From Arcobacter sp. CECT 8986 (lineage in GTDB: Bacteria; Campylobacterota; Campylobacteria; Campylobacterales; Arcobacteraceae), in NCBI RefSeq assembly GCF_004116725.1, contig NZ_PDKG01000004.1, forward strand, positions 186,001-250,000: a stretch of DNA of 64,000 nt, written 5' to 3'. Both the position numbers and the translations under genes were made by a program. How positions within the stretch are numbered: position 1 is the stretch's first letter; each line of letters starts with the position of its first letter. The notes beneath the pieces are model-generated. The model did not search any database, was not told the DNA's origin, and saw only the letters and a program-made list of their open reading frames with translations. Shown here piece by piece: positions 1-64,000 of the stretch.

Positions 1-405
1 ATGAGAAGATTTTCCCATAAACAGCATAAAGAAGAGACAGAGATAAACCTAACTCCAATGCTTGATGTAGTTTTTATTATGTTGATATTTTTTATTGTAA
101 CTACATCTTTTGTAAAAGAAGCAGGTGTCGAAGTAAATAGACCAAGTGCAAAAACAAGTCATCAAAAATCTCAAGCGAATATATTAATTGCAATAAAAAA
201 CAACGATGAGATATGGATTGACAAAAGAATGGTTGATATAAGAGCAGTTAGATCAAATATTGAAAGAATGAAAGCAAGTAATTCTCAAAATAGCGTAGTA
301 GTACAATCAGACAAAGATGCAAGAACTGGTATTTTAGTAAAAGTTATGGACCAAGTAAGACTTGCAGGAATTACAAATATATCAATTTCAACACTAAAGA
401 ATTAG
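1..405 (+). CDS. exbD: ExbD/TolR-family proton-channel protein of a TonB system
   Basis: The 134-residue protein has the ExbD/TolR layout: a short cytoplasmic N-terminus, one membrane helix at about residues 20-40 opening with the LTPMLDVVF motif, then a periplasmic domain. Asp22 in the helix matches the protonatable aspartate of ExbD. Family members couple the proton gradient to TonB together with an ExbB-type partner. The ATG is the first base of the window, so an ExbB or TolQ gene probably lies just upstream. tonB starts one base after the stop. ExbD is preferred over TolR because tonB follows directly. Confidence 0.9.
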   Translation: MRRFSHKQHKEETEINLTPMLDVVFIMLIFFIVTTSFVKEAGVEVNRPSAKTSHQKSQANILIAIKNNDEIWIDKRMVDIRAVRSNIERMKASNSQNSVVVQSDKDARTGILVKVMDQVRLAGITNISISTLKN

Positions 406-406
406 T

Positions 407-1033
407 ATGAGAATTTTTATTGCAATTTCATTATCTTTTGTAATTTCTGTTTCTATGTTTATTTTAATGAATGAAATGACATCAACAGAAGGTAAAGCTT
501 TACAAAAAAGAAGTGAACCAATTCAACTTACATACTTAAGAGATAAAAAAGATACAGATATACAAAAGAAAAAAAGAATAAAACCAAAAGAACCAGTTAA
601 AAAAGTTGAACCAAAAAAACTAGATATGAAAACAAATTTAAATAAAAATCTAGACAAAAATGTAAAAATAAAACCTCTTTCTGTAAATAGAAATATAGAC
701 ATCTCTTCTATAAATTCACTAAGTGGTGCACAAGTAGAGTTAGGTTCAAATTTATTAGATGCAAATATGCTTTCAGCATTAAGAAGAGTAAATCCAAGAT
801 ACCCAAGAAAAGCAAAGATGAGAAGACAAGAGGGATTTGTTCAATTGGCATTTAAAATTGATGCAAAAGGTTTTGTAAAAGATGTAAAAGTTGTAGATTC
901 TAATCCAAAAGGTCTATTTGAACAAGCATCTATTAAAGCAATTAAAAGATGGAGATTTAAACCATCAAAAGATGATGTTGAAGGTAGCTTCAAAAATGCA
1001 ACAATAACTTTTAATTTTAGGTTGGCAAGATGA
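407..1033 (+). CDS. tonB: TonB-family energy transducer
   Basis: The 208-residue protein has an N-terminal membrane anchor (about residues 4-22), a Lys/Pro-rich spacer (about 40-90) and a C-terminal TonB domain with the RVNPRYPRKA and AIKRWRFKP motifs. TonB proteins span the periplasm and pass energy from ExbB/ExbD to outer-membrane receptors for siderophores, heme, vitamin B12 or other substrates. It starts right after exbD, and its stop overlaps the start of the TPR gene by 4 bases, so the three are almost certainly cotranscribed. No TonB-dependent receptor lies in the window, so the substrate cannot be inferred. Confidence 0.9.
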   Translation: MRIFIAISLSFVISVSMFILMNEMTSTEGKALQKRSEPIQLTYLRDKKDTDIQKKKRIKPKEPVKKVEPKKLDMKTNLNKNLDKNVKIKPLSVNRNIDISSINSLSGAQVELGSNLLDANMLSALRRVNPRYPRKAKMRRQEGFVQLAFKIDAKGFVKDVKVVDSNPKGLFEQASIKAIKRWRFKPSKDDVEGSFKNATITFNFRLAR

Positions 1034-2205
1034 TAAAAAAATTACTTTTAGTATTAACACTTATGTTAGGTTCTAGTTTATATGCAGCACAGCATATGTC
1101 AAAAAGTACTTACAATAGTTTAACAAACGCTCAAAAACTTATGCAAGAAAATAAGTTTACAAAAGCAAAAGCTATTTTAGATGAACTTTTAAAACAAGAT
1201 AAAAATGCCTATGAGAAATCATATATTTTACAAACACTTTCAAATATTTATATTACAGATAATAAGTACGAAAAAGTAGCAAAAATATATGAAGAGATTA
1301 TCAAATTAGGTGCATTTGAACCAAAAAGTATAGATAATATAAAATTCTCTTTAGCAAAAATATACCTTTCAATTGAGAAGTTTGAGAAGAGTTTAAAACT
1401 ATCTAAAAGTTTAGTAAATAGTAAATTTATAAAAAAAGAAGATATTTATGAAAATTTAACTCTTGGATATTACTATAATAAAAAATACAAAAAAGCAATT
1501 GAGTACTCAAATATTTATATGAGTTCAAAAAAACAAAATATAAAAGAGTCTTGGTATAAAATTTTATACTCTTCATATATTGAAACAAAAAATTATAATG
1601 GTGCTTTATCTACTATGGAAAAAATGGTAAAACTATTTAATACAAATGAACAATATTGGGTTCAATTAGCTTCATTATATCAACAAAAAAATAGATTAAA
1701 AAAATCATTATCAACTTTAGAATTAGCATATAAAAACAATGTATTAACAAAAAAAGATAATATTTTATACTTTATAAATATTTTATTACAAAATGACGTT
1801 TATAATAAAGCTGGTGTTCTTTTAACAAAAGCTGTAAATGAAAATCTAATAAAAGAAGATAAAAAAATATTTGAAATATTGGTTACTTGTTTTATAAATG
1901 CAAAAGAGACAAATTTAGCAATAAAAAAACTTGAATCTTCAAAATTTGCAAATGAAAACAAATACAAAATGATACTTGCAAATCTTTACTACAATAAAGA
2001 GCAATACAAAAAAAGTATAAATATTGTTGATTCTATAAAAACTAAAAGAAATAGTAAAGTAGATGGAGAAAGACAGATACTAAAAGCTTTATGTTATTAT
2101 GAACTTGATAACAAAAAACAAAGTATTAGAACACTTGAAAGAGTTGTAAATAACCCTTATCATAAAAAAAGAGCAAGAAATATATTAAAAGAATTAAGAA
2201 GTTAA
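1030..2205 (+). CDS. Secreted tetratricopeptide-repeat protein of the TonB operon
   Basis: This 391-residue protein has a signal peptide (hydrophobic residues 5-19, probable cleavage near Ala19-Ala20) followed almost wholly by degenerate TPR-like helix pairs, for example around residues 30-95 and 305-390. It is Lys/Asn-rich, as usual here. It overlaps tonB by 4 bases. TPR proteins downstream of tonB are known from TonB2-type clusters of marine gammaproteobacteria, where they are thought to help assemble the complex in the periplasm. A similar role here is inferred from position and domain content only. Confidence 0.75.
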   Translation: MIKKLLLVLTLMLGSSLYAAQHMSKSTYNSLTNAQKLMQENKFTKAKAILDELLKQDKNAYEKSYILQTLSNIYITDNKYEKVAKIYEEIIKLGAFEPKSIDNIKFSLAKIYLSIEKFEKSLKLSKSLVNSKFIKKEDIYENLTLGYYYNKKYKKAIEYSNIYMSSKKQNIKESWYKILYSSYIETKNYNGALSTMEKMVKLFNTNEQYWVQLASLYQQKNRLKKSLSTLELAYKNNVLTKKDNILYFINILLQNDVYNKAGVLLTKAVNENLIKEDKKIFEILVTCFINAKETNLAIKKLESSKFANENKYKMILANLYYNKEQYKKSINIVDSIKTKRNSKVDGERQILKALCYYELDNKKQSIRTLERVVNNPYHKKRARNILKELRS

Positions 2206-2220
2206 TATAATAAGATTTTA

Positions 2221-2226
2221 TATAAT
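2221..2226 (+). promoter_or_regulatory. -10 box upstream of mntP
   Basis: TATAAT lies 29 bases before the mntP start, in the context TATATAATTCC that recurs before trpS and fabG. No convincing -35 hexamer is present, as is normal for sigma-70 promoters in Campylobacterota. Confidence 0.6.
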
Positions 2227-2254
2227 TCCGTAAATTTTAAAAGAGGGATTATAT

Positions 2255-2800
2255 TTGTTTGAAGTTATTATATTAGCAATTGCTCTTAGTATGGATGCAT
2301 TTGCTGTATCTATTGGTCTTGGTATAAAAAGTAATGAAAATCTAAAAGTATTAGCTTTAAAAGCTGGTTTATATTTTGGTTTTTTTCAAGCTTTTATGCC
2401 ATTTATTGGATATTTTGGTGGGGTTGGGCTAAAAGATTATATTGGTGGATTTGATTATTGGGTTGCATTTATTCTACTATTTATTATTGGTGGAAAGATG
2501 ATTTATGAAGCTTATGAAGAAAACACTGAAGATGAGATTGCAAAAGTTTCAAATAAAATACTACTAACATTAGCAATTGCAACAAGTATTGATGCAATGG
2601 CAGCTGGATTTACACTACAACTATTTGATTTAAATGTCTATTTATCACTTTTAATTATTGGAGTTACTACATTTATTTTTAGTTTTATTGGAGTTATGAT
2701 TGGTTCAAAAGGAACTTCAAAATATGAGAGTAAAGCTGAAATTTTAGGTGGAATTGTATTAATAATTATAGGATTTAAAATATTATTAGAAAATTTATAA
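2255..2800 (+). CDS. mntP: Manganese efflux pump MntP
   Basis: The 181-residue polytopic protein has about six membrane helices and the two pseudo-symmetric MntP signatures: LSMDAFAVSIGLG near residue 12 and ATSIDAMAAGF near residue 110. Each carries a membrane aspartate needed for Mn(II) export in characterised members. The TTG start at 2255 is supported by a GAGGG ribosome site at 2243-2247. It has its own TATAAT box. A manganese riboswitch of the yybP-ykoY type would need far more leader than the roughly 20 bases available. Confidence 0.9.
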   Translation: MFEVIILAIALSMDAFAVSIGLGIKSNENLKVLALKAGLYFGFFQAFMPFIGYFGGVGLKDYIGGFDYWVAFILLFIIGGKMIYEAYEENTEDEIAKVSNKILLTLAIATSIDAMAAGFTLQLFDLNVYLSLLIIGVTTFIFSFIGVMIGSKGTSKYESKAEILGGIVLIIIGFKILLENL

Positions 2801-2832
2801 TATCATAGATTATTCAACTAAAAGGTATATTT

Positions 2833-4116
2833 ATGAAAAATAGATTTTTTACAATTTCGATTCCTATTTTACTTTTGATTATTGCTTCTTTTTATGTAAC
2901 ATCAAAATTTGTAGAACCTGCTCCTAAAAAAGAGATAACAATTGCAACAGGTTCAAAAGATGGTGAGTATTATAAAACTGCACTAGAGTATAAAAAATTA
3001 CTAGAAGAAGAGAAAGTAAAAGTAAATATACTAACTTCTAAAGGTTCTATTGAAAATATAAAACTTTTAGAAGATAATACTGCGGATGTTGCTTTTATTC
3101 AAAATGGCACAATAACGTCTAAAGAGACAAAAGATATAAAAGCAATTGCTTCAACTTATTATGAGCCTTTATGGGTATTTTATAGAAATGAAGGCTATAA
3201 GATTGATTATTTAATTCAACTTATTACAAAAAAAATATCTATTGGACAAGTTGGCAGTGGCACTTATGATTTAAGCTCTCAATTATTAAATGATAATGGA
3301 ATATCAAAAGATAACTCAAAGATTTTTACATATTCACAATCAGAAGCAAAAAAGCTTCTTCTAAATAAAAAAATAGACGCAATGTTTGTAGTAGCATCGC
3401 ACAACTCAAAGACAGTAAAAGAACTACTTGCAAATCCAAATATAAATGTTTTTAGTTTTAAAAGAGCAAAAGCTTATAGTAGAAAATACTCATATTTACA
3501 ATCTATTAAACTTTATGAAGGGACACTAGATTTATATAAAAACCTACCAGATGAAGATATTAACCTTCTTGCTACAACAGCAAATCTTGTAGTAAAAAAT
3601 GACTTCTCACAAGAACTAATAAGAATATTACTAAAAAAAGTAAGAGAAGTTCATAGTAAAAAAGATCTATTTTCAAAAGAGAATGAATTTCCAAATCTTA
3701 CTAATTTAAAACTTGAATCAAATGATGAAGCTAAAATATATTTCAAAAATGGAGATACTTGGCTTGAAAAAATATTTCCTTATTGGATTGCTGCAAATAT
3801 CGATAGATTAAAGATATTTTTAATTCCTTTAATTACTTTGATGATTCCTTTATTAAAGGGTGCTTTTCCTCTTTATCAATGGAGTATGCGTTCTAAAATA
3901 TATAAATGGTATGATGAAGTAAAAGAGATAGAAAGTACAATCTCAACATCACAAAAAAATCAATTGGAGCAACAATTAGAAAAAATCCAACAGTTTCAAG
4001 AAGAGATTTCAAAAGAGACTAAAGTTCCTCTATCTTTTATGGGTGAATACTACAATCTAATTATGCACATAAATATGATAGAACAAAAAATCCAAACAAA
4101 ATTAAAATCCTTATAA
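2833..4116 (+). CDS. TAXI-family TRAP-type solute-binding protein, membrane anchored at both ends
   Basis: The 427-residue protein starts with a membrane helix (about residues 7-25), followed by a periplasmic-binding domain with the TAXI-family opening TIATGSKDGEYYKTA and a typical GSIENIKLLEDNTADVAFIQNG-like segment. A second strong hydrophobic segment (about 326-345) leads to a roughly 80-residue charged, Gln/Glu-rich tail that could form a coiled coil in the cytoplasm. TAXI proteins normally deliver small carboxylates or amino acids to a TRAP permease, but no permease gene is nearby. The permease may be elsewhere, or the protein may sense a ligand rather than transport it. Confidence 0.8.
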   Translation: MKNRFFTISIPILLLIIASFYVTSKFVEPAPKKEITIATGSKDGEYYKTALEYKKLLEEEKVKVNILTSKGSIENIKLLEDNTADVAFIQNGTITSKETKDIKAIASTYYEPLWVFYRNEGYKIDYLIQLITKKISIGQVGSGTYDLSSQLLNDNGISKDNSKIFTYSQSEAKKLLLNKKIDAMFVVASHNSKTVKELLANPNINVFSFKRAKAYSRKYSYLQSIKLYEGTLDLYKNLPDEDINLLATTANLVVKNDFSQELIRILLKKVREVHSKKDLFSKENEFPNLTNLKLESNDEAKIYFKNGDTWLEKIFPYWIAANIDRLKIFLIPLITLMIPLLKGAFPLYQWSMRSKIYKWYDEVKEIESTISTSQKNQLEQQLEKIQQFQEEISKETKVPLSFMGEYYNLIMHINMIEQKIQTKLKSL

Positions 4117-4151
4117 GGTCTTGTAAGATGTCTATTTTAGGCTAATTTCGA

Positions 4152-4157
4152 TATAAT
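4152..4157 (+). promoter_or_regulatory. -10 box upstream of trpS
   Basis: TATAAT in the context GATATAATTCC. The predicted transcript start near 4164 would leave no room for a ribosome site before a TTG at 4170. This helps place the trpS start at the second TTG, 4185. Confidence 0.6.
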
Positions 4158-4184
4158 TCCAAAAAAATATTGAAGGATTTAGTT

Positions 4185-5153
4185 TTGAGAATATTATCAG
4201 GAATTCAACCATCAGGTACTATACACATTGGTAACTACTTTGGTATGATAAAAAAAATGATAGAATCGCAAAATGACGGTGAACTTTTTGCATTTTTAGC
4301 ATCATACCATGCTTTAACATCAGTAAAAGATAAAGAGGCTTTACAAAACAATATGTTTGAAGCTGCTGTAAACTTTTTAGCTTTAGGAATGGACCCAGAG
4401 AAATCTACATTTTGGGTACAACACGATGTAAAAGAGGTACTTGAATTATACTGGATATTATCAAATCACACTTCAATGGGATTATTAGAAAGAGCGCACT
4501 CATATAAAGATAAAACTGCAAGAGGAATTCAAGCAAATCATGGATTATTCTCTTATCCTGTTTTAATGGCTGCGGATATTTTACTTTATGATGTAAATGT
4601 AGTTCCAGTAGGGAAAGATCAAATTCAACACGTTGAGATGACAAGAGATATTGCAAACTCTTTTAATCATGCTTATAAACAAGAAGTTTTTGTACTTCCT
4701 GAAGCAAAAGTTGATGAAGTAGTTGCAACAGTTCCTGGAACAGATGGAGCTAAAATGTCAAAATCATATGGAAATACAATTGATATGTTTGCAAGTAAGA
4801 AAAAACTAAAAAAACAAGTTATGAGTATTGTAACAGACTCAAAAGAGCTTGATGAAGCAAAAGAGTGGAATGGATGCAATATTTATAAACTTTGTGAACT
4901 ATTTATGAATCAAGATGAATTATTAGCTTTACAAAAAAGATATGAAACTCCAGGTGAAGGTTATGGTCATTTTAAATTAACGCTACTTGATAAAATAAAT
5001 GAACATTTTGAACCATACTTAGAAAAAAGAGAGTATTACTTAAATAATAAAGATGAAGTAAGAGATATCTTAGCACACGGTGCTTCTAAAGCAAGAAAAA
5101 TTGCTCAAGCAAAAATGGAACAAGTAAGAGAGATTATCGGTCTTAAATTATAA
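4185..5153 (+). CDS. trpS: Tryptophanyl-tRNA synthetase
   Basis: This 322-residue class I aminoacyl-tRNA synthetase charges tRNA-Trp. It has the HIGH-type motif PSGTIHIGNYFG near the N-terminus and the KMSKS loop GAKMSKSYGN near residue 190, and its length fits bacterial TrpRS. The TTG at 4185 is chosen over the upstream TTG at 4170 because AAGGAT (4173-4178) sits at good ribosome-site spacing and the family begins at about RILSGIQPSG. It is followed by a hairpin shared with the convergent methyltransferase gene. Confidence 0.95.
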   Translation: MRILSGIQPSGTIHIGNYFGMIKKMIESQNDGELFAFLASYHALTSVKDKEALQNNMFEAAVNFLALGMDPEKSTFWVQHDVKEVLELYWILSNHTSMGLLERAHSYKDKTARGIQANHGLFSYPVLMAADILLYDVNVVPVGKDQIQHVEMTRDIANSFNHAYKQEVFVLPEAKVDEVVATVPGTDGAKMSKSYGNTIDMFASKKKLKKQVMSIVTDSKELDEAKEWNGCNIYKLCELFMNQDELLALQKRYETPGEGYGHFKLTLLDKINEHFEPYLEKREYYLNNKDEVRDILAHGASKARKIAQAKMEQVREIIGLKL

Positions 5154-5156
5154 GAT

Positions 5157-5178
5157 AAAAAAGGCATAAGCCTTTTTT
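5157..5178. terminator. Bidirectional terminator between trpS and methyltransferase gene
   Basis: An A-run, GGC, loop ATAA, GCC and six T residues form a short rho-independent hairpin that works on both strands. The T-run reaches into the methyltransferase stop codon. Confidence 0.75.
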
Positions 5179-5878
5179 ATTTAGATACTTTTTTACAAAT
5201 TAACATATGTTTATCTGGTTTATCAAAATCATGTAAATTATAATCACTTACAGACTCGACAACAAAACCAACTTCAGTTAAAACTTTTTTTAAACTTGGA
5301 ATATCATGATAATATTGAGTTATCATATCTTCTTCTTTTTTATATAAACCATCTTTTTGTTTATCAAATAAAACAATATTTGTATTTAATTCATCTTCAT
5401 CATAAACAGCATCAACGGCAATAAACTTCTCTTCTCTATTTATAGTCAAACTTCCATCAGCAACTACACTAAAGCCATATAGTGAGTTTACATCAAACAT
5501 ATAATAACCATTTTCATTTAATACATTATAAGTATCTACAAAGAACTCTTTTAGATGATTTTTAGGTATATAATTTACTACATCAAAAATAGCAGTTGCA
5601 CAATCAAACTTATCTTTTACATCATGTAAAGACATACATTTAGCATCTACGCCTCTTTGTTCACAAACTTTGATTTGTTCAACACTTAAATCAATACCAA
5701 AAGCTTTTTTACCATTTATTTTAAGATTCTCAAGAAAATATCCTTGACCACATCCAATATCAATGATATTATCAAGTTCATTCATCATTACAAAAGTCAT
5801 AAACTCTTTATGTAGTGAATAAACTTCATCTTCAAAATCTAAGTATTGTTCTATTCTTGAATATAAATCTAAACCCAT
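5177..5878 (-). CDS. Class I SAM-dependent methyltransferase of unknown substrate
   Basis: The 233-residue protein has motif I of the Rossmann-fold methyltransferases, IIDIGCGQGYFLENL at about residues 38-52, an acidic strand end (GIDLS) for the SAM ribose, and FDCATAIFDVVNYI as the post-I/II region. The fold is clear but the substrate is not. A biotin- or ubiquinone-type small-molecule methyltransferase is possible, and no sequence feature decides. The ATG overlaps the hisG stop by one base (TAATG), so it is the last gene of the hypothetical-coaX-hisG operon. Confidence 0.8.
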   Translation of the reverse strand: MGLDLYSRIEQYLDFEDEVYSLHKEFMTFVMMNELDNIIDIGCGQGYFLENLKINGKKAFGIDLSVEQIKVCEQRGVDAKCMSLHDVKDKFDCATAIFDVVNYIPKNHLKEFFVDTYNVLNENGYYMFDVNSLYGFSVVADGSLTINREEKFIAVDAVYDEDELNTNIVLFDKQKDGLYKKEEDMITQYYHDIPSLKKVLTEVGFVVESVSDYNLHDFDKPDKHMLICKKVSK

Positions 5879-6486
5879 TAAAGTACTTTTTCTATTCTAT
5901 TTTTTAAATCTAAAATTATGTCTTTTTTTGCATAAAAAGAGTTTTTATTTGCAATTAAGTGTGCTGAACTTTCCATAATTGTAGGACCAACTTCAAGCCC
6001 ATTTTGTTTCATAGTTGTACCTGTTTCAACTATGTCAACAATACAATCACTTAATCCAACTAAAGGAGCAAGTTCGATTGAACCATATAATTTAATTATC
6101 TCAACAGCCATTGCTTTTTGCTCAAAATATTTTTTAGCAATTTTTTCATGTTTTGTTGCAACTCTAATTTCACTTTTAGAAAAATCTAACTCTTCACCTT
6201 TTCTAAGTCCAAATGCAACTTTACATTTACCTAGCTGTAGATTTAATAGTTTTATTAAATCATACTCTTTCTCTTCTAATACATCTAAACCAACTACACC
6301 TAAATCAGCAGCTCCATGCATAACATAAGTTGGCACATCTTGATTTCTTACATTTAGAAATCTAAAATTTTGTTTTTCTAATATTAACTTTCTATCTTCA
6401 AATATAAACTCTTCATTAAAAGCTTTTTGAAATTTATCTAAGGTCTCTTTAGCGATTCTTCCCTTAGGCAATGCAATTGTTAGCAT
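5878..6486 (-). CDS. hisG: ATP phosphoribosyltransferase, short form
   Basis: HisG joins ATP and PRPP in the first step of histidine synthesis. At 202 residues it is the short, catalytic-only form without the C-terminal regulatory domain. Visible motifs are LPKGRIAKETLD at the N-terminus, VVGLDVLEE, VGLSDCIVDIVETGTT (PRPP-binding loop) and a C-terminal MESSAHLIANK segment. Short HisG normally needs the HisZ subunit, which is not in the window. The ATG at 6486 is preferred to the adjacent TTG at 6489 because AAGGAT lies at better spacing. It overlaps the end of coaX by about 23 bases. Confidence 0.92.
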   Translation of the reverse strand: MLTIALPKGRIAKETLDKFQKAFNEEFIFEDRKLILEKQNFRFLNVRNQDVPTYVMHGAADLGVVGLDVLEEKEYDLIKLLNLQLGKCKVAFGLRKGEELDFSKSEIRVATKHEKIAKKYFEQKAMAVEIIKLYGSIELAPLVGLSDCIVDIVETGTTMKQNGLEVGPTIMESSAHLIANKNSFYAKKDIILDLKNRIEKVL

Positions 6487-7090
6487 CAATTATCCTTTTC
6501 ATATTTTCAAAAATTAAATCTTTTTTATAGATACTATTTTTAAAATATTTACTTAAAAATTCTCCATCTCCACCAGTAAATATAATTTGTTGTTCTTTTC
6601 TTATATTTTTGATTGGTTCTATTATTGATTGTAAGATTGCGTATGATATCGCATCTTGTGTACAAAGGGGGATTTTATCTAAATTTACCTTTGTATTAAA
6701 ATCAAAGTCCAATTTAGAAGATATTTGAGTATATAAATTCTCAATTTTTTTAAATCCTGGTAAAATAAATCCACCTTTATGCTCACTATTACTCATAATA
6801 TCAACAGTAATTGCACTTCCTGCATCAACTACAATTGCATCATTTATTCCATAACAAGCAACTTTTCTATCTATTCCCATACCTTTGTATGAAGTCTCAA
6901 AATCTATATAATTTTCTAAATTAATAATATCATTGTGAGTTTGTTCTAAACTTGCAGTTCCTTTATCATTAACAGAAATAAAATAGACTTTTTCATCAAA
7001 TGTAGGTAGTTTTTCATCTAACAAATATCTTTTTTCATTGTTATTTACTAATAGATGAAATGTCGTATTTCCAATATCACATAAAATCAA
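6464..7090 (-). CDS. coaX: Type III pantothenate kinase
   Basis: CoaX phosphorylates pantothenate in coenzyme A synthesis and belongs to the ASKHA kinase fold. The sequence shows DIGNTTFHLLV (phosphate 1), GMGIDRKVACYG, VVDAGSAITVDI (phosphate 2), GGFILPGF and TGGDGEFL. At about 208 residues it is slightly short for the family (near 220-260). I place the start at a TTG (7090), giving an N-terminus of Met-Ile-Leu-Cys-Asp-Ile-Gly, with GGAG about 8 bases upstream. A longer reading from an ATG at 7108 adds six non-conserved residues. It overlaps the upstream gene by 14 bases. Confidence 0.88.
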   Translation of the reverse strand: MILCDIGNTTFHLLVNNNEKRYLLDEKLPTFDEKVYFISVNDKGTASLEQTHNDIINLENYIDFETSYKGMGIDRKVACYGINDAIVVDAGSAITVDIMSNSEHKGGFILPGFKKIENLYTQISSKLDFDFNTKVNLDKIPLCTQDAISYAILQSIIEPIKNIRKEQQIIFTGGDGEFLSKYFKNSIYKKDLIFENMKRIIDANNCIA

Positions 7091-7409
7091 CTCTAACACT
7101 CCATCCATTTTGTTTTAAAAACTCTTTTGCTTTTGAGCATAAAGGTGAACTAATAATTAACTCTTTATGTTTAAAATTATGGTCTTTATAAGATACAAGT
7201 TTACCAAAAAGTTCTAATAAATCATTTGCATTTTTTCTAATAAATCTACTTTTTGCATCAACTATAAAAATAGCATAATATGTAGCTTTTATATCTGTGG
7301 CTGTGAAAATTTGTATTTTTTTTCTACTATTTAATTCTTTTACACTAACCTCATCAATTTGTTTAAAAAGTATATTCTTTTTATTATAATACTCAGTTAA
7401 TTTTTTCAA
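7077..7409 (-). CDS. Conserved-looking hypothetical protein upstream of coaX
   Basis: The 110-residue basic protein has no signal peptide or membrane helix and no family I recognise. Alternating strands and helices (a YYAIFIVDAKSRFI strand, a NANDLLELFGKL helix, a KELIISSP strand) suggest a small alpha/beta fold. It begins with AAAGGAAA as ribosome site, follows a minus-strand TATAAT box, and is the first gene of an operon with coaX, hisG and a methyltransferase. Its end overlaps the coaX start, which suggests translational coupling. Function is unknown. Confidence 0.7.
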   Translation of the reverse strand: MKKLTEYYNKKNILFKQIDEVSVKELNSRKKIQIFTATDIKATYYAIFIVDAKSRFIRKNANDLLELFGKLVSYKDHNFKHKELIISSPLCSKAKEFLKQNGWSVRVDFM

Positions 7410-7432
7410 ATAAATTTTCCTTTAAAACGGCG

Positions 7433-7438
7433 ATTATA
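7433..7438 (-). promoter_or_regulatory. -10 box for the hypothetical-coaX-hisG operon
   Basis: On the minus strand this reads TATAAT, 24 bases before the first start codon, with a CGCCG stretch at the predicted transcript start. Confidence 0.55.
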
Positions 7439-7550
7439 CCTAAACTTTAGTTAATCTTTTGTGCAAGTTTTTAACTTTTAAATCTATTGCTTATTTTATA
7501 CAAAAAACATTATATAGCAAAATTAATTTATAAATATAAGAAAATGCACT

Positions 7551-7564
7551 TTTTTGTACAAAAA
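7551..7564. promoter_or_regulatory. Perfect 14-bp palindrome upstream of the ThrE-type exporter
   Basis: TTTTTGTACAAAAA is self-complementary. It sits about 28 bases before a TAGAAT -10-like hexamer (7592-7597) and 53 bases before the exporter start. This is a plausible operator position, but AT-rich DNA produces such palindromes by chance fairly often. The rest of the 207-base divergent gap (7410-7616) shows only AT-rich sequence and the two -10 boxes. Confidence 0.35.
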
Positions 7565-7616
7565 TTTCACTTTATTTTCTCATTAAGATGATAGAATACG
7601 AAAATGGAAAATAAAT

Positions 7617-8393
7617 ATGAGTAACTTAACATTAACGTATGAATATCAAACGAAAATAACACAAGCAATAATTAGAGCCGCAGTACTAATGCTTGAATAT
7701 GGTGCAGAAAGTAAACTAATAGAACAAACAACTACAAGAATGGGAAAAGCCTTAGGAGTAAAATCAGTAGAAATTTCACTTATTCCTTCTGCTATTGTTT
7801 TAACAACTCTATCAAATACAAATCAATCTGTAACAACAACAAGACAAGCACATCACAAACCAATAAATATGTCTATTGTTTATGATGTTCAAAAACTTTG
7901 TATAAATTTAGAAAAATATGAATTGGGTGCAGAAAAGACTATTTTATTACTAAAACAAGTAAAACCAAATTATTATAATAAATGGTTAGTTATTTTTATG
8001 ATAGGACTTTCTTGTGCATCATTTGCTTATTTAAGAGGCGCAGATTGGCAGGCATTTGGCATTACATTTATTGCTTCTGCTATTGCTATGTTTGTTAGAC
8101 AACAACTTGCAAAACATAAATTTATTTTGATTATCTCTTTTGCTACAACTGCTTTTGTTGCAACACTTATTGCAAGCTTAGCATCCCATATAAGTACAAC
8201 TCCAAATGTTGCACTTTCTGCAAGTGTATTATTACTTGTACCTGGGTTTCCTTTTATAAACTCTTTTTTAGATGCAGTGAAAGGTTATTTAAGTATGGGT
8301 TGGGGACGTTGGATGCAAGCTACACTTCTAACATTAGCTACAAGTATGGGAATTATTTTTGCCATGGCTGTTTTAAATATGAAAGGTTGGTAA
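7617..8393 (+). CDS. ThrE-family exporter subunit, N-terminal (DUF1212) part
   Basis: The 258-residue protein matches the N-terminal half of ThrE threonine/serine exporters. A soluble domain (about residues 1-120) has the family-typical ALMLEYGAES-like helix and a segment on recently active tRNA-like serine/threonine positions (VEISLIPSAIVLTT), followed by about five membrane helices with the LLLVPGFPFINS motif near residue 205. In many bacteria the C-terminal half is a separate gene, as here, with one base between the two. Together they would form the exporter. The substrate is inferred from family only. Confidence 0.8.
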   Translation: MSNLTLTYEYQTKITQAIIRAAVLMLEYGAESKLIEQTTTRMGKALGVKSVEISLIPSAIVLTTLSNTNQSVTTTRQAHHKPINMSIVYDVQKLCINLEKYELGAEKTILLLKQVKPNYYNKWLVIFMIGLSCASFAYLRGADWQAFGITFIASAIAMFVRQQLAKHKFILIISFATTAFVATLIASLASHISTTPNVALSASVLLLVPGFPFINSFLDAVKGYLSMGWGRWMQATLLTLATSMGIIFAMAVLNMKGW

Positions 8394-8394
8394 G

Positions 8395-8865
8395 ATGCAA
8401 GATATTATTTTTAAATATATTTTAGACGCAATATTTGCAGCAATTCCAGCAGTTGGTTTTGCAATGGTTTTTAATGTACCAAGATTTGCTTTAAGATTTT
8501 GTGCATTGGGTGGAGCAATAGTATATACCCTTAGATCAATATTTTTAGACTTAGGTATATATATAGAAATATCTACTTTTTTAGCAACTTTGCTTTTTGG
8601 AACTTTAGCAGTTTACTGGTCAAGAAAATATATTGTTCCAAGACCTATTTATACAGTTGCAGCAATTATTCCTTTGATTCCAGGAACATATGCTTTTGAT
8701 GCTGTTATTACACTTGTAGAGATGAATACTCACGGTGTAACACCTGAACATATTGCACTATTTATTGAAGATGGTTTAAAAGCTGTTTCTATTCTAGGAG
8801 CGATTAGTTTTGGTCTTGCCTTACCTTCACTATATTTTCTAAGATATAATAGACCAATTATTTAA
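8395..8865 (+). CDS. ThrE-family exporter subunit, C-terminal (DUF3815) part
   Basis: The 156-residue integral membrane protein has about five helices and a PLIPGTYAFDAV motif near residue 97, the counterpart of the VPGFPF motif in the partner. It corresponds to the C-terminal half of one-chain ThrE proteins and is translated right after the N-terminal part. A bidirectional hairpin follows. Amino-acid export (threonine or serine) is the family role and has not been tested for this pair. Confidence 0.8.
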   Translation: MQDIIFKYILDAIFAAIPAVGFAMVFNVPRFALRFCALGGAIVYTLRSIFLDLGIYIEISTFLATLLFGTLAVYWSRKYIVPRPIYTVAAIIPLIPGTYAFDAVITLVEMNTHGVTPEHIALFIEDGLKAVSILGAISFGLALPSLYFLRYNRPII

Positions 8866-8892
8866 GTCATCACTTTGATGACTTATTTTTTC
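8864..8892. terminator. Bidirectional terminator between exporter and SDR genes
   Basis: Nine-bp perfect stem (AAGTCATCA with TGATGACTT, loop CTT) followed by TATTTTTTC. The exporter stop overlaps the first stem bases, and the SDR stop overlaps the last ones. Confidence 0.8.
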
Positions 8893-9515
8893 TTTATCTC
8901 TAATCTTTGAGGTCGTAAAGTAATATCTGTAATAACCCCATTAAAGTTAATTATCTCAAAAACTTGTTTTGCTATTTGATTTGGAGTTAAATAGGCATTT
9001 TCATTATCACTTGGTTCAAAGTTAAACTCATCAAAAAAGTTTGTTTTTGTCAAATCTGGATTTATGTTTGTTACTTTTACATCTGCTTTTCTTAACTCTT
9101 CAAAAAGAGCAAGGGAAAAGTTTCTAAGTCCTGCTTTTGTTGCAGTGTATAGTGCTGAAAATTTTGAATGTCTTGTGGCTTCAATAGAAGATATATTTAT
9201 TATGTGTCCTTTTGTTTTTTTCAAACTTCTAAGGCATAAATTAGAAAGAATAATAGGAGCAGTTAAATTAACATCAATTAACTCTTGAATTTTGTCTAAA
9301 CTTATCTCTTCATGCGGTTTAAATATCCCTACTCCAGCACAATTTATCAAAAGATTAATATCGCTTTGTTTTAGTATCTGTTTTATCTCTTTTTCTAAAG
9401 ATATTTTATCATCAAGTCTACTTTTTAACTTTATAACTTCATAATTATTATCTTCAAGAATTTTAGATATAGCACTTCCAATTCCCGAACTATATCCTGT
9501 AACTATTGCTTTCAT
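8883..9515 (-). CDS. Short-chain dehydrogenase/reductase
   Basis: The 210-residue protein has the classical SDR elements: the cofactor loop [10 protein letters not shown] at residues 7-16, the NCAGVG motif near 58, and a catalytic Ser with YTATK (Tyr and Lys) near residues 124-128. At 210 residues it is short for the family (about 250). The substrate cannot be predicted. Its start overlaps the dedA stop by 4 bases, so the two are cotranscribed. Confidence 0.85.
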
Positions 9516-10108
9516 TTTTTTCTTCTTTTAATATAAAAATATCCCAAAACTATCAAAAATGCAAATATTGCTATTAAAATATAGTATAAATACTCTTTTA
9601 GTAACTCTTCATTTCCACCAATAAAATATCCAAGTGCAGTTAAAATTATTGCCCAAATTGCTGCACCTAACAAAGTATAAAAACTAAAAGTCTTTAAATT
9701 CATTTTTGCAAGACCAGCAGGAAAAGATATATATTGTCTAACAGCAGGAACTAATCTTCCACTAAATGTAGAAATATGACCATGCTCTTTAAAGAAATAC
9801 TCTACTTTTTGTATTGTCTCTTCACTAATAAAAAAATATTTTCCATATCTGATTAAAAAAGCTCTTCCATATTTTATTGCAAGATAGTAATTAAAAAGTG
9901 CTCCAGCTAAACTTCCCAAAACACCACTTAATAAAACTAAAGCCAAATTCATCTCATTTTTATATACTAAGTATCCAGCAGGAATCATCACTACTTCACT
10001 AGGAAAAGGGAAAAAAGAACTTTCTAAAAACATCATAATAAAAATACCTAAATACCCTAATGTTCCAACAGTTTCAACAATATAATTTATAATAGCTTCT
10101 AACAACAT
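9512..10108 (-). CDS. DedA-family membrane protein
   Basis: The 198-residue protein has four to five membrane segments and DedA-family motifs: [19 protein letters not shown] near residue 25 and [18 protein letters not shown] near residue 115. DedA proteins are membrane transporters, some of which flip undecaprenyl phosphate or phospholipids, and they support membrane homeostasis. I use the ATG at 10108, with AGAGAAG just upstream and a family-like N-terminus. A longer frame from 10177 adds 23 basic residues with no ribosome site. Confidence 0.85.
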
Positions 10109-10243
10109 CTTCTCTTTTATTTTAATTTTTGAAATGTTACCCAAAAATTTGTTAATGAATGGTTTATAAAATTTCATTACTTACTTAAAATAAAGTAACA
10201 ATACTTTAAGTAAATATTATCTATCATATAAAAAAGGAATCAC

Positions 10244-10807
10244 ATGAAAAAAACACTTATTATTTTAGCTCATCCAAATTTTGAGCAATCTAGATTAAAT
10301 AAAGCCCTAATAAATAAAATCAAAGATGAAGAAAATATCACAATAAACAATATCTATTCAAAATATAACTCTTTTTCTGATATTGATGTACAAAAAGAAC
10401 AAAATTTATTATTAGAGCATGATAGAATTGTATTTCAATTTCCATTTTATTGGTTTAGTTCACCAGGACTTTTAAAAGATTGGCAAGATAAAGTTTTGGA
10501 ATATGGATTTGCATATGGAAGTGAAGGTGGTAAACTTTCAACAAAAGAGTTTAAAGTTGCAACAACTACTGGCTCACCTGAGTTTGCTTATCAATCAGGC
10601 TCTTATATGCAAGTATGTATGAATGAACTTCTAAAACCATTTGAAACAATGGCAAGATTTACAAGAATGACTTACACTATGCCTTTTTATGTTTATAAAG
10701 CTTTGAAAATAACAGATGAAGAACTTGAAAACAAAGCAGATGAGTATAAAAAACTTTTACAAAGTGATGAATGGAGCTCATCTTTATCTAAATATTTAAA
10801 TAGCTAA
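10244..10807 (+). CDS. Flavodoxin-like NAD(P)H:quinone oxidoreductase
   Basis: The 187-residue protein belongs to the NQO1/KefF/MdaB family of FMN- or FAD-dependent quinone reductases. It opens with the strand and loop TLIILAHPNFEQSRLNKAL and contains FQFPFYWFSSPGLLKDWQDKVLEYGFAYG, typical of the family flavin and dimer region. Such enzymes reduce quinones by two electrons and limit oxidative damage; KefF also regulates potassium efflux, but no kefC is present. The ribosome site is AAAGGA. It is monocistronic, converging on the radical SAM gene. Confidence 0.85.
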   Translation: MKKTLIILAHPNFEQSRLNKALINKIKDEENITINNIYSKYNSFSDIDVQKEQNLLLEHDRIVFQFPFYWFSSPGLLKDWQDKVLEYGFAYGSEGGKLSTKEFKVATTTGSPEFAYQSGSYMQVCMNELLKPFETMARFTRMTYTMPFYVYKALKITDEELENKADEYKKLLQSDEWSSSLSKYLNS

Positions 10808-10809
10808 AA

Positions 10810-10833
10810 GATAGTCTAAAAGCTTAGACTATC
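10810..10833. terminator. Hairpin between quinone reductase and radical SAM genes
   Basis: Perfect 10-bp stem (GATAGTCTAA with TTAGACTATC, loop AAGC). The radical SAM stop lies within the left arm. A four-T run follows on the minus strand; the plus side lacks one, so it may serve mainly the minus-strand gene. Confidence 0.6.
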
Positions 10834-12105
10834 ACTTGAAAAAGAGAAGTTATGTGAAGGTGAGTTTTGCTTAATTTTATTCATATAACTCATCTTCATA
10901 AACTCTTCCATTTGATTATTTGAAGAATATTCGTAGCCAAATACATCTTTCCATAAAGATTCATCTTCCATACAAAGATAAAAATATACATCTTTATGCC
11001 AAGGTTTAAAAGTATCGTATGCATGTTTAAACATCTCTTTTTTTACATTCAAAGGATAAGATTGTTTTCCATTTGCATCAACCATAGGCATTTGTAGTAT
11101 TTTTGATTTGAAGTTTCTACTTCTTATTTTATTTATTACTGGTTTTATAAATGTTAGTGTTCCCATAGAAACAAGTGCAACTTTTTTTGCATCAAATGTA
11201 TCAATTAGTGTTTTATAGACCTCTTCATATTCACTTAAATAGTTTTCATAATGGACAATTGGATGAAAGTGAAAACCAACTAAAACGCCCTTATCACTAA
11301 CTTTTTTAGCAGTTTCAATTCTTTTTTCTAAACTTGCAGCTAAATGCTCTTCATTTTCAATAATAGTTGGAGTGTTTAAAGACCAAGTACAAATTATATT
11401 TGCTGGAACATCATTTTCCAAAAAGTATTTTATATTATTTGATTTTGTTTTAAACTCAAGTATTACATTTGGATTATTTCTAGCAAACTCAAATAAAGCA
11501 TCTAAAATACCCTCTTTATTTCCCCACATCAAAGAATCAGAACTTTGTCCTGTTCCTATATGATAAATCTCATTAGCATCAAGTTTTAAGTTTTTTAGAT
11601 TATCTTTAAAGTTTACATCAAAACCAACTTTATCTTGATTGTAAAAAGATTGAATAGAACAGTAAGAACAGTCAAAACCACACGATTGAACTGCATCTAA
11701 AGTAAGAAGATTACAACATCTTGTATTAGGACTTGCAACAGGACATGACCCTAAAGCAGCTTTTTCACCTTGAAAGTTTCTAAAAGATATTTTTCTTACA
11801 TCATCTTTATAAAGTTGTTTCGTAAATTTAGTATATGAGTTTGGTCTTTTTCTTAAATCTTGCCAAATATTTCTAATATGATTAAAACACTCTTTTCTAT
11901 TAGAATATTCATCTTTACAAACTTCAAAAATCTCTTTTTCATGCCACATTTTAAAATCAATAGCAAAATCAATTATTTGCTTTAATTCTTGAAAAGAGAA
12001 CTGATAAGTAAAAGATAACTCTTTTATAAAAATTTGTGATTTTTCATCTAATTTATTGTAATTACTTTTTTCTATACTTGAATAAAATTTTTCATTATAA
12101 CTCAT
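10816..12105 (-). CDS. Radical SAM protein of the spore photoproduct lyase-like family
   Basis: This 429-residue protein has a radical SAM cluster motif CxxxCxxC at Cys142, Cys146 and Cys149, followed by SIQSFY, with downstream segments resembling spore photoproduct lyase (a LEFKTKSNNIKYFLE-type stretch, then GVLVGFHFHPIVHYE). Three extra cysteines (121, 130, 131) precede the cluster. Where sporulation enzymes have their catalytic cysteine, this protein appears to read GTGQSSDSL (about residues 185-192), with no cysteine. The substrate is therefore uncertain: DNA photoproduct repair or another radical reaction. The start at 12105 is supported by GGAAG seven bases upstream and a 4-base overlap with the nucleosidase-like gene. 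Confidence 0.8.
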   Translation of the reverse strand: MSYNEKFYSSIEKSNYNKLDEKSQIFIKELSFTYQFSFQELKQIIDFAIDFKMWHEKEIFEVCKDEYSNRKECFNHIRNIWQDLRKRPNSYTKFTKQLYKDDVRKISFRNFQGEKAALGSCPVASPNTRCCNLLTLDAVQSCGFDCSYCSIQSFYNQDKVGFDVNFKDNLKNLKLDANEIYHIGTGQSSDSLMWGNKEGILDALFEFARNNPNVILEFKTKSNNIKYFLENDVPANIICTWSLNTPTIIENEEHLAASLEKRIETAKKVSDKGVLVGFHFHPIVHYENYLSEYEEVYKTLIDTFDAKKVALVSMGTLTFIKPVINKIRSRNFKSKILQMPMVDANGKQSYPLNVKKEMFKHAYDTFKPWHKDVYFYLCMEDESLWKDVFGYEYSSNNQMEEFMKMSYMNKIKQNSPSHNFSFSSDSLSF

Positions 12106-12623
12106 ATTAAATTCTTCCATTGATTAAAACTTTTTCTTATCAAGTCAATAATAAATGACTTTTTAGGTATATTTGTATCTAAATAATCAGATACAACTTT
12201 TAGAACTGTAATATTCTCACAATATTGTTTACAATACTCTTCAAAATAAAAAGCTTCCATATCAACTAATGTAGTTTTTAGGTTATCTTTTTTATCTAAT
12301 GGTTTATCAATTGTAGTTAATGTAGTAAAATGTAGATTTTCGATTTGTTTATTTGTACAAAAAAGTGTTCCTATTTTTATTGCTTCATCTTTACAACCAG
12401 CAATTCCAATATTTATAGCTTTTTTTATAGCAAAATGTTCAAAGGCAAATCTAAGTGCATTTATTGTGTTTTCTTTTCCTATTCCAGATACGACTAATAC
12501 GATTGTTTCATTATGATAAAGTTTAAATGCACTACAAGATTTATCTTGTTTAAGTTTGAAGAAGTCAATTAAGCATTGGCACTCACAAAGAAGTGCACTA
12601 TGAATTAAAGTTTTGTTACTCAT
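12102..12623 (-). CDS. Nucleoside phosphorylase/nucleosidase-like protein (PNP/MTAN fold)
   Basis: The 173-residue protein carries the main signatures of the PNP_UDP_1 fold: VVSGIGKENTINAL (phosphate or sulfur side), INIGIAG, and a C-terminal LVDMEAFYFEE with VLKVVSDYLD. Met-Glu and Ser-Asp match the purine- and ribose-binding residues of methylthioadenosine nucleosidase, and a Glu near residue 14 could match its N-terminal catalytic Glu. It is short (MTAN is about 230), so loops are trimmed. The next gene, a radical SAM protein, overlaps by 4 bases, so it might clear 5'-deoxyadenosine. That is inference only. Confidence 0.65.
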   Translation of the reverse strand: MSNKTLIHSALLCECQCLIDFFKLKQDKSCSAFKLYHNETIVLVVSGIGKENTINALRFAFEHFAIKKAINIGIAGCKDEAIKIGTLFCTNKQIENLHFTTLTTIDKPLDKKDNLKTTLVDMEAFYFEEYCKQYCENITVLKVVSDYLDTNIPKKSFIIDLIRKSFNQWKNLI

Positions 12624-12625
12624 AA

Positions 12626-12652
12626 AAGTAAAACTAAGGCTATGCCTTAGTT
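12626..12652 (-). terminator. Terminator after rplS
   Basis: Nine-bp stem on the minus strand (AACTAAGGC, loop ATA, GCCTTAGTT) followed by TTACTTTTA, directly before the nucleosidase-like gene start at 12623. Confidence 0.65.
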
Positions 12653-12655
12653 AAA

Positions 12656-13012
12656 TTACTTTTTAAGCTCTTTAATTCTTGCAGCTTTACCTTTAAGTCC
12701 TCTTAGGTAATGTAACTTAGCTCTTCTTACTCTACCTCTTCTGATTACTTCAAAAGTTTTAATTGACTCAGAGTATAATGGGAAAATTCTTTCAACACCT
12801 ACTGAGTTTGCTCCAATTTTTCTTACTGTGAAAGTTGCAGAAGCACCTTCACCACTTCTAGCGATAACTACACCTTCGTAAGATTGAACTCTAGTTTTTT
12901 CACCTTCTTTAATTTCAACACCAAGTCTTACGTTATCTCCTGCTCTAAATTGAGGAATTTCTTTAGACTCTATTTGAGCTGCTTCGAAGCTAGCAATATA
13001 TCTATTTTTCAT
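12656..13012 (-). CDS. rplS: 50S ribosomal protein L19
   Basis: The 118-residue protein matches bacterial L19 throughout: [45 protein letters not shown]-type core and the basic C-terminus [21 protein letters not shown]19 sits at the interface of the ribosomal subunits. Its start overlaps the trmD stop by 4 bases, the usual trmD-rplS pairing. rimM and rpsP, which often precede this pair, are not in the window. Confidence 0.98.
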
Positions 13013-13686
13013 CTCTTTTCCTTATTGGGTCTATAATATTTTGTTTTACAAATTGACATCTGGAATTTTAAGTCGGAAATTTTACTATGATTTCCCTTTA
13101 AGAATTCTTTAACGACACTTAAATTTTGGAAAATTTCAGGTTTTGTGAAAGATGGAGCTTCTAAAAGATTATTTTCATAACTTTCAACGTCCAAAGATTG
13201 GGCATTTCCAAGCACTCCATCAATATTTCGAGAAATTGCATCACTCATAACTAAAGATGGTAGTTCACCACCTGTTAATACAAATTCTCCTATTGAAAAA
13301 ACTTCATTTGCGTATTTTTCAATAACTCTTTCATCAATTCCTTCATATCTTCCGCTTACAAAAACTACGTTCTTTTTCTTTGCTAATCTTTTTGCATCAT
13401 TTTGTCTAAAAGGTTTAGCAGCTGCAAGAGGAAATATAATATAAGCATCTTCATCTTTTCTTTTTATCTCATCAAGACAATCAAATAAAGGTTGAGGAGT
13501 CATAAGCATTCCTGCTCCTCCGCCAACCATTTGTTTATCTACTTTATTATGCTTATTTTTAGTAAAATCTCTTGGATTGTAAAATTCATACTCTAATAAA
13601 TTCGAATCAATTGCCCTTTTTAAAATTGAATCATAAAAATATGGTTCTATTAAATTAGGGAAAAGAGTCACATAAGTAAACTTCAA
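13009..13686 (-). CDS. trmD: tRNA (guanine-N1)-methyltransferase TrmD
   Basis: TrmD methylates G37 of tRNAs with a G36-G37 sequence, preventing frameshifts. The SPOUT knot motifs are present: [15 protein letters not shown] near residue 110 and [19 protein letters not shown] near 130. At 225 residues it is a little shorter than the E. coli enzyme (about 255), as other Campylobacterota members are. It leads the trmD-rplS operon from its own minus-strand TATAAT box. ilvA is divergent. Confidence 0.97.
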
Positions 13687-13726
13687 TAATAGCCTTTAAT
13701 TTTTTTGAAATTTTATCATAAAACTT

Positions 13727-13732
13727 ATTATA
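13727..13732 (-). promoter_or_regulatory. -10 box for trmD-rplS
   Basis: Minus-strand TATAAT 41 bases before the trmD start. The opposite side of the same gap has TATTAT at 13780-13785, a candidate -10 for ilvA. Confidence 0.5.
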
Positions 13733-13815
13733 GAGTATATAAACGACTTCTTTTAATTCTCATAAAAACAAATTTTCGGTATTATTGCCCCAAAATTCAA
13801 GAATAAAGTAAAAAA

Positions 13816-15021
13816 ATGATTACAATAGATAACATAAGAGAAGCTCAAAAAAATCTAGAGACAATAAGAGAAAATACTCCGATTACAAAAGCTCCCCTTT
13901 TAAGTGAAATGTTTAAAACAGAAGTATTCTTAAAAAAAGAGAATCTTCAACTAACTGGAAGCTTTAAATTAAGAGGAGCATATAATAAAATAGCTAATCT
14001 TTCCCAAGAGCAAAGAGCAAAAGGTGTAGTTGCAGCAAGTGCAGGAAATCATGCACAAGGTGTTGCATTTTCAGCAAATAAATTTGGTTGTGAAGCAACT
14101 ATTTTTATGCCAGAAGCAACTCCTTTAACAAAAGTTAGTGGTGTTAAAGCATATGGTGCAAATGTTGTGTTACATGGAGAAAACTTTGATGAAGCATACG
14201 CTGCTGCGATGAAATTCAAAGATGAACATGACTGTGAATTTGTACATCCTTTTGCTGATGATGATGTAATAGCAGGTCAAGGTACAATATCTTTAGAGAT
14301 ATTAGAACAAATTCCTGAGTTAAAACAAATAGTTGTGCCAATTGGTGGTGGTGGATTAATTTCTGGTATTGCAATTGCTGCAAAAGCTATAAATCCTGAT
14401 ATTAAAGTTATTGGTGTTGTTGCAAGTGGAGCAAGAGGTATGAAAGAATCATACAAATCACAAACTCCAATTGACTCAGCTTCAGTTAGAACAATTGCGG
14501 ATGGAATTGCTGTAAGAGATGTAAACCCAAAACTATTAAATATTATTTTAGATTATGTTGACCATATAGTGGAAGTAAGCGATAATGAAATTGCAAATGC
14601 AATTTTATTTTTATTGGAAAAACATAAATTAGTAGTTGAAGGTGCTGGTGCTGCTGCTACTGCTGCTATTATGCATGGAAAAATTGATATTGAAGATTCA
14701 AAAATTTGTGCGATTGTTAGTGGTGGGAATATTGATGTAACTATGATTTCTCAAATTATTGAGAAAGGTTTAGTTAAATCATATAGAAAAATGAATTTAA
14801 TAATTAAATTAAGAGATAAACCAGGTGCATTAACAGAATTAAGTGATATTTTTAAAGATTGTGGTGCGAATATTGTACAAATTGATTATGATAGAGATTC
14901 AATCCAACTTGAATTTGGAGATGCCCAAATTACAATGTCTTTAGAGACAAAAGGTGAAGAGCACCAAAAACTAATCAAAGACAAATTAAAAGGTAATGGT
15001 TACAGATTTAAACAAATCTAA
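13816..15021 (+). CDS. ilvA: Threonine ammonia-lyase
   Basis: The 401-residue PLP enzyme deaminates threonine to 2-oxobutanoate, the first step to isoleucine. The PLP lysine lies in LTGSFKLRGAYNK near residue 52, the phosphate loop is PIGGGGLISGI near 173, and a C-terminal ACT-type domain (about 325-400, opening MNLIIKLRDKPGALTELS) follows. The single ACT domain and length resemble the shorter catabolic-like type common in Campylobacterota rather than the long two-ACT E. coli IlvA. It is monocistronic and divergent from trmD. Confidence 0.93.
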   Translation: MITIDNIREAQKNLETIRENTPITKAPLLSEMFKTEVFLKKENLQLTGSFKLRGAYNKIANLSQEQRAKGVVAASAGNHAQGVAFSANKFGCEATIFMPEATPLTKVSGVKAYGANVVLHGENFDEAYAAAMKFKDEHDCEFVHPFADDDVIAGQGTISLEILEQIPELKQIVVPIGGGGLISGIAIAAKAINPDIKVIGVVASGARGMKESYKSQTPIDSASVRTIADGIAVRDVNPKLLNIILDYVDHIVEVSDNEIANAILFLLEKHKLVVEGAGAAATAAIMHGKIDIEDSKICAIVSGGNIDVTMISQIIEKGLVKSYRKMNLIIKLRDKPGALTELSDIFKDCGANIVQIDYDRDSIQLEFGDAQITMSLETKGEEHQKLIKDKLKGNGYRFKQI

Positions 15022-15062
15022 TATTTTTTTGGTGATTTATAAAGTTTTTAGAAAATAAATAA

Positions 15063-15068
15063 TATAAT
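15063..15068 (+). promoter_or_regulatory. -10 box upstream of atpB
   Basis: TATAAT 48 bases before the atpB start, with the strong ribosome site GGAAGAAG immediately upstream of the ATG. Confidence 0.6.
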
Positions 15069-15116
15069 ACACGACAAAAAAGTGCAAACACAAAAGAAAA
15101 TAAGAAAAGGAAGAAG

Positions 15117-15803
15117 ATGGAAGGAAGATTGTTTACATTCTTTGGTGCTATCGGTGGGCACGGTCAAGAGTGGATCATTTTATCACATTACATTCTAGTA
15201 ATTGCTGTAATTTTCCTAGTTGCAAGAGCTGCTACTAGAAAAATGCAATTAGTTCCAACGGGTTCACAAAATGTTATGGAAGCTTATATTGGTGGTGTAG
15301 TATCTATGGGTGCTGACACAATGGGTGAAGAAAACGCAAGAAGATATATGCCTTTAATTGCTTCATTAGGTTTAGTAATTTTTGTTAGTAATATGGTAGG
15401 TATTGTACCAGGATTTGAATCTCCAACTGCAAATATCAACTTTACACTTTCATTAGCATTAATTGTTTTTGTTTACTATAACTACTTAGGTATCAAGAAA
15501 AATGGTGTAGTTGCTTATTTTAAACATTTCATGGGTCCTATGCCTGTACTTGCTCCATTGATGTTTCCAATTGAAATAATTTCTCACTTATCAAGAATTA
15601 TTTCATTATCATTCAGACTTTTTGGTTCTATCAAAGGTGATGATATGTTTACAATGGTACTTTTAATGTTAGTACCTTGGATTGTACCTATTTCAGGTTT
15701 CTTCATGTTAACTGCTTTTGGTTTCTTACAAGCATTTATTTTCATGATATTAACTTATGTATATATTGCAGGTTCAATCATGATGGAGCACGAAGATCAC
15801 TAA
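15117..15803 (+). CDS. atpB: F0F1 ATP synthase subunit a
   Basis: The 228-residue polytopic protein is the a subunit that forms the two proton half-channels next to the c ring. The essential arginine lies in the LSFRLFGSIKGDDM motif near residue 163, and the C-terminal helix GFLQAFIFMILTYVYIAGSI is typical. It stands alone between ilvA and a chemoreceptor, with its own promoter and a strong terminator. The other atp genes must be elsewhere, as is usual in Campylobacterota, where atpB is separate from the F1 operon. Confidence 0.95.
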   Translation: MEGRLFTFFGAIGGHGQEWIILSHYILVIAVIFLVARAATRKMQLVPTGSQNVMEAYIGGVVSMGADTMGEENARRYMPLIASLGLVIFVSNMVGIVPGFESPTANINFTLSLALIVFVYYNYLGIKKNGVVAYFKHFMGPMPVLAPLMFPIEIISHLSRIISLSFRLFGSIKGDDMFTMVLLMLVPWIVPISGFFMLTAFGFLQAFIFMILTYVYIAGSIMMEHEDH

Positions 15804-15829
15804 TTGACTTCAATCTTCACACTTAAAAA

Positions 15830-15865
15830 GGGGAAAAGAAGGACTATCTTCTTTCCCCTTTTTTT
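15830..15865 (+). terminator. Rho-independent terminator after atpB
   Basis: Long stem GGGGAAAAGAAG with CTTCTTTCCCC (one bulged A), loop near GACTAT, then seven T residues. An A-run on the left side would give some activity on the minus strand too. Confidence 0.9.
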
Positions 15866-15954
15866 ATTTCTTTTAATCATTTTTCTAATTATTTTAATTA
15901 AGGTATTATTAAAATTTGAGTAAACTTCATTTTACTTTTTAATGGAGTATTAAA

Positions 15955-18201
15955 ATGAATTTAAAAAATACTAATTTAGTAACAAAAACAACCCTTATTT
16001 TGGCTGCTGTTTTATCAATTTTATTGATAAGTTTAAATATATTTAGTGCAACATACACAAAAAATATAATTTCCCAAAAAGTAAATAAACAACTTAAACA
16101 AAGAGTTCATGAAACTATTGAGACAATAGAGACATATGACCATTTATTAAAAACAACTGCAGATAGCTTATATGTAGCATTTCAATCCCAATTTAACAAT
16201 ATAGAACTTAACGAAAATAAAACAATAAAAGTTAATAATGTAGATACACCACTAATCACAAATAATGGTGAAATATTAAATAATAATTTTAACTATGTAG
16301 ATAACTACACAAGAATCAAAGGTTCAACTGCAACAGTTTTTGCAAGAAGTGGTGATGATTTTGTAAGAGTTACGACTTCACTTAAAAGACCTGATGGAAC
16401 AAGAACATTAGGTACATTTCTTGGAAAAGGTTCACCTGCTTATGATGTAATAATGAGTGGTAAAAAGTACTTTGGAACTGCTCATTTATTTGGAAATGAA
16501 TATATGGCAGTATATGACCCAATTATAAAAGATAATAAAGTTATAGGTATTTTATATGTAGGTTATAACTATACAAAAAGTTTTAATGAATATACAAAAA
16601 GACTTTTAAAAAAAGTTATTGGTAAAACTGGATATGTTTATATATTAAGTACAAAAGCAAAAACAAAAGGAAACTTTGTTTTACACCCTGTACATAAAAA
16701 GAATGTTAATATTTTTGATATAAATAAAGATGAAAGATTAAAAGATTTATTTGCTTCTAAAAAAGGCTCAATTTCTTATAATGTAGTTGATAAACAAACT
16801 GGTGAGAAAAAAGAGAAAATGATTATTTTTGAAGATTATGAACCAAGAAACTGGAAAATTGTAATTGGTACAAATAAAGATGAATTTTTAGAAGAGAGTA
16901 CAAACTTTACAATCATTCTTGCAGTACTAAGTCTTATCTCAATTATTTTAATTATTATTCTAATCTTTATAATTGTAAGAAAATTAGTAGTAAATCCACT
17001 TCACAATTTACAAGTAGGACTAAATGATTTCTTTGCTTTCTTAAATGGAGAAAAAGAAGAGACACACACAATAAAAGTTTCATCAAATGATGAAATAGGA
17101 ATGATGTCTAAAGTAATAAATGAAAATATCGAAAAAACAAAAGAAAATATAAAAATAGACAATCTACTTATTCAAGATACAGTTCAAGTTGCAAACTCTG
17201 TAAACAAAGGTATTTTAGATAAAAGAATTACTAAATCTTCTAATAATAGTAGATTAAATGAACTAAAAGATGTAGTTAATAAAATGTTAGAGAATATTAC
17301 ATATCACATAGATAATGTTGAAGCTTTATTAAACTCATTTACAAATTATGACTATACAAAAAGATTAGAGATAAAACAAGTAGAAGCACAAATTAAAAAA
17401 CTATATGAAAATAGTAATATTTTAGGTGAATCTGCAACTAATATGTTGAAACAAAACTTATCAAATGGAAAAGAGCTTCAAACTAGTTCAAATGAACTAA
17501 ATGAAATTATTTCAAATTTAAGTAACAGTTCAAATGAACAAGCAGCTTCTCTTGAAGAAACAGCAGCTTCTCTTGAAGAAGTTACTTCAACTATGAAAAA
17601 CTCTCAACAAGCAATGGAAAAAATGAGAAATAATTCTCAAACACTATCAAATGAAGTTACAACTGGTGAAAAACTAGCTGCTAATACATCAAATGCAATG
17701 GATGAGATAAACGAACAAACACAAGCAATTGCAGAAGCTATTACAATAATTGACCAAATTGCTTTCCAAACAAATATTCTTTCACTAAATGCAGCAGTTG
17801 AAGCAGCAACGGCTGGTGAAGCTGGAAAAGGATTTGCAGTTGTAGCAGCTGAAGTTAGAAATCTTGCTAATAGAAGTGGTGAAGCAGCAAATCAGATTAA
17901 AGCAATTGTAGAAAATGCAACAATAAAATCAAATGAAGGTAAAGAAATATCTGCTCAAATGATTGAAGGTTATGAAAAACTAAGAGAAAATATAAAAGAG
18001 ACAACTGAAATTATAAGTCAAGTAACAAGCACGGCAAATGAGCAATTAAAAGGAATTGAACAAATAAACCATGCAGTTAATGACTTAGATAAAATAACTC
18101 AAAATAATGCAAATGTTGCAAGACAAGCATCAGATATTTCTAAAAATACAAATAAAATTGCCAATTTAATAGTTGACGAAGCTCAAAAAGCAAAATTTTA
18201 A
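15955..18201 (+). CDS. Methyl-accepting chemotaxis protein with Cache sensor
   Basis: This 748-residue chemoreceptor has a membrane helix (about 12-32), a periplasmic single Cache-type domain (about 35-315), a second helix (about 320-343), a HAMP region and a long cytoplasmic signalling hairpin. The tip motif [19 protein letters not shown] with [15 protein letters not shown] lies near residues 600-645. There is no C-terminal NWETF-type pentapeptide for CheR docking. The domain resembles those that bind small organic acids or amino acids, but the ligand is unknown. It is a single gene with a hairpin behind it. Confidence 0.93.
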
Positions 18202-18205
18202 TTTA

Positions 18206-18233
18206 GATTAAAACAGATTTTTCTGTTTTAATC
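18206..18233 (+). terminator. Hairpin after the chemoreceptor gene
   Basis: Perfect 12-bp stem (GATTAAAACAGA with TCTGTTTTAATC, loop TTTT). The following T-run is poor (ATTATTC), so termination may be partial. Confidence 0.6.
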
Positions 18234-18288
18234 ATTATTCTTTCAATATTTATATAGTAAAATTAAGAAAAATCCAAAGAGAAAAAAA

Positions 18289-18843
18289 TTGAAACAATAT
18301 TTGATTACTGATCCAAAGTACTATTCAGATAATACAACACTATTTAGAAAAAATTTAACACGAGTTTTAAAAAATCATCACATTGACATTGCATGCTTTA
18401 GAGATAAAATATCATCTAACTATGAAGAGTTAGCAGAGGTTTTCATAGAAGTATGTAATGAATTTAATATAGAAACAACACTTATTAATTCTCATATTAA
18501 TTTAGCAAAAAAATTAAATGCAACAGGTGTTCATTTAACCTCTACACAATTTAATGAAATAAAAGAAGCAAAAGACAATGACCTTTATACAATAATCTCT
18601 TGTCATAACTATACAGATATAGAAAAAGCTCAAAGTTGCCATGCAAATTGTGTAACTTACTCTCCAATTTTTGAAGTAGCAAATAAAGGTGAACCAAAAG
18701 GAATAAATAAATTAAAAGAGGCAATAAGAATATTTGAAGATATCGATATTATAGCTTTAGGTGGAATAACATCAAATGAGGACTTAAAAAAAGTTGCCCA
18801 TGCAAAACCATACGGTTTTGCATCTATTAGATACTTTATATAA
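18289..18843 (+). CDS. ThiE-like thiamine phosphate synthase family protein
   Basis: The 184-residue TIM-barrel protein has thiamine-phosphate synthase features: KQYLITDPKYY at the start, NSHINLAKKLNATGVHLT (cf. ND..LA...GADGVHLG), ISCHNYTDIEKA, VTYSPIFEVANKGEPKG, and ALGGITSNED. It is shorter and more divergent than canonical ThiE (about 210), and some substrate residues differ, so it may be a second, TenI-like or partial-function copy. The TTG start follows AAGAG. It converges with the helicase gene, overlapping by 8 bases with no terminator between. Confidence 0.75.
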   Translation: MKQYLITDPKYYSDNTTLFRKNLTRVLKNHHIDIACFRDKISSNYEELAEVFIEVCNEFNIETTLINSHINLAKKLNATGVHLTSTQFNEIKEAKDNDLYTIISCHNYTDIEKAQSCHANCVTYSPIFEVANKGEPKGINKLKEAIRIFEDIDIIALGGITSNEDLKKVAHAKPYGFASIRYFI

Positions 18844-21583
18844 CTTCTTTTAAAATAAACTCATTAGGCTTTAAATAGAGTAGAAATCCTTTTACTCTAT
18901 TTGTTTGCATTATCTCTTTTATAGCATTTACATAGTTATTTACTTGAACTTCGTGTTCAACCATTTGCTCTTTTGTAGTTTTATAATCAAAAATATAATA
19001 ATCATCACCCTTTTGTACAAATAAATCAATAATTTTTATTTCACCATTATATATAATTGATTGTTCACTTGTAAAAGAAGAGTCTTTTATCAAATCTTGA
19101 AAAGTTTTATTTTCTAACATATAAGATATTCTAGTCTCAATTTTTGTAAAATCCTCTTCACTTAGATATTGAGAATATTTATATCTTGCAAAATCTATTG
19201 ATTTTTTTAAGCTATTTGGAGTAAAGTTTGCTAACATTTCTAAGCTATAATGAGTTGCTAAACCAAAATATCTATTATATAAAGAATCTGAATAATCTTT
19301 TTCATCATCTTCATCTGTTTTTATAATATTATCTTGTTTACCTAAATTTAGTGGAATATAATTTACTTTTTCAGTCTTTTCATAATTAATTGATTTATTA
19401 GTACTAGGTAAGATATTTCCTATTGTTAAACTACTTATACTTAAGATATCAAAAACTGAACTTTTTTGTTTTTTAAAGATTATTAAATTCTTTTTTGCTC
19501 TTGTTAAAGCAACATACAAAATATTTAGTTCATCATCATAAGTCAATGCCTTTTCTTTTTTTAGGGCATTTTTATAGCTCTCATTGTAGTACTCTAAATC
19601 TTTTATTTTATAATAAATATTTTTTAAAAATACCTCATCATACTCAAAAAGAAGTGAACTTTTATCAACTGTTTTTCTTTTTATTCTATCTAATAATAAA
19701 ACAGTATGAAACTCTAAACCTTTTGATTTAAAAATAGTTAAAATCTGAAGTCCCGTTTGTTCACTATTTTCCATAGAGGCTTCTAATTTATCTATTTCAA
19801 ATACAAAATCAACAATTGTTTCAAAACTATAACTCTCTTCTATTAGTTTTATTATATTTTCATCCATAAGATTTAATGTATTTGCAATTGTTTTTATTAT
19901 TTGTTGTATGTTATTTTTATATAAATCAATAGTTAAATTAAGTTCACTTGCAGGAGCTTTTCCTATTAGTGCATTTACATTCTCTTTGTAAATATCCTCT
20001 TTAAAATATAGATATTTAATCATATTTATAATAGCTTTTACATTCTCTTGATTAATTAATTTTGATGTCATTTCAGTTGTTATTTTTAACTTTGGAAATT
20101 TTAAAGTCAAATATGAATACAAAGATAATACATCTGAGTTAGTATAAGTTAAAATTGCTATTTCATTACTATTAACACCATTTTGTATTAAAGTTGCTAT
20201 TTTTGCAGCGATTGTTTTAAACTTATCATCCTCTTCAATTAAAGCTTCATCTTCTACAACCTCAACATATCCATCTTTATTTATAGATAATTGGTCATGG
20301 TACTCATAATTTGTAAGAGGTGTATATAAAGAGTTTACATAATTTACTATATTTTCACAAGACCTATAATTTGTGTTTAGTACTTCTACTTCAATTAAAG
20401 GATTACTATTAGCTACATAATCAAATAGTTCTCTTTTTCCACCTCTAAATCTATATATAGATTGTTTTGTATCTCCCACATAAAAGAAAGATTTGAACTT
20501 CTCATTACTTCCTGATAATATCTCATCAATTAATGGTTGCAATATTTTATACTGTAAAAGTGAAGTATCTTGAAACTCATCAATTAATATATGAGAATAC
20601 TTAGAATCAAGTCTAAAATATAAAAACTCTTTATCTATTTTTGTAGTCAATAGTTCATATACTAAGTTTGAAATATCATTAAACTCTAAATAATTTTTGA
20701 CTTTATTGTATGAGTTTTTAAAAGCTTTAAATGTATGAAAAAGTTCAAATAGTTTATTTAAAGAGTATGCACTTCTTAATTTATAATATTTTGATAACTC
20801 CTCTTTTAATTTAAAAAAGTGTGAGTTCATTGTATCATCAGCAAACTTTTTAAAATAGTTATAATCATTTGCACTATCTTTTGTAAGCCAAGTTCTTCCT
20901 ATTAAATCATCAAATGTTTCAAAAGCAACTGCATTTTTTGCTGCATTTGAAGCACTACTTGTATTTAATACAATCTCTTTTATTTTAAAAGCATATTTTA
21001 AAACTTCTTGCTTTTGTAATGGTATTAATGAAGATTCAACATTTACTACTTTAATATCTTCATTTTTTTCTAAAAGTAATTTAAATAAATCAAATAATGA
21101 ATTAAATTTTTTATTTTCATACCATGAGAATTCGATTAGTTTTTCAAATTTTTCTAAATCTAATGATTGTAAAAACTTGTAACTTAAAGTATCAATATCA
21201 TCCTCTTTTATATCAAAATCATCACTTATTCCAACATATCCACAAAACTCTCTTAATATTTTATTTACAAATTTATCAATTGTAAAAATTGATAGTGTTG
21301 CATTTACAAACTTCTTTACTAATAGATGTTTTTTACCTAATATCTGCTCTTTGGAAAGACCTGATTGAATCTGTATTGCATTTAAATATGCTTCGTCATC
21401 TCCCAATGTTTGAAGTGTTTTATAGATTCTTTCACTCATCTCATTTGCAGCTTTATTTGTAAATGTAAGAGTTAGTATTTCACTTGGATTTGCATCTTTT
21501 AATAAAAGAGATATATACCTTACTGTTAGTGCAAAAGTTTTACCACTTCCTGCACTTGCTTTTAATGCTAAAAATTGTTTCAT
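18836..21583 (-). CDS. addA: AddA-like UvrD/Rep helicase with C-terminal nuclease domain
   Basis: The 915-residue protein has the full SF1A helicase set: Walker A ASAGSGKTF at residues 9-17, LTFTNKAANEM, the DEFQDTS box, VGDTKQSIYRFRGG, NYRSCENIV and YVALTRAKK. A RecB/Cas4-type nuclease site (IIDLF ... FDYKT) is in the last 70 residues. AddA works with AddB to process DNA double-strand ends for RecA. In Campylobacter addB neighbours addA, but here no addB is present, and flanking genes are a ThiE-like gene and a cyclase. I start at the internal ATG (21583) because the helicase begins there; 14 upstream hydrophobic residues look non-coding. Confidence 0.85.
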   Translation of the reverse strand: MKQFLALKASAGSGKTFALTVRYISLLLKDANPSEILTLTFTNKAANEMSERIYKTLQTLGDDEAYLNAIQIQSGLSKEQILGKKHLLVKKFVNATLSIFTIDKFVNKILREFCGYVGISDDFDIKEDDIDTLSYKFLQSLDLEKFEKLIEFSWYENKKFNSLFDLFKLLLEKNEDIKVVNVESSLIPLQKQEVLKYAFKIKEIVLNTSSASNAAKNAVAFETFDDLIGRTWLTKDSANDYNYFKKFADDTMNSHFFKLKEELSKYYKLRSAYSLNKLFELFHTFKAFKNSYNKVKNYLEFNDISNLVYELLTTKIDKEFLYFRLDSKYSHILIDEFQDTSLLQYKILQPLIDEILSGSNEKFKSFFYVGDTKQSIYRFRGGKRELFDYVANSNPLIEVEVLNTNYRSCENIVNYVNSLYTPLTNYEYHDQLSINKDGYVEVVEDEALIEEDDKFKTIAAKIATLIQNGVNSNEIAILTYTNSDVLSLYSYLTLKFPKLKITTEMTSKLINQENVKAIINMIKYLYFKEDIYKENVNALIGKAPASELNLTIDLYKNNIQQIIKTIANTLNLMDENIIKLIEESYSFETIVDFVFEIDKLEASMENSEQTGLQILTIFKSKGLEFHTVLLLDRIKRKTVDKSSLLFEYDEVFLKNIYYKIKDLEYYNESYKNALKKEKALTYDDELNILYVALTRAKKNLIIFKKQKSSVFDILSISSLTIGNILPSTNKSINYEKTEKVNYIPLNLGKQDNIIKTDEDDEKDYSDSLYNRYFGLATHYSLEMLANFTPNSLKKSIDFARYKYSQYLSEEDFTKIETRISYMLENKTFQDLIKDSSFTSEQSIIYNGEIKIIDLFVQKGDDYYIFDYKTTKEQMVEHEVQVNNYVNAIKEIMQTNRVKGFLLYLKPNEFILKEVI

Positions 21584-21705
21584 AAATGAATGATACAAAA
21601 GAATTATTAAAATTTGCAATGTCATTATTTTTAAGATTTCCTTAGTTTTATTTTATTAATGTTATTATTGTGTTATTATTAAGGTAAAAGATTTGGGGAA
21701 ATTAT

Positions 21706-23529
21706 ATGCGCACTAAAAATAAAATTATATTTCTTGTAATATTCATTACATTTTCCATGTTTGTTTTATTAATTGCCAATCTAATTTATAACTTTAGAGA
21801 TTATGGTGTTAAAAATATTGATGATAAAGCACATGTACTTGCTAAAACTATTGAACATTCCTTAACTTCCCAAATGGTTACAGGAGTTATCGAAAATAGA
21901 GAACTATTCTTAAGTCAATTGGAAGATTTACCAAATATTGATAAGATTTGGCTAAGTAGAGGCAAAGATGTTGTTGAGATGTTTGGTATTGGATTTAACA
22001 ATGAAATAGCAAGAGACGATATTGATAAAGAGGTTTTAAAAACTGGAAATATAAAAAGAGTAATTAGTGAAAATATTTTTTCAAAAAGTCATTATAGAAT
22101 TACTATTCCTTATAAAGCTTCAACTCAAGGTAAAATCAATTGTATGCAATGCCATACAAATGCAAAAGAAGGTGATACTTTAGGTGCAATTACAATTACA
22201 ATGTCAATTGATGATTCTAAAGAAGTAGGTATTACTACTGTTGCTCATGCAGCAATTATTGCTTTAGTATTAATGGTTATTATTATTTTCTTAATTAATA
22301 TGCTTATCTCTCCATTTTTAAGTGTATTTGATGAGATAAAAAGAGTTATGAGTAAAGCACAAGATGGTGATTATTCGCAAAGAATAGATAATCCAGAAGG
22401 TAAAGAATCAAAAGATGTTGCTTCATGGATTAATGGATTACTTGAAAAATTAGAGAGTTCTTTAGATGCAATGGATTCTAAAATATCAGTTTTCCTAACA
22501 GAAAATAGTGTTGATGAAGAAGACCATTTAATTAATGTAAAAAATACTGTTGATAGATTATCTGATGTTTATAGATTTAGAAAAACTATCGAGTATGATG
22601 ATACTCTTGAAGAGGTATATTCAAGACTTGCACATGTATTTAAAGAACAATTAGGTTTAAAAGATTTCAACTTCTTTGAATCAGATACAATTCACAATAA
22701 GATAAATGTAGTGTATGTAGAAAATCAATTGTATTGTGATATTACACAAATGGGTTGTAGAGCAGATAGAACAAATACAATAATTGACTCAACACAATTT
22801 GAAAATGTATGCTCTGCATGTACAAAATGTAAAGAGACTAACTATTTTTGTGTTCCTTACTCTATATCTAATGAACTAGATTTAATTGTATCAATTTATA
22901 CAAATAAAGAGGAAGAGACAAGAAGAATTAGAGAACTTATTCCATATATTAAGGATTATATTGATACTGCTAAAACAGTTATTGTAAGTAAAAAACTTAT
23001 GAATATTCTTGAATTAAATGCAAGAACTGACCCTTTAACAGGACTTTATAATAGAAAATATTTAGAAGATTCAATTGATAAAATTACAGCACAAGCAACA
23101 AGGGCAAACATCAAATATGGTGTATTAATGGTAGATATTGACCACTTCAAAAAAGTAAATGATACTTATGGACATGATGTTGGAGATAATGCAATTAAAA
23201 TAGTTGCTGAAACATTAACTGAAAATACAAGAGAGTCAGATATTGTTATTAGATTTGGTGGCGAAGAGTTTATTGTTTTACTTTATAATTGTGACGAGCA
23301 AGCAGTTGAAAAATTATCTTTAAAAATAAAAGAGGCTTTTGCACTTAAAAAAATACCAGCTGGGAATACAACAATTAGTAAAACTATGAGTGTTGGTACA
23401 AGTATGTATCCAAAAGATAATGACAATGTAAAAAATTGTATTAAATACGCTGACTTAGCTTTATATGAAGCAAAAGAGACAGGAAGAAACAAAGTAGTAG
23501 CCTTTCACGAAGAATTATTAAAGAAGTAG
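21706..23529 (+). CDS. Membrane diguanylate cyclase with periplasmic heme-c site
   Basis: This 607-residue protein has a membrane helix (about 7-28), a periplasmic domain carrying a CxxCH heme site at Cys146-His150, a second helix (about 178-200), HAMP (about 200-250), a middle domain (about 265-430) with a cysteine cluster between residues 343 and 383, and a GGDEF domain. The active site reads GGEEF at 518-522, and RESD five residues upstream is an intact product-inhibition site. It should make c-di-GMP in response to a heme-linked signal, perhaps redox or a gas ligand. The ligand is inferred, not shown. Confidence 0.88.
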   Translation: MRTKNKIIFLVIFITFSMFVLLIANLIYNFRDYGVKNIDDKAHVLAKTIEHSLTSQMVTGVIENRELFLSQLEDLPNIDKIWLSRGKDVVEMFGIGFNNEIARDDIDKEVLKTGNIKRVISENIFSKSHYRITIPYKASTQGKINCMQCHTNAKEGDTLGAITITMSIDDSKEVGITTVAHAAIIALVLMVIIIFLINMLISPFLSVFDEIKRVMSKAQDGDYSQRIDNPEGKESKDVASWINGLLEKLESSLDAMDSKISVFLTENSVDEEDHLINVKNTVDRLSDVYRFRKTIEYDDTLEEVYSRLAHVFKEQLGLKDFNFFESDTIHNKINVVYVENQLYCDITQMGCRADRTNTIIDSTQFENVCSACTKCKETNYFCVPYSISNELDLIVSIYTNKEEETRRIRELIPYIKDYIDTAKTVIVSKKLMNILELNARTDPLTGLYNRKYLEDSIDKITAQATRANIKYGVLMVDIDHFKKVNDTYGHDVGDNAIKIVAETLTENTRESDIVIRFGGEEFIVLLYNCDEQAVEKLSLKIKEAFALKKIPAGNTTISKTMSVGTSMYPKDNDNVKNCIKYADLALYEAKETGRNKVVAFHEELLKK

Positions 23530-23544
23530 ACTCACCTACTTCTT
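23521..23544 (+). terminator. Weak hairpin at the end of the cyclase gene
   Basis: Nine-bp stem AAGAAGTAG with CTACTTCTT, loop ACTCAC, overlapping the stop codon. No good T-run follows. Confidence 0.35.
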
Positions 23545-23568
23545 CTCACCTATTAAGCATCTTTTAGC

Positions 23569-23574
23569 TATAAT
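23569..23574 (+). promoter_or_regulatory. -10 box upstream of argB-thrC
   Basis: TATAAT in the context GCTATAATGC, 31 bases before the argB start. Confidence 0.6.
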
Positions 23575-23604
23575 GCACATCTTAAAATAATCCTAGGAAA
23601 TATT

Positions 23605-24507
23605 ATGCATAAAAAACAACATAAAGTTCAAGTGTTGCTGGATGCAATACCTCATATTAAAAAATTTTATGGAAAAACAATAGTTATTAAATATGGTGGT
23701 TCTGCACAAACTAGTCCTGATTTACAAGCAAAATTTGCAGAAGATATAGTATTATTAAAATTAGTAGGTATGAATCCAATCATTGTTCATGGTGGTGGAG
23801 CTAAAATCTCTGATCTTCTAGAAAAGTTAGGAATACCAACTGAATTTGTAAATGGGCATAGAGTAACAAGTCAAGAAACTATGAGAATTGTTGAGATGGT
23901 TCTTAGTGGTGATATAAATAAAAATATCACTTCATTACTAAATCACCATGGCGCAAAAGCTATTGGTATTTCAGGTAAAGATTCATCAATAATAAATGCA
24001 AAACCTAAAGAAGATGGGAAATTTGGTTTTACAGGTGTTGTTACAAAAGTAAACGGTGAACTTATTAACAACCTAGTAAAACAAGGTTATATTCCAGTAA
24101 TCGCACCAATTGCAGATAGTGATAAACCAAACCATCCAGGATATAATATAAATGCAGATGTTGCAGCAAGTAAAGTTGCAATTGCAGTAAATGCCCAAAA
24201 AGTACTTTTCCTAACAGATACAAAAGGTGTACTTGATAAAGAGGGAAATCTACTTAATTCATTAGATAAAGAAGATGTTGAGAATCTAAAAGAAGATGGA
24301 ACAATTGCAGGTGGAATGATTCCTAAAGTTGATTCTTGTATTGATGCTATTTATAATGGAGTGAATAAAGCACACATTATTGATGGTAGAGTTGAACACT
24401 CAATTTTACTAGAGCTTTTTACTAGTGATGGTGTTGGTACTCAATTTCTTAGAAAAGATGGGAAAAACAACGGAATTGACATAGAAAAATTATTAAAAGA
24501 AATATAG
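23605..24507 (+). CDS. argB: Acetylglutamate kinase
   Basis: ArgB phosphorylates N-acetylglutamate in arginine synthesis. The 300-residue protein shows the amino-acid kinase motifs KYGGSAQTSPDL (phosphate loop), IVHGGGAKISDLLEKLG (substrate), GISGKDSS and the late GGMIPKVDSC segment. The N-terminal helix before the core, absent in the short E. coli enzyme, is the type associated with hexamers and arginine feedback inhibition. thrC starts 11 bases downstream, so the two are likely cotranscribed. Confidence 0.96.
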   Translation: MHKKQHKVQVLLDAIPHIKKFYGKTIVIKYGGSAQTSPDLQAKFAEDIVLLKLVGMNPIIVHGGGAKISDLLEKLGIPTEFVNGHRVTSQETMRIVEMVLSGDINKNITSLLNHHGAKAIGISGKDSSIINAKPKEDGKFGFTGVVTKVNGELINNLVKQGYIPVIAPIADSDKPNHPGYNINADVAASKVAIAVNAQKVLFLTDTKGVLDKEGNLLNSLDKEDVENLKEDGTIAGGMIPKVDSCIDAIYNGVNKAHIIDGRVEHSILLELFTSDGVGTQFLRKDGKNNGIDIEKLLKEI

Positions 24508-24518
24508 AGGGAAATTTA

Positions 24519-26000
24519 ATGAATTTTATAGAAACAAGAGGAAATGATGGTGTTAAACCTTCAGAAGTAAGTTTTAGTGAAGCAATACTAAATCCTAGTG
24601 CTTCATTTGGAGGTTTATATGTTCCAAAAGAGTTACCTAAATTAGAAGAAAACTTTATTCAAAAACATTTAGATAAAAACTACAAAAAACTTGCATATGA
24701 TATTTTAAAAGCTTTTGAAATTGATATAAGTGATGAAGATATTGATGATGCGTTATCTTTATATGATAATTTTGATGATGCTAAAAATCCATGCCCAGTT
24801 GTAAAAGTAAAAGAAGATTTATTTGTACATGAGCAATATCATGGACCAACAAGAGCATTTAAAGATATGGCATTACAACCTTTTGGATCAATTTTAAGTT
24901 CAATTGCAAAAAAAAGAGATGAGAAATATCTAATTTTAGCAGCAACAAGTGGTGACACAGGTCCAGCTGCACTAAATACTTTCAAAAACAAAGAGAATAT
25001 AAAGATAGCTTGTATGTATCCAGATGGTGGAACTTCAGATGTACAAAGATTGCAAATGGTTTGCGAAGATGGAGAAAATCAAAAAGTTATTGGAATAAAA
25101 GGTAACTTTGATGATGCTCAAACTGCGTTAAAAAATCTTTTAAACTCACAATCTTTTAAAAAAGAGTTAGAAAATGATGGAATAAAACTAAGTGCAGCAA
25201 ACTCTGTTAACTTTGGTAGAATTATTTTCCAAATAATATATCACTTCCACTCTTACTTAGAGTTAATTAGACAAAATGAGATTAAAAACAATGATAAAAT
25301 TTATTTAGTAGTTCCAAGTGGGAATTTTGGTAACGTACTTGGTGCTTACTATGCTAAGAAAATGGGGTTACCAATCGAAAAGCTTCTTGTTGCATCTAAT
25401 GAAAATAATATCTTAACAGAATGGATAAATACAGGTGTATATGATATTAGAGATAAGCAACTAGTTCTTACTAAATCTCCTGCAATGGATATATTAAAAT
25501 CTTCAAATATCGAAAGAGTTATGTATGATTTATTCGGTGCAAAAAGAACTAAAGAACTTTTTGATGATTTAGCAAAAGATAATATTTTTACATTAACAAA
25601 TGAAGAAAAACAACTACTTCAATCTGAATTTTCAGCTATAAACTCAGATGATAGTTATGGCGCTGTAAAAATTAAAGAGTTTTTAGATAATGGTTACTTA
25701 ATGGACCCACATACGGCTACTTGTCTAAAAGCGTATGAAAATTTAAAAGAAAAAGATTTAAAAACAGTAATTTACTCTACTGCTGAATGGACAAAATTCT
25801 CACCAACTGTATTAAATGCATTAAGACAAGATGATACAAAATATAGTGATAAAGAGGCTTTAGAAGAGATTGCATATAAATATAATGCAATTTTACCAAA
25901 CAACATTAAAAAGTTATTTACTTCAGAAATTATTCACAACACTATCATAAACAAAGAAAACATTGAAGAAGAGATTGTAAAATTTATTAGAGAGAAATAA
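24519..26000 (+). CDS. thrC: Threonine synthase
   Basis: The 493-residue PLP enzyme converts O-phosphohomoserine to threonine. It opens with the family start NFIETRGNDGVKPSEVSFSEA, has the PLP lysine in GPTRAFKDMALQPF near residue 114 and the phosphate-binding AATSGDTGPAAL loop near 145. The length fits the bacterial class with an N-terminal extension. It follows argB in one operon. thrB is far away on the minus strand (52140-53021). Confidence 0.96.
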   Translation: MNFIETRGNDGVKPSEVSFSEAILNPSASFGGLYVPKELPKLEENFIQKHLDKNYKKLAYDILKAFEIDISDEDIDDALSLYDNFDDAKNPCPVVKVKEDLFVHEQYHGPTRAFKDMALQPFGSILSSIAKKRDEKYLILAATSGDTGPAALNTFKNKENIKIACMYPDGGTSDVQRLQMVCEDGENQKVIGIKGNFDDAQTALKNLLNSQSFKKELENDGIKLSAANSVNFGRIIFQIIYHFHSYLELIRQNEIKNNDKIYLVVPSGNFGNVLGAYYAKKMGLPIEKLLVASNENNILTEWINTGVYDIRDKQLVLTKSPAMDILKSSNIERVMYDLFGAKRTKELFDDLAKDNIFTLTNEEKQLLQSEFSAINSDDSYGAVKIKEFLDNGYLMDPHTATCLKAYENLKEKDLKTVIYSTAEWTKFSPTVLNALRQDDTKYSDKEALEEIAYKYNAILPNNIKKLFTSEIIHNTIINKENIEEEIVKFIREK

Positions 26001-26012
26001 CCTCTCTAATAA
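25984..26012 (+). terminator. Hairpin after thrC
   Basis: Perfect 11-bp stem (TTATTAGAGAG with CTCTCTAATAA) that includes the end of thrC. No T-run follows, so its action as a terminator is uncertain. Confidence 0.45.
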
Positions 26013-26117
26013 CAAAATCTTATATTTTGATGTATCTATTTTTCTCATATGTGGCACAAAATGACACAAAAGTGAACTTTATTGACTTATGTCATAGCAA
26101 TTTAAGAAAATTCTCAA

Positions 26118-26123
26118 TATAAT
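26118..26123 (+). promoter_or_regulatory. -10 box upstream of petABC
   Basis: TATAAT 33 bases before petA. Upstream, ATGACA (26061-26066) and TGTCAT (26090-26095) form an inverted repeat, and two ACACAAAA-like repeats lie at about 26054-26071, which could bind a regulator. Confidence 0.5.
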
Positions 26124-26155
26124 AGCTAGATTTTATTTTAAAATAAGGAAGATAT

Positions 26156-26656
26156 ATGTCTAACGAAACAAATAGACGAGATTTTCTTGGGTATACATTT
26201 GCTGCAGTTGCTGCAGTTGGTGGTGCTGCTTCTTTAGTTGGAATGAAGAAAGCATGGGATCCACTTCCAAGTGTATTATCTAGCGGATTTACTGAATTTG
26301 ATTTAAGTACAGTAAAAGCTGGTCATCCAAGTACAATCATGTGGAGAGGAAAACCCGTATTTATACTTAAAAAAACTGCTGATATGCAACCTAATAAAAG
26401 AGACTTAATTATTAACGGTGATAGATATACAATTGCAATTGGATTATGTACTCACCTAGGATGTATTCCTGCTTGGAAAAAAACAAAATGGAAATGTCCA
26501 TGTCACGGTGGCGAGTTCAATGCCAGCGGTGAAGAAATTTTTGGTCCACCACCAAGACCTCTTGACTTACCTCCATTTAGTATTTCTGGTACTAAAATTG
26601 TTCTAGGTGAAGAAGGTCCTGAGTATAAAAAAATCGCTGCTGCGATTAAGGCATAA
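26156..26656 (+). CDS. petA: Rieske iron-sulfur subunit of the cytochrome bc1 complex
   Basis: The 166-residue protein has a twin-arginine-type N-terminus (NRRDFLG at residues 6-12) with a single membrane anchor, followed by a Rieske domain. The 2Fe-2S ligands lie in CTHLGC (98-103) and CPCHGG (114-119). The complex oxidises quinol and passes electrons to cytochromes c. petB begins 11 bases on and petC follows it directly, giving the complete three-subunit operon. Confidence 0.97.
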   Translation: MSNETNRRDFLGYTFAAVAAVGGAASLVGMKKAWDPLPSVLSSGFTEFDLSTVKAGHPSTIMWRGKPVFILKKTADMQPNKRDLIINGDRYTIAIGLCTHLGCIPAWKKTKWKCPCHGGEFNASGEEIFGPPPRPLDLPPFSISGTKIVLGEEGPEYKKIAAAIKA

Positions 26657-26667
26657 GGAGTTAAGCA

Positions 26668-27915
26668 ATGGCAAAATTTACTAAAGCAAACTCTGTAGGT
26701 GAGTGGTTAGATCAAAGATTAAATACTACTACGCTTAACAAAGTTTTAATGACTGAGTATTGGATTCCAAAAGATATTAACTTCTTATGGGCAATGGGTG
26801 TATTATTAGCTACAACATTTGGAATTTTAGTAATTTCTGGAATTTTCTTAATGATGTATTACAAACCAGATGTAAACTTAGCATTTGATTCTGTTAACTA
26901 TACAATTATGCAAGAAGTTGCATACGGTTGGTTATTTAGACATATGCATGGTGTTGCTGCATCAGTTGTATTCTTAATTATTTATATACATATGTTTACT
27001 GGTATCTATTATGGTTCTTATAAACAAGGTAGAGAAATGATTTGGATTTCGGGTATGTTACTATTTGTAGTATTTAGTGCTGCTGGATTCTCTGGATATA
27101 TGTTACCATGGGGACAAATGTCTTACTGGGCTGCAATGGTTATTACTAACCTTTTTGGTGGTATCCCATTTATTGGTCCTGATTTAGTTGTATGGATTAG
27201 AGGTGACTTTAACGTTGCTGATGCTACATTAACTAGATTCTTTATGTTACATGTATTCTTATTACCAATTGTTATTATGGCATTAATTGCATTCCACTTT
27301 TATACATTAAGAATTCCTCACGTTAATAATCAAGACTCTGAAGAACTTGATTTTGATGCTGAAGCTGAAAAATATTTAAGTGGTAATAAAAAAGAATCAA
27401 AAGTTATTCCATTCTGGCCTATCTTTATTTCTAAAGATTTAGCTGTACTTGGTATTTTCTTATTATTCTATTTTTACTTAGTATTCTTCCATTATGAATT
27501 TGCAATGGACCCAGTTAACTTTGATCCAGCTGATAATATGGCTACACCACCACACATTTATCCTGAGTGGTATTTCTTATGGTCATATGAAGTATTAAGA
27601 GGTTTCTTCTTTGATATTGGACCTATGAAGGCGTTTGATATTGGACTAGCAGCATTTGGTTTTGCTAATGCTATTTTCCTATTCTTACCATTCTTAGATA
27701 GAGACACAAAAATTTTACCAGCACATAAAAGACCAGGATTTTTCGTTTGGTTCTGGATATTAATGGCAGACTTAATTGTATTAACTATTTGGGGTAAATT
27801 ACCTCCAACAGGTGCAAATGCATGGGTTGGATTTGTAGCAGCTACACTATTTATTGTACTGTTTATCCTATTACCAGTTATTTCAAAAATTGATGCTAAA
27901 AAGAGAGGTGAGTAA
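26668..27915 (+). CDS. petB: Cytochrome b subunit of the bc1 complex
   Basis: The 415-residue polytopic protein carries the heme b ligands as His pairs in RHMHG with YIHMF and in MLHVF with AFHFY, and the quinol-site motif PEWYFLWSYE near residue 305. The one-chain length of about 415 matches full cytochrome b rather than split b6/subunit IV. Its stop shares a base with the petC start (TAATG), implying tight coupling. Confidence 0.97.
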   Translation: MAKFTKANSVGEWLDQRLNTTTLNKVLMTEYWIPKDINFLWAMGVLLATTFGILVISGIFLMMYYKPDVNLAFDSVNYTIMQEVAYGWLFRHMHGVAASVVFLIIYIHMFTGIYYGSYKQGREMIWISGMLLFVVFSAAGFSGYMLPWGQMSYWAAMVITNLFGGIPFIGPDLVVWIRGDFNVADATLTRFFMLHVFLLPIVIMALIAFHFYTLRIPHVNNQDSEELDFDAEAEKYLSGNKKESKVIPFWPIFISKDLAVLGIFLLFYFYLVFFHYEFAMDPVNFDPADNMATPPHIYPEWYFLWSYEVLRGFFFDIGPMKAFDIGLAAFGFANAIFLFLPFLDRDTKILPAHKRPGFFVWFWILMADLIVLTIWGKLPPTGANAWVGFVAATLFIVLFILLPVISKIDAKKRGE

Positions 27916-28955
27916 TGAGAGAATTAAAAATACTTGTGGTAGTGGTAGCACTAACACTTATTACTTACTGGGGTGTTGAACCATTTGCACATTCACAAAT
28001 GCATCCTCATGTAGATCCTGCAAATTATGATTTTGCACAAGCTGATAAAGTAACTGCAAAAGAACAAGTTGAAGAGAAAAAAGTAGCTTTAGAAGAAGCA
28101 GAAGCTAAAGCTAAAGAGACTGGTGATGAGAAAGTAACTCATATACCAAAAAGTGAATACAACGAAGCTGTTAAATTCCAAAAAACAATTGATGATTTTT
28201 GGGCTTCAAACAAAGAAGCTTTAGCTTTAACAGGTAATGCAACAAATGGTGCAACTTTAGTACAATCAAACTGTACTGCTTGTCACTCAATTAAAAAAGA
28301 GGGATTCCCTCCTGTAATGGATGATGCAAGTTCAGCTGCTGCTTATGGTGTAGTTCCACCAGATTTAAGTACTGCGGGTAAACTTTACTCTAAAGAGTAT
28401 TTAGTTGGATTTATTAAAGAACCAACTTTAGCTTCAAAAGTTTCACATAAATTTGTTGATGGTAGAGTTCACCCAATGCCTTCTTACTCTTGGATGCAAC
28501 CACAAGAGATTGCAGATATGGTAGCATATTTACAATCAATTGCACCAGATAAAATGACAGATAAAGAAGTATTCCAAAATGCTTGTCAAAGATGTCATAG
28601 TATTAAATATGGAGATATGAAAGGTGGTTCAATGGCTGCGCATACTCCAGAAGCTAGTATTAAAGCATATATGGGGAAAGTTCCACCAGATTTATCACAA
28701 TATATTAGAAGTAGAGGTGCTCAATATTTACACGAATTTATTAATGACCCTCAAAAACACTTAGAAGGTACTGCAATGCCTAGAGTTGGTCTAACTAAAG
28801 AATCTGAAGTAAAAGTTATCTCTTACTTAGAAAAAGTTGGTGACTCTAAAAAAGAACAAAGAGAAGAATTAGGACCTAAATTCTTAATTTATCTTGTAAT
28901 CTTTGCAATCTTTGCATGGTTATGGAAAGCAAGTAGATGGAGAGATGTTCACTAA
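27915..28955 (+). CDS. petC: Diheme cytochrome c1-type subunit of the bc1 complex
   Basis: The 346-residue protein has an N-terminal signal or anchor helix, a charged helical stretch (about 45-75) and two heme-c sites: CTACH at 120-124 and CQRCH at 224-228. A C-terminal membrane helix (about 322-340) holds it in place. Two class I cytochrome c domains in tandem are typical of Campylobacterota bc1 complexes and differ from the single-heme c1 of mitochondria and alphaproteobacteria. It is the last gene of petABC, and a strong terminator follows. Confidence 0.95.
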   Translation: MRELKILVVVVALTLITYWGVEPFAHSQMHPHVDPANYDFAQADKVTAKEQVEEKKVALEEAEAKAKETGDEKVTHIPKSEYNEAVKFQKTIDDFWASNKEALALTGNATNGATLVQSNCTACHSIKKEGFPPVMDDASSAAAYGVVPPDLSTAGKLYSKEYLVGFIKEPTLASKVSHKFVDGRVHPMPSYSWMQPQEIADMVAYLQSIAPDKMTDKEVFQNACQRCHSIKYGDMKGGSMAAHTPEASIKAYMGKVPPDLSQYIRSRGAQYLHEFINDPQKHLEGTAMPRVGLTKESEVKVISYLEKVGDSKKEQREELGPKFLIYLVIFAIFAWLWKASRWRDVH

Positions 28956-28976
28956 GAACATTTAACCACTACAAAT

Positions 28977-29009
28977 AAAAAGGGAAGATATTTTATCTTC
29001 CCTTTTTTT
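28977..29009 (+). terminator. Rho-independent terminator after petABC
   Basis: Perfect 9-bp stem (GGGAAGATA with TATCTTCCC, loop TTT) followed by seven T residues and preceded by an A-run. Confidence 0.92.
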
Positions 29010-29104
29010 ATGCCAATAATTGTGTCAATTTGAAAACTATTTTATATTTATTATCTGTTAATAACTTATTTTTATATTCTTAAGTAATCTTTAATATCTC
29101 AAAG

Positions 29105-29121
29105 TGTAACATTTTTGTAAC
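29105..29121 (+). promoter_or_regulatory. TGTAAC direct repeats upstream of the cytochrome c'-like gene
   Basis: Two TGTAAC hexamers (29105-29110 and 29116-29121) are spaced 11 bases apart, one helical turn, just before the ribosome site AAGGAATGAG. They could be a regulator site, or chance. Confidence 0.3.
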
Positions 29122-29139
29122 TTAATTAAAAGGAATGAG

Positions 29140-29535
29140 ATGAGATTAGGAAAATTGGTATTAGCATGTACATTATTTATTACTGCTGCAACTGCACAAG
29201 ATGTAATGCAAAAATCAATGTCAACTATGGAACAAGGTATGACACAAATTCAACAAGGTTTTTTAAATAACAATATTGAGTTAATTAAAAGTGGGACAAA
29301 ACTTGTTAAAGAAGGGAACAAACTTTTCTTAGATAAAGATGTAATTGAAAAATATTTACCAAAAGAGAAAAAACATATGGTAAATGTTGCTGAAAATACA
29401 TCTAAAAGAATTGCTCTTGATATAAATGTATTAGAATTAAATATTGAAAACAAAGCTTATTTAAATGCTGCAAATGCATATTCTGATATGTTAAATGCCT
29501 GTTCTAGATGCCACTCTATTGTTAGAAGTTGGTAA
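29140..29535 (+). CDS. Secreted monoheme cytochrome, c'-like
   Basis: The 131-residue protein has a signal peptide (about 1-19, cleaved near Ala19), a mostly helical, Met-rich middle and one heme site, CSRCH, at residues 121-125 near the C-terminus. That arrangement (heme motif at the end of a four-helix protein) resembles class II cytochromes such as c', which bind NO or carry electrons. The residues needed to tell c' from c556 (axial Met) cannot be judged safely. It stands alone after petABC, converging with rsmE. Confidence 0.75.
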   Translation: MRLGKLVLACTLFITAATAQDVMQKSMSTMEQGMTQIQQGFLNNNIELIKSGTKLVKEGNKLFLDKDVIEKYLPKEKKHMVNVAENTSKRIALDINVLELNIENKAYLNAANAYSDMLNACSRCHSIVRSW

Positions 29536-29540
29536 GAATA

Positions 29541-29569
29541 TTTAAAAGATAGATTTTCTATCTTTTAAA
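29541..29569. terminator. Bidirectional hairpin between cytochrome c'-like gene and rsmE
   Basis: Perfect 13-bp stem (TTTAAAAGATAGA with TCTATCTTTTAAA, loop TTT). The rsmE stop lies in the right arm. Confidence 0.7.
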
Positions 29570-30236
29570 TTAATATTTTTGAAGCTACTGCTGTTACAGC
29601 TGTTTGAGATTTTAAAATAAGAGGTGTATTAAAACCTACAATTTTTTCTTTATTGAAATTTTCTACCTCAGCTTTAGAAAATCCACCCTCACAACCAATA
29701 ATAACTATTTTGATTTCACTTTTACACTCTTCAATATTTTTATTTGAGAAGTTAATCATAAAGGAATCTGGATTTGCTTTTATAAATTCATCTAAACTTG
29801 AAGCCATTTCTAATTTTATATAAGAGCTTCTTCCACATTGTTGAGAAGAGTTGATTAATATTTTTTCCATTTTTTCAATATTTAATTTGAAATTATTTTG
29901 AGAATAATCACATGGAATAAATGTAATTTTTTCAACACCTAATTCATTTAAATATGGTAACTCTTTTTCGATTGTTTTAGGGTCAACAATACACCAACCA
30001 ATATGTAATTTATTATTAACTTCAACTATTTTTTCTTCAGATGATTTAAGATTTAAAATAGCACTTCTTTTGTCAATAAGAGTAATCTCATAAAAATATA
30101 AAAAACTATCTTCTAAATTTCTAAAAGCTAAAATATCCCCTACTTTATGTCTTCTTGCTTTTATTATGTGCTTATAGTTTTCATTTTCTATTTTAAGAAC
30201 ATCACTTTTTGCTAAACTATCATATGTAAATTGCAT
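29565..30236 (-). CDS. rsmE: 16S rRNA (uracil-1498-N3)-methyltransferase RsmE
   Basis: The 223-residue SPOUT-fold methyltransferase has an N-terminal OB-like part with HIIKARRHKVGDIL, the partial knot IGCEGGFSKAEVENF near residue 180, and the closing motif GFNTPLILKSQTAV (cf. LG.RILRtETA). It modifies U1498 of 16S rRNA. The slightly short length (E. coli 243) is usual here. It sits one base from the upstream membrane-protein gene. Confidence 0.9.
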   Translation of the reverse strand: MQFTYDSLAKSDVLKIENENYKHIIKARRHKVGDILAFRNLEDSFLYFYEITLIDKRSAILNLKSSEEKIVEVNNKLHIGWCIVDPKTIEKELPYLNELGVEKITFIPCDYSQNNFKLNIEKMEKILINSSQQCGRSSYIKLEMASSLDEFIKANPDSFMINFSNKNIEECKSEIKIVIIGCEGGFSKAEVENFNKEKIVGFNTPLILKSQTAVTAVASKILI

Positions 30237-30641
30237 CTACATTACCCTTACTAATAAAAATACTGCAACTAATACTGCAAGCTCAATTTTATATATTTTT
30301 TTTGCATAAGCTCTAAATTCATTTTGTAGATTTTCATCTGAAGATTTAATCACTCTCATTTTTTTATATCTTTTTATCTCAATAACCATCAAGAAAATTG
30401 ATGCAGGTATCATTAATATAACTTTTAAACTAAAAGAGTGTGCATATGCTGCAATAATTGCTCCACTATACATTATAACTGCATTTGTTAAGTGATAAAG
30501 AGGTGTCATAAATTTTAATCTTCTTGCTAACTTCATAAAATCATCTACACTTATAACACTATAAAAATTAAATAGCATAATTATAATAAATAGATAAATA
30601 GCATAAATATGAGCAGTTAATGCTTCGTGCATAATTTCCAT
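30237..30641 (-). CDS. Small integral membrane protein of unknown function
   Basis: The 134-residue protein has about four membrane helices (near residues 12-32, 45-68, 74-92 and 114-132) joined by short basic loops. I recognise no functional motif. It is cotranscribed with rsmE, one base apart. The helix layout is loosely like small heme-b or copper-resistance membrane proteins, but there are too few conserved His pairs to say so. Confidence 0.65.
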   Translation of the reverse strand: MEIMHEALTAHIYAIYLFIIIMLFNFYSVISVDDFMKLARRLKFMTPLYHLTNAVIMYSGAIIAAYAHSFSLKVILMIPASIFLMVIEIKRYKKMRVIKSSDENLQNEFRAYAKKIYKIELAVLVAVFLLVRVM

Positions 30642-30710
30642 GTTTATCTCACTTTTAAAAAATTTTGGTATTATAGCAAACTTGTCATAAGGTATTAGTA
30701 AAGGAAATTA

Positions 30711-31937
30711 ATGGCTTTAAATATTAAAGATACATTAAAAATTATAGAGAATTTACATCCAAATTTAGACTTTGAAATTATTCCAATTGAAGAAACAATC
30801 AATAGAATTAGTGCTGAGGATATATTTGCAAATTCGGCACTTCCAAAGTTTGCTAATTCGGCAATGGATGGGTATGCTATATTATTTAATGATAAAAACA
30901 GTGAATTAGATGTAATTGATACAGTTTTTGCAGGTGATAATAAAAATATTACTTTAAATAAAAATACTTGTGTAAAAATAATGACTGGAGCAAAAATTCC
31001 CTCTAATGCAACAGCTATAATACCTAAAGAAGAGACAAAACAATTAGACAACAATAAAATAAAAGTAAAAAATAAAATAAAAGTAAAAGAGTTTCAACAT
31101 ATAAAATTTATTGGTGAAGATATAAGTTTAAATGAAAAACTTATAAATATTGGGGATAGAATAAATTTTTCTAAAATCACCCTACTATCTTCTCAAGGAA
31201 TTTCTCATTTAAAAGTTTATAAAAAACCTAAAATTGCAGTTTTTGCATCGGGTGAAGAGTTAAAACTTCATTATGAAAAAATTGAAGACTATCAAATATA
31301 TAATTCTAATACTCCAACCTTTATTGCAAGAGCTAAAGAGTTAGGTTGTGAAGTAACTTTTATGGGACAAGCAAAAGATAGTGTAGAATCAATAAAAGAG
31401 TTAATAAATAACTCTTTAAATGCTGATTTAATTATCACATCTGGTGGAGTTAGCGTTGGGGATGCAGACTTTACAAAAGAGGCTTTTCAAACTCTTGATT
31501 TTGATACTATAATTGATGGAATTATGATAAAACCAGGTAAGCCAACTATATTTGGTAAAATTAAAAATACATATATTTTAAACTTACCAGGGAATCCTTT
31601 GGCATCTGCTTTGATATTTGAACTTTTTGGACGATTAATTGTTCAAAAACTAATTGGTTCAAAGAATCTATTTCATAATTTTATTTTAGGAAAGTTATCA
31701 GATGAACTTGAGATAAAAAAAGGAAGAGTTTCAATTATTCCAGGATTTTTTGATGGTGAATATTTTCACGTAATTGAAAAAAGAAGTCCAGGAATGGTAA
31801 ATGTACTTAGTAAAGCTAATAGCATGATAGTTTTAGATGAAAAAGTTGAAAAACTACCAAAAGATTATATGCTTAAAATCTTGCCTATAAATTGGAAATT
31901 TTTTACTGATAAGAAAAAGGATTTTATAACAAAATGA
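30711..31937 (+). CDS. moeA: Molybdopterin molybdenumtransferase MoeA
   Basis: The 408-residue protein inserts molybdenum into molybdopterin. It has [10 protein letters not shown] near residue 45, the MoeA/MogA-type core [16 protein letters not shown] near 244, and [13 protein letters not shown] near 287, then a C-terminal domain. A short tandem repeat in the DNA at about 31053-31089 doubles the residues KIKV in a loop. Its stop overlaps queC by 4 bases, linking molybdenum cofactor and queuosine genes, probably without a functional link. Confidence 0.93.
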
Positions 31938-32602
31938 AAAAAGCAGTTTGTATATTAAGTGGAGGGATGGACTCTACATTAGCATCATATATAGCCAAAA
32001 ATGAAGGTTATGAAATTATTGCTGTTCATTTTAATTATGGACAAAGAACAGAAAAAAGAGAGCTAAAAGCATTTAGAGATATTTGTAAAGATTTATATAT
32101 TAAAGAAAAATATGAGATTGATATTCCATTTTTTACACAAATAGGAGCAAGTGCTTTAACAGATAAAAGTATTGATGTACCTGTTGATGGAGTTGAAGCT
32201 GGTGTTCCTATTACATATGTACCTTTTAGAAATGGTATTTTTCTATCTATTGCAACTGCAATTGCAGAAAAAGAGAATGCAAGTGCTTTATATATAGGTG
32301 TAGTTGAAGAGGATAGTTCTGGGTATCCTGACTGTACTGATGAATTTATAAAATCTATAAATCATAGTATTAATACAGGAACAAAAGATACAACAAATAT
32401 AGAGATAAAGACACCTCTTGTTCATCTATTAAAAAGTGAAATTGTATTAAAAGCAATGGAACTAAATGTACCTTTAGAATTAACTTGGTCTTGCTATAAA
32501 GAAGAGGAAGAAGCTTGTGGTGTTTGTGATAGTTGTAGATTAAGACTAAATGGTTTTGAAAAAGCAAATAGTAAAGATAAAATACCATATAAGGCAAAAT
32601 AA
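31934..32602 (+). CDS. queC: 7-cyano-7-deazaguanine synthase
   Basis: QueC turns 7-carboxy-7-deazaguanine into preQ0 with ATP and ammonia. The 222-residue protein has the ATP loop [13 protein letters not shown] at residues 7-19, [16 protein letters not shown] near 96, and four C-terminal cysteines ([15 protein letters not shown]) that bind zinc. Its start overlaps moeA and its stop shares bases with the queD start, so moeA-queC-queD-queE form one operon. Confidence 0.95.
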
Positions 32603-33135
32603 TGCATTGGAAAATTTCAAAAGAGTTTGATTTTTGTTATGGACATAGAGTTTGGTCTCAAACTCTAAATACAGAATTTTCTCTTGATGGATGTTTGAAG
32701 TGTAGACACTTACATGGACACCAAGGTAAAATAATTGTATATTTAGAATCTGAACAATTAAACAATGGTATGGTTACAGATTTTAAACATTTAAATTGGT
32801 TCAAACAATTTTTAGATGATGCACTTGATCATAAATTTATTCTTGATATCAATGACCCACTATTTGATACTTTACTTCCAAATGTAAAAAAAGAGTCTTT
32901 AATTAAATTTGATGAAGGTTATTATTTAGTGGATTTAACACAATTTAATGATGAACAAACTCATATGATAGAGTTATATGAAGGTTATGTTATTGTTGAT
33001 TTTGTACCAACTAGTGAAAACTTATCAGCTTGGTTTTTAAAAATAGTTCAAAATAAAATGAAAAAATTAAATATAAAAGTATCTCATGTTGAGTTTTTAG
33101 AAACTCCAAAAAGTAAAAGTACTTTTTATGCTTGA
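32602..33135 (+). CDS. queD: 6-carboxy-5,6,7,8-tetrahydropterin synthase
   Basis: QueD makes carboxytetrahydropterin from dihydroneopterin triphosphate. Zinc ligands are His15, His38 and His40 and the likely catalytic cysteine is Cys34, in CRHLHGH; the proton-relay His lies in the DALDHKFIL segment near 75. At 177 residues it is longer than the E. coli protein (about 120) through inserted loops around residues 95-140, as in other Campylobacterota. It overlaps queE by 8 bases. Confidence 0.92.
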   Translation: MHWKISKEFDFCYGHRVWSQTLNTEFSLDGCLKCRHLHGHQGKIIVYLESEQLNNGMVTDFKHLNWFKQFLDDALDHKFILDINDPLFDTLLPNVKKESLIKFDEGYYLVDLTQFNDEQTHMIELYEGYVIVDFVPTSENLSAWFLKIVQNKMKKLNIKVSHVEFLETPKSKSTFYA

Positions 33136-33880
33136 AGTAAATGAGATATTTGGACCAACAATACAAGGGGAAGGTAAAAGAGTAGGAACTTCTTCTGTAT
33201 TTATTAGATTTGGTAAATGTAATTTTAGATGTGAAGGTTTTGCAGTAGAGTATGAAACACCAAGTGGAATAAAAAAGTGTGCCTGTGATTCATATTATGC
33301 AGTTGATCCAGCTTTTAAAGACCAGTGGCTTACATTCTCTTCATCAAATGATTTAATAAAAGAAGTTGAAAAATATCTTCCTTCATATAAATGTGATATT
33401 GTTATTACAGGAGGAGAGCCTCTTTTATATTGGAAAAATGAAGAGTTTCAAAAACTATTAAAATATTATATAGAAAATGGTTATAAGGTTACAATAGAGA
33501 CAAATGCATCTTTAAATATTGATATTACTCAAGATTACCAAAAAGAGATTCTTTTTTCAATGAGTGTGAAATTAAGTAATTCATTGGAGCCTTTAAGAAA
33601 AAGAGTAAATATAAAAACTCTTACAAATATAATTACAAAATGCGATGACAAATATCTAAAATTTGTAATAAATAAAGATTTTTTAAATGATTCAAAAAAA
33701 GAAATTTTTGATATTTTAAAACAAATTCCAGAAGTTGAAGTCTATTTAATGCCAATGGGAGATAACGGAGTTTCAATGCAAGAAAATAGTGAAGCTGTGA
33801 TTAATTTAGCACTTGAAAATGGCTTTAAATATTGCGATAGATTACACATAAGAGTATGGGATAACAAAAGAGGTGTATAA
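33128..33880 (+). CDS. queE: 7-carboxy-7-deazaguanine synthase, with an atypical cluster loop
   Basis: QueE is a radical SAM enzyme that contracts the pterin ring. It starts with the family motif VNEIFGPTIQGEGKRVG and has the glycine-rich SAM motif IVITGGEPLLYW near 100. The cluster cysteines are Cys31 and Cys35, but the third of the usual CxxxCxxC (position 38) is Phe; Cys51 and Cys53 follow a 15-residue insertion, so the third ligand is presumably one of these. Extended cluster loops are known in some QueE enzymes. It completes queCDE and is followed by a hairpin. Confidence 0.9.
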   Translation: MLEVNEIFGPTIQGEGKRVGTSSVFIRFGKCNFRCEGFAVEYETPSGIKKCACDSYYAVDPAFKDQWLTFSSSNDLIKEVEKYLPSYKCDIVITGGEPLLYWKNEEFQKLLKYYIENGYKVTIETNASLNIDITQDYQKEILFSMSVKLSNSLEPLRKRVNIKTLTNIITKCDDKYLKFVINKDFLNDSKKEIFDILKQIPEVEVYLMPMGDNGVSMQENSEAVINLALENGFKYCDRLHIRVWDNKRGV

Positions 33881-33907
33881 CTAATTTATCACCTCACTAT
33901 TTTTTTA
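33870..33907 (+). terminator. Terminator after queE
   Basis: GAGGTG with CACCTC forms the core stem, extended by ATAA with TTAT after a bulged T. Seven T residues follow at a short distance. Confidence 0.65.
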
Positions 33908-33923
33908 TTTATAAAAATGGTGA

Positions 33924-33929
33924 TATAAT
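33924..33929 (+). promoter_or_regulatory. -10 box upstream of fabG
   Basis: TATAAT in GATATAATTCC, 68 bases before fabG. The leader that follows contains TAGATG (33936-33941) and CATCTA (33960-33965), a possible 5' hairpin. Confidence 0.55.
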
Positions 33930-33997
33930 TCCACCTAGATGTAAAAGATTTAGATTATTCATCTACATCAACAAAAACTTATAAACAAAGGACTTAA

Positions 33998-34741
33998 ATG
34001 AAATTTAGTGGTAAAAATGTATTAGTTACAGGTGCTAGCAGAGGTATTGGAGCACAAATAGCTAAAACATTAGCAACACATGGTTTAAAAGTATGGATAA
34101 ACTATAGAAGCGGTGCAGATGCAGCAATCAAAATCAAAGAAGAGATTGAAGCTGCTGGAGGATGCGCTGCTGTAATTAAAGCTGATGTTACTTCTGAAGA
34201 AGAGTTTACAGCTGCAATAAAAACTGTGGTTGATGCAGATGGAGAACTTTCATACTTAGTAAACAATGCAGGTATTACAAAAGATAAATTAGCATTAAGA
34301 ATGTCAGTTGAAGATTTTACAGATGTAATTAATGCAAATTTAACTTCTGCTTTTATTGGATGTAAAGGTGCACTAAAAGTTATGGGTAAAAAAAGATTTG
34401 GTGCAGTAGTTAACATCTCTTCTATTGTTGGAGAAATGGGAAATCCTGGTCAAACTAATTACTCTGCTTCAAAAGGTGGATTAAATGCAATGACTAAATC
34501 TTTTGCAAAAGAAGCAGCTGCTAGAGGTATTAGATATAATGCAGTTACTCCTGGATTTATTCAAACTGATATGACAGATGAATTAAAAGATGAGATTAAG
34601 GCTGAATATGAAAGAAATATTCCATTAAGTAGATTTGGGCAACCAAGTGAAATCGCAGATGCAGTAGCATTTTTACTTAGTGATTATTCTTCTTATATTA
34701 CTGGTGAAATATTAAAAGTTAACGGTGGATTATACGTTTAA
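33998..34741 (+). CDS. fabG: 3-oxoacyl-[acyl-carrier-protein] reductase
   Basis: FabG reduces beta-ketoacyl-ACP with NADPH in fatty-acid elongation. The 247-residue SDR has VTGASRGIGAQIAK near residue 9, NNAGITKD near 88, catalytic Ser and YSASKGG (Tyr and Lys) near 155, and the C-terminal GGLYV end of FabG proteins. It begins the block fabG-acpP-fabF-accA, with an acpP promoter in between. Confidence 0.96.
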   Translation: MKFSGKNVLVTGASRGIGAQIAKTLATHGLKVWINYRSGADAAIKIKEEIEAAGGCAAVIKADVTSEEEFTAAIKTVVDADGELSYLVNNAGITKDKLALRMSVEDFTDVINANLTSAFIGCKGALKVMGKKRFGAVVNISSIVGEMGNPGQTNYSASKGGLNAMTKSFAKEAAARGIRYNAVTPGFIQTDMTDELKDEIKAEYERNIPLSRFGQPSEIADAVAFLLSDYSSYITGEILKVNGGLYV

Positions 34742-34788
34742 TATTTTCTAAAAAAATGGTTTAAAAGAATTTTTAAAATCTTTTTGGC

Positions 34789-34794
34789 TATAAT
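34789..34794 (+). promoter_or_regulatory. -10 box upstream of acpP
   Basis: TATAAT in GCTATAATAC, 30 bases before acpP. It fits separate strong expression of acyl carrier protein. Confidence 0.6.
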
Positions 34795-34823
34795 ACGATG
34801 ATAATTTTATAAAAGGAAAAAAT

Positions 34824-35054
34824 ATGGCATTATTAGATGATGTAAAAGAAGTAGTAGTAGAGCAACTAGATTGTGATATTGCAGAAATTAAAGAAGATTC
34901 TAAATTTATTGAGGATTTAGGTGCAGACTCTTTAGACGTAGTTGAATTAGTTATGGCTTTAGAAGAAAAATTTGATATCGAAATCCCTGATGAAGATGCT
35001 GAAGGTATCCAAACAGTTGCTGATGCTATCAAATACATCGAAGAGCACGCATAA
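34824..35054 (+). CDS. acpP: Acyl carrier protein
   Basis: The 76-residue acidic protein carries acyl chains on phosphopantetheine attached to Ser36 in the [18 protein letters not shown] motif. Length and sequence are standard for AcpP. It has its own promoter and is followed by a good terminator before fabF. Confidence 0.98.
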
Positions 35055-35070
35055 TTTTAACTTTTAGAAT

Positions 35071-35094
35071 AAAAAGCTAGTATGCTAGCTTTTT
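35071..35094 (+). terminator. Rho-independent terminator after acpP
   Basis: Perfect 10-bp stem AAAAAGCTAG with CTAGCTTTTT, loop TATG. Confidence 0.8.
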
Positions 35095-35176
35095 ATTTAA
35101 AATATTAAGTTTTTTATTTGAAAAAATTGAATATTTTAAATAAATTGATTTTAATACAAGAAACGGAGCATAATTA

Positions 35177-36424
35177 ATGAGAAGAGTTGTTGTAACTGGT
35201 TTAGGTACTATTAATTCTGTAGGAAATAATGTAGAGGATTCATTCAAAGCTGTAGTAGATGGTGTATGTGGTATTGATACTATTAGTCTATTTGATGCTA
35301 GTGAATATCCTGTACAAATAGCAGGTGAAGTAAAAAACTTTGACCCTACAGAAGTTATGGACAAGAAAGATGTAAAAAAAGCTGACAGATTTATTCAATT
35401 AGGTATAAAAGCAGCTAATGAAGCTATGAAAGATGCAAAATTCATAGATGATGAAAATAAAAAAGTTGATGACTCTATATCAGAAAGATTTGGGATTATA
35501 TCTGCATCAGGTATCGGTGGATTAGGAACAATAGAGAAAAACTCAGTTGTTTGTCAAAATAGAGGTCCAAGGAAAATCTCTCCTTTCTTTATTCCATCTT
35601 CATTAGTTAATATGTTAGGTGGATTTATTTCAATTGAACATGGATTAAGAGGTCCAAGTTTATCTCATGTTACTGCTTGTGCAGCTTCAACTCATGCACT
35701 TGCTGATGGTGTTAAAACAATTGTAACTGGTGGTGCTGATAGAATTTTAGTAGTTGGTGCTGAAAGTGCTATTTGTGGTGCTGGTGTTGGTGGATTTGCA
35801 TCAATGAAAGCATTATCAACAAGAAATGATGACCCTAAAAAAGCTTCTAGACCATTTGATAAAGATAGAGATGGATTTGTAATGGGAGAAGGAGCTGGTG
35901 CACTAGTTCTTGAAACATTAGAGTCTGCACAAGAAAGAGGTGCAAAAATCTATGCTGAAGTTATTGGATTTGGTGAAAGTGCAGATGCAAACCACATCAC
36001 TGCACCAGTAGTTGATGGTCCATTAAGAGCAATGAAAGCAGCTCTTTCTATGGCTAAAGCTAATGTAGGTGATGATTTAAAAATTGATTATATCAATGCA
36101 CACGGTACATCTACACCAGTTGGTGATGGAAATGAAGTAAAAGCTATTAAAGAGTTATTTAATAATGATTGCCCTATCGTATCTTCTACAAAAGGTCAAG
36201 TTGGACATTGTTTAGGTGCAGCTGGAGCAATTGAAGCAATTTTTACAATAAAAGCTTTAAATGAAGGGATTATCCCTCCAACAATAAATCTTGAGAATCC
36301 AGATGAAAACTGCGATTTAGACTTTGTTCCTTTAAAAGGAAGAAAAGCAGAGTTAACTACTGTTATGAGTAACAACTTTGGATTTGGTGGAACAAACGGT
36401 TCTGTTATATTCAAAAAGATTTAA
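35177..36424 (+). CDS. fabF: 3-oxoacyl-[acyl-carrier-protein] synthase II
   Basis: FabF condenses malonyl-ACP with acyl-ACP. The 415-residue thiolase-fold enzyme has the catalytic Cys in VTACAASTHAL near residue 170 and His residues in NAHGTSTPVGD and GHCLGAAGA. It also ends with NNFGFGGTNGSVIFK, typical of KAS II. It lies downstream of acpP in the standard order and is followed by accA. Confidence 0.97.
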   Translation: MRRVVVTGLGTINSVGNNVEDSFKAVVDGVCGIDTISLFDASEYPVQIAGEVKNFDPTEVMDKKDVKKADRFIQLGIKAANEAMKDAKFIDDENKKVDDSISERFGIISASGIGGLGTIEKNSVVCQNRGPRKISPFFIPSSLVNMLGGFISIEHGLRGPSLSHVTACAASTHALADGVKTIVTGGADRILVVGAESAICGAGVGGFASMKALSTRNDDPKKASRPFDKDRDGFVMGEGAGALVLETLESAQERGAKIYAEVIGFGESADANHITAPVVDGPLRAMKAALSMAKANVGDDLKIDYINAHGTSTPVGDGNEVKAIKELFNNDCPIVSSTKGQVGHCLGAAGAIEAIFTIKALNEGIIPPTINLENPDENCDLDFVPLKGRKAELTTVMSNNFGFGGTNGSVIFKKI

Positions 36425-36443
36425 TACTAACTTACAATCTTAA

Positions 36444-36464
36444 AAAGAGGATTCTTTCCTCTTT
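36444..36464 (+). terminator. Hairpin between fabF and accA
   Basis: Eight-bp stem AAAGAGGA with TCCTCTTT, loop TTCTT, but followed by GAAAAAAGG rather than T residues. It may be an attenuator or a messenger-processing site rather than a full terminator. Confidence 0.35.
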
Positions 36465-36479
36465 GAAAAAAGGAAAATT

Positions 36480-37424
36480 TTGGCAACTTATTTAGATTTT
36501 GAAGACAAGATAAAACAAATTGAAGAAGACATCTTAGTTGCAAAAAGCCGTTCTGATGAGCCTGCTGTAAGTATACTAGAAAATAAACTTGAAAAAGAAG
36601 TACAAAAAACTTTCAAAAATTTAAACGATTATCAAAAACTTCAACTTGCACGTCATCCTGATAGACCATATGCTTTAGATTATATTAGAGGTCTATTAAC
36701 TGATGCATATGAAATCCATGGTGATAGACATTATGTTGATGACAATGCAATTGTATGTTTTCTAGGTTATATGGGCGAACAAAAAGTAATGGTTATTGGT
36801 GAGCAAAAAGGTAGAGGTACTAAAAATAAATTAAAAAGAAACTTCGGTATGCCTAGTCCAGAAGGATATAGAAAAGCTCTAAGATGTGCAAAAATGGCTG
36901 AGAAATTCGGTATTCCAATTTTAATGCTAGTAGACACTCCAGGTGCATATCCAGGAATTGGGGCAGAAGAGAGAAATCAAAGTGAAGCAATTGCTAAAAA
37001 CTTATATGAATTCTCTAATTTAAAAACACCTACTGTTTCAGTTGTTATTGGTGAAGGTGGTTCTGGTGGTGCACTTGCAATTTCAGTTGCAGATAAACTT
37101 GCAATGATGAGATACTCAGTATATGCAGTAATCTCACCTGAAGGATGTGCAGCAATTTTATGGAATGACCCAGCTCATGCAGAAACTGCAGCTAACTCTT
37201 TAAAAATTACAGCAGAAGCATTAAAAAGTTTAGAACTTATTGATGATGTAATTGAAGAGCCATTAATTGGTGCTCATAAAAGAAAAGAGGATGCTATTCA
37301 AGCATTAGGTGATTATTTTTTAAATTCTTTAGCAGAGTTAAGAGAACAAAGTGTTGAAGAAAGATTAAATAAAAGATATGAAAAACTAATGAACTTAGGT
37401 AAATTTGAAAGTGATAAAAAGTAG
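36480..37424 (+). CDS. accA: Acetyl-CoA carboxylase carboxyltransferase subunit alpha
   Basis: AccA with AccD transfers the carboxyl group from biotin to acetyl-CoA. The 314-residue protein has [13 protein letters not shown] near 60, [11 protein letters not shown] near 105, [14 protein letters not shown] and the oxyanion-hole loop [19 protein letters not shown] near 190. The TTG start has AAGGAAAA upstream. It ends 6 bases before the convergent HIT gene. Confidence 0.96.
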
Positions 37425-37439
37425 TAAAAACTACTTTTT
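37416..37439. terminator. Bidirectional terminator between accA and HIT gene
   Basis: Perfect 10-bp stem AAAAAGTAGT with ACTACTTTTT, loop AAAA. The accA stop is in the left arm and the HIT stop in the right arm, so one hairpin ends both genes. Confidence 0.8.
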
Positions 37440-37769
37440 ATTTCCTACTAATCTTCCTACATATTCCCCAGCTAAAAGATGAAAATGTAAATGTGGAACT
37501 TCTTGTCCACCATGTTCTCCAATATTTGTAATAATTCTATAACCATCTTTTCTTACATCTAGTTTTTGTGCAACTTCATGAATAAAACTTGTCATTTTTG
37601 CCATTAATTCTGGTTCAATAACATCAAATGAATCATAATGTTTTTTTGGAATTATTAGAACATGAACTTTTGCTGCTGGATTAATATCATGAAAGCATAA
37701 AAAATCTTCATTTTCATGAACAGTATTATTTGGTATCTCACCATCTACAATTTTACAAAATATACACAT
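37431..37769 (-). CDS. HIT-family (HinT-like) nucleotide-binding protein
   Basis: The 112-residue protein has the histidine triad HLHFHLLAG near residue 97, the N-terminal CIFCKIVDGEIP zinc-like CxxC of many HinT proteins, and VLIIPKKHYDSF. HinT-type proteins hydrolyse purine-nucleotide phosphoramidates and AMP-lysine. It is monocistronic and converges on accA. Confidence 0.9.
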   Translation of the reverse strand: MCIFCKIVDGEIPNNTVHENEDFLCFHDINPAAKVHVLIIPKKHYDSFDVIEPELMAKMTSFIHEVAQKLDVRKDGYRIITNIGEHGGQEVPHLHFHLLAGEYVGRLVGNKK

Positions 37770-37826
37770 ATCTATTCCTTTAATTTTTATGATTTTATTA
37801 TAACCAAACTCTAATAAATTATTATG

Positions 37827-37832
37827 TATAAT
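37827..37832 (+). promoter_or_regulatory. -10 box upstream of pheS
   Basis: TATAAT in GTATAATCCC, 42 bases before the pheS GTG. The ribosome site is CAGGAG. Confidence 0.6.
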
Positions 37833-37874
37833 CCCTAAAAATTAGAAGATGAATATACTACAGGAGAATATTAA

Positions 37875-38867
37875 GTGAAAGAATGGATAGAAAAAATTGC
37901 TAATGCCAATTCACTTGAAGAATTAGAATCTTTAAGAGTTGAAACGCTTGGGAAAAAGGGTGTTTTAACAGCAGAATTTGCAAAACTAAAAACAATCCCA
38001 AATGAAGAAAAGAAAGCCTTTGCTCAAAATCTAAATGAGCAAAAAATTGCAATAACAGAAGCTATTGACAATAAAAAAGTTGTACTTGAAGAAGAAGCAC
38101 TAAATAAAAAATTAGAAGCTGAGAAAATTGATGTAACAAGATTTAACAATGAAGTTTCTTCAGCTGCAGTACATCCAGTGATAGACACTATGGATAGAAT
38201 TGTAACATATTTTCAAAACCTTAACTTTGCAGTTGAAGAAGGTCCACTTGTAGAAGATGACTTTCATAATTTTGAAGCTTTAAACTTACCAAAATACCAT
38301 CCTGCAAGAGATATGCAAGATACATTTTACAACAAAGATTTTACTGTATTAAGAACACATACTTCGCCTGTACAAATTAGAACTATGCTTAAACAAAAGC
38401 CACCAATTAGAATGATTGCACCAGGAACAGTATTTAGAAGAGACTTTGATTTAACTCACACACCAATGTTTCACCAAGTTGAAGGATTAGTTGTAGATGA
38501 TGCAGATAAAGTATCTTTTGCAAATTTAAAACATGTGTTAGTTGAATTTTTACAACATATGTTTGGAGATGTTGAAGTTAGATTTAGACCTTCATTCTTC
38601 CCATTTACAGAGCCAAGTGCAGAAGTTGATATTTCATGTGTATTCTGTAAAGGTAAAGGTTGTAGAGTATGTTCACATACAGGTTGGTTAGAAGTACTTG
38701 GATGTGGAGTTGTTGATCCAAATGTATTCAAAGCTGTTGGATATGAAAATGTTTCAGGTTATGCTTTTGGTTTAGGAGTAGAAAGATTTGCTATGTTAAT
38801 TCATAACATAGGTGATTTAAGATCTTTATTTGAGAGTGATTTAAAATTATTAGGACAGTTTAAATGA
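37875..38867 (+). CDS. pheS: Phenylalanyl-tRNA synthetase alpha subunit
   Basis: The 330-residue catalytic subunit of the class II PheRS has the N-terminal coiled coil (about 1-85), the class II motifs including [18 protein letters not shown] near 180, and [10 protein letters not shown] near 300. A four-cysteine stretch ([12 protein letters not shown], about 255-266) is typical of this subfamily and may bind zinc. It starts with GTG and overlaps pheT by 4 bases. Confidence 0.97.
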
Positions 38868-41185
38868 TAGTTACAAGAAAATGGTTAGAAGAATTTATTG
38901 ATATTTCAAAGATTTCAACTGAAGATATTTGCACAACTTTAAATGCAATTGGATTAGAAGTTGATAGTTTAGAAAAAGTTAGAATTGCTCCTAAAGTAGT
39001 AGTTGGAAAAGTATTAGAAAAACAAAAACATCCAGATGCAGATAAATTAAATATTTGCCAAGTTGACATAGGAACACAAACTGTACAAATTGTTTGTGGA
39101 GCAAAAAATGTTGATGCAGGTCAATATGTACCAGTTGCAACTGTTGGTTGTAAATTAGGTGAGGACTTTAAAATCAAAAAAGCAAAACTAAGAGGTGTTG
39201 AATCAAATGGTATGATTTGTTCTTCTACTGAATTAGGACTTGCAAAACTTAATAATGGAATTTTAGAACTTGATGATTCTATTGGAAAATTAGAAGTTGG
39301 AAAAGAACTAAATGAATATCCATTAATAAATGATGATATTATTGAAATAGAACTAACTGCAAACAGAGGCGATTGTTTAAGTATCAATGGTGTTGCAAGA
39401 GAGTTAAGTGCATTTTATAATATTCCTATTATTAAAAAAGAAAAAATATTAGATAATAACGAACTAGGTATTGGTCAATTTTTAGAAGTTGAGTGTCAAA
39501 GTTCTGTAAATAGTTCTTTAATTTTTAAAGCTATTGATTTTAATGAATTTAAACTACCAGTTTTATATAAAATTAGAGTAGGAATAATTGATAAATTTGA
39601 AGAAAATGACATAAGTGATGCTATTTCATATTCAACTCATTGTCATGGAGTTATCTTAAATGCATATGCAAATAAAGATGCAGATAAACTAAATGACTTA
39701 TCAGTAATTCATGTAAAAAAAGATAAAGATGGATTTGATAATGTATATGGAAAAGAGTTATTAAGTACTGTTTGTGTAGAGCATAAAAAATTAGAAGATG
39801 CAAGTGATTGTACTTATATTGTTGAAGCTTCTTATATAAATCCAGAAAAACTATCAAAAAAAGTTTTTGAAACAAAAAGAAAAACTGGTGAAATTTATTA
39901 TAGAACTTCAAGAGGAAGTGAACCAAATATTAAAGAAGGTATTGATTCTTTCACAACATTTATTTCGAAATTCGGAGCAAAAATATATAATGGTTCTGAA
40001 GCATTTGTAGAAGATATTCAACCTAAATATTTAGATATAAATATTGATAAAATCAACTCTATTATTGGTCAAGAGATTCCAAAAGCAGAAATTGAAAATA
40101 TTTTAACAGCTTTAGGATTTGAAGTAAAAGAGGGATTAAACAATGTATTCTCTATTCAAATACCTTTACACAGACACGATATAAAAAATATGGCTGATGT
40201 AACAGAAGAGATAGTAAGAATAGTTGGAATTGATAACATTAAAGCAAAACCTCTTGCGATTCAAGAAGTAAATAGATTTAATCAAACTGCTATTGACTTA
40301 ATCAAAAAAAATAAAATTAGAAGAAAAGCAATAGAAAATGGTTTCTATGAAACATTAACTTATGTATTTTCAAATAGAGAAAATTTACAAAAATATGGTT
40401 TTAAAGTAGTAAAAGAAGAGCTTGATATTTTAAATCCAATTGTAAATGAATTAAATACACTAAGAAGTACTATGCTTTTAAATTTAGTTGAAGCTTGTTC
40501 AAATAACTTTAAACAAGGAGTAAGAAGAGCATCTTTTTATGAAATTGGTAAAGTTATAGATGAGAATAGAGAAGAATCAACAAAAATAGCATTTATTTAT
40601 AGTGGAGCAAAAGAACAAGAGAGTTTTACAAATGCAGGTAAACCTGAGAATATTGACTTCTTTGATTTTGCAAAAAGAGTATTAAACTCAATTGGTAAAT
40701 TTGATTTAGTTCCAATGGAAAATATGCAAAACAAATTTATTCACCCTTATCAAAATGCACAAGTTATTATTGATGGCAAAGTTGCAGGTTATATTTGTAA
40801 ACTTCATCCAAGTGTAGCTGATGAGTTTGATTTACCAGATACTTTTATTTCAGAAATTGATTTTGATACAATAAATGATGAATTAATCAAAGTTCATTCA
40901 ACATCAAAATTCCAAGCTTCAAGAAAAGATTTAAGTATTATTGCACCAAAAGATATGCCATTTTCAAAAATTAAAAATGCAATTAAATCAATCAATGATA
41001 ATAATATTAAACAATTTAATTTAATTGATATCTATACAGATGAAAAACTTGAAAATAATGAGAGTTTAACAATTAGATTTGTTCTTCAAAATGATGATAA
41101 AACATTAGAAGAAGATGATATAACTGCAACAATGAATAAAATATTAGAAAAACTTGACTCTGAATTAAATATCGGATTAAGATAA
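38864..41185 (+). CDS. pheT: Phenylalanyl-tRNA synthetase beta subunit
   Basis: The 773-residue subunit has the N-terminal tRNA-binding domain ([24 protein letters not shown] near residue 45), the B3/4 editing domain, B5, the pseudo-catalytic core and the C-terminal anticodon-binding FDX-ACB domain (about 680-773, [13 protein letters not shown]). Length fits the family. It is followed 10 bases later by aroA. Confidence 0.96.
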
Positions 41186-41195
41186 AAGGAAATAA

Positions 41196-42470
41196 GTGGA
41201 AACATTAAACATAGAAAAACTAAACAAGCCATTTAATATTACAATAGATAATATAAGTAGTGACAAGTCAATATCTCATAGATGTGCAATGTTTTCACTA
41301 TTTTCAAATAAAACTTCATATATAAAAAATTATTTAACTGCTGAAGATACTTTAAATACACTTAGCATCGTAGAACAACTTGGTGCAAAAGTAAAAAGAG
41401 ATGGTTCATCAGTTGAAATTACACCAACAGATGAACTATTAGAACCAGATGATGTTTTAGATTGTGGTAATTCAGGAACAGCAATAAGACTTTTTTGTGG
41501 TTTACTTGCAAGTATAAATGGAGCTTTTACATTAAGTGGAGATAAGTATTTAAGAGCAAGACCAATGAAAAGAGTAGCTCAGCCACTAAGAGACATCGGT
41601 GCAAATATTGATGGAAGAGATAATGGAAATAAAGCTCCTTTATTTATTAGAGGTAATAAACTTAAAGCATTTAAGTACCAATCACCTATAAACTCTGCAC
41701 AAGTAAAATCTGCTATGATTTTGGCAGCTTTAAAAGCGGAAGATATATGTAAATACAAAGAAGAAGAACTTACAAGAGATCACACAGAAAGAATGTTAAA
41801 AGGTATGGGTGCAGATATTTTTACAGATAATGAAGGTTTTATAAATATTAAACCTTTATCTTCTCACTTAGAACCTTTAAATATTACAGTTCCAACTGAT
41901 CCCTCATCAGCATTTTTCTTTGCTGTTGCTGCTGCAATAAATGAAGGTTCTAAAGTTACAATTAAAAATGTAACTTTAAATCCAACAAGAATTGAAGCAT
42001 ACAAAGTTCTTGAAAAAATGGGTGCAAAAGTTCAATATATAGAAAAAGAGAATATTTATGAACCAATTGGAGATATTATTGTTGAACATAACCAATTAAA
42101 TGGTGTTGATGTAAGTGAAAATATATCTTGGTTAATTGATGAACTACCTGCTTTGTCAATTGCGATGAGTTTAGCAAAAGGAACTTCAAAAGTTTCAAAT
42201 GCCCATGAACTTAGAGTAAAAGAGAGTGATAGAATATCTTCTGTTGTTGAAAATTTAAAACTTTGTGGTGTTAATTATAAAGAGTTTGAAGATGGTTACG
42301 AAATAACTGGTGGAACAATAAATAAAGCCACTATAAATTCATATGGTGACCATAGAATTGCTATGAGTTTTGCAATTGCTGGAACAGTTTCAAATATGGA
42401 TATTGAAGATACACAATGTATTCAAACATCATTTCCAAACTTTAAAGATATTCTTAACACACTATATTAA
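41196..42470 (+). CDS. aroA: 3-phosphoshikimate 1-carboxyvinyltransferase (EPSP synthase)
   Basis: AroA joins PEP and shikimate-3-phosphate in the path to aromatic amino acids. The 424-residue enzyme has [12 protein letters not shown] near residue 22, [13 protein letters not shown] near 90, [12 protein letters not shown] near 120 and [13 protein letters not shown] near 340. The GTG start has AAAGGAAA upstream. ispH begins eight bases after its stop. Confidence 0.96.
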
Positions 42471-42478
42471 GGAAATAT

Positions 42479-43318
42479 ATGCAAGTAAAATTAGCTTCTA
42501 GTTATGGTTTTTGTTTTGGTGTAAAAAGAGCTATTAAAATAGCAGAATCATACAAAAACTCAGCAACAATGGGACCTTTAATTCATAATCAAAATGAAAT
42601 AGATAGATTAAAAGCCAATTTTAATGTTGGATTATATAACTCATTAGAAGAAGTTAAAAAAGAAGATACCGTTATAATTAGAACTCATGGTATTCCAAAA
42701 GATGATTTAAAAAATCTGAAAAAAAATAAAGCTGCAAAAGTTATAAATGCTACTTGTCCTTTTGTTACTACTCCTCAACAAATAGTAAAAAAAATGTCTA
42801 AAGAAAACTACTCAATTCTTATTTTTGGAGATAGTACTCATCCTGAAGTAAAAGGTGTTAAATCTTATGGTGAAGACCAAGAAGATGTTCATGTTGTAAT
42901 GAGTGTAAAAGACCTAGATAAACTAGATTTTAAACACGACAAAATTGCAACTGTTGCACAAACAACAAAGAAAAAAGAAGTATATTTAGAAATAGTAAAT
43001 GCACTTATTTTAAAGAATAAAGAAGTAAGAGTATTTAATACAATTTGTGATGCTACTTTTGAAAATCAAGATGCAGCAAGAGATCTTTCAAAAGAGGTTG
43101 ATATCATGATAGTAATTGGTGGAAAAAACTCATCAAATACAAAACAACTACAAGCAATATGCTTAGAAAACTGCCCTGATTCTTACCTAATTGAAGATTC
43201 AAAAGAGCTAGAAAATGATTGGTTCTTAAATAAAAAACTATGTGGCATAACAGCTGGTGCATCAACGCCAGATTGGATTATTCAAGAAGTTGTAAATAAA
43301 ATAGAAAAAGTTCACTAG
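42479..43318 (+). CDS. ispH: 4-hydroxy-3-methylbut-2-enyl diphosphate reductase
   Basis: IspH (LytB) makes isopentenyl and dimethylallyl diphosphate in the last MEP step using a 4Fe-4S cluster. The three cluster cysteines lie in YGFCFGVKRAI near residue 13, NATCPFVTTPQ near 97 and NTICDATFENQ near 192. Its 279 residues fit the family. It precedes rpsA, as in other Campylobacterota. Confidence 0.96.
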   Translation: MQVKLASSYGFCFGVKRAIKIAESYKNSATMGPLIHNQNEIDRLKANFNVGLYNSLEEVKKEDTVIIRTHGIPKDDLKNLKKNKAAKVINATCPFVTTPQQIVKKMSKENYSILIFGDSTHPEVKGVKSYGEDQEDVHVVMSVKDLDKLDFKHDKIATVAQTTKKKEVYLEIVNALILKNKEVRVFNTICDATFENQDAARDLSKEVDIMIVIGGKNSSNTKQLQAICLENCPDSYLIEDSKELENDWFLNKKLCGITAGASTPDWIIQEVVNKIEKVH

Positions 43319-43344
43319 ACATTTTGTTTTAAGTCAGTTTTAGA

Positions 43345-43350
43345 TATAAT
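43345..43350 (+). promoter_or_regulatory. -10 box upstream of rpsA
   Basis: TATAAT in GATATAATCG, 41 bases before rpsA, with the ribosome site GAAGGAAT. Confidence 0.6.
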
Positions 43351-43390
43351 CGTCCCATTTAATAAATAATGGTTAATACGAAGGAATAAT

Positions 43391-45043
43391 ATGGGTATCG
43401 ATGATATTGAAATTGGTGAAGACTTTGACTTTGAGCAAATGCTTAATGAGTCTTTTGAGAATGCTGAAAATAACTCTGTAGTAAATGGTGTAATTGTTGA
43501 AATTACTGATGATAGTGCGCTTGTTGATGTTGGTCAAAAAATTGAAGGTAAACTTAACATCTCTGAAATCACTGTAAATGGTGAATTAAAGTACAAAGAA
43601 GGTGATACTATCCCTGTAATGTTAATGGGAAATAGAGGTGAAAGACCTGCAATTTCTTATAGAAAAGTTTTACAAAAAGAGAAATTTGATGCATTTGTAG
43701 CACAACATAAAGATGATTTAGAAGATGTTACAGTAGAAGGTAAAGTAGTTTCTGTTAAAAACAAAGGTGGTTTCATCGTTGAAGATGAAGATGGATGTGA
43801 ATACTTTATGCCTATGGCACAATCTTACTTAAAAGTACACGGAGCAATTGGTAAAAAAATTAAAGCAAAAGTTTTAAAAGTAAATGAAAACCAAAACTCT
43901 ATTATAATCTCAAGAAAAAAACTTATAGAAGAAGCTAAAGCACAAAAAGATACTAAAATAGCTGAGATTTTAGAATCTGGTGAACCTGTAAATGGAACAA
44001 TCAAAAAAATTACTTCTTATGGTATGTTTGTTGATTTAGGTGGAATTGATGGTTTAGTAAACTACAATGAAATCTCTTACAAAGGTCCAGTTAACCCAGC
44101 TAATTATTATGAAGAAGGTGATGAAGTTACTGTTTCTATTTTATCTTATGATAAAGCAAAACAACACTTATCATTATCAATTAAAGCTGCTTTACCAAAT
44201 CCATGGGAAGAGATTAAAGATCAATTAGAAGTTGGAGATACAATTACTGTTACTGTTTCTAACTTTGAATCATATGGTGCATTTGTAGATTTAGGTAATG
44301 ACATTGAAGGTTTATTACATATTTCTGAAATCACTTGGAATAAAAACATTAAAAATCCAAAAGAGATTTTAACTTTAGGTGAAGAAGTTAATGTTGAAGT
44401 AATTGAACTAGACATTGATAAAAAAAGATTAAGAGTATCTTTAAAAAACCTACAAGAAAAACCTTTTGCTAAATTCATAAAAGAGCACAAAGTTGGTGAT
44501 ATCATCAATGGTAAAGTTGCTACTTTAACTGATTTTGGTGCATTTATCACACTTGGTGAAATTGATGGTTTATTACATAATGAAGAAGCTTCTTGGGAAG
44601 GTAACGCAAAATGTAAATCAATCTTCAAAAAAGGTGATGATGTAGAAGTTAAAATAATTAAAATTGATAAAGAAAAAGAAAATATTTCTTTAAGTATCAA
44701 AGAGATTACTGATTCTCCTGCTAAAAAATTCCAAGATGAACATAAAATTGGTGATATTATTAAAGGACCAATCAAAGATATTAAAGATTTTGGACTATTC
44801 ATTAAATTAGAAGATAATTTAGATGGTTTAGTTAGAACTGAAGATTTTGGACCATTAAAAGCTGATGAAATTAAAATTGGTGATGAAATTGAAGCAGTTG
44901 TAGTAAATATTGATACTAAGAAAAATAGAGTTAGATTATCAGTTAAAAGATTAGAGATTCAACAAGAAAGAGAAGTTTTAAAAGCTGTTAATGATGATTC
45001 TCATATGACTTTAGGTGATTTATTAAAAGATCAAATTAAATAA
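43391..45043 (+). CDS. rpsA: 30S ribosomal protein S1
   Basis: The 550-residue acidic protein consists of six S1 RNA-binding repeats. Each shows the GxVxxIxxxGxFVxLG pattern, for example near residues 200, 285, 370 and 455, with DGLVN, EGLLHISEITW and DGLLHNEEASW motifs. S1 brings mRNA to the ribosome. Fairly full length supports a complete six-domain protein. It has its own promoter and is followed by serA with another. Confidence 0.96.
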   Translation: MGIDDIEIGEDFDFEQMLNESFENAENNSVVNGVIVEITDDSALVDVGQKIEGKLNISEITVNGELKYKEGDTIPVMLMGNRGERPAISYRKVLQKEKFDAFVAQHKDDLEDVTVEGKVVSVKNKGGFIVEDEDGCEYFMPMAQSYLKVHGAIGKKIKAKVLKVNENQNSIIISRKKLIEEAKAQKDTKIAEILESGEPVNGTIKKITSYGMFVDLGGIDGLVNYNEISYKGPVNPANYYEEGDEVTVSILSYDKAKQHLSLSIKAALPNPWEEIKDQLEVGDTITVTVSNFESYGAFVDLGNDIEGLLHISEITWNKNIKNPKEILTLGEEVNVEVIELDIDKKRLRVSLKNLQEKPFAKFIKEHKVGDIINGKVATLTDFGAFITLGEIDGLLHNEEASWEGNAKCKSIFKKGDDVEVKIIKIDKEKENISLSIKEITDSPAKKFQDEHKIGDIIKGPIKDIKDFGLFIKLEDNLDGLVRTEDFGPLKADEIKIGDEIEAVVVNIDTKKNRVRLSVKRLEIQQEREVLKAVNDDSHMTLGDLLKDQIK

Positions 45044-45049
45044 TAAGTT

Positions 45050-45055
45050 TATAAT
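45050..45055 (+). promoter_or_regulatory. -10 box upstream of serA
   Basis: TATAAT six bases after the rpsA stop and 23 bases before the serA start; ribosome site AGAGGG. Confidence 0.5.
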
Positions 45056-45078
45056 AGAAAATAAGAGGGATTTGAAAA

Positions 45079-46662
45079 ATGAGTAAACATACAATCGTAG
45101 TTTGCGACCATATTCATGAGGATGGTTTAAACATCCTTAAAAATACAGAGGATGTAAATTACGTATATGCCGCTGACATAGATAAAACTGCACTTTTAGA
45201 TGTAATAAAAGATGCTGATGTAGCAATAACAAGAAGTTCTACAGATGTAGATGAAAAATTTTTAAATGCAGCAGTAAATTTAAAAGCTGTAGTTAGAGCA
45301 GGTGTTGGATACGATAATGTTGATATGGAAGGTTGTAGCAAAAGAGGAATTATTGCTATGAACGTTCCTACAGCAAATACAATTGCAGCAGTTGAACTTA
45401 CAATGGCTCATATGTTATCTTGTATGAGAAAATTCCCTTATGCACACAATCAATTAAAACAAGATAGAATCTGGAAAAGAGAAGATTGGTACGGAAATGA
45501 ATTATTTGGGAAAAAATTAGGTGTTATTGGTTTTGGTAATATTGGACATAGAGTTGCATTAAGAGCAAAATCTTTTGAGATGGATGTTGTAACTTATGAC
45601 CCATATATTCCTTCAACTAAAGCAACTGATTTAGGTGTTGAATATACTACAAACTTTGATGATATTTTAGCTTGTGATATTATTACAATACATACACCAA
45701 AAAATTCAGAAACTATTGATATGATTGGTGAAAAAGAGATTGCAAAAATGAAAGATGGAGTAATCCTAATTAACTGTGCAAGAGGTGGTCTTTATAATGA
45801 AGAAGCTCTTGTTAATGGTTTAAAATCTGGAAAAATTGCAATGGCTGGTATTGATGTATTTAAAAAAGAGCCTGCAACTGATCACCCATTATTAGACTTA
45901 GATAATGTAACAGTAACTGCACACTTAGGTGCAAATACAAAAGAATCACAAAAGAAAATTGCTGTTCAAGCAGCACAAAATGCTATTGAATCTGCAAGAG
46001 GAAGTTCTTATCCAAATGCGCTTAACTTACCAATTGATGAAAGTAAAATTCCTTCATTTGTAAAACCATATATTGAGTTAACACAAAAAATGGCATTTTT
46101 ACTTGCGCAAAGTGATAAAAGTGCTATTAGATCTATTAGTATTAGTGCAGAAGGTAAAATTGCTGAATATTTAGAATCTTTATCAACATTTGCTGCAGTT
46201 GGAGCACTATCTGTTTCAGGTGGAGAAGAAGTAAACTATGTAAATGCACAGTTCTGGGCAGAAGAAAAAGGTATCAAATTTGAAACTGCTGAACTTGCAC
46301 ACAATAGTGGATATAGCAATAAAGTAATCATTAAAATTACAACTGAAAAAGGTCTAAACACAATTGCTGGTACAGTTTTTGATGAAGACAAACAAAGAAT
46401 TATAAATATTAATAACTTTGCATTTGATATTGAACCAAAAGGTAATATGATTTTACTTAGAAACTCTGATGTACCAGGTGTAATTGGAGAAGTTGGTAAA
46501 GTATTAGGAAATGAAGGTATCAATATTGCTGACTTTAGACTATCTAGAGGTAAAGATGCAGCATTAGCAGTTATTCTTGTAGACGAAAAAATTAAAAATA
46601 ATGTATTAGAAAAATTAGTTAATTTAGAAGCAGCAATTTCTGTTTCTTATGCTGAAATTTAA
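45079..46662 (+). CDS. serA: D-3-phosphoglycerate dehydrogenase
   Basis: SerA begins serine synthesis. The 527-residue type has a catalytic domain, an NAD-binding domain (GVIGFGNIGHRVALRAK near residue 153), RGGLYNEEAL near 235, the catalytic His in TAHLGANTKESQ near 288, an intervening substrate-binding domain, and a C-terminal ACT domain (about 452-527) for serine feedback. Acidic and basic catalytic residues fit the family. efp follows 9 bases later. Confidence 0.95.
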   Translation: MSKHTIVVCDHIHEDGLNILKNTEDVNYVYAADIDKTALLDVIKDADVAITRSSTDVDEKFLNAAVNLKAVVRAGVGYDNVDMEGCSKRGIIAMNVPTANTIAAVELTMAHMLSCMRKFPYAHNQLKQDRIWKREDWYGNELFGKKLGVIGFGNIGHRVALRAKSFEMDVVTYDPYIPSTKATDLGVEYTTNFDDILACDIITIHTPKNSETIDMIGEKEIAKMKDGVILINCARGGLYNEEALVNGLKSGKIAMAGIDVFKKEPATDHPLLDLDNVTVTAHLGANTKESQKKIAVQAAQNAIESARGSSYPNALNLPIDESKIPSFVKPYIELTQKMAFLLAQSDKSAIRSISISAEGKIAEYLESLSTFAAVGALSVSGGEEVNYVNAQFWAEEKGIKFETAELAHNSGYSNKVIIKITTEKGLNTIAGTVFDEDKQRIININNFAFDIEPKGNMILLRNSDVPGVIGEVGKVLGNEGINIADFRLSRGKDAALAVILVDEKIKNNVLEKLVNLEAAISVSYAEI

Positions 46663-46671
46663 GGAGAATTA

Positions 46672-47232
46672 ATGGCAATTTCTATGAGTGAATTAAAAAA
46701 GGGATTAAAAATCGAAATCGATGGAATCCCTTACAAAATTACAGAATATCAACATGTTAAACCTGGAAAAGGTGCAGCATTTGTTAGATGTAAAATTAAA
46801 TCATTTTTAAATGGAAAAGTTATTGAAAAAACTTTTCATGCTGGAGATAAATGTGAAACTCCAGATTTACAGCAAAAAACTATGCAATATCTTTATGATG
46901 ATGGTGAAATGCTACAATTTATGGATAATACAACATATGAGCAAATTGGTTTAACTTATGACCAAGTTGGTGATACAGAAAAATGGATTATTGATGGAAT
47001 GAATGTTGATATGATGTTTTATAATGGTAATGCTATTACTGTTGAAGCTCCTGCAGTTGTTGAATTAAAAATTGTAGAAACTCCACCTAACTTTAAAGGT
47101 GACTCTCAAGGTGGTAAAAAACCTGCAACTTTAGAAAGTGGAGCAGTTGTACAAGTTCCTTTTCACTTAGTTGAAGAAGATGTTATCAGAGTTGATACTA
47201 AAACTGGTGACTACTTAGAAAAAGTAAAATAG
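46672..47232 (+). CDS. efp: Elongation factor P
   Basis: EF-P rescues ribosomes stalled at polyproline. The 186-residue protein has all three domains and the tip loop [10 protein letters not shown] with Lys33 at the usual modification site. Lysine there suggests a lysyl or similar modification (EpmA-type), but no modifying enzyme is in view. It follows serA closely in one operon and converges on ribD. Confidence 0.97.
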
Positions 47233-47240
47233 CCTAAAAA

Positions 47241-47264
47241 AAAGAGTGAATCTCTTCACTCTTT
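47241..47264. terminator. Terminator hairpin between efp and ribD
   Basis: Perfect 10-bp stem AAAGAGTGAA with TTCACTCTTT, loop TCTC. On the minus strand it is followed by an eight-T run, so it should terminate ribD strongly; the plus-strand T-run is poor. Confidence 0.75.
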
Positions 47265-47270
47265 AGCTAT

Positions 47271-48281
47271 TTACTTTCTTTTTAAATATATTAATTTATC
47301 ATTTCCTATAAAATTTTCATGAACAATTTCAAAATCTATATCCATACTATTTTCTATATTTAGTCCTGCTCTCATTTTTGGTGTAACTATTAATACCAAG
47401 AAATCAACTTTTTCTTTTAATTTATCCAGTAAATTATACCCACCTTCAATCATAACAAATTTATAGTCTAATAATTTAAATAAATCATTTGATATAGTTA
47501 CTTCTCTTTTTGGTACTTTAAATAAAGGTATATCTTTATCAAATATCTTTCTTTTTGAATAAATCATAACATTTGGTGCTCTTCCAATTACGTGTCTTGC
47601 ATCTAAAATTGGTTTATCTATTCTAACAGTATTTCCACCAATAACAAGCAAATCTATTCTATCTCTTAATGCATGAACATATGCAAGTGCATGATTTGAT
47701 GATATCTTTCCTCCATCAATTGTTCCATTTATTGTTTGTGCCATTTTATAGAATATAAAACTTCCACTATTCCACTTTATAAAAGGATATAAAAGCTCAT
47801 AAGCTTCTTTTTTCATACATCCTAGGTCATACTTTACTGAAGCTTTTTCTAATGTTTCTAGTCCACCTTTTGCCTCTTTATTTATATCTTCATGAGCTAC
47901 TACAACTCTTTTTGGTTTAAGCTCACTTAATAACTGTGCACAAGATGGTGTTTTGCCTATATGATTACAAGGTTCTAATGTAACATAAATAGTACAATCA
48001 TTAAAAAAGTCATTATGTTTTCTTTTTAAATAATCATGTATATCAAAACTATCATTTAATGTCTTAAGTACATCATTAGGATGGTATTTCAAAAAAGCTG
48101 TTTTAAGAGCATTTACTTCAGCATGTGCTTGACCTGCTTCTTTATGTGCTTCGATACTTAATATTTCACTATCGCCTTTTACAACAACACATCCAACAGC
48201 TGGATTAGGGTAAGTTAAAAACTGATATTTCCAAGCTTCATCAATAGCTAATTTCATAAAAAATTTATCATTTATTTTCAT
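47271..48281 (-). CDS. ribD: Bifunctional riboflavin deaminase/reductase RibD
   Basis: RibD carries out the second and third steps of riboflavin synthesis. The deaminase domain has the zinc motifs QAHAEVNAL near residue 50 and LEPCNHIGKTPSCAQ near 98; the reductase domain has KMAQTINGTIDG near 185 and DLLVIGGNTVRIDKP near 215. The ATG at 48281 has GGAA at good spacing; a TTG four codons earlier is not needed. Its 336 residues are slightly shorter than the E. coli protein (367). A 70-base gap separates it from rimP. Confidence 0.93.
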   Translation of the reverse strand: MKINDKFFMKLAIDEAWKYQFLTYPNPAVGCVVVKGDSEILSIEAHKEAGQAHAEVNALKTAFLKYHPNDVLKTLNDSFDIHDYLKRKHNDFFNDCTIYVTLEPCNHIGKTPSCAQLLSELKPKRVVVAHEDINKEAKGGLETLEKASVKYDLGCMKKEAYELLYPFIKWNSGSFIFYKMAQTINGTIDGGKISSNHALAYVHALRDRIDLLVIGGNTVRIDKPILDARHVIGRAPNVMIYSKRKIFDKDIPLFKVPKREVTISNDLFKLLDYKFVMIEGGYNLLDKLKEKVDFLVLIVTPKMRAGLNIENSMDIDFEIVHENFIGNDKLIYLKRK

Positions 48282-48370
48282 TGTTAATTCCAAATAATTT
48301 TTTGGTGATAGTATATATTAAAAGTAGTAAATAAGTAGTTAATTAAAGTAATAGAGTTTAGTTTACTCTA

Positions 48371-48799
48371 TTACCATTCAAAGTATGTAGCAGCAGAAAG
48401 TATAGAATCATAAGATACAGTTTCATCACCTAATTCAGTTTTGATAACTATATTTTCATCATCTGCACTTAATAATTCACCTTTATAAACTTCAGTTGCC
48501 ATATCTTTAACTTTTACTTTTTCTCCAACTGATGCTTTAAAATGTTCAATTTTTTTAAGTTTTCTTTCAATACCTGGTGAACTAACTTCTAAATAATAGT
48601 TACCTTGCATTGGCTCTTCTACATCTAAAATAGGTGAGATTAATCTTGATATTTCAGCACATTTATCTAAAGATACTCCATCTTTTGATGTAATATAAAT
48701 TCTATAAATATTCTTATCATTCTCTTTTGTAGTTACAATATCATACAATTGTGCACCACAACTATTTACTGTCATTTCAATAGATTCTTGTAAACTCAT
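48371..48799 (-). CDS. rimP: Ribosome maturation factor RimP
   Basis: RimP supports 30S assembly. The 142-residue protein has the N-terminal domain ([23 protein letters not shown] and [15 protein letters not shown] near 80) and a small C-terminal Sm-like domain. It is in the order infB-rbfA-rimP on the minus strand, five bases after rbfA. Confidence 0.93.
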
Positions 48800-48804
48800 C
48801 TATA

Positions 48805-49158
48805 TTAATCCTGTTTTTTTGATTTTATTTGATCAAATAAAGCTTCCATTTTCATACTTTTTTCTAACGTATCATCTGCTTTAAATTTGAAATTTGGACA
48901 TTTATACCATCCTGTTGCATTTAAACAGTATGTTTTTATATGTCCACTTGCTTTACTTAGTAAAGAGTTTAATACTTGCTTTTCTTGTTTAGTATAATCA
49001 CTTCCATCATAATAAACAGTAGCATCGTACTTACCATTTTTACAATCAATTTCTGTAATTGCAAGAGTGTTTATTCTACTATCTTTTAAAGTAGAAAGAG
49101 CCTCTGGAACTAATTCCATTAATAAAGACTCTGTTCTTTGTAAATTAATACTTTTCAT
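48805..49158 (-). CDS. rbfA: Ribosome-binding factor A
   Basis: RbfA is a KH-like protein that matures the 16S 5' end at late 30S assembly. The 117-residue sequence has INLQRTESLLMELVPEAL at the start and a KYDATVYYDGS strand, with IKTYCLNATGWYKCPNFKFKAD in the KH core. It starts four bases after the infB stop and is cotranscribed. Confidence 0.92.
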   Translation of the reverse strand: MKSINLQRTESLLMELVPEALSTLKDSRINTLAITEIDCKNGKYDATVYYDGSDYTKQEKQVLNSLLSKASGHIKTYCLNATGWYKCPNFKFKADDTLEKSMKMEALFDQIKSKKQD

Positions 49159-49162
49159 ATTA

Positions 49163-51835
49163 TTAGTCGTCTATATGTGCTTTTTCTTCAATTTGAATGA
49201 ATGTTTCTATGAAATCTCCAACTTTAATATCATTGAATTTTTCAAACATAACACCACACTCATAACCATTAGATACTTCTTTAACATCATCTTTAAATCT
49301 TTTAAGACTTGAGATTTTACCAGTATAAGTAACAACTCCATCTCTAATAATTCTTGCATGACCACCTCTAATAACTTTACCATCAGTTACTAAACATCCA
49401 GCAACAGTTCCAACTTTAGGTACAACAAATGTATCTCTAACTTCTGCTTGACCTGTATTTTCTTCTCTAATAATTGCACTCATCATACCTGAAAGTGCAT
49501 CTTTAATATCATCAATTAAATCATAAATAATTGAATAAGTATTAATTGTAATACCATCAGCTTTTGCTTTACTTTTAACAGCACCAGTTGGTCTTACATT
49601 AAATCCAAGAACAATACAACCCTCACTAGCACTTGCTAAAATTAAGTCAGATTCAGTAATTCCACCAACACCTGCATGGATTACTTTAACTTTTACTTCA
49701 TCATTGTGAATATCTTCTAAACTTGTTTTAATAGCTTCTAAAGAACCAGAAACATCAGCTTTTAAGATTACTGGAAGTTGTTTGATTTTACCTTCAGCAA
49801 TAAGTCCACTCATCTCTTCAAGAGAAACTTTTGTTGATTTAGAAAGTTCTTTAGCTCTTGCATGTTCTGCTCTTGTAGTTGCAATCTCTTTAGCTTCTTT
49901 ATCAGAATCTTGAGCAACCATAACTGTACCAGATACAGGAACTTCATTTAAACCAAGAACTCTACCAGTTTCAGAAAGACCAAGTTCTTTTACTTGTTTT
50001 CCTAAATCATTTGTAATTGCTTTTACTCTACCATAAGTAGTATCACAAACAATATTATCACCAACTCTTAATGTACCATTTTGAACAATAACAGTTGCTA
50101 CTGGTCCTCTACCTTTTTCTAAAGATGCTTCAACAACTGTTGCTTTTGCTTTAGCTTCAGGGTCAGCTGCAAGTTCTAAAATTTCAGATTGTAAAAGAAT
50201 ATTTTCTAATAAATCATCAATTCCTTCACCAGTTTTAGCAGAAACTGGAATAAACTCAATATCTCCACCCCAATCAACAGGAGTCATATCTCTTTCAGCC
50301 ATTTGTGCTTTAACCATATCAATGTTAGCACCCTCTTTATCCATTTTGTTAACTGCAACAATAATAGGTCCACCAGCTGCTTTTGCATGTGAAATAACTT
50401 CTTCTGTTTGTTGTTTTACACCATCATCTGCTGCAACAACAATAATAACAATATCAGTTACACTTGCACCTCTTGCTCTCATTGCTGAGAATGCTGCGTG
50501 ACCTGGAGTATCTACAAAAGTAATCTTTTGATTATTTTGTTTAATTGTATATGCTGCAATATGTTGAGTAATACCACCAGCTTCACCTGCTGCTGTTTTA
50601 GAACTTCTAATTTTATCTAATAATGAAGTTTTACCATGGTCAACGTGTCCCATAATTGTTACAACTGGAGGTCTAGTAACAAAATTTGACTCATCAATTT
50701 CTTCTTCTTGATAATCTTCAACATAGTTTGCATCTTCTAGAGCATCTTTAACTGTTACTTCAATTCCAAACTCTTCACCAAGTATTTCTAATTCATCTTG
50801 TTTTAAAAAGTCATTTTTAGTAACCATCATTCCTAAACCAAAAAGTACAGTAATTACTTCAGCTGGTGATTTACCACAAGCTTCTGCAAATTCATAAACT
50901 CTAATATCTTCAGGAATTGTAACTTCAGTAATCTCTTTTACTTCTTCAACTCTTTTAATTCTTTTCTTTCTTTTCTTTCTTTTTAAACCTTGTGGTCTAT
51001 TACCAAATGCTGCTGGTTTAGAACTTCTAGTTTGTTTTTGTGAATTATTGTTGTTATTGTTATTTTTTTGATCTTCAAATAATTTTGATTCATCAGATAC
51101 ACCCATATCAAGTAAAACAACTTCTTCACCTAATAATGAATCATCACTATCAGCAAACTCTTTATCTAGTTCAAGTTTTTTTCCATGAGTATGAGCTTTA
51201 GGAGGAACTTTTTTCTTCTCTTTTTTAACTTTTGGTTTTACAGTAGTTTGTGTAGATACTTTCTCTTCTGATTCACTACTTCCACCAAGAATTTCACTAA
51301 GAGATTTCATTTTATTTTTTGAAGGGTCTTCGCTTATACCACTTTTAATCTCATCTTCTATTTTATGCTCATTAGAAGGTTTTTTCTTTTTAACAATTTT
51401 TAATCCTCTTCTTTTAGGGATAATTCTATTGTTATTTACATTTTCAGTTTTTTGAGTATTAACAGGCTTATTTGTATCTTCTGCAGATGATTTATCTTGT
51501 TTTTCTTCTTTCACTTCAGTTTTTTGTGCAGTTTTTTCTTCAGATTTAACTTCTTCTTTTTTCTTAGTCTGTTTTTCTTCTTTATTTTCAGCTGGTTTCT
51601 CTTGTTTTTTTTCTTTTGGAGAAACACTTTTTTTACTTTTAGAAGAAGAGTTATTGCTTTTATTTGAGTTTGCTCTACTCATCATATAATTTACAATCTC
51701 TTCTGCTTGCTCTAATGATACTGCACTTTGAGGTGATTTTAATTCTATTCCCATTTCTTTGGCTTTGCTTATAACTTCGTTACTATTAGCTCCCGCCTCA
51801 TCTGCAATTTCATATACTCTTACTTTATCTGACAT
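49163..51835 (-). CDS. infB: Translation initiation factor IF-2
   Basis: The 890-residue GTPase brings initiator tRNA to the ribosome. A short IF2 N-terminal domain (about 1-55) is followed by a long Lys/Glu/Asn-rich linker (about 56-300, including a run of six Asn near residue 260), then the second N-terminal motif and the G domain with [19 protein letters not shown] and NKMD. Domains II, III and IV follow, including a second OB fold. The start overlaps the ylxR stop by 11 bases. Confidence 0.97.
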
Positions 51836-52103
51836 CTGTTAATATCTCCTTAAGTTGTACTAAGTACTCGTCTTTATTTTTACATTGAAAGCATAATGCT
51901 TTTTGTATTTTTTTATTTTCTTTGCTATTAAGTTTACCATCATTTAAGTGATTTGTACATGAATAACATAGATAGAAACTTCTACCTTTGTTATCATATT
52001 TTATAAGCTTTTTATCTTCACATTTAAGTCTTAATAGCTCTTTTTTTTCTAATCGTGCCCTACAAACTATACACATCCGTAAAGGTCTTTTTAAATCAGC
52101 CAA
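51825..52103 (-). CDS. YlxR/RnpM-family RNA-binding protein
   Basis: The 92-residue basic protein matches the YlxR (DUF448) family: [18 protein letters not shown] near the N-terminus and [14 protein letters not shown] with paired cysteines. Members bind the RNase P RNA in Firmicutes (RnpM), and this family usually precedes infB, as here. The start is uncertain: a TTG at 52103 gives [11 protein letters not shown]; a minus-strand TATAAT at 52106-52111 lies very close to it. Confidence 0.85.
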
Positions 52104-52139
52104 TTATTATATCCAACTTTTTCTTAATTTAGAAAATGA

Positions 52140-53021
52140 TTACTTTTCTACTCTTACACCATAGTTATCAAAATCTGTTGTAAATATTTTAAAATGAGGG
52201 AATCTTGTTCTTAATTCTCTCTCAATTTTTTTACTATCTTCAGCATATGCAATTGAGAAAAAAGTAGAACCAGAACCTGATAAAGTACTCATTAAAGAAC
52301 CTGCTTTTAAAGATACTTTTTGAACTTCAAATAGTTCTGGCATCTGTTTCATTCTGTATTTTTGATGAAATTTATCTAAAGATGCAGTTCTTAACATCTC
52401 CCAATTTTCACTCATAAATGCAGCTGTTAATAATGATGCATGAGATAGATTAAATACAGCATCATCTTTTGAGTATTTATAAGGTAAAGTCTTTCTAGAC
52501 ATATTTGTTGAAATTGGTCTATTTGGAATAACAACAATTGCTTTTAAATTTCTTGGCATATCTTTTTTAATGAAATTTACTTCATTATCTTGAACTGTTG
52601 CAACATTAAATCCACCCATAACTGCTGGAGTTATATTATCTGGATGATTCTCATATGCTAATGCTAAATTTAGTAGTTTTTTCTTTGATAACTCTACACC
52701 CTCAATAGCATATGCAGATGATATAGCACTAACAATTACCGCCGATGAACTTCCTAATCCTCTTGACATTGGAATTTCATTATAAAATTCAAATCTAAAG
52801 TTTCTTCTTTTATTTGATAAGTTGTGATAAAAATCATTAAAAATTGAGATAAACATATTGTTATCTTTTAATGCAGGATTATTTGATCCCTCACCTTTCA
52901 AAGATACACTATGAAATTTTGAAGGTTTAATCACAACTTGATTTTTTATTTGAAGGGCAATTCCTAAAGTATCAAACCCAGGCCCCATATTTGCACTTGT
53001 AGCTGGTACGCTTACTTTCAC
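52140..53021 (-). CDS. thrB: Homoserine kinase
   Basis: ThrB phosphorylates homoserine and feeds ThrC. The 293-residue GHMP-family kinase has the substrate motif [20 protein letters not shown] at the N-terminus, the ATP loop [16 protein letters not shown] near residue 87 and a C-terminal [11 protein letters not shown] near 245. It is in the tsaB-thrB-ylxR run, 11 bases after tsaB. Confidence 0.95.
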
Positions 53022-53032
53022 TTGTTTCCTTT

Positions 53033-53491
53033 TTATACTGCTGGCAAATTATATTCTGGCAATGTATTTTTTTCGTCAAACAACTTTTTATTTAAATTGT
53101 TTGGTAATTTAAAGTCGTGTATTTTAATATCATTATCTAAAAAATCTACTTTAATGGTACCATTTTCATTAATAAAATATTTTTTACCCAATGCTTTAAT
53201 AGGTGAATTATCATTAAAATTAAATCCACTACTTGCATATAATGGGATATTTTTTGAAATACTTAATGTTTTTAAAAATATATACGAAACTTTTATTGCC
53301 ATATATGACCCAGGAGCATTTACAAAATATAATCCACTAATATTACTATAAGTTTTTAAAATATCATCAAATAAAAGAGGTAAAATATCTGAAGTTTTAC
53401 CCTCTTGTTTTATCTGTTTTATTAATTTATCATTTTCATAAATTCCAATTAATAGCGGATTTGAAATACTAATAACAAAAATATCTATCAA
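53033..53491 (-). CDS. tsaB: TsaB-like tRNA threonylcarbamoyladenosine subunit, short form
   Basis: The 152-residue protein resembles TsaB, the non-catalytic partner of TsaD in t6A tRNA modification. The usual GPGSFTG motif is [11 protein letters not shown] here (near residue 60), and the N-terminal ASKHA phosphate motif is eroded. It lacks the C-terminal half of the E. coli protein (231 residues). Short TsaB proteins are common in Campylobacterota, so this is probably functional. It lies between lpxC and thrB. Confidence 0.75.
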
Positions 53492-53500
53492 CTATATTCC

Positions 53501-54400
53501 TTATGCTCTTGCATATGCAATTTCAAATACTTTAGACTCTTCATCTGCTTCTTCTAAATCAATAATTTCATAATTATCTGCACTCTCATACAATTTTTTT
53601 GTCAATAAATGATTTAGATGATGACTTCCTTTATGTGCATTATACTCACCAACTAAAGTATAACCCAATAAAGACATATCACCAACTGCATCAAGTATTT
53701 TATGTCTTACAAATTCATTGTCATATCTTAAGCCATCTGGATTTAATATTTTTGAATTATCTAAAACAATTGCATTTTCCATTGATGCACCTTGAGCTAA
53801 TCCCATACTTCTTAAATATTGTACTTCATGTAAAAAACCAAAAGTTCTTGCTTTACTAATATTCTCTTTATATTCATCAATAGAATAATCAAATAAAAAC
53901 TCTTGTTGTCCAATTACTGGATGTTCAAAATCAATAGAAAAATCATAAATAATATGATTTGAAGGTTTTAATGCAACTTTTTTACCCTCTTCTGTTGTAA
54001 TTGCTACTTCTTTTTTTATTTTTATTGCTTTTTTTGAAGCATTTAACTCTTTTATTCCTGCTTCATCAATTAGCATACAATAACCAGAAGAGCTACCATC
54101 TAAAACTGGTATTTCATCGTTATCTACAACAATTCTTAAATTATCAATACCATATGCATAAATTGCAGATAATATATGTTCAACAGTAGAAATAACTACT
54201 CCATCTTTACCTATAACAGTAGCCATTCTTGTATCTACAACATTTTCTATTTTTAAAGGAATAGTAACACCTTCATCACTTCTATAAAAGATAATTCCCA
54301 TATCTTCTTCAAGAGGTTCTAATCTCATTTTTACAGGAACCCCTTTGTGTAGTCCTATTCCTACAATTTCAACACTTTTTGCTATTGTTCTTTGTTTCAT
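53501..54400 (-). CDS. lpxC: UDP-3-O-acyl-N-acetylglucosamine deacetylase
   Basis: LpxC is the committed zinc enzyme of lipid A synthesis. The 299-residue protein shows [16 protein letters not shown] near residue 73 (first zinc His), [14 protein letters not shown] near 230 and [10 protein letters not shown] near 255 with the other metal and catalytic His residues, plus a [10 protein letters not shown] start. Its start overlaps the M23 peptidase gene by 4 bases. Confidence 0.96.
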
Positions 54401-55776
54401 TTACTATTTATTACCTTTTTAGCTTCTGTTATAACATTTGTAATTCTTGTTCTTATCCAGTTTCTATCCATCCACTCTAATGGATTTACTTCAATTCCTT
54501 GAACTAATACCCCAAAGTGTAAATGATCACCAAAAACTGCCCCAGTACTTCCAGTATTTGCAATAATACTGTTAGCTTTTATATTTTCCCCAACTGTTAC
54601 ATTAGATTTACTTGTATGCGCATATAAAGTCTGTAAACCCAATTTGTGATCGACAATAATTGTATTACCATAAATTCCTAAGAAGTCATTAAATATTACT
54701 TTACCGCCATTTGATGCTTTAATTGTAGCATGTTTTATGCTTGCCCAGTCCATTCCTAAGTGCCAAGCTTGGTCAATTTTCTCATTTTCATAATAATAGT
54801 GTCTTCTATCTGCATATCCAGCTACTGTTTTTGAGCCACTTAATCTTTTAAATGCTCTAATATAGAAATTATCAATTTTTTCTTTATCCATAAATTTTCT
54901 TGTAATCTCTTTTATAATATCTGTATTCATTTTTCTTAAAGTTCTATTCTCTTTTACAAAAATATCTTTTACAGTTGTTGGCACATCTAAACCACTTTTT
55001 TCTAATACATTTTTACTTATATTATTTACAAAACTACTTGAAATACTAATATTTTCATTTTTAATTTTTAATGGTCTTATATATAAAGGAACTTTTGTAA
55101 ATGTTTTATTATTTGCTTTATCAATTGCAACTAAATTTACTCTATCAAATTTTTCTATTGTAACAGGCCAAGCTATTAATGCAATATAAAAATCTTTTTT
55201 ATAAAAAGGAATAAGTTCAAATCTCTCTTCATTATTAAATGAAATATATGCATCTTGTAAATTTTCATCTTTTACTTGAACAACTACAACGGCACTTCCA
55301 CCTCTTCTAATTGCAAAAGAGTTTCCTATTACATTTGCAACTGGTGATTGCTTATCAATTTTAATTTTGAACTCTTTTTTAATTGAGTTACCTTCAAAAA
55401 AGTTCCATTTACTTTTATCAACAGCTTCAACTATAATTGATACATTTTTACCTTTGAAAAACATATCAAGTTTTGGAGCTTTTATCTCTAAATTTATACT
55501 CTTTTTTGCATCATCTAAAACTTTATCTTCTAAAACAGTCTCATTTTTATCATCTTTATATGTAACTTTATAATATTTTATTCCACTCTCATCACTAATA
55601 TTCATATTAAGTGAATCTTTTAGATTCCAGAACTCTTTTTTATCTGTAAATTTTATTTCTGGTTTATTTTGTTCAAATTGAGGAGATAAATAAATAAAAC
55701 CAACTACACCAACTATTGCTATTAAAATTATAATTATTAAAAATTTTACTAAACTATTACTACTATTTCGTCTCAA
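54397..55776 (-). CDS. Membrane-anchored M23 (LytM-type) peptidoglycan metallopeptidase
   Basis: The 459-residue protein has one N-terminal membrane helix (about 10-30), a long beta-rich periplasmic part with immunoglobulin-like stretches, and a C-terminal M23 domain (about 330-440). Zinc ligands are present: HLGMD near 335 (His and Asp) and GDHLHFG near 420. Such enzymes cut peptide cross-links and in Helicobacter and Campylobacter shape the cell helix. The match to a specific Csd or Pgp protein is not certain. It sits between DHH phosphoesterase and lpxC genes, overlapping each slightly. Confidence 0.85.
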
Positions 55777-56746
55777 GAACTTCCTTTAATACCATATTTT
55801 TTGCTTCTTCTAAATTTGTTGTTTCCAAAGAGCATCCTGCAGCATTTGTGTGGCCACCACCACCAAATTTTGAAGCTATTTTAGAAACATCAATATTACC
55901 TTTTGACCGAATTGACAATCTTACTTGATTGTTTGAAACTCTCAAGAAAACTGCAATTTTAACTATTGAAATACTCATTATCATATCTAGAGCATCTTCA
56001 CAATCTCTTAAATGTGCACCAGTTTGCTTTAACCAAATTGGTTCAGCTTTTATAAATGCAAGTTCACCCTCTTTAAATAACTCTAAACTATCAAGAATTT
56101 TAGGAATAATTCTATATTTTGCTAGTGAGTCTCTTCTTAATAACTTACCAGCAATTAAAGAAGGATTTGCTCCACACTTAACTAAAAAATTAGCTTTTTC
56201 AAATGTCTTTTCATCACATCTTCCAATACTAAATCTTAAACTATCATCATATATACCAGTATAAAGTGCAGTTGCAGAATTTTTTGTAATATACAATCCA
56301 TTGAATTTAAAAAAATCAAATACTATCTCTGCTGTTGAACTTTTTTGATAATCTACAATATTCACTTTACCAAAACCATTATTTGAACTATGATGGTCTA
56401 TATTTATCAAAGGAATATCAGATGGAAGTTCAAATCCAAATCTTTTTTCTGTACCACAATCAACACTAATTGCTAAATCATAAAATTTAGGTAATTGATC
56501 AGTGATTTTGTCAAATCTATTAATAAAATCTAAGTTTTGAGGCAAGTCATTACTTACATTAAAAACTTTATGCTTTATTTTATTTTCTTGTAATAAATTT
56601 GAAAGAGCAAGAGCTGAAGAAATTGTATCTGCATCAGGATTTACATGAGTAATAATCAAAATATAATGACTCTTTTCTATTAATTCTAATGCCTCTTTAT
56701 AATTAGAAAAGTCTAACTTATTATCCAATATAAAATCTTTCTTCAT
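55763..56746 (-). CDS. DHH-family phosphoesterase (NrnA-like)
   Basis: The 327-residue protein shows the DHH motifs: THVNPDADTISSALAL (His-x-Asp-x-Asp) near 34, SVDCGTEKRFG near 92, NIDHHSSNNGFG near 113, and the DHHA1 motif GGGGHTNAAGCSLE near 300. NrnA-type members cut short RNA (nanoRNA) and 3'-phosphoadenosine 5'-phosphate; other DHH proteins degrade cyclic di-AMP. The soluble two-domain form fits NrnA best. It overlaps the M23 peptidase gene by 14 bases. Confidence 0.85.
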   Translation of the reverse strand: MKKDFILDNKLDFSNYKEALELIEKSHYILIITHVNPDADTISSALALSNLLQENKIKHKVFNVSNDLPQNLDFINRFDKITDQLPKFYDLAISVDCGTEKRFGFELPSDIPLINIDHHSSNNGFGKVNIVDYQKSSTAEIVFDFFKFNGLYITKNSATALYTGIYDDSLRFSIGRCDEKTFEKANFLVKCGANPSLIAGKLLRRDSLAKYRIIPKILDSLELFKEGELAFIKAEPIWLKQTGAHLRDCEDALDMIMSISIVKIAVFLRVSNNQVRLSIRSKGNIDVSKIASKFGGGGHTNAAGCSLETTNLEEAKNMVLKEVLETK

Positions 56747-56801
56747 TCTTTTTTAGCTCCTAATAAATTTTAACACTCAATTACTAACAAAAAGTTAATC
56801 A

Positions 56802-57623
56802 CTAATCAAACTTCATTGAAAAATCAAGCCATGTAGCCTGATGTATAATACTTCCACTACTAATTGCATCTACACCTGTTTTTGCATAGATTTCAATTGT
56901 TTCTAAATTAATATTTCCACTTGCTTCAAGTAATATATGAGGATAATTTTCATCTCTAAACTTCACAACTTCTTCTATTTGTTCAATTTCCATATTATCG
57001 CACATAATTATATCTGCACCTGCATCCATTGCTGTTTGAACTTGTGACATTGTTTCACACTCAATTTCTATTTTTGTAACCCACGAAATTCTTTTTCTTG
57101 CTTTTAAAATAAACTCTTTTAAGTTATCTATTGTTTTTAAGTGAGTATCTTTTAACATCAAACAATCATCAAGTCCTAATCTATGATTAATTGCTCCACC
57201 TACTCTACTTGCATACTTTTCAAAATCTCTTAATTGAGGTCTTGTTTTTCTAGTATCTAATAAAACAACATCATAATCTTTTATTTTTTGAGCGTATGTA
57301 TTTGCAACAGTTGCAATTCCACTTGCATGTTGAAGTAGATTTAAAAATGTTCTTTCACTTGATAATAAAACAGAAGCTTTTCCTTCTAACTCAGCAATCA
57401 CTTCACCTTTTTTAACACTCTCACCATCTTTTTTCAAAAATTTACAATCAAACTTTTCAGTTCTTGCTAATATTTTTGCATATTTAACACCAGCAATAAT
57501 TCCATCATCTTTTGATATAACTCTTGCTGTAAATCTTCCTTTTGGTGCAACATCAAAAAACAAATCCCCTCTACCATTATCTTCAATGATAGCATTTTTC
57601 ACAAATTTTTTAATATTAATCAT
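56802..57623 (-). CDS. nadC: Quinolinate phosphoribosyltransferase (nicotinate-nucleotide pyrophosphorylase)
   Basis: NadC converts quinolinate and PRPP to nicotinate mononucleotide. The 273-residue enzyme has DTRKTRPQLRDFEKYA near residue 122, LMLKDTHL near 152, KIEIECETMSQ near 185 and ADIIMCDNM near 205. Its start overlaps the nadA stop by 4 bases. nadB is not in view, so its location is unknown. Confidence 0.96.
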   Translation of the reverse strand: MINIKKFVKNAIIEDNGRGDLFFDVAPKGRFTARVISKDDGIIAGVKYAKILARTEKFDCKFLKKDGESVKKGEVIAELEGKASVLLSSERTFLNLLQHASGIATVANTYAQKIKDYDVVLLDTRKTRPQLRDFEKYASRVGGAINHRLGLDDCLMLKDTHLKTIDNLKEFILKARKRISWVTKIEIECETMSQVQTAMDAGADIIMCDNMEIEQIEEVVKFRDENYPHILLEASGNINLETIEIYAKTGVDAISSGSIIHQATWLDFSMKFD

Positions 57624-58612
57624 ATTTCAAACATCCTTTGCAATGCAGTTCTAGCCCACTTTGCTTCTTCTTCATCAACTAAAATTTCACACTCATAAGG
57701 TGCATCTTGTTCATTTTCTATAAGTTTTAATGTCTTATATAAATCCTCTAATGTTGTCTCATTCATTGTAGGACACTCAGGTTTAGTCGAGCTTAATATA
57801 AAAGTATTTTTCTCTCTTAATCTATTAACCATATTAAATTCTGTTCCAACTGCTACTTTTTGTTCAGCTGGCAACTCTTTTATAAATTTTATAAGTTGAG
57901 AAGTTGAACCAACAAAATCAGAAGCATCACAAACACTTGGGTCACACTCAGGATGAGAAGCTATTAAAATATCATCATATTTCTCTTTATAAAATTCAAC
58001 ATCTTCAACACTAAATTGTTGGTGCACAGAGCAAAAACCGTTATAACATATAATATCTGCTTGTTTTAAATCTGTTCCATCACCTATTACTGCTGATTTT
58101 AAATTCATCTGTTTTGCAAAGTTTTGACCTAAACATCTATCAGGCACAAATAAAATCTTTTTACCAGATTCTAAACCTTTTTCAATAATTTTATAAGCAT
58201 TTGATGATGTACAAACAAGTCCACCCATTTTTCCAACTCTTGCTTTTACAGCTGCACTTGAGTTGATATAAGTGATTGGCAAAATATCTTCACTTTTTAT
58301 TCCAGCTTCATTTAATTTTACAATACTTTCATCATAATAATCACCATCAATCATTCTAGCCATTGCACAACATGCAATTTTTGGCATTAAAACTCTTTTT
58401 TGAGGACTTAAAATTTTTACACCCTCTCCCATAAATCCTACACCACAGAATAGAATATATTTAGAAGATGTTTCCATTGATTTTTTTGCTAATTCTAAAG
58501 AATCTCCAACAATATCTGCAAGTTCGAAAACTTCATCTTTTTGATAAAAATGAGCAACAACTGTTACATCAAGTTTTTCTTTTAGTTTTAAAATCTCTTC
58601 TTTTAAATTCAA
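57620..58612 (-). CDS. nadA: Quinolinate synthase
   Basis: NadA makes quinolinate from iminoaspartate and dihydroxyacetone phosphate with a 4Fe-4S cluster. The 330-residue protein has VAHFYQKDEVFELADIVGDS near residue 20, cluster cysteines in KIACCAMAR near 80, DCNPS-like HPECDPSVCDASD near 200, and KPECPTMNETTLEDL near 290, together with GTEFNMVNRL. It leads a nadA-nadC operon whose promoter region faces plsY. Confidence 0.95.
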   Translation of the reverse strand: MNLKEEILKLKEKLDVTVVAHFYQKDEVFELADIVGDSLELAKKSMETSSKYILFCGVGFMGEGVKILSPQKRVLMPKIACCAMARMIDGDYYDESIVKLNEAGIKSEDILPITYINSSAAVKARVGKMGGLVCTSSNAYKIIEKGLESGKKILFVPDRCLGQNFAKQMNLKSAVIGDGTDLKQADIICYNGFCSVHQQFSVEDVEFYKEKYDDILIASHPECDPSVCDASDFVGSTSQLIKFIKELPAEQKVAVGTEFNMVNRLREKNTFILSSTKPECPTMNETTLEDLYKTLKLIENEQDAPYECEILVDEEEAKWARTALQRMFEI

Positions 58613-58675
58613 AATTTAACCCTTATGGTTTTTTATAATATTTTTATATTTGACTACATAAATAGATAATGGGAA

Positions 58676-58696
58676 TATAACAAAATTTTTGTTATA
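58676..58696. promoter_or_regulatory. Perfect 21-bp palindrome between nadA and plsY
   Basis: TATAACAAAA and TTTTGTTATA are exact inverted repeats around one central T. The right arm overlaps the plsY -10 box (TATAAT, 58693-58698), and the left arm read on the minus strand includes TATATT, a possible -10 for nadA. A repressor bound here could control both genes. Confidence 0.5.
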
Positions 58697-58698
58697 AT
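58693..58698 (+). promoter_or_regulatory. -10 box upstream of plsY
   Basis: TATAAT 42 bases before the plsY start, within the palindrome noted above. Confidence 0.55.
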
Positions 58699-58740
58699 CT
58701 TTTTAATTGAAATAAGCAAAAACTTTAATAAAGGTAATAT

Positions 58741-59364
58741 ATGGATTTTCTTACAAATTCAAATGTTCTATTTTATATCCTTGCATATTTAGTTGGGTCA
58801 ATTCCATTTGGATTAATTCTTGCTAAATTATTTGCAAATGTAAATGTAAAAGAATCAGGAAGTGGTTCTATTGGCGCAACAAATGTATTAAGAGTAGTTA
58901 AACAAACTAACCCAAAATTAGCTAAAAAACTTGGAATTGCAACAGTTTTACTAGATGCTTTAAAAGGTACAGTTGTTTTAATAGTTGCGATGATGTTTAA
59001 TGCACCTGCTGAAACACTTTGGGCTATTGCAGTACTTAGTGTACTTGGTCACTGTTATTCAATATATCTAAGCTTAGAGGGAGGAAAAGGTGTTGCAACT
59101 GGACTTGGAGTATTTATTGTACTTATTCCTATTCCAACTTTAATTGGTGCAATTGTTTGGGGATTTTGTGCAAAAGTATTAAAAGTATCTTCACTATCTT
59201 CACTATTAGGATTGACAGGTGTAATTTTAAGTGCACTTATATTTAATAATGGTCTAGAAGTTGGAAGTAATGCTCCTATGTATATTATCGCTTTTATTAT
59301 TTATTATAAACATATTCCAAATATTATTAGATTAATTAAAGGACAAGAAAAAAAAGTTATCTAA
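58741..59364 (+). CDS. plsY: Acyl phosphate:glycerol-3-phosphate acyltransferase
   Basis: PlsY acylates glycerol-3-phosphate in the first step of phospholipid synthesis. The 207-residue polytopic protein has the three motifs: GSGSIGATNVLRV near residue 39, SLEGGKGVATGLG near 110, and a later AFIIYYKHIPNI. There are five to six membrane helices. A hairpin follows that overlaps its stop codon. Confidence 0.95.
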   Translation: MDFLTNSNVLFYILAYLVGSIPFGLILAKLFANVNVKESGSGSIGATNVLRVVKQTNPKLAKKLGIATVLLDALKGTVVLIVAMMFNAPAETLWAIAVLSVLGHCYSIYLSLEGGKGVATGLGVFIVLIPIPTLIGAIVWGFCAKVLKVSSLSSLLGLTGVILSALIFNNGLEVGSNAPMYIIAFIIYYKHIPNIIRLIKGQEKKVI

Positions 59365-59380
59365 TTTTGATAACTTTTTT
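59351..59380 (+). terminator. Terminator after plsY
   Basis: AAAAAGTTATC with GATAACTTTTTT forms an 11-bp stem around TAATTTT; the T-run is part of the right arm. The plsY stop is in the loop. Confidence 0.75.
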
Positions 59381-59385
59381 ATAAT
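59380..59385 (+). promoter_or_regulatory. -10 box directly upstream of folB
   Basis: TATAAT only 5-10 bases before the folB ATG codons (59390, 59396). A normal +1 site would fall at about 59392, which would make the transcript leaderless or nearly so. Confidence 0.45.
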
Positions 59386-59389
59386 TATT

Positions 59390-59707
59390 ATGAAAATGCA
59401 AATAAAAATAAAAAATTTAACTTTTAAATGTATTATTGGAATATTACCATTTGAAAGAGAAAAAAAACAGAGTGTCATCATAAATTGCAAAATAAAATAT
59501 AATTACAAAAAAAATAACTTCATAGATTATTCTAAAATAACGCAAGATATAGAGAATATAATGAAAAAAAGAGAATTTGAGCTAATAGAAGATGCAATTT
59601 TAGAACTTAGAAGACATATTTTTGACACTTATAAAATAAAAAAATTAAAACTATCTATCTGTAAACCCCATATAATCAATAATTGTGAAGTTTCAGTCTC
59701 AAAATAA
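59390..59707 (+). CDS. folB: Dihydroneopterin aldolase
   Basis: FolB is the aldolase of folate synthesis. The 105-residue protein matches the family: IKIKNLTFKCIIGILPFEREKKQ, a YSKITQDIENIM helix and ELIEDAILELRRHIF. It is divergent and short but complete. No ribosome site is visible before either ATG, which agrees with the leaderless start suggested by the nearby -10 box; the ATG at 59396 is the alternative start. Confidence 0.85.
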   Translation: MKMQIKIKNLTFKCIIGILPFEREKKQSVIINCKIKYNYKKNNFIDYSKITQDIENIMKKREFELIEDAILELRRHIFDTYKIKKLKLSICKPHIINNCEVSVSK

Positions 59708-59778
59708 AAATATTCTTAAATTTATAGCTAAACACTTATAAAAAACTCATTTTAAGAAAACTTTAAAATTTTGTTATG

Positions 59779-59784
59779 TACAAT
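59779..59784 (+). promoter_or_regulatory. -10 box upstream of porin 1
   Basis: TACAAT; a +1 at about 59791 is exactly where the sequence changes from AT-rich to a GC-rich leader. Confidence 0.5.
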
Positions 59785-59790
59785 TTCTAT

Positions 59791-59879
59791 GACGGTGTAT
59801 CGGGATAGTTTCTAAATCCTTTTGGAATGGTTCGCGCGCTCCGGTAATACTGATTATTAAATTTCGAAATTTTAGGAGA
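59791..59879 (+). promoter_or_regulatory. GC-rich, likely structured 5' leader of porin 1
   Basis: About 60 bases (59791-59850) stand out by their GC content in an AT-rich genome. By hand, GTATCGG (59797-59803) pairs with CCG (59841-59843) and ATAC (59847-59850) around a bulged GTA, enclosing smaller stems such as GGGAT with ATCCT (59802-59806 and 59816-59820) as an alternative. A second, AT-rich palindrome at 59859-59872 precedes the AGGAGA ribosome site. A structured leader could stabilise the mRNA of an abundant porin or act as a regulatory switch. Confidence 0.45.
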
Positions 59880-59883
59880 ACAA

Positions 59884-61128
59884 ATGAAAAAATTCGCAAA
59901 AATGAGTTTAGTAGCTGCTGTTGCAGTTGCTGGTCTTACAACTACTTCTTCAGCAAAAGCTTTAGAAGATGCTATTAAAAATGTAGACGTATCTGGTACA
60001 GTTGTATATAGATATGATGATAGATCATACGATAATGGTGCAAAATATGATGCTGATGGTACACACGATGTATCTAAAAATAACTATAAAATTGCATTAA
60101 CTGCAAAAGCTAAAGTAAATGAAGATGTAACTGCTGTTACTAGATTTATCATTGGTGGAGATGATGCAGGTTTTGCTGGATTAAATACAACTACTCAAGG
60201 TGACTCACAAGTTGATGTTACTTTATCTCAAGTATATTTTTCATACACAGGTATTGCAAACACTACTGTTAATGTTGGTAAACAAGGTTTAACAACTCCA
60301 TGGACTGTTGCAGTTGATTCAGATGGTGGTGAGCAAACTGGTACTGGTATCTTAGCATTAACAAATGTTGGTCCTGTTACAATTGCAGCTGCATACTTTA
60401 ATCAAACAAACTTAGGTAAATCTGGTGATGTTTTATCTGATAGAGATTCTACTCTTGCTAAAAGAAATGACAATGTTGATACTTTTGGAGATAAAGCAAT
60501 TGCTACTATTGGTGTAATGGGTAACATTGGACCAGTTGCTTTAGATGCATGGTACTTAAATATGTCAGATGTTCTTGATACATATACTGTTGGTGCTTTA
60601 GCTAAATTTGATATCTCTGATGTTAAATTATCAATGGGTGCTAGATATACATCTTTAGATTTAGATGATGAATTTGCTCCAGATGCAGAAAAAAATGATA
60701 ATGCATTAGGTAAAGTTTTCGTTGCTGCTAAAATGGGAATTTTTGATGCAAAAGTTGCTTATGGTTGGACTGATTCAGAAGGTGGTATTGGTGCTTTAGA
60801 TAATAGTGCTAAAACAAACTTAGATGGATGGACTTTAACATTAAATAATCACACTGATGCTGAGTTCCTTATGACTTCAGTTGGTGCTCAAGTTTTACCA
60901 TCACTTAACTTAGCATTACACTATAACCAACTTGACCAAGATATAAAAGGTGCTTCAGATACAACTGATAGCGAATTATATCTTCAAGCAACATACCAAA
61001 TGTCTAAAAACTTTGGTGGATATATCAGATTCGGTAGAGCAGATAGAGAAGATGACTATACTGAACATGGAGATACTAAAGATAACGATGGAACTATTGG
61101 AAGACTTCAAGTACAATACTCTTTCTAA
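59884..61128 (+). CDS. Major outer-membrane porin (Campylobacter MOMP-like), copy 1
   Basis: The 414-residue protein has a signal peptide (1-26, cleaved after Ala26 near KA-LED) and a beta-barrel pattern of alternating hydrophobic residues with Asp/Gly-rich loops, ending in a C-terminal aromatic (Phe), typical for BAM recognition. It resembles Campylobacterota major porins that allow small solutes through the outer membrane. The first 38 residues are identical to the second porin at 63179. A strong terminator follows. Its leader is unusual and is described separately. Confidence 0.88.
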   Translation: MKKFAKMSLVAAVAVAGLTTTSSAKALEDAIKNVDVSGTVVYRYDDRSYDNGAKYDADGTHDVSKNNYKIALTAKAKVNEDVTAVTRFIIGGDDAGFAGLNTTTQGDSQVDVTLSQVYFSYTGIANTTVNVGKQGLTTPWTVAVDSDGGEQTGTGILALTNVGPVTIAAAYFNQTNLGKSGDVLSDRDSTLAKRNDNVDTFGDKAIATIGVMGNIGPVALDAWYLNMSDVLDTYTVGALAKFDISDVKLSMGARYTSLDLDDEFAPDAEKNDNALGKVFVAAKMGIFDAKVAYGWTDSEGGIGALDNSAKTNLDGWTLTLNNHTDAEFLMTSVGAQVLPSLNLALHYNQLDQDIKGASDTTDSELYLQATYQMSKNFGGYIRFGRADREDDYTEHGDTKDNDGTIGRLQVQYSF

Positions 61129-61157
61129 TATCAAAGTTTAAACTACTAAACTCAAAG

Positions 61158-61189
61158 AAGGTTAGGCTTTTTGCCTAGCCTTTTTTTTT
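61158..61189 (+). terminator. Rho-independent terminator after porin 1
   Basis: Ten-bp stem AAGGTTAGGC with GCCTAGCCTT (one T-G pair), loop TTTTT, followed by nine T residues. Confidence 0.92.
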
Positions 61190-61249
61190 ACTCAAAATTT
61201 ATTTAACTTATTTATGCTAAAATGTCCTTAATTTTTAAAAAGGATAAAA

Positions 61250-61972
61250 ATGAGATTACTTACAACGCTTACTTTAACTTCAATGCTAACTTTAAGTATT
61301 GCTGCTGCACAAACAACTATGTGTTTTAAACAAAATCACAAAGATATGGCTACTATTGAGCAAACTAACCTTGATGGTGGATTATGTAAAGGTTCAAAGT
61401 CAGTAGATGATATGAAAAAAGATGGTTGGCTAATAGATGATATTAAAATCACATCAAAAGAGAATGCAAACAATTATATCTATATATTTAAAAAAGCTGA
61501 ACCTAAAAAAGAGGTTGTAGTTCAAAAAGTTGTACCAGTTGTTCAACCAGTTACTCCTGCAGTTCCTGCTACAAAACAAGTAGTAGTATCAAATATAGAT
61601 GAGGCTGCATTAGAAGAAAAAATCTTACAAAGATTAGAGCAAAGAAAAAAAGAAGAGATAGCCTTAAAAAAACAACAAATATACTTTAGAAAAAGTAAAT
61701 CTGGTGAAAAACTATATAAAAACAAGTGTCAATCATGTCATGGCCAAAAGGGTGAAATTCCATCAAGAAATGTATCAAGAGAGATAAATAAATTAAATTT
61801 ACAAGATTTTACTATTTCTATTAGAGATTATAATAATGGTACATATGATAGAGGGATGGCGTTTGTAATGAAACCATATGCAACACTTATGACTGACCAA
61901 GATGTAAAAAATGTATATGTATATTTAAGAAGTATAAATCAAAAAAAGAAGAAAGAAGAAACTAAAAAATAA
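61250..61972 (+). CDS. Secreted c-type cytochrome with an N-terminal extension
   Basis: The 240-residue protein has a signal peptide (about 1-20), an N-terminal module (about 21-85) with two cysteines (near 24 and 44) and [12 protein letters not shown], a Pro/Val-rich linker with a charged helix, and a class I cytochrome c domain with CQSCH at 160-164. The later Met in [12 protein letters not shown] may be the sixth ligand. It would be a periplasmic electron carrier. The function of the N-terminal module is not known to me. The stop overlaps the prfB start by one base. Confidence 0.8.
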
Positions 61973-63066
61973 TGGATAATTATGAATATAGTGAGCTTTT
62001 AAAACTACTTAATAAAAAGCTTGAAAATATTAAATCTATTTTAAATCCTGATAAGTTACACATAAGACTTAAAGAGATTGAAGAGCAAGAATCAAATCCA
62101 GATTTTTGGAATAATGTAGAGCTTGCAACAAAAGTAGGAATAGAAAAAAATAGAATTTTAAGTAAATTAAGTAAATTTGACAAAGCAAATAATGCACTTA
62201 ATGATACAAATGATATATACGAATTAGCTTTAGAAGATAAAGATGATGAAACATTAAATATGCTTTATGAAGAAGCTAGTGAAATTGAAGAGATAGTAAA
62301 AAAAACAGAAATTGAAGTGATGTTAAGTGGTGATGATGATGGACTTAATGCAATTATTTCAATTCACCCAGGTGCAGGTGGAACAGAATCACAAGACTGG
62401 GCAAGTATTCTTTATAGAATGTATCTAAGATGGGCAGAAAGAAATAACTTTAAAGTAGAAATACTTGACTATCAAGATGGCGAAGAAGCAGGAATAAAAG
62501 ATGTATCTTTTATAATCAAAGGTGTTAATGCATATGGATATTTAAAAGCAGAAAATGGTATTCATAGACTTGTAAGAATCTCTCCTTTTGATTCAAATGC
62601 AAAAAGACATACATCTTTTGCTTCTGTTATGGTAAGTCCAGAAATTGATGATAATATTGATATTGAAATAGAAGATAAAGATATTAGAATTGATACATAT
62701 AGAGCAAGTGGTGCTGGTGGACAACATGTAAACAAAACAGAAAGTGCCATTAGAATTACTCATATACCTACAAATATTGTAGTTCAATGTCAAAATGATA
62801 GAAGTCAACATAAAAATAAAGCAAGTGCATTAAAAATGCTTAAAAGTAGACTTTATGAATTTGAACTTGCAAAACAAAAAAGTGCAAGTGATGGTGTAGA
62901 AAAAAGTGAAATTGGTTGGGGACATCAAATCCGTTCATATGTACTTCAACCATACCAACAAGTAAAAGATACAAGAAGTAATATAGGTTACTCAAATGTA
63001 TCAGCTATTTTAGATGGAGATATTACAAAAATTATTGAAGATGTTTTAATAGCAACATCAAAATAA
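61972..63066 (+). CDS. prfB: Peptide chain release factor 2
   Basis: RF2 reads UGA and UAA stops. The 364-residue protein is encoded in one continuous frame, with the GGQ motif in [13 protein letters not shown] near residue 240 and the SPF codon-recognition tripeptide in [10 protein letters not shown] near 202. The +1 programmed frameshift known in many bacteria is absent. It overlaps the cytochrome gene (TAATG). Confidence 0.96.
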
Positions 63067-63139
63067 TTATAATAATAAAAATTATTTAAAAAGATTAAAA
63101 ATTAACCAACTTTTTAATATAGATTAAAAATTTTTTAAA

Positions 63140-63145
63140 TATAAT
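63140..63145 (+). promoter_or_regulatory. -10 box upstream of porin 2
   Basis: TATAAT, followed by a purely AT-rich leader with ribosome site AAAGGAAA; the GC-rich leader of porin 1 is not present. Confidence 0.55.
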
Positions 63146-63178
63146 ATACAACACTTTAATTACAAAAAAGGAAACACA

Positions 63179-64000
63179 ATGAAAAAATTCGCAAAGATGA
63201 GTTTAGTTGCTGCAGTTGCAGTTGCTGGTCTTACAACTACTTCTTCAGCTAAAGCTTTAGAAGATGCTATTAAAAATGTAGATGTATCTGGAGTTGTTAC
63301 TTATAGATATAATGACTATGAAGATAATTATGATGATAAAAATGGAGATGGAAATAAAGAGCACTTTAGTAAGTCTTCAAATAACTACAAAATTTCTTTA
63401 AACTTAAAATCTAAAGTAAATGAAGATGTTACAGCTAATACTAGATTTATTATTGGTGGACAAAATTCTGCAAGTGAAGCTTCTTTAAGTACTCACAATG
63501 ATGGTGATGGACAATTAAATGTTACTTTATCTGAAGTAAACTTTGTTTATACAGGTATTGCAAATACTTCTATTACATTTGGTAAACAAGCACTTGCTAC
63601 TCCATTTACAATGGCTAGAGATTCAATGGGTAATGAACAAACTGGTACTGGAGCATTAGCAGTTACAAACTTAGGACCAGTTACATTAGCAGCTGCATAT
63701 TTCAACCAAACTAATTTAGGTGGCGGAAATAGTGATATTACAAAAACTTATGGTGAAATATCTGACCAATTAGATGTTAATGATGATAAAATTGGAGATA
63801 TTACAGGTGATGAAAATGTAGTATTTGTTGGAGCTATGGCTTCATTTGCTGGAATTAATATAGATGCTTCATACATTGACTTACAAGATATTGCTGATGC
63901 ATATACTGTAGGATTAGCAGCTTCTTATAATGTTGGTGATGTTAAGTTAAGTCCATATGTAAGATACTCTTCTTTAGATTTAGATGACACTTCAGCTGAT
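63179..64000 (+). CDS. Major outer-membrane porin, copy 2 (cut by the window end)
   Basis: The ATG at 63179 opens a frame that stays open for 274 codons to the end of the window. The signal peptide and first 38 residues are identical to porin 1 (only six synonymous base changes in the first 114). The later parts diverge: loops such as YEDNYDDKNGDGNKEH near residue 46 are more acidic, while barrel strands such as EQTGTGALAVTNLGPVTLAAAYFNQ are similar. It is a paralogue from duplication; the C-terminus lies outside the window. Confidence 0.88.
   Translation, partial: MKKFAKMSLVAAVAVAGLTTTSSAKALEDAIKNVDVSGVVTYRYNDYEDNYDDKNGDGNKEHFSKSSNNYKISLNLKSKVNEDVTANTRFIIGGQNSASEASLSTHNDGDGQLNVTLSEVNFVYTGIANTSITFGKQALATPFTMARDSMGNEQTGTGALAVTNLGPVTLAAAYFNQTNLGGGNSDITKTYGEISDQLDVNDDKIGDITGDENVVFVGAMASFAGINIDASYIDLQDIADAYTVGLAASYNVGDVKLSPYVRYSSLDLDDTSAD

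What the first reader, a model, noticed from the sequence alone, without database searches (positions are those of the whole stretch)
59779..59883. GC-rich structured leader on the mRNA of porin 1, absent from its paralogue
The sequence turns from AT-rich to GC-rich exactly where a TACAAT box predicts the transcript to start (about 59791) and returns to AT-rich after 59850. A seven-pair helix with a bulge closes the segment, and a second palindrome lies before the ribosome site. The second porin has the same coding start but only an AT-rich leader. This points to an RNA element: a stabiliser, an sRNA target, or a ligand or temperature switch controlling outer-membrane composition. I do not recognise it as a known riboswitch.
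Basis: partly seen in the sequence, partly recalled or inferred. Interest (0 to 1): 0.6.

Follow-up and report, generated by a model that had tools for sequence, protein, structure and literature searches.

The report
Conserved folded leader on porin mRNA
The messenger RNA for one major outer-membrane pore protein in Arcobacter-type bacteria begins with a short folded RNA whose two stems have been kept by matching mutations across the family; it most likely protects the message from decay and carries an unidentified recognition loop.

Summary
In this Malaciobacter genome the MOMP-family porin gene (59884-61128) has a GC-rich leader. It forms P1 (59793-59804 with 59840-59852), P2 (59810-59816 with 59821-59827) and, between them, a lopsided internal loop with a nearly invariant GUUCGCGCG. 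The element occurs once per genome in 60 of 104 Arcobacteraceae genomes; in the 59 I could parse it lies before a porin start. I found none in other families. Stem sequences differ, but cognate arms pair far better than swapped ones, even with one genome per genus and within one genus, so this is a real structured RNA. The -10 box ends exactly 8 nt before P1 in 55 of 59 genomes, so P1 should be a 5'-terminal hairpin. Paralogous porins lack it. Rfam has no match. CsrA and Hfq are absent from the family, and the genome holds no complement of the loop at up to one mismatch, which argues against the usual sRNA or CsrA explanations. The ribosome site is not hidden and there is no terminator. Best explanation: a 5' mRNA stabiliser of the ompA/vacA type against an RNase J-based decay system, with the conserved loop a docking site for an unknown factor. 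Structure is shown; function is inferred.

The parts
59751..59767 (+). Near-palindromic promoter-upstream box TTTAAGAAAACTTTAAA, conserved in most relatives
   Evidence: position; relatives. Possible operator; not tested
59777..59784 (+). Extended -10 box TG-TACAAT; predicted transcript start about 59791-59792
   Evidence: a -10 hexamer ends 8 nt before P1 in 55 of 59 homologues and 7 nt in the other 4; preceded by TG in 51. Start site inferred, not mapped
59793..59804 (+). P1, 5' arm (CGGUGUAUCGGG)
   Evidence: pairs with 59840-59852; covariation
59805..59809 (+). Internal loop, 5' side (AUAGU here; A-rich AAAAG-type in most relatives)
59810..59816 (+). P2, 5' arm
   Evidence: sequence hypervariable among relatives, pairing kept
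59821..59827 (+). P2, 3' arm
59828..59839 (+). Internal loop, 3' side with the nearly invariant GUUCGCGCG (59830-59838)
   Evidence: GUUCGCGCG in 54 of 59, UUCGC(A/G)C in all 59 parsed (the parse required this core)
59840..59852 (+). P1, 3' arm (UCCGGUAAUACUG, one bulged base)
59859..59872 (+). Palindrome AAATTTCGAAATTT next to the ribosome site; kept in most relatives, replaced by other palindromes or lost in some
59874..59878 (+). Shine-Dalgarno AGGAG, mostly unpaired in the ensemble
59884..61128 (+). MOMP-family porin gene that carries the leader
   Evidence: PF05538, E 4.3e-31
63179..64000 (+). Paralogous MOMP porin (runs off the window) with an AT-rich leader and no element
   Evidence: the model finds one copy per genome

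Best explanation
The first ~60 nt of the porin transcript are a conserved cis-acting RNA: a 5'-terminal hairpin (P1), an asymmetric internal loop with GUUCGCGCG, and an apical hairpin (P2). It leaves the ribosome site open. It most likely works as an mRNA stabiliser: P1 begins 1-2 nt from the predicted 5' end and so would block 5'-end-dependent decay (pyrophosphate removal and the 5'-3' exonuclease RNase J), giving a long-lived message for an abundant outer-membrane protein. The conserved loop is probably a docking site for an unidentified protein or small ligand that tunes this. Shown: the element, its pairing, strand, position, single copy and absence from paralogues. Inferred: the transcript start, stabilisation, and the docking role of the loop.
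For: Structure: P1 and P2 form in all 59 parsed leaders. Cognate P1 arms average -11.9 kcal/mol against -9.2 when swapped, and P2 -6.8 against -3.1, 0 of 10,000 permutations each. With one genome per genus every resampling gave p < 0.05, and within genus g10 alone P1 p=0.0024 and P2 p<0.001. The plus strand folds better in 49 of 51. Position: P1 starts 8 nt after the -10 hexamer in 55 of 59. One copy per genome. The 14 Aliarcobacter-type leaders read that lack the loop keep the promoter and a fold-back at the same place; the nine folded all form a simple hairpin. RNase J is present in 103 of 104 genomes. Precedent in the same phylum: a stem-loop at +4 to +30 of H. pylori vacA lengthens mRNA half-life (PMC4843948); E. 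coli ompA is the classic case (Emory et al. 1992, cited in PMC7509114).
Against: No transcript start, half-life or probing data exist here. A pure stabiliser needs pairing only, so it does not explain why GUUCGCGCG is nearly invariant. RNAalifold found no consensus structure on the MAFFT or model-based alignments, which I attribute to a one-base offset between two subgroups and to unalignable P2 arms. In 14 of 59 leaders the minimum-energy fold of the whole leader does not contain the outer P1 pairs.
Confidence: 0.5

Rival explanations
1. Protein- or self-regulated translational switch: a factor binds the internal loop, and when P1 opens its 3' arm (CUCC/UCC) pairs with the Shine-Dalgarno GGAG and shuts translation.
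For: In the CUCC subgroup the P1 3' arm is complementary to GGAG, and pairing with the ribosome site reaches 0.57 probability in the most extreme leader. The loop-side GGA/UCC pairs of P1 are the most constant.
Against: Mean probability of that pairing is only 0.12 and it is 0.01 in the window's own leader. Group II leaders have GUCC or AUCC, and some lose UCC.
Confidence: 0.15
2. Riboswitch: the internal loop binds a small molecule or ion and controls porin output.
For: A short, nearly invariant, asymmetric internal loop between two covarying stems looks like a ligand pocket.
Against: No terminator and no hidden ribosome site on average, so no evident expression platform. One gene, one family of bacteria, whereas riboswitches usually spread over several genes and lineages. 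No Rfam match.
Confidence: 0.1
3. Target site of a trans-acting small RNA that pairs with GUUCGCGCG.
For: The conserved stretch is largely unpaired (mean 0.64 at 37 C), and porins are classic sRNA targets in other bacteria.
Against: No complement of GTTCGCGCG at up to one mismatch anywhere in the genome, and none of GCGCGCTCCG. Hfq and CsrA are absent from all 104 family genomes. A 7-bp or G-U-rich seed is not excluded.
Confidence: 0.06
4. RNA thermometer or salt-sensitive fold that melts to expose the ribosome site.
For: The palindrome 59859-59872 can form weak pairs next to the SD, and many of these bacteria are marine.
Against: SD accessibility is much the same at 20 and 37 C (0.57 and 0.61). 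The conserved structure lies upstream of the SD and does not include it. The palindrome is lost in several genomes that keep the element.
Confidence: 0.04
5. DNA-level element (operator or cruciform) and not an RNA.
For: The invariant GCGCGC core could also be a protein-binding DNA site.
Against: Strong strand asymmetry: the plus strand folds better in 49 of 51, and G-U pairs are common. P1 keeps a fixed offset from the predicted transcript start.
Confidence: 0.04

Closest known systems
E. coli ompA 5' stabiliser hairpin (Emory et al. 1992, cited in PMC7509114)
   Same: 5'-terminal stem-loop on the mRNA of an abundant outer-membrane protein, ribosome site left open
   Different: No known counterpart of the invariant GUUCGCGCG internal loop; ompA works against RNase E, while this family encodes RNase J (RNase E was not searched); not homologous by any test here
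Helicobacter pylori vacA 5' UTR stem-loop (PMC4843948)
   Same: Same phylum, hairpin at +4 to +30, shown to lengthen mRNA half-life, more so under acid or salt stress
   Different: A simple 27-nt hairpin of one gene and species; no two-stem architecture with a conserved internal loop
rne 5' UTR sensor stem-loop of E. coli (listed in PMC7509114; details from general knowledge)
   Same: Conserved stem-loop of a 5' UTR that a trans-acting protein recognises
   Different: Regulates RNase E itself; no sequence relation tested
Unnamed Arcobacter-confined GC-rich intergenic motifs of Stav et al. 2019 (PMC6429828)
   Same: Same way of finding them (GC-rich intergenic stretches in Arcobacter sp. L), same clade; this element may be among those left unnamed
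   Different: The main text mentions neither a porin nor this element; the supplementary tables could not be read here

Membership tests
Any Rfam 15 family | Match of the element to a curated covariance model | tested here: not met
   only chance matches below gathering score, none on the element, also for ten diverged relatives
5'-terminal mRNA stabiliser hairpin (ompA/vacA type) | Stem-loop within a few nt of the transcript's 5' end | tested here: met
   P1 starts 8 nt after the -10 hexamer in 55 of 59 genomes; transcript start itself only predicted
5'-terminal mRNA stabiliser hairpin (ompA/vacA type) | Pairing conserved by compensatory change | tested here: met
5'-terminal mRNA stabiliser hairpin (ompA/vacA type) | Longer mRNA half-life that depends on the hairpin | not testable with these tools
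   needs rifampicin decay assays
CsrA/RsmA target leader | CsrA encoded in the genome | tested here: not met
   PF02599 in 0 of 104 family genomes, controls positive
Hfq-dependent sRNA target | Hfq encoded, and a complementary RNA in the genome | tested here: not met
   Hfq in 0 of 104; no complement of GTTCGCGCG at up to 1 mismatch
RNA thermometer (ROSE, fourU) | Shine-Dalgarno paired in the low-temperature fold | tested here: not met
   SD unpaired 0.57 at 20 C and 0.61 at 37 C on average
Riboswitch | Conserved aptamer-like loop | tested here: inconclusive
   invariant asymmetric internal loop, but no known ligand class
Riboswitch | Expression platform (terminator or SD sequestration) | tested here: not met
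   no terminator; SD not sequestered on average
Leader peptide (upstream ORF) | Conserved reading frame | tested here: not met
   distance from P1 to the loop falls in all three frames; the ATG at 59789 is found in only 2 of 59

The most novel reading that the evidence does not exclude
The GUUCGCGCG internal loop is the receptor of a new regulatory RNA class: an unknown protein or metabolite binds it and sets the amount of the major porin after transcription, in a bacterial family that has neither Hfq nor CsrA.
Probability: 0.25. Interest if true: 0.75.

Novelty: new variant of a known kind. Interest (0 to 1): 0.52.

Why it matters
It adds a covariation-supported RNA element, absent from Rfam, that marks one porin out of several in each genome across most Arcobacteraceae genera. 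Post-transcriptional control of porins is well known in enterobacteria through Hfq and sRNAs, but this family has neither Hfq nor CsrA, so how it would control its outer membrane after transcription is open. The element gives a defined 60-nt bait for finding the factor, and genomes that lost only the loop offer a natural comparison.

Tried and rejected
RNAalifold on the MAFFT alignment and on the model-fitted alignment gave no structure. The two subgroups (GCGCGCUCC and GCGCGUCC) differ by one base before P1's 3' arm, and P2 arms do not align; I therefore used alignment-free arm-swapping tests. Because model R1 was built from that imperfect alignment, its sensitivity outside the family is limited. 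Single-sequence folding energy is not significant for the whole leader. The two weak model hits outside the family (E 0.03-0.04) lie beside or within unrelated genes. The hit of the promoter box elsewhere in the genome is inside a coding region. The short ORF ATGACGGTGTATCGGGATAGTTTCTAA at 59789 was rejected because only two genomes have it. A pseudoknot of UUCG with the TTTCGAAA palindrome was considered and dropped: genomes lose one and keep the other.

Full report
What is there. The gene at 59884-61128 is a porin of the Campylobacter MOMP family (PF05538). A second MOMP gene starts at 63179, and a third match to the family lies elsewhere in the genome. Between an extended -10 box (TG-TACAAT, 59777-59784) and the Shine-Dalgarno AGGAG (59874-59878) the leader is GC-rich, 0.46 in a 50-base window against about 0.16 upstream.

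The RNA. The leader folds into P1 (59793-59804 with 59840-59852; 12 pairs, one bulge), P2 (59810-59816 with 59821-59827) and a lopsided internal loop between them whose 3' side holds GUUCGCGCG. I collected leaders from the family by DNA similarity and parsed 59. Both stems form in all 59. P2's sequence is nearly free to vary while its pairing is kept. P1's upper part changes as CCGG/CCGG, UCGG/CCGA, CUGG/CCAG, UUGG/CCAA, UCAAG/CUUGA and CCAAG/CUUGG.

Statistical support. I compared the pairing energy of each genome's own arms with arms swapped among genomes. P1: -11.9 against -9.2 kcal/mol; P2: -6.8 against -3.1; no permutation of 10,000 reached the observed value in either. Relatedness can inflate such a test, so I repeated it with one genome per genus (12 genera): p < 0.05 in all 300 resamplings for both stems. 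Within genus g10 alone P1 gives p=0.0024 and P2 p<0.001; other genera are too uniform to be informative, apart from a weak P2 signal in g2 (p=0.04). Pair counting on the imperfect MAFFT alignment also beat its shuffles. The plus strand folds better than the minus strand in 49 of 51 distinct elements, so the element acts in the porin's sense RNA.

Position. The -10 hexamer ends exactly 8 nt before P1 in 55 of 59 leaders and 7 nt in the other four; the two bases before P1 are AA in 54. If transcription starts 7-8 nt after the hexamer, as is usual (general knowledge), the RNA begins 1-2 nt before P1. This fixed register is what a 5'-terminal hairpin requires.

Distribution. A covariance model finds the element at strong scores in 60 of 104 Arcobacteraceae genomes, once in each; the parsed leaders precede an ORF with the MOMP start signature. 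Among 399 genomes sampled from the order the only hits outside the family are two weak ones beside or within unrelated genes. MOMP genes of other families in the order have short AT-rich leaders without it. In 14 Aliarcobacter-type leaders the promoter and ribosome region are kept but GUUCGCGCG is gone; nine were folded and all form a simple hairpin at the same place. Basal genera g8, g9 and g13 have a diverged form, ACAUUGUG-CUGG ... GCGCAUCCAG ... CACAA. Paralogous porin genes lack the element.

What it probably does. No terminator follows it. The ribosome site is mostly open at 20 and 37 C. Rfam has no match, also for diverged relatives. CsrA and Hfq are missing from all 104 genomes, with positive controls. 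The genome has no complement of GTTCGCGCG with at most one mismatch. These results argue against attenuation, a thermometer, a CsrA site and an ordinary sRNA target. RNase J, whose known activity includes 5'-3' exonuclease digestion (general knowledge), is present in 103 of 104 genomes. A hairpin at the very 5' end is a known way to slow decay: E. coli ompA (PMC7509114) and, in the same phylum, H. pylori vacA, where breaking a +4 to +30 stem-loop shortened half-life (PMC4843948). I therefore favour a stabiliser. The invariant loop is more than a stabiliser needs and suggests a bound factor; its identity is unknown.

What is uncertain. Transcript start, half-life and binding are untested. In some leaders of the CUCC subgroup the P1 3' arm can pair with the Shine-Dalgarno (up to 0.57 probability), so a translational switch there is not excluded. 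RNAalifold did not find the structure on automatic alignments.

Novelty. Stav et al. 2019 (PMC6429828) scanned GC-rich intergenic regions of Arcobacter sp. L and left most motifs confined to the genus unnamed. The present element may be among them, but the main text names no porin and I could not read the supplement. I found no paper describing it.

Noticed in passing
window 59751-59767: Near-palindrome TTTAAGAAAACTTTAAA just upstream of the porin -10 box is conserved in most relatives, including those that lost the RNA loop; the window has no other match within 2 mismatches. Possible binding site of a response regulator.
   Followed up: partly
window 59859-59872; L186-L188 upstream of MOMP: The palindrome AATTTCGAAATT next to the Shine-Dalgarno also occurs in MOMP leaders of another family of the order (f13), within a short hairpin close to the predicted transcript start.
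   Followed up: no
window 59884-59970 and 63179-63265: The two MOMP genes share a nearly identical coding start (first 38 residues the same), which suggests gene conversion or recent duplication, while their leaders are unrelated.
   Followed up: no
L065, L067-L069, L072, L073, L075, L124-L130: Small-genome Aliarcobacter-type species keep promoter and a fold-back leader but lack GUUCGCGCG: a natural loss series for seeking the factor that binds the loop.
   Followed up: partly
L063, L131, L132, L207: Basal genera (g8, g9, g13) carry a diverged form of the element (UUGUG-CUGG ... GCGCAUCCAG ... CACAA; GUGCAUCCUAG in L207) that model R1 does not detect.
   Followed up: partly
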